Virus record (IMG/VR): IMGVR_UViG_3300044825_000382
Coordinates: 1 to 38,357 of that record
DNA from: a virus
Reading direction: 5' to 3' (one strand)
DNA: 38,357 nucleotides
The position numbers were made by a program, and so were the translations under genes. The notes under the pieces were generated by a model. That model did not search any database and was not told the DNA's origin. It saw only the letters and a program-made list of their open reading frames with translations. Positions 1 to 38,357 of this stretch are shown one piece after another. How positions within the stretch are numbered: the first letter of the stretch is position 1; every line of letters starts with the position of its first letter.

Positions 1-125
1 GTCGAGCATTTGGTCGAAGTTGTCGTTATTGGCCACGTGATGCCCATTCCCAGTAGTCGCGTTCTTTGTAGGTGTCGCGTAGTCGTGTTTGTAGTTCGGT
101 GATTTCGGTTCGGAGTCGTTCGATT
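1..125. repeat. Terminal direct repeat, left copy (circular closure)
   Basis: Bases 1-125 are identical to 38233-38357. The repeat cuts through two minus-strand genes (the 58-aa coiled-coil gene and the 77-aa gene whose full copy is at 38035-38268; its first 36 bases lie at 1-36). A break inside coding sequence points to an assembly overlap of a circular or circularly permuted genome rather than a physical terminal repeat. Confidence 0.9.
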
Positions 126-202
126 TCGTCGGCGGCCTCGCTGCAGATAGGCAACTGACCACCGTACTTGTGGCGTAGTCGAGTCACGATGTTGTCGTTC
201 AT
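26..202 (-). CDS. Small coiled-coil protein, unknown function
   Basis: A 58-aa protein whose second half is a predicted helix with heptad-like spacing (EAADEIERLRTEITELQTRL), ending in a Trp/Arg-rich tail. The start at 202 is chosen because it makes an ATGA overlap with the stop of the upstream DUF6378-like gene, as is usual in this operon. Its end overlaps by 11 bases the GTG start of the 77-aa gene that continues across the circle junction. No enzymatic motif is visible; it may be a dimeric accessory protein of the replication operon. Confidence 0.75.
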   Translation of the reverse strand: MNDNIVTRLRHKYGGQLPICSEAADEIERLRTEITELQTRLRDTYKERDYWEWASRGQ

Positions 203-480
203 AGGGTTGTTTCCCATCCGCAGGCGGCGTATCCGGCGAGGTCTGTCCACGAGTCTTGTTTGTCTGGTTGCCAGGAGATGCGGGAGAGTTTGAGGAGGCA
301 CATGAGGGCGGCTACGTCGTGGGCGCGGATTGGGATGCCGAGGTAGGCTTCCCACATTCGGGCGGTGCGGGTGAAGTCTTGGGTGGGTTCGCCGTATTGG
401 TTGTTGCGATCTCCGTTGATGAGTTCTTCGGCTTGACGGAGCAGGTCGGTGCGTGGGGTGGTCATGATTCTGGTCATCAT
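199..480 (-). CDS. DUF6378-like phage protein
   Basis: A 93-aa protein. The pattern GDRNNQYG, then a DFTRTARMW stretch, then DVAALMCLLKLSRIS and a closing D-LAGYAA matches the small phage family DUF6378, whose members sit in replication or nucleotide-metabolism clusters; their biochemical role is not established. The start is taken at 480, where ATGATG overlaps the stop of the replication gene (477-479); 477 or 465 are alternatives. The upstream extension in frame is Arg/Pro-rich antisense sequence and is not part of the gene. Confidence 0.8.
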   Translation of the reverse strand: MMTRIMTTPRTDLLRQAEELINGDRNNQYGEPTQDFTRTARMWEAYLGIPIRAHDVAALMCLLKLSRISWQPDKQDSWTDLAGYAACGWETTL

Positions 481-1223
481 CCTGGGCGGCATTCGCAGGG
501 GTGGGCGTATTCGTAGCCTTTGTCGTCGGTGAAGTACAGCCATCCGTTGTTGCATTTGGAGCATGGTTCCCATCTGGGGATTTCGATCTCTGGGGTGTCG
601 GGTTCTTGGGGGTTCATGTCGTCTAACCATCTTTCGGCGTTGAGCCATGTAGCGGGGTGGGCGGTGTATTGGGGGTCTTCGGTTCGTCGCATCGCCGCAT
701 AGAGGTTGCAGCCTGCAACTATTTGTTCGGTGGTGGCTGTTTTGCGGGCTTTCTTCCAGGCTTTGAGTGCGGCTCCTTTGCCTACTTTGCGTGGGTAGAT
801 CGCCCAGAACTCTGCGAACCCATCATCGACAGATGATGAAGAGAGTGATGGTTCTAACTGACGGTTCTCTAATGATGGTTCAGCGCGGAAGCCCACTTCC
901 GCTGGCCCAGAAGAAGCCGACTTCCGCTGGCCCATAGGAAGTCCACTTCCGCTGGAAGCCAAGTTCAACTGGTACAGGTAGGTCGAATACTTGTGATCGT
1001 TGCGGCAACGACGGCTGGTAGAAATCAAACCGGCTTCTTCAAGACCGGTGACATGACTCGACACTTGACGTGCCGACATTCCGCATTTTTCTGCGATCCG
1101 TTTCATTCCCGGCCAACATTCGCCGTCGTCGTTCGCATGATCAGCCAACGCCAACAACACAAGTTTCGCACCGGATGACGTGGTGGTTTGTTCCCACGCC
1201 CAAGACATAGCCTTGATGCTCAT
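477..1223 (-). CDS. Replication initiator/helicase-loader-like protein with winged helix and zinc ribbon
   Basis: 248 aa in three parts. Residues about 18-70 form a winged helix (AKLVLLALADHANDDGECWP, then a recognition helix SARQVSSHVTGLEEAGL). A Ser/Gly/Pro linker spans about 88-135. A C-terminal domain begins FWAIYPRKVGKGAALKAWKK, typical of phage replication proteins of the lambda-O/DnaD-like type. A four-cysteine ribbon (C221, C224, C243, C245) ends the protein. GAAAGG precedes the ATG at 1223, and the ATG overlaps the stop of the gene upstream (ATGA). The linker DNA carries tandem iterons, so the protein probably binds inside its own gene. The initiator role is inferred from domains and iterons. 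Confidence 0.8.
   Translation of the reverse strand: MSIKAMSWAWEQTTTSSGAKLVLLALADHANDDGECWPGMKRIAEKCGMSARQVSSHVTGLEEAGLISTSRRCRNDHKYSTYLYQLNLASSGSGLPMGQRKSASSGPAEVGFRAEPSLENRQLEPSLSSSSVDDGFAEFWAIYPRKVGKGAALKAWKKARKTATTEQIVAGCNLYAAMRRTEDPQYTAHPATWLNAERWLDDMNPQEPDTPEIEIPRWEPCSKCNNGWLYFTDDKGYEYAHPCECRPG
821..955. repeat. Putative replication origin: iterons inside the initiator gene
   Basis: Three contiguous 25-bp units (955-931, 930-906, 905-881 on the minus strand) share CCAGCGGAAGT, then a G at position 13 and CTTC at 15-18. Because 25 is not a multiple of 3, the core is read in three frames (SGS, QRK, PAEV), so DNA rather than protein is conserved. Next to them the 9-mer GAACCRTCA occurs three times (881-873, 867-859, 854-846) at 13-14-bp steps, followed by a small dyad CATCAT/ATGATG at 821-838. 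In lambda the iterons likewise lie within gene O. Function is inferred. Confidence 0.65.
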
Positions 1224-1450
1224 AGCAACCTTTCGCTTGTTTTCACTCCTCGCTTCTCAGCATAGCACTTGCTAGACTGGTGATGCGCGGCTTTCGCTTC
1301 CTCCTCAGATGTGTAACGCGCTACCTGGGATCGGTCCCGGTCGGTTGAGTTTGCTCCTGGCCGGGACCACCCAAGTATCATTGGTAAGTGAAGCCGCCAG
1401 TCATCTACCGGTACACGCCATACGGTAAGGTTCGCTACACGCTTCACCAT
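1220..1450 (-). CDS. Hypothetical protein upstream of the replication gene
   Basis: 76 aa from the ATG at 1450 (MVKRVANLTVWRVPVDDW...). It has a basic middle and a SEEEAKAAHHQSSKCYAEKR tail. The stop overlaps the replication-gene ATG as ATGA, which argues that it is translated. The start is uncertain: the frame stays open to GTG 1543, only one base from the divergent terminase ATG, and the extra residues there look protein-like. Family not recognised. It would be the first cistron of the leftward operon; no convincing promoter was found before it. Confidence 0.5.
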   Translation of the reverse strand: MVKRVANLTVWRVPVDDWRLHLPMILGWSRPGANSTDRDRSQVARYTSEEEAKAAHHQSSKCYAEKRGVKTSERLL

Positions 1451-1544
1451 CAGCCAGGGAGATTCCAATACTGCTTTCTCGATCAGCCGAGACAACCGAT
1501 AGTTGTAGCGTGCAACATTTGGGAAGCGTTGAAACAGGTACACG

Positions 1545-3536
1545 ATGACAGGTAACGAACGATCAGGTCGCCGCGACGTACCGACCGAAGACAAAGTACG
1601 GTTCTGGGAAGCCCGCGCCGCAGGTATCTCGATCAAAGAAGCCTGCAAGATCGCCGGTATCCACTACAACACCGGCCAGAAGTGGGATGCGAAACGCCGC
1701 AAACTGGAAGTTGAGCAGAAAGTTGCCGACTTCGCGGAACGTACCGCCCTGTATAAAGACAATCGAAGCGGCAAAAGTCTTGAAGCCCTACGTTCCGACC
1801 TGGATCAGGCCGCAGACCTACCCCCCGTTATCCCGTATGCGCGTCTTTCCGAACGTGCGAAACGCGGATGGGACGACTTCGACTACTTCCGACGTGTCTA
1901 CCTGGGGCGTGTCCCGTCGCCGTGGCAGGTAGAAGCCGCATACAAAATCGTTCAGTACCTTGAATCGGAAGAAAAAGAGTTCCTAGTCCTCAACTGTCCC
2001 CCTGGTGCAGGCAAATCCACCTTGTTCCACGATGTCGCCGTGTGGTGCATCGTCCGAAACCGTGGCATCCGTGTCCTCTACGGGTCTATCTCGCAGACTT
2101 TGGCGAAGATGTACAGCCGCCGTATCCGCGAAACCCTCGAACGTCCTACCCGTCTGATCGTTGACCCTGAACTGGTCAAGAAAGGGTTGGCGGTAGACGC
2201 CGAAGGGTGCCTCGCGCAGGACTACGGCAGGTTCAAACCCACCGCATCCGGCTCCCTGTGGCGTGCCGAAGAGTTCATTGTTGAACAGGAAGGGTTCCGC
2301 ACCCTCGACAACAAGGAACCGACCGTCTCAGCGTACGGTATCGACTCCGAGTTCATCGGCCACCGCGCCGACCTCTGCCTTTTCGATGACGTGGCTTCCC
2401 CAGAAAACGCGAAAGAGTCGGTCGCACGCGACCGCCTGTTGGAACGATGGGATTCGATGGCCGAAGCCCGCTGCGACCCAGGTGGCCTGGTCGCTGTGAT
2501 CGGCCAGAGGCTCGGACCCGGCGACCTCTACGCCCATTGCTTGTCAAAAGTCACATACGAAGACGATGACGATGATGACGGCCAGGACATCACCGCCGAA
2601 GACCGGATGAAAGACCCAGTAAAAAAGTCGAAATACCACCTGATCACGTTCAAGGCGTACTACGAAGAACTTGATACTGGGAATCATTCTCGAAAAAAGA
2701 CTGCTGCCCCCTGGCCCAACGGTCCGCTCCTCGACCCGGTACGTCTCCCCTGGAAAGACCTGTCGTACATCCGCTACAACCAGCCCACCAAGTTCCGGGT
2801 CGTCTACCAGCAAGAAGACATCGACCTGGACTACCAGTTGGTTGAACGAGTCATGCTCACCGGAGGCACCGGCGTCGATGGCGTCCACTACGAAGGCTGC
2901 ATCGACCGTGACCGGCAACCCGGCTACATCGCCCGCAACCTCTCACAACCGTGGATCAGCATGATCTCCGTAGACCCGTCACCCGCAAACTTTTGGGGTG
3001 TGATCTGGACAATCGTCCAACCCGACATCGGTCTCTACCACGTCGTTGACCTGGAACGAGTCAAACTCACCGCCGAAGAACTGCTCGGCTACGACATGGC
3101 AACCGGCCAATACTGCGGCATCCTCGAAGAATGGGTACAACGAGCCGACGACATGGGCTACCCCGTCAGCCACATCGTTGTCGAAGTGAACGCCGCCCAA
3201 CGATTCCTGCTCGCCCACGACTTCGTGCGCCGCTGGCAAGCATCCCGCCAAGTTCTCGTCATCCCCCACACGACCAGCCGAAACAAACTGGACGAGAACC
3301 TCGGATTGGAAGCGTTGATCCCACCGGTTGTCCGATCCGGGTCGCTTCGTTTGCCCACCATGACCGGCAACTGGAAGACCCTCGCCCTCATTGAAGAACT
3401 GATCTCTTGGACCAAAGACAAAAAGAAAGGAACGGACTTGGCGATGAGTTTGTGGTTCACGCTTCTCCACGCACCCAAACTCACCGAACCCAAACTGCCA
3501 CCCCGAATGTGGCGTCCCTCATTCCTAGCAGGGTAA
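1545..3536 (+). CDS. terL: Terminase large subunit with N-terminal HTH
   Basis: 663 aa. DNA-packaging ATPase/nuclease: a Walker A-type loop (NCPPGAGKST, about residues 150-160), Walker B LCLFDDV (about 276-282), and a C-terminal RNase-H-like nuclease with SVDPSPANFWG (about 474), VVEVNAAQ (about 545) and a late Asp in DLAMSLW. Residues about 11-55 look like a helix-turn-helix (GISIKEACKIAGIHYNTGQK) of the kind found in small terminase subunits. No separate small-terminase gene is visible, so DNA recognition may be fused here. AACAGG precedes the ATG weakly. It opens the late plus-strand block. Confidence 0.93.
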   Translation: MTGNERSGRRDVPTEDKVRFWEARAAGISIKEACKIAGIHYNTGQKWDAKRRKLEVEQKVADFAERTALYKDNRSGKSLEALRSDLDQAADLPPVIPYARLSERAKRGWDDFDYFRRVYLGRVPSPWQVEAAYKIVQYLESEEKEFLVLNCPPGAGKSTLFHDVAVWCIVRNRGIRVLYGSISQTLAKMYSRRIRETLERPTRLIVDPELVKKGLAVDAEGCLAQDYGRFKPTASGSLWRAEEFIVEQEGFRTLDNKEPTVSAYGIDSEFIGHRADLCLFDDVASPENAKESVARDRLLERWDSMAEARCDPGGLVAVIGQRLGPGDLYAHCLSKVTYEDDDDDDGQDITAEDRMKDPVKKSKYHLITFKAYYEELDTGNHSRKKTAAPWPNGPLLDPVRLPWKDLSYIRYNQPTKFRVVYQQEDIDLDYQLVERVMLTGGTGVDGVHYEGCIDRDRQPGYIARNLSQPWISMISVDPSPANFWGVIWTIVQPDIGLYHVVDLERVKLTAEELLGYDMATGQYCGILEEWVQRADDMGYPVSHIVVEVNAAQRFLLAHDFVRRWQASRQVLVIPHTTSRNKLDENLGLEALIPPVVRSGSLRLPTMTGNWKTLALIEELISWTKDKKKGTDLAMSLWFTLLHAPKLTEPKLPPRMWRPSFLAG

Positions 3537-3575
3537 TCATGTATCCTGGTAGCAGGTCTGCCCTTAGGAGTATGC

Positions 3576-5336
3576 GTGCGGTCAATCGAAGAAATCGTTG
3601 GGATGTATCGGACACGGCGCACCAACCTCGGTCCTATCCATGCTCAGATGCAAGAAGTACGCCAGTTGGCAAACGGCGACATCATCATCCCGTTGAACGA
3701 ACTGGATCGTAACGCCCGTTCATCCGTCGCCAACCTGCTTGTCCAGGGTCTCGATCAGATGTCGATGCGTGTCGCATCCACGATGCCGTCCCCGTTTTTC
3801 CCAGCGTTGAAGGAAGGCCAGGAAAGGTCAAAGGAATACGCTGCTCTTCGCAAGAAAGCATTGTTGGCGATGTGGGATGCCAACAAGATGAACATGAAGA
3901 TGCGGCGTCGCGCCCGCCACCTCTTAGCCTACTCGTCGTCGCCGGTGATGTTGAAGCCAGACTTCCGGACTCTCACCCCGAAGTGGCACATCCGCAACCC
4001 GCTCGACACCTACCCCTGTCCGTCCGACGATCCGGACAACCCGGTTCCCTACGACTGCATCTTCACTTACCGCAAGCCGTACTCGTGGCTAATCCAAAAC
4101 TACGGAACAAAGATTGACGGCAAACTTCGTCTCGGCAAAGTTGATTACGACACCATGTTCACGTTGTTGGAATACGTGGACGAATACGAAATCGTGTTGG
4201 GTGTCATCGGAGCATCCGACGATCCGAGCCTGACTCCAACTGAACGGCAAGGTTTGGAAGTTGTCGAGTTGGAACGTATCGCTAATCGTGCTGCGATGCC
4301 ACTCGCCATCGTCCCGAACCGAATCACGCTTGACCGTCCGCACGGCCAGTTCGACGGACTGCTCGGTATGTACTACACGCGAGCCAGGTTGCAGGCTCTT
4401 ACCGAAATCGCTATCGAACGTGGCATCTTCCCCGACGAATACCTGGTTGCCCGCCCCGGCGAAAACCCGGAGATCATCCAGGTCGCATCCGGCAAAGAAG
4501 GCTTGCTCGGTGTCGTCAAGGGTGGCGATCTTCGCACCCAGCAAGTGAACCCTGGCTACAAGACCGAACAGGCGTTGGACCGCTTGGAACGGCAGGAACG
4601 ACTTGAAGGTGCAATCCCCGCCGAGTTCGGTGGAGAATCCGCAACAAACATTCGCACCGGTCGTCGAGGCGAATCCGTACTGTCCGCAACCGTGGACTTC
4701 CGTGTGCAGGAAGCGCAAGAAATCTTCGCTGCCTCACTCCAAGAAGAAGACAAGGTTGCTATCGCTATCGAGAAGGCGTATTGGGGTTCAGCCGCCAAAT
4801 CGTTTTTCATCCCTGGCCGCCAATCTGTCGGCAAAGTTGACTACACCCCCAACAAGATTTGGGAAACAGATTTCCACTATGTCGCATACTCGGCTGCCGG
4901 AACCGATGTCAATAACCTGATCATCGGACTCGGCCAGCGTGTCGGCACCGGCCTGATGTCGAAAGAATCAGCCCGCGAAGCGGATCCGCTCATTTCCGAT
5001 CCTGACATGGAACACGACCGCATCATTTCAGAAGGCGTTGAAGCCGCTTTGCTTTCTTCAATCCAGCAGCAGGCCGCAAACCCCGAAGGGCCATACCAGC
5101 CCGCCGACCTCGCCGCCCTGGTCAAGAAAGTCATGGTGGAAAACAAGAGCCTGTTTGATGCGGTCAAAGAAATCGACGACGCAGCACGCGAACGACAGGC
5201 CGCCGAAGTTCCGCAAGGGTCACCGATGGCTATGCCCGGATTAGCAATGCCTGGTATGGGGGCCGAGGCTCCGATGGCTGGCCCGCCCGCTGGTGGTGGC
5301 GGTATCGAAGCGTTGCTCGCCCAGTTGGGAGGCTGA
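3576..5336 (+). CDS. Portal protein
   Basis: 586 aa directly after terminase, the usual place of the portal (dodecameric DNA channel at the capsid vertex). Visible support: an N-terminal helix, the VRQLANGDIIIPLNELD region, a wing/stem with YTRARLQALTEIAIERGIFP, and a low-complexity Gly/Met/Ala/Pro tail (about 545-586). AGGAG lies 5 bases before the GTG at 3576. An out-of-frame ATG at 3572 is ignored. The next ORF starts one base after the stop. Assignment rests on length, position and overall pattern rather than a catalytic motif. Confidence 0.85.
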   Translation: MRSIEEIVGMYRTRRTNLGPIHAQMQEVRQLANGDIIIPLNELDRNARSSVANLLVQGLDQMSMRVASTMPSPFFPALKEGQERSKEYAALRKKALLAMWDANKMNMKMRRRARHLLAYSSSPVMLKPDFRTLTPKWHIRNPLDTYPCPSDDPDNPVPYDCIFTYRKPYSWLIQNYGTKIDGKLRLGKVDYDTMFTLLEYVDEYEIVLGVIGASDDPSLTPTERQGLEVVELERIANRAAMPLAIVPNRITLDRPHGQFDGLLGMYYTRARLQALTEIAIERGIFPDEYLVARPGENPEIIQVASGKEGLLGVVKGGDLRTQQVNPGYKTEQALDRLERQERLEGAIPAEFGGESATNIRTGRRGESVLSATVDFRVQEAQEIFAASLQEEDKVAIAIEKAYWGSAAKSFFIPGRQSVGKVDYTPNKIWETDFHYVAYSAAGTDVNNLIIGLGQRVGTGLMSKESAREADPLISDPDMEHDRIISEGVEAALLSSIQQQAANPEGPYQPADLAALVKKVMVENKSLFDAVKEIDDAARERQAAEVPQGSPMAMPGLAMPGMGAEAPMAGPPAGGGGIEALLAQLGG

Positions 5337-5337
5337 C

Positions 5338-5739
5338 ATGACCGACTACTCAAATCGTTCCGATCTACGTAACCCTGCTACACGTCGCGCAAACTTCACC
5401 GGCCAAACCTACGGTGAAGCCGCACAGCAGGCTCGCGCTCAGGCTGCCGTACCGCCCGGTACTGCACCGTCAACAGTTCAGGCACAGCAGATGGCTGCAC
5501 AGCAGGCTCCTGCTCCGCGTCCTGGCGCACAACCTTTCCTCCGTCCTACGGAACGGCCAACCGAAGTAATCACCGCAGGAGCAAACTTTGGTGCTGGGCC
5601 GAGCGCGATGGAGGCTGGCATCATGCCCCGTCAGATTCCGGTAGACAACACGATGGAACAGTTGCGGCTGTTGTACGAAATGTTCCCGAATGAAGACTTG
5701 GCTGACATGATCTCCAAGTACGACTACCGTGGATACTGA
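5338..5739 (+). CDS. Small Ala/Gln/Pro-rich virion protein
   Basis: 133 aa. The N-terminal two thirds are low complexity (AQQARAQAAVPPGTAPSTVQ and a following Q/A/P run); the C-terminus is more ordered (TMEQLRLLYEMFPNEDLADM). GGGAGG precedes the ATG at 5338, and the stop overlaps the next start (TGATG). Placed between the portal and the giant internal protein, it is probably a minor head protein or assembly partner. Family not recognised. Confidence 0.75.
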   Translation: MTDYSNRSDLRNPATRRANFTGQTYGEAAQQARAQAAVPPGTAPSTVQAQQMAAQQAPAPRPGAQPFLRPTERPTEVITAGANFGAGPSAMEAGIMPRQIPVDNTMEQLRLLYEMFPNEDLADMISKYDYRGY

Positions 5740-8700
5740 TGACACAGTTCGATCTGACACCTGAGCAAGAACTCAAAATCTACAACGAACTGATTGAAGA
5801 AGATCAGCGTCGTACAGCAGCACGCGCCAAGATGACGCCAGAGTTGGCGAACAACATCGGCACGTTGTACCGCAACAACCCGTACACCAATCCCGGTGCA
5901 ATCCTTGCAGCAGGACAAGCCGTGACCGCTGGCGCAATGTCAATGGATCAGGCTATGCCGCTCATGCTGACAGCCGCTAAAAACGATCTTGATTATCGTG
6001 TCCGGCAGCAGGCACCAGCCCCCGACAAACCGGAAAAGAAAGGCTGGTTCGAACGGAACATCGCATCAAAAGTTCGCACCGCCTCACGTTGGACGTTTGC
6101 TACCCTGAACTTTGTTCCGCAGGCGGTCACCAACATTGTGTCGCAGCCGTTTACCGAAAACCCGGAAGGGCAACGCGGTTTTTTCATTTCAACTGATCTC
6201 GGAACAATGCTTGCTAACGACAACGAAGCAGGCGACGGCTGGTTCATGGGTGGCAAAGCCATGCAACTTCAAGCCGAACGCGCACGCCGTTATCGAGGCG
6301 AAATCGACGGACACGCTTTTACGCTTGGACGAGGCGCAGCAAGCCTAATCACGCAACCCGGTTCACGCGAATACAACATCCTGTCCGGTCTCGTAGACGC
6401 AGCAGCCGCGATCACTATCCCGGCAGCCCCCGGATTCAAAGCCGCACAAGGAGTTGCCTCAGTTGGTTTGGGCAAAGCAGGGATGCGGACCCTGGCCGGT
6501 CTCACCGACTTCGCATCAGCCGACATTGTTCCAGCCAAAGTCGCGTCATTCCTTGATTCTCGTGGCGGCCAAAACATTATCAACCGCATCTCCAAAATCG
6601 ACAACATTGATGACGCCCTCCGCATTTTTGATGGCGTGCAAGACATGGGTTTTATCAACAAAATGGTGGAACTCACGGATGCAACGGAAATCCGCAACTA
6701 TCTCCAAGACACTCTTGCTAAGTCCGGTCCACGATCAGTCAACGACATCAACATTTCACGGCTGGATGATGTCAAAGCAAGCATGGTTGGACGATTCTCG
6801 CCAGTAGCACGCATGATGGAAAAGGTGCCTGGCCGCCATCTCATCATTCAGGGCGGCAACGCACGCGACATCGCACGCTCGGTCCGCAACATGAACCAGT
6901 ATTTGAAGACTGCCCGCGTGGACGCGACAACACGACGCGCATTAGTTCAGCAGTTGTCAAACGATCTTGTTGATGGTGGCGGCGATGTTTTCGCAACAGT
7001 CAACACAATCCAGAACACGATCCGCCAAACCCTCCGCGCTCAGGGTGTTCCCGATGAAGCGGTCTCGGAACTGATGAGCAGCATGAAGCAGTTCATGGAC
7101 GAAAAAGACACCTACGGTGTCGCCGCTTCGCTATCGCTCAGCAACCCTTCTGATTTCGCCCAAAAGATTCCGATGGCCGATGGCACATGGAAAATCGCTA
7201 ACAACTCCAAGCCTGGTTTGATGTCAGAAACGCTGCGGACAACCCAGTTGATTCTTCCCGATGTCCGCGAAACCCGCCGTATGACCTCAAAGATCGGCTG
7301 GATTTACGGCAAGAAGCAACCCATCCTTCGTGGCGACATGAAGAAGATTGGTGCGCTCCGCAACCAAATCGACCAGATTGACCAGACCGCAGACGACGAC
7401 ATCGCCAGACTCCGTGATTCTTTGGAAGAAGGCGCAGACGAACAGGCAATCAACGACCAGATCGCCATCATTGAGAACAACCGAGAAGCCCAGGTCATGC
7501 GTATCAAGGATGAGATCGCCGACATTGGTGAACCAAAGTTGGCAGACCCATCAAAGTACGGGCAACTGCGGATGCCGTTTGCTGCACTTGAAGCGTTCCA
7601 AAATCAGATTTGGCGTCCAGTTACCCTCATGACTGGTGGCTATGTGCTTCGAAACATGGCTGACTCTGCGTTCCGTTACACGATGCAGCCAGGCTTGAAG
7701 GGCGGGGTCTTCCACCCGATTCAATGGATCAACATCGCGTCCTTCCGCCGTTTCAAAGGAACACTTACCGGCGACGATTTTGCTAGGGCCGCAGACGCAT
7801 GGGCCGACGAAGCCGCGTCAGCGTATTTCGAGGCGGTTGGTCAAGGAATCCGTGAAGGATTTGACCCGATCTCAACTGCCGCCACCGGCTATCGGCACAA
7901 GGTCTGGGGACGTGCCAGGCGTGATTCTGGGGCCGATTACCGCAAGGGCATCATGGACAACATCGCATTGATGCGTGATGATGCCGTTAGCCGTCTGTAT
8001 GCCGCAGGGTACAGCGAAGACGACATTGTTGATCTTTTCTTTGTCAACAAGGGACGAGGACTTGAATCAGCACTTGAAGGTGTACGCGACTCGTCGGAAC
8101 AGTACGCACGCAAACTTCAACGTCTTCACTCAGACCGAGACGTTTCAGCCATCGGTGACCCTAACCTGAAAACGGTAGGCTCAGCCGATTACATTCAGGC
8201 AGACGGATCGTTTACCGACTTCAACAAGTTAGGTTTGCGTGAACACGCGACAGCCCAGGGCAAGCAGCGTCTAGACCTTATGGGTGGCCGCGACCAAACA
8301 ATCCGCGATGCCATCGCTACTGGCAAAATCAAAAACACACGTGGCGAACTCAAAGACATTTACGAATACCGCGAAATCAACGGTGTCCGCAAACCAGTCG
8401 GCTATACAAAAGACTTTGAAGACGCTATCGACCGCGTAATCCGCGAAGATCAAGCCCGGATCGCCCGTGGCGAACAACCCGTTTTGGCAGACCAGTACAA
8501 GTATCGCATTGAAATCCCGGTTCGTGCTGGTGGCGCGAAGGGTGAACTTGGGAATGTTCTCAAAGGTTGGGACAAGACGGTTGATTACTTCTTCTCATCC
8601 TTGTACCCGAAGCGTTCCGCCTACCTCATGCAAAGCCCGGCGTTCCGCCAGTATTACTACCAGCAGGTCGCCCGTCTTGTTGACGAACTGGATACCACAG

Positions 8701-10538
8701 CCATCAACGACATGAAGAAGGCTCTTGAAACAGCAGCAAAGAAAGCAGGCCAGACGTTCGATAGAAAGTTCGTTGCCAACTACGTCGGCGACAGCCCGAC
8801 AGAACGACTGTTCGGCAAAGGCATCGCTGACACTTTGTTCGCAAAGATGGAAAACCCGACTGCCGCTACCGGCAAACTCACACTTGACGAACTTGACGCT
8901 TACGCTAAGGGTTACGCACTCGACTCGACGAAGAACCTGTTCTACAACGCAGCCGAGAAATCAAACTTCGCTGACATTCTTCGCATCGTGTCACCGTTCG
9001 GTTCAGCGTGGGCCGAAGTTCTGCGATCATGGTCTGGTATCGCCCTGTCAAATCCGGAATCGTTGAAGCGTATCGGTGTATCTGTTCAAGGTTTGCGTGA
9101 CATGGACCCCGATGGTGACGGCAAAGGGTTCTTCTGGAAAGACCCGAACACCGGTGAATACGTGTTCACATACCCATTCTCTGAACGATTCGGTGGGCTA
9201 GCAGCAGCACTCGCCCCAATCGGCGCAGGTTTGGGCGGTGTCCTCGGTGGCGCACCCGGCTTGGCTATCGGAGCGATTGCTGGTGGTGCCGCAGGCGCAG
9301 GTCTACAACAGGCAGCCGGTCTTGAAAACGTCCGGTTCACAGCCAACCCGAAGAACCTGAGCATGGGTTTGACGTTGGTTCCCAGTATCGGGCCGATGAT
9401 GCAGGTTGCCGCAGGCAAGATTCTCGGCAAAGTGCCGGAAGCCGACGCGATCCGCGACATTCTTCTACCTTACGGCGAACCTGACATCACCACAGTCGGA
9501 CCCGTCCCGGTTCCATCGTGGGCGCGAAAAGTCATTGATGGCATCACCGCCAACCCAGACAACAACCGGATGTTGGGCGACCTGATGATCGACATGATGC
9601 AGGTTCTCAACTCGTCCGGTGACTACAACCTGTCTGACCCCAACGATCAGGAACGTCTTGAAGACGATGCGATCTCCCGCGCCCGCACACTTCTTGTTCT
9701 ACGTGGCCTCGGCCAGTTCGTCGGCCCAGCCCGCCCTGAACCGGAGTTCAAGGTCGAAACCTACGAAGGCGACAAATATGTAGCCGAACTTGCCAAAGCG
9801 TTCCGCACCATGCAGCAAGAGGACTACGACACCGCTGTGCTGCGATTCATTGACGCTTTCGGCGAAGACGCCTTCCTGTACGTTCAGTCAAAGAGCCGTG
9901 CAACTGTTGGTGGTATCAGCCCGGCTAAGGCGTTCGGCGAGTTTGAAGCCGCCAATGACGGCCTGTTCCGCCGCTACCCGCAGGTTGCCGGATACTTCGC
10001 ACCCGAAGTCGAAGGGTTCGATTATCAGGTTTATGCCCGCCAGTTCGAAATGGGTCGCCGCGAACGGATCAAACCGTCCGATTTCATTGAAGAGGCCCAA
10101 GCAACGGTAGGCCGCGCCCTGTACCGGGCATCTGTCCGTGCCGCAGGCCCAACCCCCAGCCAGGAACAACGCGACTATCTTTCGTTCATCCGCACCGAAA
10201 TCGGACAGTTGTTCCCTGGTTTCGCTACTGCCCCCGTCAACTTTGGTATCCAACAGAAGCGCATCGAGCAACTACGCACCGCCTCTATTGACGGACTTCT
10301 TGACGGCAACCCGGTGGCAGAAGGCGCACGACTCTACTTTGAGGCACGGGACCGCGCTTTGGAAGAGGCACGCGGACGCACAGGCCGGACTTCAACGACC
10401 CTTGCCGGAAAACAGATGAACGATCTGCGAACATGGTTGCGTAGCGCAGCAGACGAAATCATTGCCCGGTACCCAGAGTTCCGGCGTATGTATGACCGAG
10501 TGTTGTTCGACGAAATCGACGTAGATACAGGTGAGTGA
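5739..10538 (+). CDS. Giant (1599 aa) internal virion/ejection-like protein
   Basis: The largest gene. Mostly helical. A hydrophobic Ala-rich stretch lies at about 218-250, a charged coiled coil at about 530-595 (IGALRNQIDQIDQTADDDIA and on), an aromatic block YFFSSLYPKRSAYLMQSPAF (about 947-966), the motif FGSAWAEVLRSW (about 1087), and a Gly/Ala-rich possible membrane hairpin at about 1149-1190 (GGLAAALAPIGAGLGGVLGG and on). Size, helicity, hydrophobic segments and position suggest a protein packaged in the head and ejected to build a trans-envelope conduit, as in podoviruses. It is not a classical tape measure: no tail chaperones or tube gene are near. Function inferred. Confidence 0.75.
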   Translation: MTQFDLTPEQELKIYNELIEEDQRRTAARAKMTPELANNIGTLYRNNPYTNPGAILAAGQAVTAGAMSMDQAMPLMLTAAKNDLDYRVRQQAPAPDKPEKKGWFERNIASKVRTASRWTFATLNFVPQAVTNIVSQPFTENPEGQRGFFISTDLGTMLANDNEAGDGWFMGGKAMQLQAERARRYRGEIDGHAFTLGRGAASLITQPGSREYNILSGLVDAAAAITIPAAPGFKAAQGVASVGLGKAGMRTLAGLTDFASADIVPAKVASFLDSRGGQNIINRISKIDNIDDALRIFDGVQDMGFINKMVELTDATEIRNYLQDTLAKSGPRSVNDINISRLDDVKASMVGRFSPVARMMEKVPGRHLIIQGGNARDIARSVRNMNQYLKTARVDATTRRALVQQLSNDLVDGGGDVFATVNTIQNTIRQTLRAQGVPDEAVSELMSSMKQFMDEKDTYGVAASLSLSNPSDFAQKIPMADGTWKIANNSKPGLMSETLRTTQLILPDVRETRRMTSKIGWIYGKKQPILRGDMKKIGALRNQIDQIDQTADDDIARLRDSLEEGADEQAINDQIAIIENNREAQVMRIKDEIADIGEPKLADPSKYGQLRMPFAALEAFQNQIWRPVTLMTGGYVLRNMADSAFRYTMQPGLKGGVFHPIQWINIASFRRFKGTLTGDDFARAADAWADEAASAYFEAVGQGIREGFDPISTAATGYRHKVWGRARRDSGADYRKGIMDNIALMRDDAVSRLYAAGYSEDDIVDLFFVNKGRGLESALEGVRDSSEQYARKLQRLHSDRDVSAIGDPNLKTVGSADYIQADGSFTDFNKLGLREHATAQGKQRLDLMGGRDQTIRDAIATGKIKNTRGELKDIYEYREINGVRKPVGYTKDFEDAIDRVIREDQARIARGEQPVLADQYKYRIEIPVRAGGAKGELGNVLKGWDKTVDYFFSSLYPKRSAYLMQSPAFRQYYYQQVARLVDELDTTAINDMKKALETAAKKAGQTFDRKFVANYVGDSPTERLFGKGIADTLFAKMENPTAATGKLTLDELDAYAKGYALDSTKNLFYNAAEKSNFADILRIVSPFGSAWAEVLRSWSGIALSNPESLKRIGVSVQGLRDMDPDGDGKGFFWKDPNTGEYVFTYPFSERFGGLAAALAPIGAGLGGVLGGAPGLAIGAIAGGAAGAGLQQAAGLENVRFTANPKNLSMGLTLVPSIGPMMQVAAGKILGKVPEADAIRDILLPYGEPDITTVGPVPVPSWARKVIDGITANPDNNRMLGDLMIDMMQVLNSSGDYNLSDPNDQERLEDDAISRARTLLVLRGLGQFVGPARPEPEFKVETYEGDKYVAELAKAFRTMQQEDYDTAVLRFIDAFGEDAFLYVQSKSRATVGGISPAKAFGEFEAANDGLFRRYPQVAGYFAPEVEGFDYQVYARQFEMGRRERIKPSDFIEEAQATVGRALYRASVRAAGPTPSQEQRDYLSFIRTEIGQLFPGFATAPVNFGIQQKRIEQLRTASIDGLLDGNPVAEGARLYFEARDRALEEARGRTGRTSTTLAGKQMNDLRTWLRSAADEIIARYPEFRRMYDRVLFDEIDVDTGE

Positions 10539-10543
10539 TCAAC

Positions 10544-11287
10544 ATGAGTAACGGACAGAACCAGCCCCCCAACCAGCAAACCAGCATTGGCGGTTTCTTC
10601 GACCGTGTTCTTGGTGGTATGCCAACGAACCAGCCGAACCAGCAGACGGAATGGCCTGTCCGTTGGGTTGCCGCGCCTGGTTCTAGTTTCCCCGGTACGG
10701 CTTATCGCGGTCCCGGTCTTGTTGGGCGAACAAATCGCATTGAACAGCAGACGCAGTACAACGTAACCGATGGTTTCGTTTCTGACGTTTACTCACAGTT
10801 GGCTGCCAGCCCTAACCGCCAAGACATCCTGGACAAGTTGAAGCGCAAAGGCTTCTACGGTGGCCGCCAGGTCGGTCTCCCTGCCAACGATCTTGCTGCT
10901 ATCCAGGGCTGGTTGGAATACTCCAACCTAGAAGGCGTTACCAAAGAACGCGCACTCGACGAGATGGACCGCAAACTGCCCGATGACGAACGGGTGCGCG
11001 GTGGCGGTGGACCCCGGTATCGGGTCTCCAACCCGGCTGATATTCGTCTCGCGGTCAAGCGTGCGTTCATGGACACCATTGGGCGTGGACCGACCGAGCA
11101 GGAACTTGCTGCTGTGGTCCCTGGTTTTCAGCAGGCTCAGATTCAAGGTCAGATGGGTGCGGTCGCTGCTCCTGATGTGATGACGTTCGCTGAGGGTGCC
11201 GCACAGTTCATGGCCCCTACTGAGGCTCAGGGTTACAAGTTCTTGAACTCTGTCAATCGTTTGTTCAACGCTATCGGAGGAATGTAA
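10544..11287 (+). CDS. Minor structural protein, unknown
   Basis: 247 aa. An Asn/Gln/Pro-rich N-terminus (NGQNQPPNQQTSIGGFFDRV) is followed by a mixed domain with FVSDVYSQLAASPNRQDILD and AVKRAFMDTIGRGPTEQELA. The latter resembles the DUF4214-like helical repeats of tail and surface proteins but is too short to assign. The ATG at 10544 is preferred (AGGTGA upstream); a GTG at 10535 overlapping the previous stop is possible. The end overlaps the next gene as TAATG. It is part of the run of virion proteins between portal and scaffold. Confidence 0.7.
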   Translation: MSNGQNQPPNQQTSIGGFFDRVLGGMPTNQPNQQTEWPVRWVAAPGSSFPGTAYRGPGLVGRTNRIEQQTQYNVTDGFVSDVYSQLAASPNRQDILDKLKRKGFYGGRQVGLPANDLAAIQGWLEYSNLEGVTKERALDEMDRKLPDDERVRGGGGPRYRVSNPADIRLAVKRAFMDTIGRGPTEQELAAVVPGFQQAQIQGQMGAVAAPDVMTFAEGAAQFMAPTEAQGYKFLNSVNRLFNAIGGM

Positions 11288-13053
11288 TGGCATCAGTAAA
11301 GCGCACACCTGCGACGAACGAACGCCTACAAGAACTCCGTCGCCGCCGCGATGCGATCCTGTCTATTACGCCAGTTCGTAACCAGTACACCTTTGAAGGC
11401 ACCAAATACACGAAGCGTGGTTACGACGAACTGTTGAAGAAGGTTGAGTCAGACATCGCGCAGGTCGAAAAAGAACTTCGCCCGAGTGTGTTTGAAACGA
11501 CACAGGCCGAAGCGAAGTCAAAGCGCGAGATTGCACAAGAAACACAAAAGGTTCGTCTGGATTACAACAGCGTCCAAGCGCGACGTAAAGATATTGAAAA
11601 GGCGATTGCCCGCGCATTGACTGTTGAAGAACAGCGCAACCTTCAAGGTTGGCTTGCGTTGTTCAATGAAAACGAACGTCGGTTGAAAACAGCATTAGAC
11701 GAGTATGAATCGGGTCGCCGCCCACAGAATGTTCCGCAGACGATTCAACTTGTTTCCGTTGACCAGATGAAGAAATCCGCGCCGACTGGCCCTATGGCAC
11801 CGGAACCTGGGACGACGCCGATTGCGACTACTGCTACGACCACAACCGGGATGTTCGGACAGGAAGTAACTGTTCCCGGCCCTGGTGTCGCCGCACCACA
11901 AACACGTCCGACAACGCCATCTCGGATGCCGTCGTTGGAGCAGATCAACGCGGCTCGCGCTAACCAGAACCTGCCAGCGTTGGAACTTGTAAACGGCAAG
12001 TATCGGGAAGTCGGGTCGAAGAAAGAAGTTCCCGCCTCGGAAGTTGCCGCTTCAACTGGCACGACACCGACCGGAACCACTACTGTTCCTGGTGGCGGTA
12101 CCGGTGGGCAGGCTGTTGGAGGCACAACCACCGGTGCCGTCCCCCCTGCTGGTGCCGCACCCGGCGCACCTGCCGCACCTGCTGTCCCGCCCGCATGGGA
12201 ACAGGCAGCCCGCGAACAGTTCGGCGCATACTACGAAGTAATCAAAAACCTTCCCGAAGTCATGAAGATCATTGAACGTGACATGACTGTTGGGTTGTCC
12301 GATACCCAGTTCCAGGCGGAACTTGAAAAGACAACATGGTGGCGTACAACCACCGCGTCGGCTCGCGCTTGGGAAGAAGACAAAGCACGCGACCCTGCAA
12401 CAGTTCAAACCCGGATCGACAATCAGTTGGCTGCACTCCGCGACTCATCGTTGCGGCTAGGGCTACGGTTACGCGATGACGTTCTCGCCAAACTTGCAGA
12501 GGATTCATTGAAGTTCGGCTGGTCAGCAACTGTTATTGATAACACGCTCGGTGCAGAGGCGTTGAAGTCAACAGGTGGCGTGTCCGATCTTCGACGCGGT
12601 TACATCGGACAGACAATCCGAGCAACAGCAGGGGCTTACGGTGTGCCATTGTCAGATGTGACCTTCAACGAATGGGTCGGCAAGATCGCTGTCGGCCAGG
12701 AAAGCGAAGCATCATTCCAGGCGTATGCGCTTGATCTCGCCAAGAACCTGTATCCGTCTCTGGCACCAAGCCTTGACAAGGGCATTTCATTTCGTGCGAT
12801 TACCGACCCGTACCGTCAGTCAGCGTCACGGATTTTGGAAATCAATCCGGAAACCATTGACTTTGCTGACCCGAAGTGGGCGCAGGCGTTCACCTCTCGT
12901 AACGATAAAGGTGAGCAAAGCATGATGACGTATGGCGAATGGAATGACTATTTGCGTACTAATCCGACATTCGGGTATGAGTACACCGATGGTGCTAAGG
13001 AACGTGCGTTTACTGTTGTGAATCGTTTGGCCGAGTTGTTTGGAGCAGCGTAA
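11287..13053 (+). CDS. Large helical virion protein with Pro/Thr/Gly linker
   Basis: 588 aa. Residues 1-150 are highly charged and probably coiled coil (ERLQELRRRRDAILSITPVR; KVESDIAQVEKEL). Residues about 165-300 are a Pro/Thr/Gly/Ala-rich linker with runs such as TTATTTTG and PPAGAAPGAPAAPAVPPA. Residues about 300-588 are helical with the pattern TTWWRTTTASARAWEEDKAR. RBS AGGAATG and a TAATG overlap with the previous gene support the start. The C-terminal half seems related in style to the next gene. Probably an internal or ejection protein; no enzymatic motif seen. Confidence 0.75.
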   Translation: MASVKRTPATNERLQELRRRRDAILSITPVRNQYTFEGTKYTKRGYDELLKKVESDIAQVEKELRPSVFETTQAEAKSKREIAQETQKVRLDYNSVQARRKDIEKAIARALTVEEQRNLQGWLALFNENERRLKTALDEYESGRRPQNVPQTIQLVSVDQMKKSAPTGPMAPEPGTTPIATTATTTTGMFGQEVTVPGPGVAAPQTRPTTPSRMPSLEQINAARANQNLPALELVNGKYREVGSKKEVPASEVAASTGTTPTGTTTVPGGGTGGQAVGGTTTGAVPPAGAAPGAPAAPAVPPAWEQAAREQFGAYYEVIKNLPEVMKIIERDMTVGLSDTQFQAELEKTTWWRTTTASARAWEEDKARDPATVQTRIDNQLAALRDSSLRLGLRLRDDVLAKLAEDSLKFGWSATVIDNTLGAEALKSTGGVSDLRRGYIGQTIRATAGAYGVPLSDVTFNEWVGKIAVGQESEASFQAYALDLAKNLYPSLAPSLDKGISFRAITDPYRQSASRILEINPETIDFADPKWAQAFTSRNDKGEQSMMTYGEWNDYLRTNPTFGYEYTDGAKERAFTVVNRLAELFGAA

Positions 13054-14225
13054 TGAGTGATATTGCAGATCGTCGAGAAGCACGCAACGCTGCCACAGGT
13101 GGTGGTGGAGCCGGTGGCGGTGACACTAGGACTGAAAGTGACATTGTTTATGAACGGATGAACGAGCGTGAACGCGCTCGTGCTTGGGAGATTTTCAATG
13201 CTGCTAGTAGTGGGCAGATGACGGCTGATGAAGTAGCCCGTGAGGTTCGCCGTAATGAGCGTCGTGTTCGTAAAGAAATGTCGCAACAATGTCCCCCTGG
13301 TTTCACCTGGGATGAAGAACAGCAGGCGTGTGTTCGAGATACGGCTGCGGCTGAGGATGCTCTCGCGGCTCAGGCGGCAGCGGCTGCGGAACAGCAGAGA
13401 GAGGAACAACGCGAGTCTGCGAAAGCGATCATCGCCAATCTTCTTGAACAGTATGGGCTGGGCAACCTGACTGATTTCGTCAACGACCTGATTACGAAGG
13501 AGGACATCGTTTCTGGCGATGTGATCCTCGGTCGTATCCGTATGACAGATCAATACAAGGCTCGTTTCGCTGGAAATGAACTGCGGCGCAAGGCCGGATA
13601 CAACGCCCTTTCAGAAGCCGAGTACGTCAACATGGAAAACACGTATCGGTCAATGATGCGAGCATCAGGTCTGCCGCAAGGTTTCTATGATCAGAACGAC
13701 GACTTCACCACGTTGATCGCAGGCGACGTATCCCCAGCAGAACTGTCCAGCCGAATCAATAACGGCTACCTGGCTGTCCAACAGGCCGACCCGCAAGTTG
13801 TTACAGAAATGCGGCGGCTGTACGGAATCAACGACCCAGAACTTGCGGCCTACTTCCTCGACCCGGCACGGGCAACCCCGATCCTGTTGCGTCAGGCTCA
13901 GGCTGCTCAGATCGCTGGTGAAGCCACCCTCCAAGCCCAACGGGAACTGACCGCCGCGCAAGCCGAACAGTTGGCTGTCGCAGGTGTCAGCCCCGAACAG
14001 GCTCGCGCCGGATTCCAAACGATTGCCGCCGCCGAAGAACTGTTCGTCCCGCTTCCCGGTACCACCGAAGAAGCCATCACAGTCGAAGAACAACTCGGTG
14101 GCGTATTCGGTACATCGGGTGCCGCTCAGCAACGCATCCGTCAACGGTCACGTGAACGTGCCGCCGCCTTTGAAGCCGGTGGCCGTTTCGCCGGTCAAGG
14201 CACCACCGTCACCGGCCTCCAATAA
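13053..14225 (+). CDS. Helical virion protein with CPPGF...ACV motif
   Basis: 390 aa. Gly-rich start, a charged helix (MNERERARAWEIFNAASSGQ), then a short disulfide-type motif CPPGFTWDEEQQACV (about 80-94), an Ala/Gln/Glu helix, and a helical core with YKARFAGNELRRKAGYNALS, GLPQGFYD and DVSPAELSSRI. This core also appears in other phages' minor virion proteins; no activity is known to me. Coupled to the previous gene (TAATG). It is last of the pre-scaffold group and followed by a 125-bp untranslated leader. Confidence 0.75.
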   Translation: MSDIADRREARNAATGGGGAGGGDTRTESDIVYERMNERERARAWEIFNAASSGQMTADEVAREVRRNERRVRKEMSQQCPPGFTWDEEQQACVRDTAAAEDALAAQAAAAAEQQREEQRESAKAIIANLLEQYGLGNLTDFVNDLITKEDIVSGDVILGRIRMTDQYKARFAGNELRRKAGYNALSEAEYVNMENTYRSMMRASGLPQGFYDQNDDFTTLIAGDVSPAELSSRINNGYLAVQQADPQVVTEMRRLYGINDPELAAYFLDPARATPILLRQAQAAQIAGEATLQAQRELTAAQAEQLAVAGVSPEQARAGFQTIAAAEELFVPLPGTTEEAITVEEQLGGVFGTSGAAQQRIRQRSRERAAAFEAGGRFAGQGTTVTGLQ

Positions 14226-14228
14226 TCC

Positions 14229-14256
14229 TTTGCTGCCAGCAACCATCTGATACACT
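14229..14256 (+). promoter_or_regulatory. Possible extended -10 promoter before scaffold/capsid
   Basis: TGA-TACACT at 14248-14256 fits an extended -10 (TGN plus TANNNT); the -35 region (TTTGCT, 14229-14234, 16-bp spacer) is weak. The 14226-14350 gap is otherwise non-coding. TCCTTTGC (14226-14233) is complementary to GCAAAGGA (14334-14341), which covers the scaffold Shine-Dalgarno, and CCCC-ACAA-GGGG (14282-14294 region) can form a small hairpin. Confidence 0.35.
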
Positions 14257-14350
14257 CAATACCGATCCCAATAGGGAGGAACCCCCACAAGGGGAGTAAG
14301 CAGCAACCGCACCTGCCTCCGGGTTCGGTTTGGGCAAAGGAGTGTACATA

Positions 14351-14794
14351 GTGGACGACAGCATCGACTTCGATGAAACTCAGGACTCCGGACGGAATCC
14401 GCTACGCGAGCGGATGAAGCAACTGGAAGCCGAGAACGCGAGCCTTCGAGAGCAAGCGCAGAAAGCGTCCGACGCAGCCCGAAAGTTGGCTTTCGTGGAA
14501 GCAGGGGTAGACCCCAGCCTCCCGGTCGCCAAATACTTCATGAAGGGCTACGACGGAGAACTGACTGCCGACGCGATCCGACAGGCAGCAATCGAAGCGC
14601 AGATCATCCGAGACACGCAGGCCGCACAAGTGGCTTCCGAAGCGAAAGCCTGGGAAAGAACAAACCAGGCTGCTGCTGGGAACACCACAGGCGAAGCCCC
14701 GATGGATTGGGTGACCCGCATCAACCAGGCCAAGAGTCCGGCTGAGGTGGAAATGTTGTTGGCCGAAGCACGACAAGCCCAAACCTCCCTCTAA
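14351..14794 (+). CDS. Capsid scaffolding protein (putative)
   Basis: 147 aa, acidic, immediately before the major capsid gene. The N-terminal DDSIDFDETQDSG is followed by a coiled coil (LRERMKQLEAENASLREQAQ) and helical segments ending in AKSPAEVEMLLAEARQAQTS, the usual make-up of phage scaffolds that template procapsid assembly and then leave. Start GTG 14351 is chosen because GGAG lies 8 bases upstream; the in-frame TTG at 14330 has no ribosome site. Assigned by position and composition. Confidence 0.75.
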   Translation: MDDSIDFDETQDSGRNPLRERMKQLEAENASLREQAQKASDAARKLAFVEAGVDPSLPVAKYFMKGYDGELTADAIRQAAIEAQIIRDTQAAQVASEAKAWERTNQAAAGNTTGEAPMDWVTRINQAKSPAEVEMLLAEARQAQTSL

Positions 14795-14817
14795 CCACTT
14801 CGGTTCGGGGGACAACC

Positions 14818-14833
14818 TTCACTAAGGAGTGAA
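14818..14833 (+). promoter_or_regulatory. Hairpin enclosing the capsid-gene Shine-Dalgarno
   Basis: TTCACT-AAGG-AGTGAA: a 6-bp stem whose loop and first stem bases are the AAGGAG ribosome site, 6 bases before the ATG at 14840. Flanking GGGG (upstream) and CCCC (downstream) could extend it. It may stabilise or gate translation of the most highly expressed gene. Confidence 0.45.
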
Positions 14834-14839
14834 CCCCAA

Positions 14840-15796
14840 ATGGCATACACAGAGACTTCTTCTGTTGATGTTGATCAGGTAGCATTTGACCGGATCGCGT
14901 ACTTTGCGCTCCGTTCGGAACTCCTGTTCGACCAGGCTGCCGACGTGCAGCCCACCGCCCAGTCAATGCCGGGAACCGGTGTCACCTTCACGATCTTCAA
15001 CGATCTTGCGGCTGCCACCAGCACCCTGTCGGAGACGACTGACGTGACCGCTGTTGCCCTCGGTGACAGCCAGGTGACCGTCACCCTCAACGAGTACGGC
15101 AACGCCGTGATCACCACCGCCAAGTTGCGTGGCACCGCTTTCCTCGACGTGGACACCGTTGCTGCCAACGTCGTTGGTTACAACGCCGGTGACTCCATCG
15201 ACCAGGTGGTTCGTGACGTGCTGGCCGGTGGCGACAACGTGATCTACGGTGGCGGTGGAAGCACCACCCCGTCGAGCCGTACCACGGTGACCGCAACCGA
15301 CATCATCGAAGCGAACGACATTCGCAAGGTGACCGCCCAGTTGCGTAAGGCGAACGCCGCCACCTACAACGGCCTGTACATGGGCTTCATCCACCCTGAC
15401 GTGTCCTACGACCTCCGCAAGGAGACTGGCGCGGCTTCGTGGCGTGACCCGCACGTGTACCAGGACACCGCTGGCATCTACAACGGTGAGATCGGAGCCT
15501 TCGAAGGTGTCCGTTTCATCGAGACGCCCCGCGCAAAGGTGTTCGAGAACGCTTCGAACGGTTCCGGTTCGACCGGCACCATCGAGGTGTACTGCACGCA
15601 CATCATGGGTCGTCAGGCTCTTGCTAAGGCTCACTCGATTACCGATGGAAACGGCTCGGTTCCGCGTATCGTTCGCGGCCCGGTGACCGACACCCTGGCC
15701 CGTTTGCAGCCGATTGGCTGGTACTGGTTGGGTGGCTACGCCCGCTTCCGCGAGGCTTCGCTCCGTCGTATCGAGTCGGCTTCTTCGCTGGCCTGA
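14840..15796 (+). CDS. Major capsid protein, N4-gp56/P22-coat-like (HK97 fold)
   Basis: 318 aa. The pattern (short acidic start, FTIFNDLAAATSTLSETTDV, the VTLNEYGNAVITTAKLRGT strand, YNAGDSIDQVVRDVLAGGDN, the LRKANAATYNGLYMGFIHPD region, ending RLQPIGWYWLGGYARFREAS) is that of the N4-gp56 family of major capsid proteins. A strong TAAGGAG site precedes it. Codons are visibly more C-ending (ACC, GCC, GAC, AAC) than in the next genes, as expected for the most expressed protein. It follows the scaffold and is followed by a strong stem-loop. Confidence 0.9.
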   Translation: MAYTETSSVDVDQVAFDRIAYFALRSELLFDQAADVQPTAQSMPGTGVTFTIFNDLAAATSTLSETTDVTAVALGDSQVTVTLNEYGNAVITTAKLRGTAFLDVDTVAANVVGYNAGDSIDQVVRDVLAGGDNVIYGGGGSTTPSSRTTVTATDIIEANDIRKVTAQLRKANAATYNGLYMGFIHPDVSYDLRKETGAASWRDPHVYQDTAGIYNGEIGAFEGVRFIETPRAKVFENASNGSGSTGTIEVYCTHIMGRQALAKAHSITDGNGSVPRIVRGPVTDTLARLQPIGWYWLGGYARFREASLRRIESASSLA

Positions 15797-15809
15797 TCCA
15801 GTCCGTCCT

Positions 15810-15847
15810 GAGGGTCGGGGTGCGGCTTCGGTCGTGCCTCGGCCCTC
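15810..15847 (+). terminator. 17-bp UUCG stem-loop after the capsid gene
   Basis: GAGGGTCGGGGTGCGGC / TTCG / GTCGTGCCTCGGCCCTC forms a 17-bp stem with several G-U pairs, closed by a C(UUCG)G tetraloop. The downstream T content (TTGGTCT) is poor for an intrinsic terminator, so it may be a partial terminator or a 3' block protecting capsid mRNA. Six G-U pairs show it is meant to fold on the plus strand. Confidence 0.7.
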
Positions 15848-15865
15848 TTGGTCTAAGGAGACTCT

Positions 15866-16234
15866 GTGAGTATTTCTAACTATGCCGAGTTGAAGATTCT
15901 GGATCACACGACGGGTCGTGCGTCTTGGACAGCACCTTCGGATGTTTACTTGAAGTTGCATACCGGTGACCCCGGTGAAGATGGAACCAATAATGCTGCT
16001 ACTGAGACGACTCGTAAGAGCGTGTCGTGGGATGCTGCTTCGTCTGGTTCTATCGCTGCGAGTGCGACGGTTGAGTGGACGAATGTTTCGACCACGGAAA
16101 CCTATTCGCATTGGTCGTTGTGGGATAGTTTGACGACGGGTAACTGTTTGTGGACTGGCGCATTGTCGGCTTCCGCTGCGGTGACCGCTGGCGACACATT
16201 CCAGATCACGGCTTTGACGCTTTCCCTCGACTGA
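15866..16234 (+). CDS. Small beta-rich structural protein (decoration or tail-associated)
   Basis: 122 aa. VYLKLHTGDPGEDGTNNAA near the N-terminus, then alternating strands (ATVEWTNVSTTETYSHWSLW, GDTFQITALTLSLD). This LHTGDPG... type is a recurring small phage structural family with an immunoglobulin-like sandwich; its members occur near capsid or tail genes. Start GTG 15866, with TAAGGAG 7 bases upstream. The codons are T-rich (TCT, GGT, ACT), unlike the capsid gene before it. Confidence 0.75.
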   Translation: MSISNYAELKILDHTTGRASWTAPSDVYLKLHTGDPGEDGTNNAATETTRKSVSWDAASSGSIAASATVEWTNVSTTETYSHWSLWDSLTTGNCLWTGALSASAAVTAGDTFQITALTLSLD

Positions 16235-16246
16235 TAGGGGGAAGGG

Positions 16247-17248
16247 GTGTCTGACCCCAGACTTGACCAACTAACTGATTTTTCGTTCGCGTTTGCGGGC
16301 GGCCCTCGGTTTTATGTTGGTTTAGAAACGCTGGTTCGTACAGCGACAGGTTCCGGTGCAGGCTCTGAGTCTGCGTCGGGACTTGTCGTTTCTCGTCGTA
16401 CAGCGACAGGTTCGGGTGTCGGTTCTGAATCTGCGACGAGGGTTATTGTTGCGGTTCGTACCGCATCGGGTTCTGGTGTCGGGTCGGAATCGGCGTCTGG
16501 TGGTTTGCTACGCGCCCGTACCGCATCAGGTTCTGGTGTCGGTTCTCAGTCGGCTGTTGGGGCGCGACTGGTTGTTCGTACCGCGACAGGTTCCGGGGTT
16601 GGTTCTCAGTCTGCGTCGGGTCGCCATGTTGCGCCTCGTACTGCCACGGGTTCGGGGGCAGGTGGCCAGTCGGCGGCTGGGTTGCACATCGCCCCTCGTA
16701 CCGCTACCGGTTCGGGTACTGGTTCAGAGTCGGCGTCAGGGGCGCGTCAAAACGCCCGTCAAGGCACAGGTACCGGTACGGGTAGTGGGACTGCGACCGG
16801 GTTGTATGTGGCGATTAGAACCGCTTCTGGGGCTGGTGTCGGTTCTCAGTCGGCTAGTCGAGTTGTGGTGGCGTTGCGTACCGCCACCGGTTCTGGGACG
16901 GGTGCAGGTTCGGCTGATGGGGTGCGTGTTGTTGGGCGTACCGCGTCGGGGAATGGGGCTGGTAGTGAGGCTGCGTCTTGGACGAAATCGTTGATCTTCC
17001 GGCCACCCGCTGACGACGATTTCCGGTGGGCGAACTATCGGGATCAGAACGCGGAGTCGGTGCTGTTCGGCAAACTGACTCAGGGTGTTCGCGCCCGCAA
17101 CATTTTCAAACTTACTTCTGGGGTGTACACCAATGTTGATCCGCGTGATCCGGCGTTGGTCAGTAAGGTCTATTATGGCGGCCATCAGTATTTCGTGGAT
17201 GACGCCGAGAAAGCCGAACTTGTAGCAGCAGGGTACACAGTCACATGA
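16247..17248 (+). CDS. Repeat protein: eleven 20-residue Gly/Ser units plus C-terminal domain
   Basis: 333 aa. Residues 31-250 are eleven exact-length 20-residue repeats of the type RTATGSGVGSESASG, each beginning with Arg. Strict period and small residues suggest a beta-solenoid or fibrous shaft. Residues 251-333 (FRPPADDDF ... GRNIFKLTSG in pattern ... VYYGGHQYFV) are homologous to the whole next protein. GTG at 16247 follows AGGGGGAAGG. Probably a virion surface or capsid decoration fibre; placement just after the capsid supports this. No enzyme motif. Confidence 0.8.
   Translation: MSDPRLDQLTDFSFAFAGGPRFYVGLETLVRTATGSGAGSESASGLVVSRRTATGSGVGSESATRVIVAVRTASGSGVGSESASGGLLRARTASGSGVGSQSAVGARLVVRTATGSGVGSQSASGRHVAPRTATGSGAGGQSAAGLHIAPRTATGSGTGSESASGARQNARQGTGTGTGSGTATGLYVAIRTASGAGVGSQSASRVVVALRTATGSGTGAGSADGVRVVGRTASGNGAGSEAASWTKSLIFRPPADDDFRWANYRDQNAESVLFGKLTQGVRARNIFKLTSGVYTNVDPRDPALVSKVYYGGHQYFVDDAEKAELVAAGYTVT
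16337..16996 (+). repeat. Tandem 60-bp coding repeat, 11 units
   Basis: Eleven 60-bp units, most starting CGTACCGC or CGTACAGC and containing GGTTCNGG. Units differ at synonymous and variable sites, with unit 8 the most diverged, so the array is old enough to have drifted while its length stayed exact. Confidence 0.85.
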
Positions 17249-17532
17249 CGACGTTTCGACCGCCGACCGATAACTTCTTGAACTTTGCTGACATGGATGT
17301 GGATGTTCGCCGTACTGAGGAAGGGCGTCGAGCGTTCAATCTGTTTCGCCATTATGCTTCTCAGCCTCGTGGACGTAACGTGTTCAAACTGGTTTCTGGT
17401 GGGTACACGGAGAATGAACCGGCTGACATGACGACTGTGGTGAAAACGTATTATGGGGGCCACGAGTATGAGGTCACCGCTGATGAGGCTGCTGATTTGA
17501 CCGCTAATGGTTATGGAGCGTATTTGTCGTGA
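17245..17532 (+). CDS. Stand-alone paralogue of the repeat protein's C-terminal domain
   Basis: 95 aa. FRPPTDNFLNFADMD, then GRNVFKLVSGGYTENEPAD, VVKTYYGGHEYEV and an Ala/Asp tail match the last 83 residues of the protein upstream (FRPP, (R)N(I/V)FKL-SG-YT, YYGGH-Y-V, L-A-GY). ATGA overlap with that gene. The pair looks like a tandem domain duplication: one copy tethered to a shaft, one free. Probably a virion protein. Confidence 0.75.
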   Translation: MTTFRPPTDNFLNFADMDVDVRRTEEGRRAFNLFRHYASQPRGRNVFKLVSGGYTENEPADMTTVVKTYYGGHEYEVTADEAADLTANGYGAYLS

Positions 17533-17795
17533 AGCATCGTGAAACCCATCCGAATCTGGATGTTGATGGTTGTTTCGGCTGCAAGATTGCTGGGATTGCT
17601 ATTTCGTCGGATGCGACGCCGACCCGTAAGGGTGATTCGTATCGGATCAATGAGACGGAACGGCGTTGGCATAAGGACATGGATGCGTACAAACGGTTGC
17701 GGCAGGATGGTTTGCAGCCGAAGAAGATTGATGGGGCTGCCAAAGTGGAGGCTCGCGCTACGGAGAAGTATCAGGTAGAAACCGGCCTCGTATGA
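17529..17795 (+). CDS. Small conserved phage protein with HPN...GCFGCK motif
   Basis: 88 aa. HPNLDVDGCFGCKIAGIAIS near the N-terminus (two Cys, CFGC) followed by a charged segment (NETERRWHKDMDAYKRLRQD) and a Lys/Ala tail. Similar GCFGCK proteins are frequent in phages of Actinobacteria and aquatic bacteria, function unknown; the CxxC and nearby His could bind metal. Start GTG 17529 forms a GTGA overlap with the preceding stop. Confidence 0.75.
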   Translation: MKHRETHPNLDVDGCFGCKIAGIAISSDATPTRKGDSYRINETERRWHKDMDAYKRLRQDGLQPKKIDGAAKVEARATEKYQVETGLV

Positions 17796-18904
17796 TGATG
17801 GACGTGTTCGGTGTGGGGATTCCCCATGTCGGTTACGGTCGGATGGCTGACAGTCTCCGCGACGCTCTCGGTAAGAAAGTTACATTGAGTTCGGATGCTG
17901 GGGCGATCCTGTTCTGTGTCCCCCCGGACATGGTGAAAGGCTGGTATCAGGAGCAAAGCACCGCCGTTTTGACCATGTGGGAAACGACGAAGGTGCCGCC
18001 CCGCTACACGCGCCTACTGAAAATGTTTGATCGGGTGATTGTTCCGTGCCGATGGAACGCTGAACTGTTCGACCCGTACCACCATGACATCAAGGTGATA
18101 CCACTAGGGATAGACACGGAACTGTGGCAACCACAAGATGTAGTGGTCAATGACCGGTTTCGGTTCATTACTGGCGGGTCGGGTTGGAAACGCAAAGGTA
18201 TCGGCCAGGTCATCAAGGCGTTCCGTGACGCTGATCTGCCCGACTCGGAACTGCTGATCAAAGTCACCCCCGACCTGCTCGACGACCCTAAGCAGTATGA
18301 CTTTGGGCCGAACATCCATGTCGTCAAGAAACGGATGGGTTTGGTTGAGGAACGGGACTTTTATGCGACCGCTGACTGTTTCGTGTCGGCCACCAGGGGC
18401 GAAGGGTTCGGCATGATTCCGCTACAAAACCTGGCGTTGGGGAACCGGGTGATCGCCCCGAACCATACCGGCCACGAATGGTTTGCCGACCTGTTCGACT
18501 ATCCGGTTGGTTGGGAATACGGCAAAGCCGAGATGCAGTATTTCTCTGACATTGGCGACTGGTTCGTGCCGAACCATGATGAACTGGTGGACGCGATGCG
18601 CGACGCCTACGCTCAGGGCCGCCTGCCCGCCTGGGAGCGTCTGAACCGGTGGGAGCAGGTAGATGAACGGTTCACCTGGGATCGGGCCGCAGACGCCCTT
18701 CTAAGCGTGTTTCCAGGCAAACCTGCGTTGAAGGCGAAACATTGGGAAGATTCCGGTAAGCAGACCGTCAAGGTTCGTACCCTCCGCAAAGTACAAGCCG
18801 ATGTTGGGGTGTTCCATTTCCAGTTCCCTGCAAACACCGAAGTAGACGTGCCGATCTCGACGTTGGCACACCTTGTCGAAGTGGGGGCTGTCACCGAGTT
18901 ATGA
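17792..18904 (+). CDS. GT-B glycosyltransferase (GT4-like) with extra C-terminal domain
   Basis: 370 aa. Rossmann-type N-terminal half, donor-side motif GGSGWKRKGIGQVIKAF, and TRGEGFGMIPLQNLALGNRV at about residues 200-220, the EX7E region of GT4 enzymes; the second Glu is Gln here (E-GFGMIPL-Q). After about 325 comes a small beta module (FHFQFPANTEVDVPISTLAH) common at the end of phage proteins. It would transfer a sugar from a nucleotide donor to a virion protein, phage DNA or host envelope; the target is unknown. Starts at a triple ATG overlapping the preceding stop. Confidence 0.85.
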   Translation: MMMDVFGVGIPHVGYGRMADSLRDALGKKVTLSSDAGAILFCVPPDMVKGWYQEQSTAVLTMWETTKVPPRYTRLLKMFDRVIVPCRWNAELFDPYHHDIKVIPLGIDTELWQPQDVVVNDRFRFITGGSGWKRKGIGQVIKAFRDADLPDSELLIKVTPDLLDDPKQYDFGPNIHVVKKRMGLVEERDFYATADCFVSATRGEGFGMIPLQNLALGNRVIAPNHTGHEWFADLFDYPVGWEYGKAEMQYFSDIGDWFVPNHDELVDAMRDAYAQGRLPAWERLNRWEQVDERFTWDRAADALLSVFPGKPALKAKHWEDSGKQTVKVRTLRKVQADVGVFHFQFPANTEVDVPISTLAHLVEVGAVTEL

Positions 18905-18916
18905 GCCTGTTTGGGG

Positions 18917-18922
18917 TACACT
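18917..18922 (+). promoter_or_regulatory. -10 element (TACACT), leaderless-type
   Basis: TACACT ends 7 bases before the ATG at 18930 and there is no Shine-Dalgarno, the arrangement of leaderless genes in Actinobacteria. It sits in the 25-base gap after the glycosyltransferase. No -35 seen. Confidence 0.45.
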
Positions 18923-18929
18923 TGACGGT

Positions 18930-19190
18930 ATGGCCGAGTATCGTGGGAAGAAGGTGTCCCTCAACACGCCCCGCCGTATCAGCGCGGGCGAACCTGGCTA
19001 TGGCCGCAAGAAGTCTGTCGTCTACGTTCAGACCAATAACGGCAAGGTGAAGAAGGTGATGTTTGGTGATCCGAACATGACGATCAAGAAGGATCAGCCT
19101 GGTCGCCGTGCGAACTTCCGCGCCCGCCACAACTGCGATAACCCTGGCCCTAAGACGAAGGCCCGCTACTGGTCTTGTAAGGCGTGGTGA
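18930..19190 (+). CDS. Conserved small basic phage protein (FRARHNC...YWSCKAW)
   Basis: 86 aa. VSLNTPRRISAGEPGYGRKK, then VYVQTNNGKVKKVMFGDPNM, and the signature FRARHNC ... ARYWSCKAW. This family is widespread in aquatic podoviruses and T4-like phages next to structural genes; its role is not established. The two Cys plus His may bind metal. ATG 18930 is preferred over the in-frame upstream start because the latter lies inside the glycosyltransferase gene and a -10 element fits 18930. Confidence 0.85.
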   Translation: MAEYRGKKVSLNTPRRISAGEPGYGRKKSVVYVQTNNGKVKKVMFGDPNMTIKKDQPGRRANFRARHNCDNPGPKTKARYWSCKAW

Positions 19191-19349
19191 ATGATGGCTG
19201 CGAAGAAGTCAAAGGTCAAGAAGGTGATGGGCGAGTACAAGCGTGGAACGCTTCGCTCATCGTCAGGTAAGAAAGTTACAAGCCGTAAGCAGGCTATTGC
19301 TATCGGTTTGTCTGAACAACGGCGAGCAAAGCGAGGCAACAAGCGATGA
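19191..19349 (+). CDS. DUF6496-like small basic protein
   Basis: 52 aa: KKVMGEYKRGTLRSSSGKKV then TSRKQAIAIGLSEQRRAKRG. This is the DUF6496 pattern (KVM-E-K-G-L-SSSGKKV-SRKQAIAIGLSE), a very small lysine/arginine-rich family in phages and bacteria. Its ATG begins right after the stop of the preceding gene and its stop overlaps the next ATG (ATGA). Strong positive charge suggests nucleic-acid contact. Confidence 0.85.
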   Translation: MMAAKKSKVKKVMGEYKRGTLRSSSGKKVTSRKQAIAIGLSEQRRAKRGNKR

Positions 19350-19519
19350 TGTACGGCGGCAAGTACATGAAGAACGGCAACGGAAACGGCAACGGATCCG
19401 AAGATGACGATGCGATGGAGTACGCCCACGAAACCATGAAGTACCAGAAGTACGGTTGCGCTGGCCCGTCCACCACTCTCACCGACATTCTCGCTACCGA
19501 CAAGAAAGGCAAGAAGTAA
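19346..19519 (+). CDS. Small hypothetical protein with NG repeats
   Basis: 57 aa: MMYGGKYMKN, a GNGNGNG run, an acidic patch EDDDAMEYAHETMKYQKYG, then CAGPSTTLTDILATDKKGKK. Translationally coupled on both sides (ATGA with the upstream gene, 5 bases to the next). Belongs to the cluster of four tiny genes between the glycosyltransferase and the connector. Not recognised. Confidence 0.7.
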   Translation: MMYGGKYMKNGNGNGNGSEDDDAMEYAHETMKYQKYGCAGPSTTLTDILATDKKGKK

Positions 19520-19524
19520 ACACC

Positions 19525-19656
19525 ATGAAGAAGAAGCAGCCCGGCAATCTGTACGGAACCCCTGAGCGTCCCGCAGGTCGTGCAGGTTCCAAGAAGAAGC
19601 CTAATGTCCCCCCGGCGCGCGAGTTCATGCCGAAGCAGCCCAAGCGCGGTAAGTGA
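19525..19656 (+). CDS. Small Lys/Pro-rich basic protein
   Basis: 43 aa, rich in Lys, Arg, Pro and Gly (MKKKQPGNLYGTPERPAGRA, then PPAREFMPKQPKRGK). The upstream coding sequence GGCAAGAAG may serve as ribosome site. Its end overlaps the connector GTG (GTGA). Unstructured by composition; perhaps a DNA-condensing or assembly peptide. Not recognised. Confidence 0.6.
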   Translation: MKKKQPGNLYGTPERPAGRAGSKKKPNVPPAREFMPKQPKRGK

Positions 19657-20534
19657 CAACAGCAGGCAACCTCGTTGATCGAGTCGCCCAGCATCTACTG
19701 GCGGGAACGGTCGAAGAACGCAACAAGATTGCGTCGTCCATCAACACCTCCGCAACAAGTGTCACCGTTCAGTATTCACTCAACTCGCTTACTGAACAAA
19801 CAGTTTTTGAACTTGGCTCAGAACTGCTTTACATTTGGCAAGTAGATACCGCAAACAAGACATTGACCGTCGAACGTGGATTCGGAGGAACAACCGCCGC
19901 ATCCCACAACAGCGGCGCAACTCTTACGGTGAACCCGAAGTTCCCTCGCTGGCAAATCCTGAACGCATTGAACGACGAACTGGCCGATCTGTCCAGCCCG
20001 ATGAACGGTCTGTATCAGATGAAAACAGTTGATTTGTCGTACAACGGTTCGGATCGTATGGTTGATCTGACTTCGACGACCGACATTATTGACTTGTATG
20101 ACGTTCGGTTGCGGTATCTCGCTGATGACTATCCGGTGATCCGGAATGTTCGTTTGATGCGTGAAATGCCAACCACCGATTTCGCATCGGGGAACGTGTT
20201 GGTGTTGGATAGCGACGTGTTGGCTGGGACGTTGCGTGTGTCATACAAGGCTCCGTATCAGTTGTTCAGTTCGGAGGCGTCTACGTTGGCATCAACAGGT
20301 GCTGGTGACACGTTGGCTGATTTGTTGGTGATTGGGGCGCAGGTCAGAATGTTGGCGGCTCGTGAAGTGAAGCGTAACTTCATTGAGTCGCAGGGTGATA
20401 CTCGTCGTGCCGATGAAGTTCCGGCTGGTGCGATGAACGCTTCGATTACGAATCTTTTGCGTTTGAAGCGGGATCGTGTGCAGGCTGAGGCTGCGCGTCT
20501 CGCACGCCAGTATCCGTTGCGTATCAGGAAGTAG
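19653..20534 (+). CDS. Head-tail connector/adaptor-like protein
   Basis: 293 aa. An N-terminal helix (GNLVDRVAQHLLAGTVEERN), a beta module with INTSATSVTVQYS ... VERGFGGTTAASHNSGAT, then FPRWQILNALNDELADLSSP and a helical C-terminus rich in Arg (REVKRNFIESQGDTRRADEV). Size, position between capsid genes and the nozzle gene, and the helix-plus-beta make-up fit a podoviral adaptor sitting on the portal. GTG start overlaps the previous gene. Confidence 0.65.
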   Translation: MTTAGNLVDRVAQHLLAGTVEERNKIASSINTSATSVTVQYSLNSLTEQTVFELGSELLYIWQVDTANKTLTVERGFGGTTAASHNSGATLTVNPKFPRWQILNALNDELADLSSPMNGLYQMKTVDLSYNGSDRMVDLTSTTDIIDLYDVRLRYLADDYPVIRNVRLMREMPTTDFASGNVLVLDSDVLAGTLRVSYKAPYQLFSSEASTLASTGAGDTLADLLVIGAQVRMLAAREVKRNFIESQGDTRRADEVPAGAMNASITNLLRLKRDRVQAEAARLARQYPLRIRK

Positions 20535-20537
20535 CCG

Positions 20538-22385
20538 ATGGCTACTGTCGGTCTGATTGACTTTACAACCCCATACCGGGGTGGCCCTACCTGGTACACG
20601 GGTACGGGTACGTCGCAACTTGTTCCGCACGTTTACCCGGTGTCAATCGCTGGCCGCCCCTACATGGTGGATCAGAAGTCAGGCCGATTCGGTCGAGCGT
20701 TTGAGGCTCGTGTTCGTGAATCGGTTGATCAGAACAATCTTCCTGGTGAAGCGACGATCAACCCTCAGGGTTTGTGGCGTCGCGCCCAGTCGTCGTGGCA
20801 TAAAGGTTCCGGCCAAGAGTATGCCGATACCGCTGATGCTGGCGACTACCGGTTTTACACGTCGAAGAATCTTGATCCGTGGACGAAGGGCGAACTGAAA
20901 CTGTTGCCCACTACGAGCGAGATTTTGAACTCGGCCTCAACGAATCTGAAACTGGTTGTTGTTGGAACATACTTGTATGCCGGTGACGGTCAGACGTTGA
21001 AGTACACGACCGATCTTTCAACGTGGACTTCGGTGACGACAGGTGCGCCTGCTGGTGCCGCTATTGAAGCGTTGGCGACGGACGGTACAACTGTCTACAT
21101 TTCGTACAACAACAATGCGATCTATTCATCTACTGCTGGTGGCGCGTCAGTCACCCAGTTCTATCCGACCTCAGGTTCTACGGCGTACACCTACACGTCT
21201 GTCGGCTATCACAAGGGCCGCATTATTGCGGTTCACGACAACCACATTCATGTCATCACTACCGGTGGCGCACACACCCCGTTCTATGAGCATCCGAACG
21301 CATCGTTTGATTTCGTGGACTCGTGCGCCGGTCAGAACGCCATCTATGCTGGCGGCAACGCAGGCCAAACAGCCCTGATCTACAAGATCACCGTCAAATC
21401 CGATGGCACTCTTGATGTTCCGGTGGTGGCAGCCGAACTGCCGTTGGGTGAAATAATCTCATCGCTTACCGGCTACCTCGGCTATGTCCTGATCGGCACA
21501 AACAAGGGTGTCCGTCTGGCATCTGCTGACGGTGACGCGAACCTGGTTCTCGGCCCAATCTTGGAATCCACATCGGCTGTGAAATGCGGTGTCGGCGACG
21601 GACGGTTCGTATGGTACGGCTGGACAAACTTTGATGGCACCTCAACCGGGTTAGGTCGTCTTGACCTGTCCGAACTGAACGGCGTAAACGAACCTGCTTA
21701 CGCTTCCGATCTGATGGTGACCGGTCAAGGTGAGGTAAACGCGGTCGTAAACTGGAACGGCACCCGCATCTTCTCCGTATCAGGCGACGGGGTGTACAAG
21801 GAATCCACCGATCTGTGTGCGTCGGGTTACATCGAGACTGGCACCTGGCGGTGGGGTATTCCTGATCGCAAGTTCGTTCCCAGGTTTGATACTCGGACGA
21901 AGCCGTTGGCTGGGGAGATCACCCCGTCGTTCTCGTTTGATAGCGGGTCGTACACCAATCTGTCTGATGTTGATGTGGCTGGTTCGACGGATGTGACGAC
22001 GGTTGGCCCAGAGACAGGGTTCTCTGATTTGGCGATCAAACTGACTTTCACCAGGTCGGCAACCTCAAATACGGCTGGGCCGACACTAACTCGTTGGCAG
22101 GCTCGCGGTTATGCCGCCCCGATCCGGGCCAGGGTGTTTTCGGTGCCGGTGTTGTTGCATCGGAAACTGATGATTCAGAACCGAGAGTTGCCGTTGGCGG
22201 TGGTTTCCGAACTGGAATACCTGGAAGGTTTGGTGAACGATGCGTCCATCGTGTCGTACCAGGAAGGCCACCAGTCTTACAATGTGGTTGTGGAAAATGT
22301 AGAATGGATACCGTTGGATTCTCCTAACTCCGGCTGGGAGTGGGAGGGGACAGCGGTTTTGACGCTTCGTTCCATCGCAGACTAA
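20538..22385 (+). CDS. Tail nozzle/tubular-like beta-propeller protein
   Basis: 615 aa, almost entirely beta. Starts MATVGLIDFTTPYRGGPTWY. Repeating blade-like strands such as LKLVVVGTYLYAGDGQTLKY, LATDGTTVYISYNNNAIYSS, GYLGYVLIGTNKGVRLASAD and NWNGTRIFSVSGDGVYKEST indicate a beta-propeller, as in podoviral nozzle proteins (T7 gp12/P22 gp10 class). Position after the adaptor supports this. The C-terminal 150 residues form a different beta domain (FSVPVLLHRKLMIQNRELPL). Start ATG 20538. Confidence 0.7.
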   Translation: MATVGLIDFTTPYRGGPTWYTGTGTSQLVPHVYPVSIAGRPYMVDQKSGRFGRAFEARVRESVDQNNLPGEATINPQGLWRRAQSSWHKGSGQEYADTADAGDYRFYTSKNLDPWTKGELKLLPTTSEILNSASTNLKLVVVGTYLYAGDGQTLKYTTDLSTWTSVTTGAPAGAAIEALATDGTTVYISYNNNAIYSSTAGGASVTQFYPTSGSTAYTYTSVGYHKGRIIAVHDNHIHVITTGGAHTPFYEHPNASFDFVDSCAGQNAIYAGGNAGQTALIYKITVKSDGTLDVPVVAAELPLGEIISSLTGYLGYVLIGTNKGVRLASADGDANLVLGPILESTSAVKCGVGDGRFVWYGWTNFDGTSTGLGRLDLSELNGVNEPAYASDLMVTGQGEVNAVVNWNGTRIFSVSGDGVYKESTDLCASGYIETGTWRWGIPDRKFVPRFDTRTKPLAGEITPSFSFDSGSYTNLSDVDVAGSTDVTTVGPETGFSDLAIKLTFTRSATSNTAGPTLTRWQARGYAAPIRARVFSVPVLLHRKLMIQNRELPLAVVSELEYLEGLVNDASIVSYQEGHQSYNVVVENVEWIPLDSPNSGWEWEGTAVLTLRSIAD

Positions 22386-22394
22386 GGACACTAA

Positions 22395-23411
22395 ATGCCG
22401 GGTTACACACGCAGAAAGTACGCTGGGGCGGCTGTCGCTACGACTATTACGGGGACGATCAACTCAACCGCTACTTCGATGACGATTGCAGCGTACACGG
22501 GTTGGCCGTATGGGTCGGAGCCGTTTTATGTGGTGCTTGATCCTGGTACCGCGTCTGAGGAAAAGGTGTTGGTGACCCGTACTGGGTCTACTGATACCAC
22601 GTTGAATGTGACGACTCGTGGGGTGGATGGGACGACTGGTGTTTCGCATTCGTCGGGTGCGACGATCTATCCGGTGTTTACGGCGGTTGATGCGGATGAG
22701 GCGAATGCTGTTGCTTCGACGTTGACGACGAAGGGTGATGTGCTGGTTCATACTGGTTCGGCTCATGCCCGTCAGGGGGTCGGGGCGAACAATACGGTGT
22801 TGGTGGCTGATTCGGCTGAGACGAATGGTGTGAAGTGGTCGGCCACGTTGTCTGGTTTGACTTTGACCAGCCCGGTGATTTCTACGATCAGTAATACGGG
22901 TACGGTGACGTTGCCGACTGCGACGGACACTTTGGTTGGTCGCGCTACAACTGACACGTTGACGAACAAGACGTTGACCAGTCCGACGATCAATACTGCG
23001 ACTATCAACGGGGCGATCTTGGATCGTTCTGAGGAAAACTGGAACATTGTTGCGTCGGCTGCTACCGGCACGATCAACCTCGATGTGAACACAGCCAGCA
23101 TTTGGTATTACACGAGCAACGCTACGGCCAACCATACGGTGAATGTTCGTGGTGACGGGTCTACGACCCTGAGTTCTTTGCTGGCTACTGGTGATTCGAT
23201 CACGGTTGTGTGGGCGAACACCAACGGTACGACCCCCTACTATCCGTCAGCGTTCCAGGTGGACGGTTCGGCGGTCACTCCAAAATGGCAGGGCGGCACG
23301 GCTCCTACGGCTGGTAATGCGTCGGCTATCGACGTGTACACGTATGTGATTGTCAAGACTGCGGCTACTCCGACGTACACGGTGTTCGCTTCTCAGACTC
23401 AGTTCAAGTAG
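22395..23411 (+). CDS. Tail fibre/appendage protein
   Basis: 338 aa. Residues about 15-95 carry a beta module (INSTATSMTIAAY ... TTRGVDGTTGVSHSSGATIY) that is also in the connector protein. Then comes a Thr/Asn/Ser-rich shaft with TDTLTNKTLTSPTINTATIN, the motif class found in many fibre and spike shafts, and a beta C-terminus. It may attach the fibre to the neck by the shared module. Starts 9 bases after the nozzle gene. Confidence 0.7.
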   Translation: MPGYTRRKYAGAAVATTITGTINSTATSMTIAAYTGWPYGSEPFYVVLDPGTASEEKVLVTRTGSTDTTLNVTTRGVDGTTGVSHSSGATIYPVFTAVDADEANAVASTLTTKGDVLVHTGSAHARQGVGANNTVLVADSAETNGVKWSATLSGLTLTSPVISTISNTGTVTLPTATDTLVGRATTDTLTNKTLTSPTINTATINGAILDRSEENWNIVASAATGTINLDVNTASIWYYTSNATANHTVNVRGDGSTTLSSLLATGDSITVVWANTNGTTPYYPSAFQVDGSAVTPKWQGGTAPTAGNASAIDVYTYVIVKTAATPTYTVFASQTQFK

Positions 23412-23421
23412 GATTTCACTT

Positions 23422-24390
23422 ATGCCGAACATTGGTACGAGGGCGAACGCGGCGGCTCGCGGCTACGGGTTTACGGGTCGTGGGCAGCCGATTACTGTTA
23501 CTTGGTCGCCTGCTCCTGCTGGTTCGCCGTTTACGACTGGTGCGTATTCTGGTGTTGATTTTACAGCGTCTGCGACTGTGACTGTTTCGGGTGGCCCGAA
23601 CTTTATTGAGTATGTGGTTGTTGCTGGTGGTGGCGGTGGTGGGTATGGACGTGGGCCGACTATTTCTCCCCCAGGAGCAACTACTGGGCCTTTTGCGGGC
23701 GGCGGTGGCGGTGCTGGCGGGTATCGTGAGGGAACACTTACTGGTGTAACTCCTGGTCCGTACACCGTGACTGTTGGTGGGGGTGGTGCTGGCGGTGCAG
23801 CCGCACCAGCAACAGGGCGTGGCGCAACTGGTTCAGACTCTGTTTTCGGTTCCATTACATCAAACGGTGGCGGTGGTGGCGGTGGAAGAACAAGCGACAA
23901 CAACTACGTAAACGGTGTTGCGGGCGGTTCTGGTGGTGGTGGGGCGTATGCCCAAACCCAACCAGCAACAGGAGACCCAATAGTGACTTTGGGAACAGGC
24001 GGTGCAGGGAATACGCCACCTACGTCACCATCACAAGGAAACTCAGGAGGAACCGCAACACCAGCACCGAACTCAGGTGGTGGTGGTGGTGGTGCTAGTG
24101 CTAGTGGCGGTAGCGGGCCAGGTGGCGACGGTGCAACGACAACGATTACGGGAACACCAGCCACCTATGGCGGCGGCGGCGGTGGTGGTGCAACCAATAG
24201 ACCCGCTGGCTCGTATCCTGGTGGGACTGGTGGTGGTGGGGCAGGTTATGCTAGTCGTCCCGGCCCTGACGTTCCTGGTTCTCCTGGGACAGCCAACACA
24301 GGTGGTGGTGGCGGTGGAGTGGTGGACAACCTTGTTCCCGTAGGTTACGCAGGTGGTTCTGGCCGCGTCATCATCAGGTGGTTGACCTAA
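23422..24390 (+). CDS. Glycine-rich receptor-binding fibre tip (putative)
   Basis: 322 aa. After a short N-terminus and ITVTWSPAPAGSPFTTGAYS, the strand FIEYVVVAGGGGGGYGRGP opens a run of polyglycine segments separated by variable loops, closing with YAGGSGRVIIRWLT. The layout equals that of glycine-rich adhesin domains (for example T-even gp38 tips), where polyglycine sheets present variable recognition loops. Probably the host-range determinant. ATG 23422 follows a weak AGGATTT site; the stop overlaps the next gene (TAATG). Confidence 0.75.
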   Translation: MPNIGTRANAAARGYGFTGRGQPITVTWSPAPAGSPFTTGAYSGVDFTASATVTVSGGPNFIEYVVVAGGGGGGYGRGPTISPPGATTGPFAGGGGGAGGYREGTLTGVTPGPYTVTVGGGGAGGAAAPATGRGATGSDSVFGSITSNGGGGGGGRTSDNNYVNGVAGGSGGGGAYAQTQPATGDPIVTLGTGGAGNTPPTSPSQGNSGGTATPAPNSGGGGGGASASGGSGPGGDGATTTITGTPATYGGGGGGGATNRPAGSYPGGTGGGGAGYASRPGPDVPGSPGTANTGGGGGGVVDNLVPVGYAGGSGRVIIRWLT

Positions 24391-24764
24391 TGGCACACTT
24401 CGCACAACTCAACAACAACACCGTCACCCAAATCATCGTCATCTCCAACGCCGACCTACTCGACGAAAACGGTGTCGAACAAGAAACACTCGGCATCCAA
24501 GTCTGCCACAACATCTTCGGCCCCGACACCACTTGGGTGCAAACCTCATACAACGGCAACTTCCGCAAAAAGTATGCGGGCATCGGTGACGCATACAGCC
24601 CCGACGCAAACGTGTTCTACAACCCGAACCCGCCGTACCCGTCATGGACATTGGACGCCAACTACGACTGGCAACCCCCCACCCCGATGCCCGATGACGG
24701 TAAAGAATACGTGTGGGATGAACCAACACTCGCATGGATTGAGGTAACCTCACCCTCAGAGTAA
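24390..24764 (+). CDS. Conserved fibre-associated protein (MAHFAQL family)
   Basis: 124 aa: MAHFAQLNNNTVTQIIVISN, GIQVCHNIFGPDTTWVQTSY, RKKYAGIGDAYSP, PYPSWTLDANYDWQPPTPMP, YVWDEPTLAWIEV. This family is widespread in cyanophages and other aquatic phages next to fibre genes; I infer a fibre component or assembly helper. TAATG overlap with the fibre gene. Confidence 0.8.
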   Translation: MAHFAQLNNNTVTQIIVISNADLLDENGVEQETLGIQVCHNIFGPDTTWVQTSYNGNFRKKYAGIGDAYSPDANVFYNPNPPYPSWTLDANYDWQPPTPMPDDGKEYVWDEPTLAWIEVTSPSE

Positions 24765-24775
24765 AAGGGGAGGCC

Positions 24776-25369
24776 ATGCCGAAATACACGACAACACCTG
24801 TCGTTATCCGCGACCTGTTCGACGCTGACGTTTATCAGCAGATCATCGAGTTCATGGACACGTATGTTCCGATGATTCCTGTTGCTGTTGACGCGACAGA
24901 GTTCAACCGGCGTTACACAAACAACGTCGGATTCTTCGTCAACATTCATCACCAGTTAGCCGACTATGCATCTGATCTGTTTGGCGAGAAGGTGAAACCG
25001 TCGTATTCGTTTCTGTCGATGTACAACAAGGGTGGTCAATGCCCGTTGCACATTGATCGTCCCCAATGCCGATACACGATTGACTATCTGATTCGTCAGG
25101 AACAATCGGAGCCGTGGCCTATCCGTATCGGCCCGTCCATGTCCGATGAAGAACGCGACCAGATTCCTGTGCCGCATCCCGAAACCAAAGACGAAATCAA
25201 ACAAATCGTAGACACCGTAAAGTGGACAGAAGCCCACCTCGGCAACAACGATGCGGTCTGCTACTCAGGCACAAACGCATGGCACTATCGTCCCACCAAA
25301 TCAAAAGGCAAAGCAGACCTCGTGTTCTTCCACTTCGTACCGGAGGCTTTCAATGGCTCGCTCAACTAA
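24776..25369 (+). CDS. 2OG-Fe(II) oxygenase-like protein A
   Basis: 197 aa. A double-stranded beta-helix dioxygenase pattern: iron ligands H92-x-D94 (PLHIDRPQCRYTIDYLI) and H170 (NAWHYRPT), with basic residues (R172, K175, K177) for 2-oxoglutarate. It would hydroxylate a protein side chain or another substrate using O2 and 2-oxoglutarate in the cytoplasm. AGGGGAGG precedes the ATG. Its end overlaps the next oxygenase by 17 bases. Substrate unknown; it neighbours the fibre genes. Confidence 0.7.
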   Translation: MPKYTTTPVVIRDLFDADVYQQIIEFMDTYVPMIPVAVDATEFNRRYTNNVGFFVNIHHQLADYASDLFGEKVKPSYSFLSMYNKGGQCPLHIDRPQCRYTIDYLIRQEQSEPWPIRIGPSMSDEERDQIPVPHPETKDEIKQIVDTVKWTEAHLGNNDAVCYSGTNAWHYRPTKSKGKADLVFFHFVPEAFNGSLN

Positions 25370-25988
25370 ACCGAAGATCGTGATCCCTGAGATCAAGAAA
25401 CCTGACCCGACGAAAGGTGCTGGCGGTTGGCCGCTCAATGTCGATCATGTTGAGGAATGGGCGTGGCGTACCGAACTGTTCAACGACGCCGAGTTGGATG
25501 CAATCATCAAGATCGGTACCGACGCCGAACTTCATAAAGCGTCCACCTACGGCGGTCAAGACGACAAGAACCGCAACAGCCATGTTCAGTTCTTATTCCC
25601 GAACGAACTAACGAACTGGATTTTTATGCGTATGGCTGGTGTAATCAGCCAAATGAACGAACAGTTCTTCAAGTTTGATTTGCATGGCATGGATCAAGGG
25701 TTGCAGTTCACCCGATACACCGCCCCCACCCAGCATTACGACTGGCATAAAGACTCAGGGTTCAACACGGCGGTACGGAAACTGTCGGTGTCGGTTCAAC
25801 TGTCCGACCCGAAGGATTACAAGGGTGGGGATTTGCAGTTGAAGTTTGGGCGTACCGATCTGAACGTCCCCCGTCAGCGTGGGCTGGCAGCGTTCTTCCC
25901 GTCGTACACTTTGCATCGGGTCAAGCCGGTTACGAAAGGCACCCGGTACAGTCTGGTGGCATGGGTGTCTGGGCCTCCGTTCAAGTAG
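25353..25988 (+). CDS. 2OG-Fe(II) oxygenase, prolyl-4-hydroxylase/PKHD-like
   Basis: 211 aa. Clear P4H-superfamily motif set: H132-x-D134 (YDWHKDSG), H188 (TLHRVKPV) and R198 (GTRYSLVAWVSG), plus the core FTRYTAPTQHYDWHKD and LSVSVQLSDPKDYKGGDL. Start ATG 25353 with GGAGG 7 bases upstream; the longer frame from 25251 lies inside oxygenase A. Such hydroxylases are common in aquatic phages. Being paired with a second oxygenase beside fibre genes suggests virion-protein modification, which is inference. Confidence 0.85.
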   Translation: MARSTKPKIVIPEIKKPDPTKGAGGWPLNVDHVEEWAWRTELFNDAELDAIIKIGTDAELHKASTYGGQDDKNRNSHVQFLFPNELTNWIFMRMAGVISQMNEQFFKFDLHGMDQGLQFTRYTAPTQHYDWHKDSGFNTAVRKLSVSVQLSDPKDYKGGDLQLKFGRTDLNVPRQRGLAAFFPSYTLHRVKPVTKGTRYSLVAWVSGPPFK

Positions 25989-25991
25989 AAT
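25986..25991 (+). promoter_or_regulatory. -10 element (TAGAAT), leaderless-type
   Basis: TAGAAT overlaps the stop codon of the oxygenase and ends 6 bases before the GTG at 25998, the TANNNT-N6-start arrangement seen at two other places here. It could start a lysis transcript. No -35 seen. Confidence 0.4.
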
Positions 25992-25997
25992 AGGTAG

Positions 25998-26096
25998 GTG
26001 AAGTTCATCGGCCTGATCCTGTTAGCCAGCCTCGCGTTGTGCTGCTGGATTGCCGTTGAAGCACACAACCTTCTACGAGAAATGGACAGCCGATGA
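25998..26096 (+). CDS. Single-pass membrane micropeptide before endolysin
   Basis: 32 aa: MKFIGLILLASLALCCWIAV then EAHNLLREMDSR. One N-terminal membrane helix with a charged C-terminus; the CC pair at residues 15-16 could alternatively be a lipobox-like site (ASLALCC is not ideal). The stop overlaps the endolysin ATG (ATGA). Position suggests a lysis function (pinholin, antiholin or spanin-like), unproven. Confidence 0.6.
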   Translation: MKFIGLILLASLALCCWIAVEAHNLLREMDSR

Positions 26097-26548
26097 CCCG
26101 CCCCTACACCGGATTTGACAAGCGTGCAACCGCCCTCACCCCCGGCCTGAAAGCCCTCCGCGACACCATCTTGTTCCTCAACGGCGGGAAAGTCACAAAC
26201 CTGGGTGGGTGGGTTGTGCGTGACATGAAAGGCAAACCCGGCAAACCAAGTGTTCACTCGACCGGTAGGGCGATTGACTTGGGGTATCGGGATCGTGCCG
26301 CCATTGAACCTGTCATCGACTGGCTGGTAAAGAACGCCGACCTGTTGGGCATCGAGTATGTCGCCGACTATTTCCCGCGTCCCGGTGGACGAGGCTGGCG
26401 ATGCGACCGTAACGCCTGGTCAGACTATCCGCAAGGCCGAATCGCTGGTGCGCCTGGTGGCCGTTGGATTCACATCGAAACCAACCCTGCTATGTCGGCT
26501 GACGCTGCCCGTATGGAGGCTGCAATCAAGCAGGCTCTCGGCTCCTGA
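26093..26548 (+). CDS. Endolysin, M15 (VanY-like) peptidase
   Basis: 151 aa. Zinc site of M15 peptidases: H55 and D62 in SVHSTGRAIDLGYRD and H127 in GGRWIHIETN. These enzymes cut peptide crosslinks or D-Ala-containing stems of peptidoglycan. There is no signal peptide or separate wall-binding domain; delivery would need the holin gene that follows. ATG 26093 overlaps the micropeptide stop. Compact, catalytic-domain-only form. Confidence 0.87.
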   Translation: MTRPYTGFDKRATALTPGLKALRDTILFLNGGKVTNLGGWVVRDMKGKPGKPSVHSTGRAIDLGYRDRAAIEPVIDWLVKNADLLGIEYVADYFPRPGGRGWRCDRNAWSDYPQGRIAGAPGGRWIHIETNPAMSADAARMEAAIKQALGS

Positions 26549-26553
26549 TCGTC

Positions 26554-26559
26554 TACAAT
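26554..26559 (+). promoter_or_regulatory. -10 element (TACAAT), leaderless-type
   Basis: TACAAT, a near-consensus -10, ends 6 bases before the holin ATG (26566) in a 17-base gap with no Shine-Dalgarno. A transcript from here would begin at or next to the ATG, giving holin its own leaderless message. Confidence 0.5.
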
Positions 26560-26565
26560 AGTGTG

Positions 26566-26805
26566 ATGCGTGCCAAGCAACTCGTCCTTCGTATCCTCGC
26601 CACGTTCGCTTACAATGCGATGGCGATTGTCGGTTCAGCCTCCATTCTCGGTGGTATTCCCGTATGGAAATCGGCTTTACTGTCAGGGTTTGCTGCTGCC
26701 GCCCAGGTGATTCAGAACCTCGCCCGCGCCTATTCTGATGATGGGATACTGACCCCGGAAGAAGTTGAGCAGGCGTTCGGTTCCGTCCCTAAAAAGAAGG
26801 CGTGA
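26566..26805 (+). CDS. Holin (two membrane segments)
   Basis: 79 aa. Two hydrophobic helices (about 9-30: RILATFAYNAMAIVGSASIL; about 34-52: WKSALLSGFAAAAQVIQNLA), then a charged cytoplasmic tail (DDGILTPEEVEQAF, KKKA). Position directly after the endolysin and this topology fit a small actinophage holin that opens the inner membrane for endolysin. ATG 26566 rather than the GTG three bases earlier. Confidence 0.8.
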   Translation: MRAKQLVLRILATFAYNAMAIVGSASILGGIPVWKSALLSGFAAAAQVIQNLARAYSDDGILTPEEVEQAFGSVPKKKA

Positions 26806-26808
26806 CTT

Positions 26809-27003
26809 GTGGAAGCGGTGTGGGTGCCGTTGGCTGTCGCTCTGATTGGCGGCCCGGTCATGTGGTTCCTCACCCGGTTTGACCGTAGGAATACTGATCA
26901 GCACGCCCAAAATCAGGCTGTGCTAACTCGTATTGAGAGTAAGATCGAGAAGGTGGATGACCGCCTGAACGATCACATCACCTGGCACATCGACCAGAAA
27001 TAA
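26809..27003 (+). CDS. Small membrane protein with C-terminal coiled coil
   Basis: 64 aa. N-terminal membrane helix (VWVPLAVALIGGPVMWFLTR) followed by a polar helix with heptads (VLTRIESKIEKVDDRLNDHI). Common in actinophage lysis cassettes next to the holin, where it is called a second holin or accessory membrane protein. GTG 26809 with AGAAGG upstream inside the holin gene. Confidence 0.75.
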   Translation: MEAVWVPLAVALIGGPVMWFLTRFDRRNTDQHAQNQAVLTRIESKIEKVDDRLNDHITWHIDQK

Positions 27004-27007
27004 CCTG

Positions 27008-27027
27008 CCCCTGACCTGGGGTTTCTT
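27008..27027 (+). terminator. Weak intrinsic terminator after the lysis genes
   Basis: CCCC-TGACCT-GGGG followed by TTTCTT. The stem is only 4 G-C pairs, but it lies exactly at the boundary between the late/lysis block and the next gene set. Confidence 0.35.
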
Positions 27028-27036
27028 GAAGGATGC

Positions 27037-27204
27037 TTGACATTGGAAACTGGGCTTAGTCAACTTATCCCTGAAATCACCCACTATTTGAGTCGGGTGA
27101 ATCCGAGAGGGCAACAGGATGCAGACAACCTGCACTCCTTGATTGTTAGATTGGAGAAGTATGGGAAAGTTGGCCGAAAGTCTGGCGGTCGTACCAAGCA
27201 GTAA
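27037..27204 (+). CDS. Small hypothetical protein (TTG start)
   Basis: 55 aa: MTLETGLSQLIPEITHYLSR, VNPRGQQDADNLHSLIVRLE, KYGKVGRKSGGRTKQ. AAGGA stands 3 bases before the TTG (AAGGATGCTTG). Composition is protein-like and it fills an otherwise empty 157-base gap. It overlaps the next gene by 44 bases, which makes the pair less certain. No family recognised; the basic tail might bind nucleic acid. Confidence 0.5.
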   Translation: MTLETGLSQLIPEITHYLSRVNPRGQQDADNLHSLIVRLEKYGKVGRKSGGRTKQ

Positions 27205-27433
27205 TACCTGTCGAATCAACGAGATTTTCTTACAACTTGACACGTTGGATCAGCAGGCGTTTATTGCGGCGTGCGACAAGATCAGGAAAGCGTCACCACG
27301 CGACAGGTCATCTCGACGGTATCCGTTTACGGAGATGTGGTTGATCAAAGCGTTGCGAGCCGGTGGGCATACCGTGTCAAAAGAGTCGTTGTCTCGTCAC
27401 ATGAAACAGGAGTGTTCCTGTGAGTTTGCGTAA
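27161..27433 (+). CDS. Small HTH-like DNA-binding protein
   Basis: 90 aa. DTLDQQAFIAACDKIRKASP then RYPFTEMWLIKALRAGGHTV-SKESLSRHMKQ: the last part has the spacing of a helix-turn-helix (I-x2-ALRAGGHTVSKESLSRH), a type seen in many small actinophage proteins. C-terminal CSCEFA. Strong site TTGGAGAAG before ATG 27161. Could regulate the middle genes or be a small terminase-type DNA binder; undecided. Confidence 0.65.
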   Translation: MGKLAESLAVVPSSNTCRINEIFLQLDTLDQQAFIAACDKIRKASPRDRSSRRYPFTEMWLIKALRAGGHTVSKESLSRHMKQECSCEFA

Positions 27434-28595
27434 TGAACTGGAAACGCAGGTTGCGTCGTCGGTGGCTGGCCGTAAAGAGATTTTGGGTAGGCTCGCCGAC
27501 CTACTTGAACGTCAAGGTATTTCCGTTGACGAAATCGGAACCGTCAATCGAGTGTCTGTGTATCAGTCACTCACGAAGAATCAGGACGGTGACGCCGAAG
27601 TACACGACTTGTTGGGCGTCCAGTTCTCCCCTGCTTTCGAGACGGGGCCGCAGTTCGATCCGGTGCGACAGGGGCCACCGGTACGAGTAACTGTTCGCAC
27701 ACCGAAGAAGGCGAAGAACCCTGACGGTTATGAGACTGCGGTGATTCTGCCTGACATTCAGATCGGCTATTTCCGTAACGCTGACGGGGACTTGGAACCG
27801 ACGCATGATGAGGATGCGTTGGCGGTGGCGTTGGGGATTGTGCGTGATCTGCAACCGGAGAAGGTTGTGTTGGTGGGCGACAATGTGGATGCCCCAGAGT
27901 TCGGCAAATACCGGTTGTCCCCCGCGTATGCCCTCACCACACAGGCCAGCATTGACCGGGCCACCACCCTGTCTGCCGAACTACGAGCCTGCGCCCCCAA
28001 CGCCGAAATCGTTTGGCTGGCAGGCAACCATGAGGAACGACTGGTCACCGCCACCCTTGACAATCTGAAAGCAGCGTTCGGACTCAGGAGAGGAAACAGC
28101 AAGTATGAACTCCCGGTTCTATCGATTCCTTACCTCTGCCGTTTCGACGAGTACGGGATTACTTATCTTCCTGGGTATCCGGCTTCGTCGTATTGGATCA
28201 ACGAAAAGATCAAGGTTATTCACGGCGACAAGGTGCGAAGTGGCGGTAGCACCGCGCACGCATACCTCAACGGCGGCGTCAAATGTTCCGTCATCTACGG
28301 TCACATCCACCGCCGTGAATGGGCCGAGCGGTCACGTGACGATTACGATGGCCCCAAAACAATCTTGGCGGCGTCACCTGGCACTCTTGCGCGATGTGAT
28401 GGCAGCGTTCCGTCTACGAAAGGCGGCATCGACCTGGACGGGCGACCGCTACCGATAGTGGAGGACTGGCAACAAGGCATCGGCGTGGTCACGTATGAAC
28501 CTGGTGATGGACGGTTCTGGTATGAACAGGTTGCCATCCACCAGGGAGAAGCCCTGTTCCGGGGTACTCTGTACTCATGTCAAGCCGGTTCGTAG
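27420..28595 (+). CDS. Calcineurin-like metallophosphoesterase
   Basis: 391 aa. Residues 1-100 contain a charged helical N-terminus; the catalytic domain follows: D112-I-Q114 (motif I, normally DxH), G153DNVD157, G202NHE205, H268GD and G294HIHRRE. All metal ligands except the first His are present; Gln replaces it. Mre11/SbcD-type enzymes act on DNA ends, others on nucleotides; the long N-terminal extension does not decide. AGGAG before GTG 27420, 14-base overlap with the HTH gene. Confidence 0.85.
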   Translation: MSLRNELETQVASSVAGRKEILGRLADLLERQGISVDEIGTVNRVSVYQSLTKNQDGDAEVHDLLGVQFSPAFETGPQFDPVRQGPPVRVTVRTPKKAKNPDGYETAVILPDIQIGYFRNADGDLEPTHDEDALAVALGIVRDLQPEKVVLVGDNVDAPEFGKYRLSPAYALTTQASIDRATTLSAELRACAPNAEIVWLAGNHEERLVTATLDNLKAAFGLRRGNSKYELPVLSIPYLCRFDEYGITYLPGYPASSYWINEKIKVIHGDKVRSGGSTAHAYLNGGVKCSVIYGHIHRREWAERSRDDYDGPKTILAASPGTLARCDGSVPSTKGGIDLDGRPLPIVEDWQQGIGVVTYEPGDGRFWYEQVAIHQGEALFRGTLYSCQAGS

Positions 28596-28693
28596 AATGT
28601 CCACGATGCGGAGAAGAGTATGACCCACGAGAACGACACAAATGCCAGCGGCGATCCGATGTGGAAAGACGGAGACGAACAGATTTGGGATAA
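28577..28693 (+). CDS. Zinc-ribbon micropeptide overlapping its neighbours
   Basis: 38 aa: RFVECPRCGEEYDPRERHKC then a basic tail. The C-x2-C ... H-x3-C spacing is a classic small zinc finger. The ATG lies inside the end of the phosphoesterase gene (overlap 19 bases) and its second half overlaps the next gene in another frame (74 bases). Kept because the motif is unlikely by chance; translation is unproven. Confidence 0.4.
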   Translation: MSSRFVECPRCGEEYDPRERHKCQRRSDVERRRRTDLG

Positions 28694-28994
28694 GGATGAT
28701 GCGACGTGGCCGCTTGTTGTTGTTCAGTGGCGTGACGCTCATCAGGGTGGCGATGCTGGTTCGTGGACTGAAACCGATGGGTATGAGGCAGAGGTTGTGA
28801 TGCCGATTACGGTCGGTTGGATTTGGCCGAAAGCCAAAGACGGCTATCTGACTATCGCCTCGACGGTGATGAATACTGCCGATGAACCAGATACGGTGGG
28901 TGATGTGAACCACATTCCGTGGGAGAACGTGGTCACCATGTACTCGCTGGCCGTACATTTGCCGGTGAACTGGCATCAAGAAGGAATCCAATAG
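28620..28994 (+). CDS. Hypothetical acidic protein, Trp-rich
   Basis: 124 aa, acidic, with many Trp (MWKDGDEQIWDKDDATWPLV, VGWIWPKAKDGYLTIASTVM). GGAGAAGAG precedes the ATG. It lies just before the promoter of the recombination operon. Not recognised; compact beta-rich pattern. Confidence 0.65.
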   Translation: MTHENDTNASGDPMWKDGDEQIWDKDDATWPLVVVQWRDAHQGGDAGSWTETDGYEAEVVMPITVGWIWPKAKDGYLTIASTVMNTADEPDTVGDVNHIPWENVVTMYSLAVHLPVNWHQEGIQ

Positions 28995-29000
28995 TTTGAC

Positions 29001-29029
29001 TTGACTGTGCCACACCCGGTCGGTATGGT
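29001..29029 (+). promoter_or_regulatory. Sigma-70-type promoter of the recombination operon
   Basis: TTGACT (29001-29006), 17-bp spacer, TATGGT (29024-29029), preceded by a second TTTGAC giving TTTGACTTGAC. The same box occurs at two minus-strand promoters (35248-35220 and 37343-37315). Predicted start is about 29036, giving a 22-base leader with AGGAGG. Confidence 0.75.
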
Positions 29030-29057
29030 GTGGATGCCCGGACAACAAGGAGGAAAG

Positions 29058-30014
29058 ATGGGACACCTGATTTACAAGCCGACGCACGGCTCTATCGAAT
29101 GGTTGCGTGTACGGCATCGCACCGAAGACGGTCATCCGGTGGTCGCTGCTAGTGAAGCGGCGGCTGTTCACGGTGAGCATCGGTTCAAGACCCGCCATGA
29201 ACTGTTCGCTGAGAAGGTCGCACCCGAGCCGGTGGTGACTGAGACAAACGAAGCGATGGATCGAGGCAACCGTCTCGAACCGACGATTCGGCAATGGGCC
29301 GCAGACAAACTGGATACCCGTCTGGTTGAGCCGTCGTTCATGTACATGGTGGATTCGTCGCAGTATGCGATGGTTGCGACCCTGGATGCGGTGGACGAAT
29401 ACTCGTATGAGGAGAGCGCGGTTCAGCCTCGTCTGGTGGTGGAGATCAAAACGTACAGCCGTCCGTGGGATGGCAACTTGCCTCGCTACTGGTATTGGCA
29501 AGGTGTTCAGCAGGCGATCTGTGCGAATGTGGACAGCATCACCTGGGCTGTGTTTGATTCGACATTGACGTTGCATCTTCATGTTCAGCAGGTGACCAGC
29601 GAAGAAAAGTTGGCGCACATTCAGGCGGTCCAAGAGTTTTTGTGGTGGGTGAATGTTGGCGAACCGAATCCGGAGTGGCCGGTGTCGTACTCCGATGTTG
29701 TGCAGATGTATCCGGATGCGAACCCGAAGACGGTGGACCTGACTGGTCACGCACACATTCTGTCTGAGTTGGCTGACGTTCAGTTCCAGATCAAGGAACT
29801 GTCGGCTATTGAGCAGGAGTTGAAAGGCCGGTTGGGGTCGTTGCTTGGTGACGCTGAGGCCGGTACTGTTGATGGGGCGACGGTGGTGACATGGAAGAAC
29901 CAGTCGCGGTCGTCGTTTGACAGCAAGGGTTTCTCGAAGGATCATCCTGATCTGGTTGAGAGGTACACAAAGACCAGCACCTTCCGGGTGTTGCGAACGA
30001 AAGGAGACAAGTAA
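29058..30014 (+). CDS. YqaJ-family recombination exonuclease
   Basis: 318 aa. PD-(D/E)XK nuclease of the YqaJ/lambda-exo class: GSIEWLRVRH at the N-terminus, E74 in DRGNRLEP, D110 in VATLDAVDE, and E129-x-K131 in VVEIKTYSRP; then YWYWQGVQQAIC. C-terminal helices (LADVQFQIKELSAIEQELKG). It resects double-strand ends to 3' tails for the annealing protein two genes downstream. AGGAGGAAAG before the ATG is the strongest site in the region. Confidence 0.88.
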   Translation: MGHLIYKPTHGSIEWLRVRHRTEDGHPVVAASEAAAVHGEHRFKTRHELFAEKVAPEPVVTETNEAMDRGNRLEPTIRQWAADKLDTRLVEPSFMYMVDSSQYAMVATLDAVDEYSYEESAVQPRLVVEIKTYSRPWDGNLPRYWYWQGVQQAICANVDSITWAVFDSTLTLHLHVQQVTSEEKLAHIQAVQEFLWWVNVGEPNPEWPVSYSDVVQMYPDANPKTVDLTGHAHILSELADVQFQIKELSAIEQELKGRLGSLLGDAEAGTVDGATVVTWKNQSRSSFDSKGFSKDHPDLVERYTKTSTFRVLRTKGDK

Positions 30015-30349
30015 TGACACAGAAAGACCGAGTTGAGGCTCGTCGCCGTCGTGACGAAGCAATAGCACGAGGCGATGCAGCAGCCGACGCCAAGTTCAAA
30101 CGGCATCTTGACGATGCGATTCTCTACCTGGCAACCGTCCTTGACGAGTTCACCACCGATGATGTGTGGGACCATCTCGACGATGCCGAGATCACGATTC
30201 CTGCTGAGACCCGTTCGCTTGGTGGTGCTATGAAGCGCGCGCAAAGCAAAGGGTGGATTCGTCCGACACAGAAAGTGTTGAACTCGGAACGCCCGATCTG
30301 TCATTGCCGTCCGGTGCGTGTGTGGCAGTCACGGATTGTGGAGGACTGA
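30014..30349 (+). CDS. Small winged-helix-like protein in the recombination operon
   Basis: 111 aa. A charged N-terminal helix (RVEARRRRDEAIARGDAAAD) followed by a domain with FTTDDVWDHLDDAE, LGGAMKRAQSKGWIRPT and a final PVRVWQSR. The pattern (element that opens Vw...l, then G-M--A---GWI) resembles small winged helices common between recombination genes of actinophages. TAATG overlap with the exonuclease gene. Function unknown. Confidence 0.7.
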   Translation: MTQKDRVEARRRRDEAIARGDAAADAKFKRHLDDAILYLATVLDEFTTDDVWDHLDDAEITIPAETRSLGGAMKRAQSKGWIRPTQKVLNSERPICHCRPVRVWQSRIVED

Positions 30350-30350
30350 C

Positions 30351-30971
30351 ATGGAACAACGTGATGCTCTCGCCAAGATTCTGACCGACTATGCGGTCCC
30401 TGATCCGAAGATCGTCAGCAAACTACCGAAGGGTGGGGTGACGCTCGACTTTGTAGGTCACGCCGATATCACCCGTATCCTCATTCAGATCGACCCGTAC
30501 TGGACCATCGAACCAGTCACATTCGACGATGCCGGTTTGCCTGCCCGCACAAAGGTTGGCAACATGATCCAAGCAGGGTTCTGGATGACTGTCCTCGGTC
30601 ACCGTCGCTACTGTGTCGGCTCTGTTGAGGAACGCAAACAGGACATCGGCAAAGAGTTGGTGTCCGACGCAATCCGTAATGGTGCGATGAGGTTTGGAGT
30701 TGCGCTCCACCTGTGGACGAAAGCAGAGTGGGAAGACTTGGGTGCTACCCCTGCCCCTGCCCGTCAGGTGCGTGCCGTGTCGGAAACCAAAGTGGTGAAG
30801 CCTGTCGATCAGGAAACTCTCGCCAAGTTCGTGAAGGCGTGCGCTACCGCAAACATTGACCACGATAAGGTGGCCGACCATGCTGGGGTGAACCTTGCTG
30901 GTGCTGTCACTACTGATGATCTCGTCAAACTTCGTAACTCGTTCAACCAACTGAAAGAAGAAACTAAGTGA
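30351..30971 (+). CDS. Single-strand annealing protein-like (Rad52/Sak or Erf class)
   Basis: 206 aa. KGGVTLDFVGHADITRILIQ, IDPYWTIEPVTFDDAGLPAR, and KELVSDAIRNGAMRFGVALH-LW: the fold-defining blocks of phage annealing proteins of the Rad52-like type, with a flexible C-terminal region (PAPARQVRAVSE) and small helical tail. Paired with a YqaJ nuclease and SSB it forms a recombination module. Start ATG 30351 two bases after the previous stop. Confidence 0.7.
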   Translation: MEQRDALAKILTDYAVPDPKIVSKLPKGGVTLDFVGHADITRILIQIDPYWTIEPVTFDDAGLPARTKVGNMIQAGFWMTVLGHRRYCVGSVEERKQDIGKELVSDAIRNGAMRFGVALHLWTKAEWEDLGATPAPARQVRAVSETKVVKPVDQETLAKFVKACATANIDHDKVADHAGVNLAGAVTTDDLVKLRNSFNQLKEETK

Positions 30972-31348
30972 ACAACATTCAGGTACATGGAAACGTCGGT
31001 CGTGACCCGGAACTTCGGTTCACCGGGTCTGGTGTGCCGGTGTGCAAGATTCCGTTGGCTGACACCCGTGGCAAGAAGGGTGAGGAACAGAAGACGATCT
31101 GGTATGACGTTGTGACGTTCAACGAGATGGCCGAAGCGGTCGCTGATGAGGTTCAGAAGGGTGACCGGTTGATCGTGACTGGCCGGTTGCAGATCGAGGA
31201 TTATCAGAAGAAGGATGGGACACCTGCGAAGCGTGTCGAAATCTTGGCTGACGAGATCGGGTTTGTGATTCGTCCTCGTAAGAAGACAACTGTCGGTGAT
31301 GTTGAGAAGGCGTTTGGCCTGGACAATGGCGAAGAAGCCCCCTTCTGA
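30968..31348 (+). CDS. ssb: Single-stranded DNA-binding protein
   Basis: 126 aa. OB-fold pattern: NNIQVHGNVGRDPELRFTGS, VPVCKIPLADTR, IWYDVVTFNEMAEAVADEVQ-KGDRLIVTGRL and VEILADEIGF, with an acidic-hydrophobic tip EEAPF like the DDxPF tail that recruits partners. It coats ssDNA for recombination and replication. GTG 30968 overlaps the preceding stop (GTGA). Confidence 0.9.
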   Translation: MNNIQVHGNVGRDPELRFTGSGVPVCKIPLADTRGKKGEEQKTIWYDVVTFNEMAEAVADEVQKGDRLIVTGRLQIEDYQKKDGTPAKRVEILADEIGFVIRPRKKTTVGDVEKAFGLDNGEEAPF

Positions 31349-31517
31349 TCTGCCTGCGGTAGAATGGTGGTGTCCCACCTGCCGTATGACTTTGATAACG
31401 CACGTACCGTTATCGGAAGTTCCGTGGCATACCTGTAAGGCGAGAAGGTCGCAACGATTCGTATTGGAGTTGAGGTATGAGCAAGCAGAGGCAGAAAGGA
31501 ACTCTCCACGAAAGTAA
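31326..31517 (+). CDS. Small zinc-ribbon protein
   Basis: 63 aa. AVEWWCPTCRMTLITHVPLS-EVPWHTC: a CxxC with a later H-x-C gives a plausible single zinc site, then a basic tail. ATG 31326 lies inside the SSB end (23-base overlap); its own end overlaps the resolvase gene by 41 bases. Such tiny zinc proteins are numerous in this genome. Confidence 0.65.
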   Translation: MAKKPPSDLPAVEWWCPTCRMTLITHVPLSEVPWHTCKARRSQRFVLELRYEQAEAERNSPRK

Positions 31518-31812
31518 CGTGGTTGGGTTTCTGCGTGAGCATGGGTTTCCGTATGCGGAACGTCGTGCTTTGAACGGTCAGTTCGATAAGGGTGACATCA
31601 CCGGAACCGGTCCGCTGGTTTGGGAATGTAAGAACCATAAGGAACTTGCTCTTGCGGAATGGTTGCGTGAGACGGAGCAGGAACGGATCAACGCTGAGGC
31701 GGACTTCGGCATCCTTGTTGCTAAGCGCAGGGGTGTGTGGGACGCAGGCCAGCAGTATGCGGTCATGACCCTCGGGGACATGGTGCGTCTGCTGAAACAG
31801 GCTGGCTACTGA
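31477..31812 (+). CDS. Holliday-junction resolvase-like PD-(D/E)XK nuclease
   Basis: 111 aa. E12, D40 (FDKGDITG) and E50-x-K52 (LVWECKNHKELALAEWL) make the nuclease core; the ECKNH---AEW pattern is that of actinophage resolvases of this size. It would resolve branched DNA before packaging and complements the YqaJ/annealing/SSB set. ATG 31477 with TTGAGGT upstream. Confidence 0.8.
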   Translation: MSKQRQKGTLHESNVVGFLREHGFPYAERRALNGQFDKGDITGTGPLVWECKNHKELALAEWLRETEQERINAEADFGILVAKRRGVWDAGQQYAVMTLGDMVRLLKQAGY

Positions 31813-31823
31813 GAGGACCACAC

Positions 31824-32375
31824 ATGAAACTGATTTCGGTTGTTCTGATGTTCGTTGTCGTCTCCTGTTCGGGCGGTTCCCGTACCGAGCCAACCCTGCC
31901 ACGCCTGCCCCTACCCACTATCCCCCCGGTTAGCGTGGCTCAGACGGCCTCTGAGGGGGTAATCAGGCCAGATTTGGGGCAGGCGATCCCAACCACCCCG
32001 ACCACGACGACCACCCTTCCGGCGACCAAGTGCGCCGAATGGTACCCCTTGTTCATCGAGACCGGGTTTGACCCTGCCCTTTGGGAGTGGGCAAGCAAGG
32101 TGCTGTGGCGCGAATCGAGGTGCGGACCGGGGGCATACAACGAACGGTCTCATGACATCGGGTTGTGGCAGATCAACGCCCGCTCCTGGTGTCAACCCAA
32201 CAAATACAACGCGCATCCTGCTGGCTGGTTAGGCGGGCAAGGGATCATCTCGAACTGTGATGACCTATACGACCCGGCGATCAACATGAGATCAGCGTTT
32301 GCTATGTACAAGTATTCGGAAGATAAGAACGGTCCCGGCATGGGTTGGTGGCCGTGGCGTTTGACAAGCGGTTAG
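31824..32375 (+). CDS. Lipoprotein lytic transglycosylase (SLT/lysozyme-like)
   Basis: 183 aa. Signal peptide with lipobox VVSC (lipid-anchored C15), a Pro/Thr-rich linker (about 20-68, with TTPTTTTTLP), then a lysozyme-like domain with catalytic E97 in LWRESRCGPGAYNERSHDIG and the hallmark GLWQINARSW. The mature protein would sit on the outer face of the cell membrane and cut glycan strands. It lies in the middle-gene block, not with the lysis cassette. Site GAGAGGA before the ATG. Confidence 0.85.
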   Translation: MKLISVVLMFVVVSCSGGSRTEPTLPRLPLPTIPPVSVAQTASEGVIRPDLGQAIPTTPTTTTTLPATKCAEWYPLFIETGFDPALWEWASKVLWRESRCGPGAYNERSHDIGLWQINARSWCQPNKYNAHPAGWLGGQGIISNCDDLYDPAINMRSAFAMYKYSEDKNGPGMGWWPWRLTSG

Positions 32376-32384
32376 GAGGAAACC

Positions 32385-32549
32385 GTGGGGAACTATCCCA
32401 GGTTCTTCGGTAAGGACGCAAGTAACTTGCCGACATGGGACGAGCAGATCACGATCGAGGTCGAGCGGATACGCCGTGAGGTGGAGCAGGTGTCTGTTGA
32501 TCTGAACTTTCTGCTGATCTTGTTGCGGGAGGGTTACCGTGACCGCTGA
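32385..32549 (+). CDS. Small coiled-coil/amphipathic protein
   Basis: 54 aa: MGNYPRFFGKDASNLPTWDE, then a helix EQITIEVERIRREVEQVSVD and a hydrophobic end LNFLLILLREGYRDR. TAGGAGGAAACC gives a strong ribosome site for GTG 32385. The stop overlaps the next micropeptide by 11 bases. Not recognised. Confidence 0.7.
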   Translation: MGNYPRFFGKDASNLPTWDEQITIEVERIRREVEQVSVDLNFLLILLREGYRDR

Positions 32550-32616
32550 TTTGGTGGCTACCGCCATCGTGTCTATTTACGTCATGACGATTTTCTATTT
32601 CGGGAGGAAGAAATGA
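32539..32616 (+). CDS. 25-aa single-pass membrane micropeptide
   Basis: MTADLVATAIVSIYVMTIFY then FGRKK: one membrane helix and a positive tail, suggesting N-out/C-in. GGGAGGG lies 5 bases before GTG 32539, and its stop overlaps the next ATG (ATGA), so the whole cassette is coupled. Too short for usual gene callers. Role unknown; it follows the membrane-anchored transglycosylase. Confidence 0.6.
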   Translation: MTADLVATAIVSIYVMTIFYFGRKK

Positions 32617-32828
32617 CATTCGATGAATGGCTCAGGGTTGGCATGGATAACGGGTGGTGTGGCCCTGCCGTGTGTGCGATCCACGATGGACTGCCAACAA
32701 CCGCTGGCGAAGACGAAGCGTTAGAGATGGGCGACCCCTGTATCCATGTTGTCCGCTTGTATGACGAGATGACAACGAAGGAAATGGTCGAAGCGAATCA
32801 CGCGCCGTCCGTATGGAGGAAACGGTGA
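32613..32828 (+). CDS. Conserved small actinophage protein (NGWCGPAVC family)
   Basis: 71 aa: MTFDEWLRVGMDNGWCGPAV-CAIHDGLPTT, EDEALEMGDPCIHVVRLYDE, HAPSVWRKR. The NGWCGPAVC...HDG...EDE...GDPCIHV...SVWR signature recurs in many actinobacteriophages, typically near WhiB-like genes; function unknown. The three Cys plus His could bind metal. AGGAGG--AAATG site. Confidence 0.85.
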   Translation: MTFDEWLRVGMDNGWCGPAVCAIHDGLPTTAGEDEALEMGDPCIHVVRLYDEMTTKEMVEANHAPSVWRKR

Positions 32829-33271
32829 CGGCAGATCACGCTTGGCGTAAGCAAGCAAAGTGCCGGGGGCTGGACACCAACCTGTTCTTCGGTGAACGAG
32901 GCGAACATCAAACAATGGAAACCGCCATTGCCATCTGTAACGGGGCGGTGTTCCGCACAGACGACGAGACCGGCAAAACCTTCCGCGAAGAGAAAGACCC
33001 CTGCCCTGTCCGGCAGGACTGCTTAGAGTACGCACTCACCTTCGACTACAACGAAGACTTCGGGGTGTTCGGCGGAACGACACCAGGGTTTCGACGCAAG
33101 ATCAGGTCGGACCGTATGAGGACACGACCGCCTGAGCCTGTGTCGGTTGTGGTGTTGTGTCGCCGTTGCCGAGGGACCGGCCTGTATTCGACACCGACCG
33201 GGCGTATCTACTCGTGCCAATGCCGTGACGGGTTAGAGGTTCGCGTCAAAGCCCGTTCGTCAGTTGTCTAA
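32825..33271 (+). CDS. whiB: WhiB-family regulator with cluster-loop insertion and C-terminal zinc motif
   Basis: 148 aa. WhiB hallmarks: HAWRKQAKC13RG, AIAIC38, C60PVRQDC66LEYAL, and a G[V/I]-GG turn GVFGGTTPGFRRK with a basic DNA-binding tail. Canonical proteins have C-x2-C between ligands 2 and 3; here 21 residues separate C38 and C60. The C-terminus adds LCRRCRGTGLYS ... SCQC, a CxxCxGxG/CxC zinc-type motif. Phage WhiB proteins modulate host transcription. GTG 32825 has GGAGG 5 bases upstream and overlaps the previous stop; 32813 is an alternative. Confidence 0.85.
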   Translation: MTADHAWRKQAKCRGLDTNLFFGERGEHQTMETAIAICNGAVFRTDDETGKTFREEKDPCPVRQDCLEYALTFDYNEDFGVFGGTTPGFRRKIRSDRMRTRPPEPVSVVVLCRRCRGTGLYSTPTGRIYSCQCRDGLEVRVKARSSVV

Positions 33272-33564
33272 CAGTTGCCTTCGCGTATGACGAGGCGGAC
33301 CAGTTCGCCCGGAACCTGATACTCGGCGATCAGACACGACGCTTGGTGTTCGGACACGAACCGGTACGCCTGCTCGTATCTCCCCCAGTCCGAGCGAGGG
33401 TCACCGGCGTTTGTTAGACGCTGGTACGGGTCACGCCAATACAGGCCAAGCCTACGGTGACGCACTACCCAGGCGTAAACGGTGGGTATTGGTATCAGTT
33501 CGGACTTGACGAATCTGCCGGTGATGGGGAGCGACGCGAAGAACTCACGAAAGTTCAGGCGCAT
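33268..33564 (-). CDS. Hypothetical protein, end of minus-strand operon B
   Basis: 98 aa: [60 protein letters not shown]. Start ATG 33564 overlaps the endonuclease end by 10 bases. Its stop codon (CTA on the plus strand, 33268-33270) overlaps the WhiB stop (33269-33271), so two convergent operons meet with no spacer. Not recognised. Confidence 0.65.
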
Positions 33565-34151
33565 TTGATTTCTGGTTTGCTAGTACGGATTAGGTATTGC
33601 TTCGCTAGTTCAAGTTTTACAAGATCATCATGGAAATACCCTAAGCCACGGTTACACGTGTCGCACAACAAACCACGCACGCGACCAGTCACGTGGTCAT
33701 GGTCAACGTGTAACCGTGTAACTGTTCGCCAACCATCGGTAGCCGGGGGACGACCACAGATAGCGCACACTCCGTTCTGCTGGTCCATCATGTCATCAAA
33801 CTGCTTGATGGTCAAGCCGTATTTTTTCAGAGTGGTGGCGCGGTTATTCAACCGTCTGTCGGGGTTGTTGCTGATCCGTCGTCGAGCGTTCCGAGTTTCT
33901 TTTATTTCGGGCCTGCGTTTATGCGCTTTATCTTTTTCAACAACGTGAGGAAGTTTCCGATAACACACCCGAGAACAGGTTGTTACGGTGCTTCGGTATG
34001 GAGAGAACAACGTCGCACAAACAGCGCACTTGATCTGGCCTTCTGGTGCGTGCTGGTGTTTCCCTCTTACTGACCGCTGGTAGTGTTTGCTACAAAGACC
34101 ACGTGCGAGTAGAGGTTCGTTACAGCCTTCGTGCTGGCATTCCTTAGGCAT
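33555..34151 (-). CDS. Recombination endonuclease VII-like (HNH/beta-beta-alpha-metal)
   Basis: 198 aa. N-terminal zinc ribbons (C-x4[17 protein letters not shown]; [10 protein letters not shown] ... CSRVC), then the endonuclease VII core: [17 protein letters not shown] and [30 protein letters not shown] with the HVDHDH metal site. T4 endonuclease VII resolves branched DNA at packaging; shorter relatives are also free-standing homing-type nucleases. The presence of a second resolvase at 31477 makes the latter possible. ATG 34151 overlaps the previous gene by 8 bases. Confidence 0.88.
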
Positions 34152-34293
34152 TGCGTTGCTGTTCCCCTAGTGCGAACGAACGATCAACCAGGCACTTAGT
34201 CCGACCACGCCAGTTATCTACGGCCTCTGATGTCAAGCCAACTGACGACGCATAACATGATCGGCAGTTACAGGTGCGCGTGCGGTTCTTCAT
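34144..34293 (-). CDS. Small Cys-rich basic protein
   Basis: 49 aa: [20 protein letters not shown] then [15 protein letters not shown]8-x-C10-x2-C13 and a later C give a possible zinc site. ATGA overlap with the 150-aa gene upstream and 8-base overlap with the endonuclease downstream argue for translation. Family not recognised. Confidence 0.6.
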
Positions 34294-34742
34294 GCCGTCA
34301 CCTCGTCTGCGTCCCACGAGAACGACTGCTGGCACTTAGAACAAGTCACACCTTCATCGTCAGACCAAGCAGGACGGTCACAATGCGACCACTTATCGCC
34401 GTCATAAGAAAAGCCGTTACCTTCGGCAGTCTCACCCGGCACAGCAAAACCGAGATCATTCCACTCGTCACGCGCCCAGTCATAGATGAACTGGTAGTCC
34501 AACTGTTCTTCGATACCTTTGCGCCACAGGTAGGTAAGGCCGAACTTCTGCCATTCATCGTCGGTCATGTTCCACGAACCAGACCCACCACCTGAACTGT
34601 TCGGGTTGATCGCGTCTTCGATGTCCAAACGGGTCACGCACATGATCTTCATGTCGTGGTCCTGTTCGATCTTGTTCAGCAAAGTGAACACTTGCTCTCG
34701 GCTTAGTGCCGAAACGCTTTCGATTATGTCTTGCGGTTTCAT
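34290..34742 (-). CDS. Hypothetical protein with C-terminal zinc-type motif
   Basis: 150 aa. An N-terminal helix (IIESVSALSREQVFTLLNKI), a middle domain with VTRLDIEDAINP, WNMTDDEWQKFGLTYLWRKG and DWARDEWNDLGFAVPG, and a C-terminal HCDRPAW ... CSKCQQSFSW ribbon. It is preceded by tRNA-like element 1, a GTAA-loop hairpin and the purine-rich leader with AAGAAAGGACAAC. No family assigned; the acidic Trp-rich middle could be an inhibitor or adaptor of a host protein. Confidence 0.7.
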   Translation of the reverse strand: MKPQDIIESVSALSREQVFTLLNKIEQDHDMKIMCVTRLDIEDAINPNSSGGGSGSWNMTDDEWQKFGLTYLWRKGIEEQLDYQFIYDWARDEWNDLGFAVPGETAEGNGFSYDGDKWSHCDRPAWSDDEGVTCSKCQQSFSWDADEVTA

Positions 34743-34743
34743 G

Positions 34744-34786
34744 TTGTCCTTTCTTGTTGTTGTTTCCAGTCTTCCCGTTACCGGGA
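34744..34786 (-). promoter_or_regulatory. Stem-loop plus CAA-rich leader, gene at 34742
   Basis: TCCCG-GTAA-CGGGA (34786-34773, a GNRA-type loop) followed by GGAAACAACAACAAG-AAAGGACA. The same leader, base for base over more than 20 positions, precedes the genes starting at 36396 and (with one change) 35167. CAA repeats are unstructured and the AAAGGA is the ribosome site. Confidence 0.75.
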
Positions 34787-34788
34787 GT

Positions 34789-34833
34789 GCGTAGCCGAGA
34801 ATCGAACCCGGCTCAACCCACCAGGGTCTACGC
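34789..34833 (-). ncRNA. tRNA-like mini-element 1 (acceptor stem plus T-arm, no anticodon arm)
   Basis: Read on the minus strand from 34833: GCGTAG (acceptor 5'), A, CCC-TGGT-GGG mini-hairpin, TTGAG linker, T-arm CCGGG-TTCGATT-CTCGG, then CTACGC (acceptor 3'). The T-loop has the invariant TTCRA of tRNA. It starts 2 bases after a stop codon and ends 3 bases before the leader hairpin. Two further copies with different but still paired stems lie at 36490-36446 and 36863-36818. Structure is from reading complementarity; processing is inferred. Confidence 0.8.
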
Positions 34834-34835
34834 TT

Positions 34836-34988
34836 CTACTTTGCTCGACGATCACGCTCGGCCAACAACTCGACCAACATCGAGCGCAAGCGATCACGCT
34901 CGCCCGGCATACACACACCGCACAAAGACGACCGCACGGCATGAATACGCCAGGCCAGTTCCAGGCCCGTGATGTTCTCGACGCTCAC
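34836..34988 (-). CDS. Small helical protein with GTGA-coupled start
   Basis: 50 aa: MSVENITGLELAWRIHAVRS, SLCGVCMPGERDRLRSMLVE, LLAERDRRAK. CGVC could bind metal or be redox active; the last 25 residues form a charged helix. GTG 34988 overlaps the stop of the 60-aa gene (GTGA), the same junction as elsewhere in these operons. It is too short for usual ORF lists but fills the gap up to the tRNA-like element. Confidence 0.65.
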   Translation of the reverse strand: MSVENITGLELAWRIHAVRSSLCGVCMPGERDRLRSMLVELLAERDRRAK

Positions 34989-35167
34989 CCGAACACCGGC
35001 CTGTTCACGATCTCGACGAACGCCGTCGAGTCGAAAGATGGGTCATTGCTGAACGCCTTGACGAAACAGTTGACCGCCCCGGCCATAGCCATGTCTGCGG
35101 GTAGTTTCTTGTTAGCGATTTGCGCCATTACTGACGCAAGCACTTCGGCAACTTCGTTGCTGTTCAT
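34985..35167 (-). CDS. Small hypothetical protein, first gene of minus operon B
   Basis: 60 aa: MNSNEVAEVLASVMAQIANK, KLPADMAMAGAVNCFVKAFS, NDPSFDSTAFVEIVNRPVFG. Helical. Start ATG 35167 is fixed by the strong AAGAAAGGAAACC site; upstream sequence is a stem-loop and promoter. Being the first cistron after an early-type promoter, it may be a host-takeover protein. Not recognised. Confidence 0.7.
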   Translation of the reverse strand: MNSNEVAEVLASVMAQIANKKLPADMAMAGAVNCFVKAFSNDPSFDSTAFVEIVNRPVFG

Positions 35168-35197
35168 TGGTTTCCTTTCTTGTTGTTGTTTCCGTTC

Positions 35198-35212
35198 GTC
35201 GGTTGCTCCGAC
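35198..35212 (-). promoter_or_regulatory. 5'-terminal stem-loop of operon B mRNA
   Basis: GTCGG-AGCAA-CCGAC begins 7 bases after the -10 hexamer, at the predicted transcription start, so the mRNA should open directly with the hairpin. It is followed by GAACGGAAACAACAACAAG and AAAGG. Confidence 0.6.
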
Positions 35213-35219
35213 AAAACAC

Positions 35220-35248
35220 ACCCTACTACACCCGTCACACCCTGTCAA
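35220..35248 (-). promoter_or_regulatory. Sigma-70-type promoter of minus operon B
   Basis: TTGACA (35248-35243), 17-bp spacer, TAGGGT (35225-35220), inside TTTGACTTGACAGGGTGTGA. About 45 bp including the upstream TTCACA region closely match the operon A promoter at 37315-37343, so the promoter cassette appears duplicated. Confidence 0.75.
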
Positions 35249-35269
35249 GTCAAACTTGTGTGAAGTTCG

Positions 35270-35521
35270 TCACACCCCACTAGCAGGGGGAACAGCCCCG
35301 TCACCATCGAACACCTGTTCGACGAACACCTGTTCGCCCCGAGGAACATAACACCCCGAACACAACACCATGTCATGATCAGGACGCCACCAACCCAACC
35401 CAAGCACCGCTTTCGACGGCGCACTCGATACCGCGATCACCTGACGACACGACTCACACGCGACGAGCGTACCGCTACGACACGCACGCCGAACCGCCTG
35501 CCTAAACCCTGACTCTTCCAT
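35270..35521 (-). CDS. Small zinc-ribbon protein, last gene of operon A
   Basis: 83 aa. C-x2-C in ACESCRQVIAVSSAPSKAVL and C-x2-C in LCSGCYVPRGEQVF, 30 residues apart, form a likely zinc ribbon; basic N-terminus (FRQAVRRACRSGT). ATG 35521 overlaps the previous stop by one base (TAATG). Its stop codon lies inside the upstream part of the operon B promoter cassette. Confidence 0.7.
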   Translation of the reverse strand: MEESGFRQAVRRACRSGTLVACESCRQVIAVSSAPSKAVLGLGWWRPDHDMVLCSGCYVPRGEQVFVEQVFDGDGAVPPASGV

Positions 35522-35715
35522 TACCACACCTCATCATGACGGCATTGTAGAAAGAAGTCGCGTAACACTATCGGCCTGCCGTCGTCGTCGGTCCATGTGT
35601 CTTTGTGCTTGTTGTGCGTCAGCCCTGGCGTGTCACCGGCCCAGTCTGCTAGGTCTTTGTAGCCACGCCCGGCGAGCCATTCGCGGATTAGCGTCTCGTC
35701 GAGATCGTCTTTCAC
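35521..35715 (-). CDS. Small hypothetical protein
   Basis: 64 aa: MKDDLDETLIREWLAGRGYK, DLADWAGDTPGLTHNKHKDT, WTDDDGRPIVLRDFFLQCRH. GTG 35715 with AAAGGACAACAA upstream and GTGA overlap with the membrane peptide gene; the longer frame upstream is antisense-like Arg/Val sequence and the overlapping real gene is in another frame. Not recognised. Confidence 0.65.
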   Translation of the reverse strand: MKDDLDETLIREWLAGRGYKDLADWAGDTPGLTHNKHKDTWTDDDGRPIVLRDFFLQCRHDEVW

Positions 35716-35858
35716 TTGTTGTCCTTTCGGTCGTAGTCTCGGTCCCACTTCCAGGCTAACCACAAGCCAACCCCAGCCACGACTGCGACGAACAAGCCGA
35801 GCCACGGGAACCCGGTCACGCGCTCGCACTCGACGAGCAGACACTCGCCGTCAGTCAC
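35712..35858 (-). CDS. Single-pass membrane micropeptide
   Basis: 48 aa: MTDGECLLVECERVTGFPWL, GLFVAVVAGVGLWLAWKWDR, DYDRKDNK. One membrane helix (about 16-37) followed by a charged cytoplasmic tail. GTGA overlaps on both sides couple it to its neighbours. Role unknown; early phage membrane peptides often block superinfection or alter host envelope functions. Confidence 0.65.
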   Translation of the reverse strand: MTDGECLLVECERVTGFPWLGLFVAVVAGVGLWLAWKWDRDYDRKDNK

Positions 35859-36064
35859 TTGGTCGCCTCATCTAGAACGAGCCGATGAGCGCGACCCAAA
35901 AACCTACGGCGGTCAAACCTGCGCGACGATAGACCGAACTGGTTAGCAAGGTCGGCGGTCAGGGCAGACAGCACCCACACAGTCTGCGTGTCGCCGTGTG
36001 TCACGATTCGACGGTTGGCACGGTCGAGCGCGTCGGCGATCATGTCGTAATCGCGTCGCCTCAC
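35855..36064 (-). CDS. Small basic helical protein
   Basis: 69 aa from GTG 36064: MRRRDYDMIADALDRANRRI, VTHGDTQTVWVLSALTADLA, RRFDRRRFLGRAHRLVLDEA. Helical and Arg-rich. YDMIADALDRANRRI then WVLSALTADLA is a pattern common in tiny actinophage proteins of unknown role. The start is set by the GTGA junction; an upstream GTG at 36076 is possible. Confidence 0.7.
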   Translation of the reverse strand: MRRRDYDMIADALDRANRRIVTHGDTQTVWVLSALTADLANQFGLSSRRFDRRRFLGRAHRLVLDEATK

Positions 36065-36396
36065 TTGGTCACCCACCCCGAAATAACTTCGGTCACCGAT
36101 AGGTCGGCGCGACGCTCAGAACCCGGCACATACATTGCCACCGCGCCACTATCACAAGTAGACACGACCCAAGTACCAGCCCAGCCAGCCCGGTCAAGAT
36201 ACGCCTGAACCGCCTGAACATAGTTCTCAGTCAGCCCTAGCGAATGGTCCCAGCCCACCGACACACGGTTCGGGTCAGAGCCTGCCGTAGGTGGGTCGAA
36301 CCTCTGAACCCGAATCCGTGAGCCTCGCGTATTCGTCGGCCCGTAATACCGGCAACGAATCACCGCCCGTCCGCTCTCTACCGCTTTGCCTGTCAT
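36061..36396 (-). CDS. Hypothetical beta-rich protein
   Basis: 111 aa: AVIRCRYYGPTNTRGSRIRV, QRFDPPTAGSDPNRVSVGWD, NYVQAVQAYLDRAGWAGTWV, YVPGSERRADLSVTEVISGW. A single alpha/beta domain; the NTRGSR-(I)-V start and AV-AYLDRAGW helix are seen in small actinophage proteins of unknown function. The true start is ATG 36396 (AAAGGACAAGAC upstream); an earlier in-frame ATG lies in the leader. It is the cistron after tRNA-like element 2. Confidence 0.7.
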   Translation of the reverse strand: MTGKAVESGRAVIRCRYYGPTNTRGSRIRVQRFDPPTAGSDPNRVSVGWDHSLGLTENYVQAVQAYLDRAGWAGTWVVSTCDSGAVAMYVPGSERRADLSVTEVISGWVTK

Positions 36397-36400
36397 TGTC

Positions 36401-36442
36401 TTGTCCTTTCTTGTTGTTGTTTCCATTCACCCCGAACGGGGT
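36401..36442 (-). promoter_or_regulatory. Stem-loop plus CAA-rich leader, gene at 36396
   Basis: ACCCC-GTTC-GGGGT (36442-36429) followed by GAATGGAAACAACAACAAG-AAAGGACAA. Same leader as at 34767-34744. It lies 3 bases (GCT) after tRNA-like element 2. Confidence 0.7.
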
Positions 36443-36445
36443 AGC

Positions 36446-36490
36446 ACCCTGTCCCGGAATCGAACCGAGACTAGCCCACCAGGGCAGGGC
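36446..36490 (-). ncRNA. tRNA-like mini-element 2
   Basis: From 36490 on the minus strand: GCCCTG (acceptor 5'), CCC-TGGT-GGG, CTAGT, T-arm CTCGG-TTCGATT-CCGGG, A, CAGGGT (acceptor 3', one G-U pair). Starts 7 bases after the stop of the 91-aa gene. Relative to element 1 the acceptor and T-stems have changed on both strands and remain paired. Confidence 0.8.
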
Positions 36491-36497
36491 TGTCTAG

Positions 36498-36773
36498 TCA
36501 CCGAACGAAACCGGCCTCGACGATAGGGCGGAGACCCTTAGGCCACCGCGACACCTTGCCGTCAGGCTCAATACGGAACGTTCCGACCTTGCGCCCCGTC
36601 GTCATCGAGAACACCTGTCCCGTAATCGCCCCGTCGTACTGCTCCCGACCCACGTCGTAGAAGAGGCGCTCCCCTGCCACCTCGTAGCCATTCTGTAATC
36701 CGGTCTGCTTGTAGCAGACTTCCGACCACGAGCGTTCTACCTCGCTCGCGCAAGCGGTACATGACCAGCCCAT
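36498..36773 (-). CDS. Hypothetical protein with N-terminal CxxC
   Basis: 91 aa: MGWSCTACASEVERSWSEVC, YEVAGERLFYDVGREQYDGA, ITGQVFSMTTGRKVGTFRIE, PDGKVSRWPKGLRPIVEAGF. C5-x2-C8 and C20 near the N-terminus, then a beta domain. ATG 36773 has AAGAAAGGACAAAG upstream and follows tRNA-like element 3 with its hairpin. Not recognised. Confidence 0.7.
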   Translation of the reverse strand: MGWSCTACASEVERSWSEVCYKQTGLQNGYEVAGERLFYDVGREQYDGAITGQVFSMTTGRKVGTFRIEPDGKVSRWPKGLRPIVEAGFVR

Positions 36774-36795
36774 AACTTTGTCCTTTCTTCCGTTC

Positions 36796-36814
36796 ACCTC
36801 TCACCGTGAGAGGT
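36796..36814 (-). promoter_or_regulatory. 8-bp stem-loop leader, gene at 36773
   Basis: ACCTCTCA-CGG-TGAGAGGT, then GAACGGAAGAAAGGACAAAG. It lies 3 bases (GCT) after tRNA-like element 3, the same spacing as in element 2. Longest of the leader stems. Confidence 0.7.
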
Positions 36815-36817
36815 AGC

Positions 36818-36863
36818 ACCCGGTCGGGGAGTCGAACCCCGACACGCCCAACCCGGGCCGGGT
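36818..36863 (-). ncRNA. tRNA-like mini-element 3
   Basis: From 36863 on the minus strand: ACCCGG (acceptor 5'), CCC-GGGTT-GGG, CGTGT, T-arm CGGGG-TTCGACT-CCCCG, A, CCGGGT (acceptor 3', all six pairs canonical). Starts 7 bases after the stop of the zinc-protein gene. T-loop TTCGACT differs from the others at one position that is variable in tRNA too. Confidence 0.8.
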
Positions 36864-36870
36864 CACCGTT

Positions 36871-37062
36871 CTACCGAATACCGAACGCCTTGCGCAACTC
36901 TTGCGCCGTAATCACCTGTCCCCGTGTCGCCCGGTCGTGGCAGTCAATACAACGGCCCTTAGGGAACTCTGCCAAGTAGTGTTGCTCTACGCCACACTCT
37001 GAACAAGTGAACGAACGCTCGCCCGGTCCGGGGAGGTACTGGTCCGCCATGCGCCCGGTCAC
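36871..37062 (-). CDS. Small zinc-ribbon protein
   Basis: 63 aa from GTG 37062 (59 aa from ATG 37050). C-x2-C in SFTCSECGVEQHYLAEFPKG and RCIDCHDRA give a four-cysteine ribbon, then TRGQVITAQELRKAFGIR. The GTG overlaps the previous stop (GTGA), the rule in this operon; the ATG 12 bases later is equally possible. Likely a nucleic-acid or protein adaptor; not recognised. Confidence 0.7.
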   Translation of the reverse strand: MTGRMADQYLPGPGERSFTCSECGVEQHYLAEFPKGRCIDCHDRATRGQVITAQELRKAFGIR

Positions 37063-37262
37063 TTGGTCACCGTCACCCGAGCCGATTCCACCCACACGGC
37101 CACACCATCGAAACCGACCGGGCGGACCTGGTATTGGGTCTTGCCCCACACCTGCCGGGCATCAGTCACCACACACGGAACCGGCCAACCCTGATCAGAA
37201 CCAGGCGAGACCCTGACCGTCCCTACCGCCCCGATAACCCGGGCCAACTCTCCTGCCGTCAT
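37059..37262 (-). CDS. Small hypothetical protein, first gene of minus operon A
   Basis: 67 aa: MTAGELARVIGAVGTVRVSP, GSDQGWPVPCVVTDARQVWG, KTQYQVRPVGFDGVAVWVES. Mostly beta with a short N-terminal helix (SH3-like barrel pattern; RVSPGS...VPCVVTDARQVWG). AGAGGACAGGAG before ATG 37262. First cistron after a strong promoter. Similar tiny barrels are common early actinophage products of unknown function. Confidence 0.7.
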   Translation of the reverse strand: MTAGELARVIGAVGTVRVSPGSDQGWPVPCVVTDARQVWGKTQYQVRPVGFDGVAVWVESARVTVTK

Positions 37263-37288
37263 CTCCTGTCCTCTCTCTGTTCCATTCC

Positions 37289-37307
37289 GTCAGGGTGTCT
37301 CCCTGAC
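37289..37307 (-). promoter_or_regulatory. 5'-terminal stem-loop of operon A mRNA
   Basis: GTCAGGG-AGACA-CCCTGAC begins 7 bases after the -10 hexamer, at the predicted start of transcription, the same offset as in operon B. It is followed by GGAATGGAACAGAGAGAGGA. Confidence 0.65.
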
Positions 37308-37314
37308 AACTCTC

Positions 37315-37343
37315 ACCATACCAACCCCCCGTCACCCTGTCAA
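37315..37343 (-). promoter_or_regulatory. Sigma-70-type promoter of minus operon A
   Basis: Consensus TTGACA (37343-37338), 17-bp spacer, TATGGT (37320-37315), within ATTTGACTTGACAGGGTG. The -10 is the same as at 29024-29029. The best promoter in the window. Confidence 0.8.
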
Positions 37344-37458
37344 GTCAAATCTATGTGACATTCGACACACCCTGCCCACCTCCGACCAACAACTAATAGG
37401 GGACCACCAACCACACCAACCCCAACCAACCCCAACAAGGCGACAGCCATGCTCCGAC

Positions 37459-37492
37459 CACTCTCCGTGGTCGTCGTTCACTCTCTGTGGTC
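37459..37492. repeat. Direct repeat CACTCTCYGTGGTC x2, 20-bp step
   Basis: CACTCTCCGTGGTC (37459-37472) and CACTCTCTGTGGTC (37479-37492) differ at one base and are two helical turns apart, as for paired protein-binding sites. The first copy also forms a dyad GACCAC/GTGGTC. Confidence 0.55.
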
Positions 37493-37527
37493 AGGGGGTA
37501 GGGGGGGTCTGTCAGCCGGTTCCGATA

Positions 37528-37550
37528 GTGGGAATGAGTCTCATTCTCAC
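37528..37550. promoter_or_regulatory. 23-bp near-perfect dyad, operator-like
   Basis: GTGGGAATGAG-T-CTCATTCTCAC: 11-base arms, one G/T mismatch, single-base centre. Too tight for an RNA loop, so a DNA-binding dimer site is more likely. A shorter dyad CCCGAG-T-CTCGGG at 37703-37715 shares the GAGTCTC centre. Confidence 0.5.
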
Positions 37551-37961
37551 GATTTCAGGCGGACGATTCGGCCACAAATCAAGAGGACAAGAACCCGGGG
37601 TCTGCCGAAGGCACTCCGACCGGGGTATACATATTAGCCGGTAGCGAGATGTGTGGTTTTGTTTGGTTGGGGGCGGGGGCGGTGTGTTGGGGGTGTGTGG
37701 TTCCCGAGTCTCGGGGGTGAAGGAAAGAGAGAGGTTTATTGCCCACCCCTCTCGTTGCCACTATGAGAGTCCCGACCGTTGTTTTGTGACGCGGTTCACG
37801 TCGAGTTGTTGTTGTGTTGGTGCTTGCGCTTGCCTGCTCCCTCGCTGACTGTCTGAGCCGTTCGGGGGGTCTATGCGGGGGACATGGAGGGTCTACCCAC
37901 GTTTCCGTGTGTGAGGCCCGCACCTTGCAAGGGGTGTACGCCAACCGAATGTTCGATAGTT

Positions 37962-38016
37962 GGTTCTCAGCCTGCTGGGTTAGTAGCCATGCGGGTCAAG
38001 CGTGTGCCTGAGAACC
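37962..38016 (+). ncRNA. Cloverleaf-like RNA fold (possible ncRNA or 3' structure)
   Basis: GGTTCTCAG (37962-37970) pairs with CTGAGAACC (38008-38016), enclosing two hairpins, CTGCT-GGGTT-AGTAG (37972-37986) and CATGC-GGGTCAA-GCGTG (37988-38004). G-U pairs in both inner stems fit a plus-strand RNA; on the minus strand they become A-C mismatches. It lacks the TTCRA loop of tRNA. It lies 18 bases beyond the stop of the 77-aa minus gene. Confidence 0.35.
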
Positions 38017-38034
38017 TGTGTCTAGTGTAGCAAG

Positions 38035-38268
38035 TTACTGGCCGGTAACCGGTGGGTCGTTTGGCCTATTGCGGTATTTCATGCGGACTGTTCGGTTGTA
38101 TGCGAGTACGGCGTCGGTGAACTGTTCGGATGGTTGGAAGTTGTCGTGGCGTGAGAGGTCGAGGATGGCTTGGGCGAGTAGGTGGCAGGTTTGTTCCCAG
38201 CGTTTGCTGTCTTGGCGGGCTTTGATGATGGCGTCGAGCATTTGGTCGAAGTTGTCGTTATTGGCCAC
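38035..38268 (-). CDS. Hypothetical protein, last gene of the replication operon
   Basis: 77 aa: MANNDNFDQMLDAIIKARQD, SKRWEQTCHLLAQAILDLSR, FTDAVLAYNRTVRMKYRNRP. Helical, with mixed charge. GTG 38268 (equal to position 36 on the circle) overlaps the end of the 58-aa coiled-coil gene by 11 bases, linking the operon across the window ends. Similar small helical proteins of unknown role are common in actinophages. Confidence 0.7.
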   Translation of the reverse strand: MANNDNFDQMLDAIIKARQDSKRWEQTCHLLAQAILDLSRHDNFQPSEQFTDAVLAYNRTVRMKYRNRPNDPPVTGQ

Positions 38269-38357
38269 GTGATGCCCATTCCCAGTAGTCGCGTTCTTTG
38301 TAGGTGTCGCGTAGTCGTGTTTGTAGTTCGGTGATTTCGGTTCGGAGTCGTTCGATT
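38233..38357. repeat. Terminal direct repeat, right copy
   Basis: Identical to 1-125. After merging, the replication operon runs uninterrupted from 1450 through 1 to 38035 on the minus strand. Confidence 0.9.

Follow-up and report, generated by a model that had tools for sequence, protein, structure and literature searches.

A probable theta-type replication origin within the linker-coding part of a phage initiator gene, and a candidate array of oriented short sites beside its iterons

Origins located inside the gene of their own initiator are a known kind, exemplified by lambda, P22 and pSK41. In lambda, ori lies within gene O and contains 19-bp iterons, which are inverted repeats bound by O dimers; the adjacent A+T-rich region is opened (PMC5043065, PMC7466680). 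The strand-opening mechanism was termed an open question in a review (PMC5043065). Gene 18 of the Salmonella phages P22 and L contains iterons that are particular to each phage (PMC8022706). In the case of pSK41, the origin is placed within rep over a dispensable linker, and the winged-helix N-terminal part of the protein binds the boxes. The hybrid plasmid pPR9, with a swapped-in PF13730 N-terminal part and origin region, works autonomously (PMC5703833). Because such origins are already known, the copy described below is, taken alone, one more case.

Here, we analyzed a stretch of viral DNA of 38,357 nucleotides (IMG/VR record IMGVR_UViG_3300044825_000382), called the window throughout. In all likelihood, it carries a theta-type phage origin embedded in the linker-coding part of its own initiator gene, and this estimate includes the mechanism proposed further below. 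The gene and the domains of its product are as follows:

477-1223, minus strand: replication initiator gene, 248 aa (open reading frame with Pfam and PHROG matches)
951-1223, minus strand: winged-helix DNA-binding domain, aa 1-91 (AlphaFold2 pLDDT mostly >92; HTH_36 at aa 17-67)
831-950, minus strand: disordered linker, aa 92-131 (pLDDT <50 for aa 93-107, 109-113, 115-117 and 120-130)
609-821, minus strand: small, helical C-terminal domain, aa 135-205, of the FWxxYPRK...WLNxxRW type (pLDDT mostly >92)

The HTH_36 match (PF13730) was obtained with an E-value of 7.5e-17 and 61.3 bits (curated cut-off 25), and the protein matched phrog_270, replication initiation protein, over aa 1-208 with an E-value of 2e-49. 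As judged from sequence, two independent libraries agree in identifying the product as a PF13730/phrog_270-type phage replication initiator. The C-terminal domain also matched phrog_9327, primosomal protein, and by analogy it probably contacts a helicase, a loader or a primase. The structure was modelled with AlphaFold2 from an alignment of 20 sequences. The best Foldseek rows for the model were the replication initiators 5kbj, 4pql and 4pt7 (E 6e-3 to 8e-3); the Foldseek and VIA-align rows covered the winged helix alone and are generic matches. A PDB sequence search with the initiator returned no relatives. The RepA_N domain (PF06970) was absent from the Pfam matches up to an E-value of 1, and the likeness to RepA_N is confined to the winged helix, whose fold showed a weak resemblance with Foldseek.

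The initiator gene is followed by further minus-strand open reading frames and points away from the terminase gene, which starts at 1545. No helicase-loader gene was recognized beside it; the downstream open reading frames, 199-648 (DUF6378) and 26-355, gave no match to a known loader. The operon probably runs on beyond the start of the window. In L003, a relative whose initiator shows 72% protein identity, the counterparts of the window ends (1-205 and 38065-38357) are contiguous at 6640-7135. The ends of the record are thus arbitrary, the genome being a circle or a circular permutation, and the leftward group of genes probably extends across the end of the window. On the right, the window contains genes for a RecE-like exonuclease, an annealing protein, an SSB, a RusA-like protein and endonuclease VII. 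A gene for a WhiB-like regulator was found at 32813-33271 (plus strand). As WhiB proteins are characteristic of Actinobacteria and of the phages that infect them, the gene points to an actinobacterial host. The large terminase subunit (1545-3536, plus strand) also matches a small-subunit family, phrog_4102, with its N-terminus (aa 4-66), and may be a fused protein. Two other repeats were noted: a 60-bp tandem repeat at 16336-16653 (5.3 copies, 69% matches), which overlaps an open reading frame, and a perfect 15-bp tandem repeat, CGAACACCTGTTCGA, at 35308-35336, which contains the palindrome CGAACA-CC-TGTTCG and is a candidate regulator operator. A tRNA search of the window found none.

The initial annotation had described three tandem 25-bp units with an identical 11-base core in this gene. 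They are present at 882-955 on the minus strand, and with them a weaker copy was found:

932-955, minus strand: iteron 1, imperfect 24-bp palindrome CCAGCGGAAGTGGACTTCCTATGG (9/12 dyad pairs)
907-930, minus strand: iteron 2, imperfect 24-bp palindrome CCAGCGGAAGTCGGCTTCTTCTGG (9/12 dyad pairs)
882-905, minus strand: iteron 3, imperfect palindrome CCAGCGGAAGTGGGCTTCCGCGCT (7/12 dyad pairs)
955-979, plus strand: degenerate, doubtful fourth iteron-like copy, 17 bp past the outermost unit (68% identity to the reference unit)

The window contains just three exact copies of the 11-mer core, CCAGCGGAAGT, all on the minus strand (895-905, 920-930 and 945-955). When one mismatch was allowed, no further copy appeared in the window, 0.64 being expected, and none of 100 shuffles reached three. 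Repeat finders reported the same 25-nt family with spacings of 25 and 25 and the degenerate copy at +17; a similar fourth copy is also present in another relative, L004. The cores start at gene nucleotides 268, 293 and 318, that is in frames 1, 2 and 0, so that the claim of the core being read in all three frames holds. It had also been argued that protein selection cannot explain the repeat. This was borne out, as a 25-bp repeat of this strength was found in 0/2000 codon-synonymous shuffles: the self-match of the gene at 25 bp is 38/43, and the maximum over these protein-keeping shuffles was 28.

Each 25-bp unit proved to be an imperfect 24-bp palindrome plus one base, a feature overlooked in the earlier description. 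The palindrome consensus, derived from the window and its relative, is CCAGCGGAAGT-nn-ACTTCCGCTGG. Across the gene, a 24-base window has on average 2.9 dyad pairs, and iterons 1 and 2 are the two windows with the highest dyad score. The summed dyad pairs of the three units were matched by 0/200 synonymous shuffles in both the window and L003. With at most three mismatches, the 24-bp palindrome pattern has three matches in the window, all at the iterons, with 0.01 expected. In L003, the other half-site of the middle unit is the better-kept one, a pattern that recognition of both half-sites by a dimer would predict.

Three GAACCRTCA 9-mers had been reported next to these units. They were found as exact matches in steps of 13 and 14 bp, occupying two reading frames, and the iterons and 9-mers together lie in a stretch with its own constraint and composition:

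873-881, minus strand: array site 1, GAACCATCA, abutting iteron 3
859-867, minus strand: array site 2, GAACCGTCA
846-854, minus strand: array site 3, GAACCATCA
819-881, no strand assigned: candidate unwinding region over the array (A+T 56% vs 44% genome mean, 97.5th percentile)
804-998, minus strand: DNA-constrained segment relative to L003 (44/50 conserved residues with an identical codon vs 38/73 elsewhere)

In terms of the protein, aa 90-114 are encoded by the iterons and about aa 115-127 by the 9-mers. According to the predicted structure, they fill the disordered linker almost exactly, in agreement with the position between winged helix and C-terminal domain that had been assigned to the repeats. 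The same stretch is constrained at the DNA level. In the comparison with L003, 81-94% of conserved residues in aa 90-136 have an identical codon and 46% in aa 1-75 (Fisher P = 3e-5 for the excess in aa 76-140 over the rest of the gene). Silent-site conservation thus peaks in the disordered linker, above the folded domains. The repeats are selected at the DNA level, and such a constraint on a stretch with no predicted fold is what an embedded origin predicts. The composition of 819-881 is raised for this genome and is not strongly A+T-rich. A cumulative GC-skew extreme near 900, put forward earlier as a check on the origin, was not seen: the mean-corrected extremes are at 15.8 and 33.6 kb, with nothing at 0.9 kb, and in a small genome with strand-biased genes GC skew is weak evidence either way.

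Iterons of other sequence had been anticipated at the same place in relatives, and these were found both in named phages and in a blind survey. The three 25-bp palindromic units are kept in L003 and L004. Significant repeats were detected in the Arthrobacter phages LittleTokyo, Coral and Bumble (22-bp units), EBPR podovirus 2 (14-bp units) and Aeromonas phage AsXd-1 (21-24 bp units); the tandem repeat in the linkers of Vibrio D65 and Galaxy was not significant in the synonymous-shuffle test. For the repeat-blind survey, relatives were collected with the winged-helix part alone, which gave 80 loci that formed, together with the window, 42 clusters. One gene from each was tested for tandem repeats against synonymous shuffles. 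Significant repeats, mostly of 21-25 bp and starting at about aa 86-115, were present in 26/42 genes, the window having the highest z score, and 16/42 gave no significant tandem repeat in this test. The place of the repeats within the linker is constant across initiators with different C-terminal domains. As a positive control we used the proven lambda origin, which scored 24/40 (window, 35/40) and missed P<0.05, since 15/200 shuffles were as good; the test is therefore conservative. Initiator identity, selection at the DNA level and differing iterons in relatives together support the lambda-type origin within the initiator gene that the initial annotation had proposed.

The 9-mers behaved differently from the iterons across relatives. 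In the window gene itself, three GAACCRTC were reached by 11/2000 synonymous shuffles, which alone is weak or suggestive evidence; across relatives it becomes decisive. When multi-frame k-mers were counted in the blind set with no motif given, AGAACC and AACCAGTC(A) emerged. In the 41 blind genes, 54 array sites are on the coding strand and none on the other strand (5.0 expected, at most 11 in 200 shuffles), and all but one lie at aa 103-153. A large group, including Vibrio D65, Aeromonas AsXd-1 and their kin, has GAACCAGTCA, read as RTSH or EPV, in place of the GAACCRTCA of the window, which is read as EPS or NRQ. Spacings range from 10 to 17 bp, many of them not multiples of three, and all three frames are used, which excludes a purely peptide cause. 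Linker peptides such as GTVIEPSENRQ represent a single DNA motif in its three reading frames. Three related initiators (L022, L038 and L093) have long EPSDYEPSDF arrays and two GAACCRTC clusters per gene, and their in-frame arrays are longer than those of the other initiators.

Viral contigs were also scanned pattern-first, with no protein information used, and at least about 120 loci were obtained per motif. Among the matches listed, the open reading frame over the motif was an HTH_36-type initiator in 85/119 for triple GAACCRTC and in 112/119 for double GAACCAGTCA (GAACC[AT]GTCA), the arrays being at the same place and always in one orientation. A complete scan with a permuted motif as control gave 16 loci, 0/16 of them in an initiator. 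In a PHROG search of 80 of the scan open reading frames, phrog_270, 391, 1032 and 8540 each matched 51-53/80. A set of 143 non-redundant initiators was compared pairwise; of the 1435 pairs whose winged helices are similar and whose C-terminal domains are unrelated, 96% have the same array class (51% overall). The array thus belongs with the winged helix and iteron module, and the C-terminal domains are exchanged behind it; the converse pairs, with a dissimilar winged helix and a similar C-terminal domain (n=9), are too few to inform. The earlier placing of the 9-mers beside the iterons stands, and they are to be regarded as a separate, widely conserved element instead of a part of the phage-specific iterons. 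By sequence comparison, the GAACC array appears common to very many distantly related phages, and no earlier description was found. Searches of open-licence papers for the GAACC motif returned unrelated topics alone, and for HTH_36 origins nothing beyond pPR9; with this coverage, absence is weak evidence.

By analogy with described initiators, dimers of the protein would bind the three palindromic 25-bp units (882-955) through the winged helix. The nucleoprotein complex would then strain and open the adjoining, relatively A+T-rich 819-881 with its three oriented GAACCRTCA sites. These sites may provide a conserved second contact, the most likely partner being the initiator on the opened strand or the adjacent duplex, and the C-terminal domain would recruit a helicase or loader. 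The protein would tolerate the insert because the linker is disordered. Recognition of short repeats on the opened strand is known for plasmid and chromosome initiators, for instance RctB at 5'-(G/A)ATCA (PMC10797057); the likeness of this site to RTCA may be taken as a lead alone.

Several other readings of the repeats were weighed. They could be operators, bound by the initiator or another phage regulator for the control of transcription and not for the start of replication. Palindromic units are typical of repressor operators too, and the model of the winged helix is similar to many regulators (CRP, MarR, Fur). The repeats, however, lie about 270-340 nt within the gene, away from a promoter; no sigma-70-like promoter was found in a search of positions 1-2000, and the palindrome does not recur even in the divergent intergenic region 1224-1544. 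Together with a linker position that is kept whatever the C-terminal domain, this makes control of transcription an improbable explanation. A signal in the mRNA, with palindrome hairpins controlling translation or stability, is less probable still. Compared with shuffles, the RNA of the coding strand shows slightly better folding (z -1.8), but 8/200 shuffles fold equally well, there is no Rfam family match, and the GAACC array is non-palindromic yet equally strongly conserved. Just as little can be said for a need for linker peptides of the E-P-S type, or a recent tandem duplication, with the DNA repeat as a by-product. Linkers of this kind are indeed of low complexity, and GAACCRTC is read in frame 0 as EPS at 98/159 sites, above the other frames. 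Against this, the same DNA core yields unrelated peptides in three frames, array spacings of 10, 11, 13, 14 and 17 break the frame, both repeats are lost in synonymous shuffles, and silent sites are conserved in the linker.

The last alternative concerns the array only and is compatible with the embedded origin itself. A host factor might bind the GAACC sites, or they might be a hot spot for recombination between N- and C-terminal modules; in either case, they would stand outside the opening reaction. We regard this as rather unlikely, though with much more in its favor than the three readings above. The array stands at the boundary past which the C-terminal domains diverge, and its class is constant in nearly all of the pairs with exchanged domains. 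On the other hand, the strict orientation (54:0) and the fixed place beside the iterons fit a functional origin element, and arrays persist between close relatives with no module exchange, as in the window and L003. It is only as a tentative proposal, though one somewhat more plausible than a role outside opening, that we put forward the GAACCRTCA / GAACC[AT]GTCA array as a previously undescribed, family-wide oriented origin element of HTH_36 initiators in phages of distant hosts, possibly serving as a signal for strand opening or single-strand capture.

The iterons of such an embedded origin can be read by a protein-preserving test, which would make the origins of many uncultured phages predictable. 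The oriented array of short sites, common to phages that differ in iterons and C-terminal domains, is a concrete candidate for what is conserved in origin opening across the HTH_36 initiator family. If this is true, phage origins would share a sequence code.

The locus resembles lambda in that the origin, a probable one here, lies in the middle of the initiator gene, with iterons between the segments that encode the DNA-binding N-terminal domain and the C-terminal domain (PMC5043065; annotated iterons). In both, the iterons are inverted repeats with the opening region, here a candidate, beside them (PMC5043065). The iteron sequence is unrelated, the spacing is a regular 25 bp here and 20-24 in lambda, and the lambda repeats score weaker in the same synonymous-shuffle test. 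The GAACC array is absent from lambda and P22; where it stands here, lambda has an A+T-rich tract. P22 likewise has its own iterons within the initiator gene, a rep_origin being annotated within its gene 18, but the repeats are different and it has its own DnaB-like gene 12. As in pSK41-type RepA_N plasmids, the probable origin is situated in the initiator gene over the linker, and pPR9 shares the PF13730 N-terminal part, whereas the initiator described here has no RepA_N Pfam match and a different C-terminal domain. Compared with the Arthrobacter phages Galaxy, LittleTokyo, Coral and their kin, which have 22-bp iterons of different sequence and array steps of 11-13 bp, the window shares a homologous initiator (35-40% identity), repeats at the same place and the GAACCRTC array, which in those phages has 3-4 sites.

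Follow-up and report, generated by a model that had tools for sequence, protein, structure and literature searches.

Anticodon-less mini-tRNAs as probable promoter substitutes in phage operons

The window analyzed here, the complete 38,357-nt virus record IMGVR_UViG_3300044825_000382 of IMG/VR, raises the question of what three short tRNA-like folds that lack an anticodon arm might be doing between the protein-coding genes of a phage operon. A preliminary description of this DNA had listed three recurring elements of 45 to 46 nt on the minus strand, and direct reading of the sequence confirmed all of them (designated A, B, and C) at the coordinates given below, together with the promoters, leaders, and open reading frames (ORFs) around them.

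Anatomy and placement of the three elements

37315..37343, minus strand: promoter-like TTGACA-N17-TATGGT at the head of the first segment
37289..37307, minus strand: 5' hairpin of the promoter-born mRNA of the first segment, ~5 to 7 nt past the -10 box (about +1)
36818..36863, minus strand: t-element C (mini-tRNA), ACCCGG-CCC-GGGTT-GGG-CGTGT-CGGGG-TTCGACT-CCCCG-A-CCGGGT; acceptor 36863-36858/36823-36818, D arm 36857-36847 (loop GGGTT), linker 36846-36842, T arm 36841-36825 (loop TTCGACT)
36795..36815, minus strand: leader hairpin after C, 9 bp, beginning one nt past the predicted RNase Z cut (36817|36816)
36498..36773, minus strand: ORF between C and B, 91 aa, ATG at 36773, no family match
36446..36490, minus strand: t-element B (mini-tRNA), GCCCTG-CCC-TGGT-GGG-CTAGT-CTCGG-TTCGATT-CCGGG-A-CAGGGT; acceptor 36490-36485/36451-36446, D arm CCC-TGGT-GGG, T loop TTCGATT
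36428..36443, minus strand: leader hairpin after B, then the GGAAACAACAACAAGAAAGGA leader with SD
36061..36396, minus strand: ORF after B, 111 aa, phrog_3199 (unknown function), heading a run of overlapping ORFs
35220..35248, minus strand: promoter-like TTGACA-N17-TAGGGT at the head of the second segment
35198..35212, minus strand: 5' hairpin GTCGGAGCAACCGAC of the second segment, then the same GGAAACAACAACAAGAAAGGA leader as after A and B
34836..34988, minus strand: ORF before A, 50 aa, its TAG ending 2 nt before A
34789..34833, minus strand: t-element A (mini-tRNA), GCGTAG-ACCC-TGGT-GGGT-TGAG-CCGGG-TTCGATT-CTCGG-CTACGC; acceptor GCGTAG/CTACGC, D arm ACCC-TGGT-GGGT, T loop TTCGATT
34773..34786, minus strand: leader hairpin after A, then the same GGAAACAACAACAAGAAAGGA leader as after B
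34290..34742, minus strand: ORF after A, 150 aa, ATG at 34742, no family match

All three elements follow a common plan that consists of a 6-bp acceptor stem, a D hairpin of 3 to 4 bp with GG in its loop, a linker of 4 to 5 nt, a 5-bp T stem with a TTCGA(T/C)T loop, 0 to 1 nt, and the 3' strand of the acceptor. The CCC/GGG mini-hairpin noted earlier is indeed present and can be identified more precisely as a D arm that carries the GG of the tRNA elbow. In RNAfold predictions, each element folds on its own as a cloverleaf minus the anticodon arm, followed by the downstream hairpin (z scores of -2.5 to -2.8). The distances from the end of the upstream stop codon to the start of the element are 2 nt for A and 7 nt for both B and C, and a hairpin begins 2 nt past each of them, in agreement with the spacing given previously (a stop codon 2 to 7 bases before, a leader hairpin just after). 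Copy A was recovered at E=3e-6 by the first covariance model, although it was outside the training set of that model; covariance-model searches found no fourth copy in the window. A search for relatives of the 150-aa protein encoded after A likewise returned none.

The GGAAACAACAACAAGAAAGGA leader lies downstream of the TTGACA-N17-TAGGGT promoter and also downstream of A and B, and both promoter-born mRNAs of the window start with a hairpin ~5 to 7 nt past the -10 box. A terminase relative of the window, L236, has nine leader modules, 2 of them after promoters and 7 after mini-tRNAs, while in L237 and L238 one of the elements sits at the start of a promoter rather than between genes. In the window and its relatives, one and the same hairpin-leader occurs behind promoters and behind mini-tRNAs, so the element replaces a transcription start; in these genomes, it takes the place of the promoter. 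The boxes downstream of the L024 elements were considered as possible promoters and rejected, as their spacing is mostly 12 to 14 nt and the segment consists of the hairpin and SD.

The same arrangement is seen in the wider set of elements described below. Same-strand stop codons (of ORFs of at least 50 aa) were found at -12 to +15 nt in 45 of 70 elements, compared to 8.7% of random positions and 6 of 70 on the antisense strand. A hairpin within 8 nt past the element, most commonly starting at +3, was detected in 32 of 66 cases against 3.3 expected, leaving roughly every second element with no significant hairpin downstream. Typically, it sets in 1 to 4 nt past the predicted cut and is followed by an SD and a start codon. 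A pyrimidine (C or T) occupies position +2 in 62 of 66 elements, G is the commonest first acceptor base (36 of 66), and a CCA is encoded in just 1 of 66.

Distribution and covariation across viruses

A search of IMG/VR with a single D+T pattern matched 88 viral stretches, most of which keep the plan with wholly different acceptor sequences. Ordinary tRNAs (e.g., L022, L030, L049, and L267) and a separate CCCGGGTGGAAAC group (L010, L013, L033, L035, and L081) were set aside; L015 carries a tRNA-like array. Acceptor stems of at least 5.5 bp were present in 31 of 40 viral matches versus 9 of 39 matches to the identical pattern in bacterial and archaeal genomes (3 to 6% with shuffled partners in the latter). 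A covariance model (R1), built from an alignment of 10 sequences, yielded 148 matches at E≤1, the weaker ones including true tRNAs, and its matches served to build a second model (R2). In the 72 strong matches, 96.2% of helix cells are paired compared to 42 to 54% in slid controls, and 295 cells show double changes versus 49 to 58 in the controls, with all three helices covarying. The covariance-model search for homologs with compensatory changes that the preliminary description had proposed thus had a strongly positive outcome, and its claim of covariation in the acceptor and T stems is borne out, since every helix covaries across many unrelated phages. The elements range from 44 to 49 nt, without an anticodon arm, and several phages carry 2 to 10 copies (ten in the phage of L024, five in that of L078).

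The elbow covaries as well. Among the D-loop/T-loop combinations tested in IMG/VR, GG/TTC accounted for 39 real elements and AG/TGC for 11 of 11, whereas the mixed combinations gave 0 of 3 (GG/TGC) and 1 of 10 (AG/TTC), the single case being an ordinary tRNA-Leu. These counts imply covariation between position 18 of the D loop and position 55 of the T loop (p ~3e-11 without the tRNA-Leu, a value that is only indicative, as the sequences are related by descent) and, hence, formation of the tRNA elbow. AG/TGC copies occur on several contigs that are unrelated to one another, with Lactobacillaceae represented; both L239 copies have a TAGT D loop and a TGCGAT T loop. In the relatives L236 to L238, T loops without TTCRA also lack the GG in the D loop (8 of 8 versus 0 to 2 of 8, the copies being nonindependent). 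A few of the relative copies combine noncanonical T loops (GTCATA, GTCGTA) with a D loop devoid of GG, so either some elements can do without an elbow or these particular ones are in decay.

No element match was found in 31 of 36 records of terminase relatives (many of them fragments), which indicates that the element is dispensable. DNA similarity searches revealed no named phage related to the window, L024, L064, L007, L047, or L248; the only named phages matched were those of Lactobacillaceae, among them phage P2 of Latilactobacillus curvatus TMW 1.706, which matches the element-bearing stretch of L245 at 96.6%. Among cellular genomes, the element was found in Lactobacillaceae (5 of 151), Halobacteriaceae (4 of 26), and Streptomyces (7 of 101), a sporadic presence that fits mobile elements. 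Some haloarchaeal copies sit in apparently cellular operons. A search of Rfam 15 assigned the elements to no family at the gathering score. They form a large class that is missing from Rfam, is undetected by ARAGORN, and is spread over many unrelated phages.

Relationship to known t-elements

In these elements, a tRNA-like fold with an acceptor, T arm, and elbow is combined with the absence of a functional tRNA (ARAGORN finds none), a genomically encoded CCA is absent apart from the one case mentioned, and, judging from sequence, they directly adjoin the ends of mRNAs or rRNA (stop codons, start leaders, and the 5S cases described below), which are the features of t-elements. Canonical tRNAs are excluded by size (~73 to 90 nt), by the missing anticodon arm, and by zero ARAGORN hits. 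Similarly, tmRNA is excluded, as neither ARAGORN nor Rfam gave a tmRNA match with a tag reading frame, and so is tRNA-Sec (RF01852), with 18.1 bits against a gathering score of 47 (E=3.1) and the UGGU D loop as the sole common feature. The tRNA-like domain of tmRNA has an acceptor, a T arm, and a D-loop elbow but no anticodon arm; its fold therefore resembles that of the phage element, which, however, has no mRNA-like part.

In three haloarchaea (L296, L318, and L319), model matches end ~2 nt before the 5S rRNA, identified by Rfam in L296 and by sequence in the other two. The training set of the model that found them consisted of viral copies plus a few taken from cellular genomes, none of them linked to rRNA. 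According to the literature cited here, tRNase Z processing of the haloarchaeal t-element makes the 5' end of 5S rRNA (Hoelzle 2008, via PMC4326828 and PMC3296008); both RNase P and tRNase Z act on t-elements, and their cleavage leaves a 5' phosphate and a 3' hydroxyl (PMC4326828, PMC3296008). The pre-5S element shares with the phage ones the acceptor, the D arm (TGGT or similar), a ~5-nt linker, and the TTCGATT T arm. It differs in serving archaeal 5S rRNA, whereas the phage copies are several, sequence diverse, and located between protein genes, with a hairpin leader and promoter-like placement.

Plant mitochondrial t-elements are tRNA-like structures at mRNA ends that are cleaved by RNase P and RNase Z (Forner 2007; PMC11658184) and acquire CCA tails (PMC11658184). 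They resemble the phage elements in their tRNA-like fold, location at mRNA ends, and lack of genomic CCA, but are described as organellar homologs of tRNA genes, and the text cited describes neither a hairpin leader nor multicopy punctuation of operons of this kind. Mitochondrial tRNA punctuation also uses tRNA folds to mark cuts in polycistronic RNA, but with functional tRNAs, while the phage element cannot decode. The phage C4 antisense RNA and M3 RNA (PMC11143913) are likewise phage-encoded substrates of host RNase P; they are different RNAs, and the window elements have no Rfam match. Thus, the t-element kind is already known from plant mitochondria and haloarchaea, whereas the phage setting, multicopy use in operons, promoter-like placement, and alternative elbow appear to be new: the open-access literature contained no report of t-elements in phages that could be found, although an unseen report is possible.

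Proposed processing by host enzymes and its alternatives

The likely explanation is that these are phage t-elements cut by the host RNase Z (and probably RNase P) that split operon mRNAs and give the downstream parts hairpin-capped 5' ends. Such an element may be regarded as a tRNA cut down to the acceptor stem, D arm, and T arm, with the elbow kept and the anticodon arm gone. In the operon transcript, it would fold next to the upstream stop codon, where the enzymes of the infected cell would take it for a tRNA precursor. This would be in line with the acceptance of acceptor plus T-arm minihelices by RNase P, tRNase Z, and the CCA enzyme and with the recognition of the tRNA elbow by the flexible arm of tRNase Z (PMC3714273). 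A predicted RNase Z cut after the discriminator base would leave a downstream mRNA with a 5' phosphate, about one unpaired nucleotide, and a stable hairpin, an end equivalent to those made by promoters elsewhere in the same phage. This hairpin should shield the mRNA against decay that depends on its 5' end. Hairpin-led 5' ends are expected to resist such decay by RNase E and RNase J. On the other side, RNase P probably cuts 5' of the element, so that the upstream mRNA would end immediately behind its stop codon and a 45-nt mini-tRNA would be set free. For A, B, and C, respectively, the RNase Z cuts are predicted between +1 and +2, at 34788|34787, 36445|36444, and 36817|36816, and the RNase P cuts just before 34833, 36490, and 36863. 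The earlier proposal that host tRNA-processing enzymes split a polycistronic mRNA is thereby supported at the level of predicted cleavage by the covariation of helices and elbow and by the near absence of encoded CCA, and is further favored by the promoter-shared hairpin leader and the recovery of the haloarchaeal pre-5S t-element.

Alternatively, an uncut mini-tRNA could serve as a stable 3' cap or insulator of the upstream mRNA, perhaps CCA tailed after partial processing, that stops 3' exonucleases and ribosome run-through. The adjoining stop codons, the very stable folds, and the CCA tailing of plant mitochondrial t-elements (PMC11658184) would agree with this unlikely reading, which does not account for the hairpin 1 to 4 nt past the predicted cut, for the promoter-like placement, or for why a tRNA elbow should be needed. 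It is still less probable that RNase P acts alone, cutting on the 5' side so that the downstream mRNA keeps the mini-tRNA as its 5' cap. RNase P needs no more than an acceptor and a T arm (PMC11143913), the acceptor most often starts with G, and in L237 and L238 the element is at the 5' end of the transcript; but the second hairpin just downstream would then be superfluous, promoter-born mRNAs begin directly with that hairpin, and the pre-5S t-element is cut by tRNase Z on its 3' side.

A decoy or sponge that titrates tRNA enzymes, or a switch that gates translational reinitiation, would account for the several copies per genome and the tRNA-like array of L015. Strict intergenic placement with a leader and SD, acceptor sequences that vary between copies, and the lack of any sign of alternative pairing with the start region make this reading highly improbable. 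Like the pure-stability alternative of the preliminary description, decoys and sponges also leave promoter substitution unexplained. Finally, tRNA-like T arms and the presence of true tRNAs at some loci might suggest functionless, degenerate tRNA genes. This idea deserves almost no credence, as the elements of many phages show compensatory changes throughout, in each helix as well as the elbow, and such changes require selection.

Compared to cleavage by host RNase Z, a broader proposal is held somewhat less firmly but still favored: that anticodon-less mini-tRNAs are widespread, unrecognized viral elements acting as portable promoter substitutes, which create hairpin-capped 5' ends through host tRNA-processing enzymes and have evolved an A18-G55 elbow by covariation, in phages of Actinobacteria, Lactobacillaceae, and many unidentified hosts, as well as in haloarchaeal genomes. 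If so, phages would have a general route for dividing mRNAs, beside promoters, terminators, and RNase III or RNase E sites, that relies on the most conserved RNA-processing enzymes of the cell and provides genes of one operon with separate 5' ends without the need for extra promoters. As very small natural substrates of tRNA processing, the elements could be of use in enzyme studies and as portable RNA-splitting parts. The results also suggest that automatic annotation with ARAGORN and Rfam overlooks an entire class of phage RNAs.

A conserved RNA-like region and a separate repeat group

On the minus strand of the window, positions 37681-37957 hold a conserved non-coding RNA-like region of ~275 nt that is common to many relatives (67-93% identity) and whose consensus fold carries compensatory changes in 16 of 41 pairs; a search for an Rfam match found none. 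A separate group of repeats, CCCGGGTGGAAAC ... TTCCTGGTGGAAA ... GGTTCGATTCC, is found in the matched sequence stretches L010, L013, L033, L035, and L081 and lacks acceptor pairing.

An array and gene ends in other matched sequences

The non-coding DNA of L015:7260-9060 carries an array of 14 mini-tRNA-like units (anticodon-less tRNA-like elements), spaced by ~115-150 nt and mostly preceded by a hairpin with a variable stem and a GTGA loop; it resembles a natural small-RNA array with tRNAs as separators. In Lactobacillus phage phiPYB5 (GU323708; L093:4236-4510), one mini-tRNA is followed by two larger tRNA-like structures, both with odd anticodon regions, within a 540-nt non-coding stretch that precedes the gene for the small terminase and lies upstream of a terminator. 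Two elements with the alternative AG/TGC elbow contain the stop codon of the upstream gene, which is the TAG of the D loop in L248:690-730 and the TAG of the acceptor in L245:4113-4150, where the gene product is similar to the CI-like repressor of Latilactobacillus phages.

Copies in bacterial and haloarchaeal genomes

Six Streptomyces genomes (L299-L304:1501-1541) share the near-identical mini-tRNA GCCCCGATGGTCGTAGGCCGGGTTCGACTCCCGGCCGGGGC, followed on its 3' side in L302 by a hairpin and then an ATG. Betaproteobacterial copies (L144, L108, L122, L136, L143, and L145) have true tRNA genes directly downstream. In the haloarchaeal genome L298, mini-tRNAs at 1501-1544 and 2173-2216 separate three genes that lie in tandem and encode similar proteins of the secreted type, and the order mini-tRNA, hairpin, ATG is present in L307, L309, L311, and L315. 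These copies between genes, taken with that shared order, indicate that archaeal operons have the same layout.
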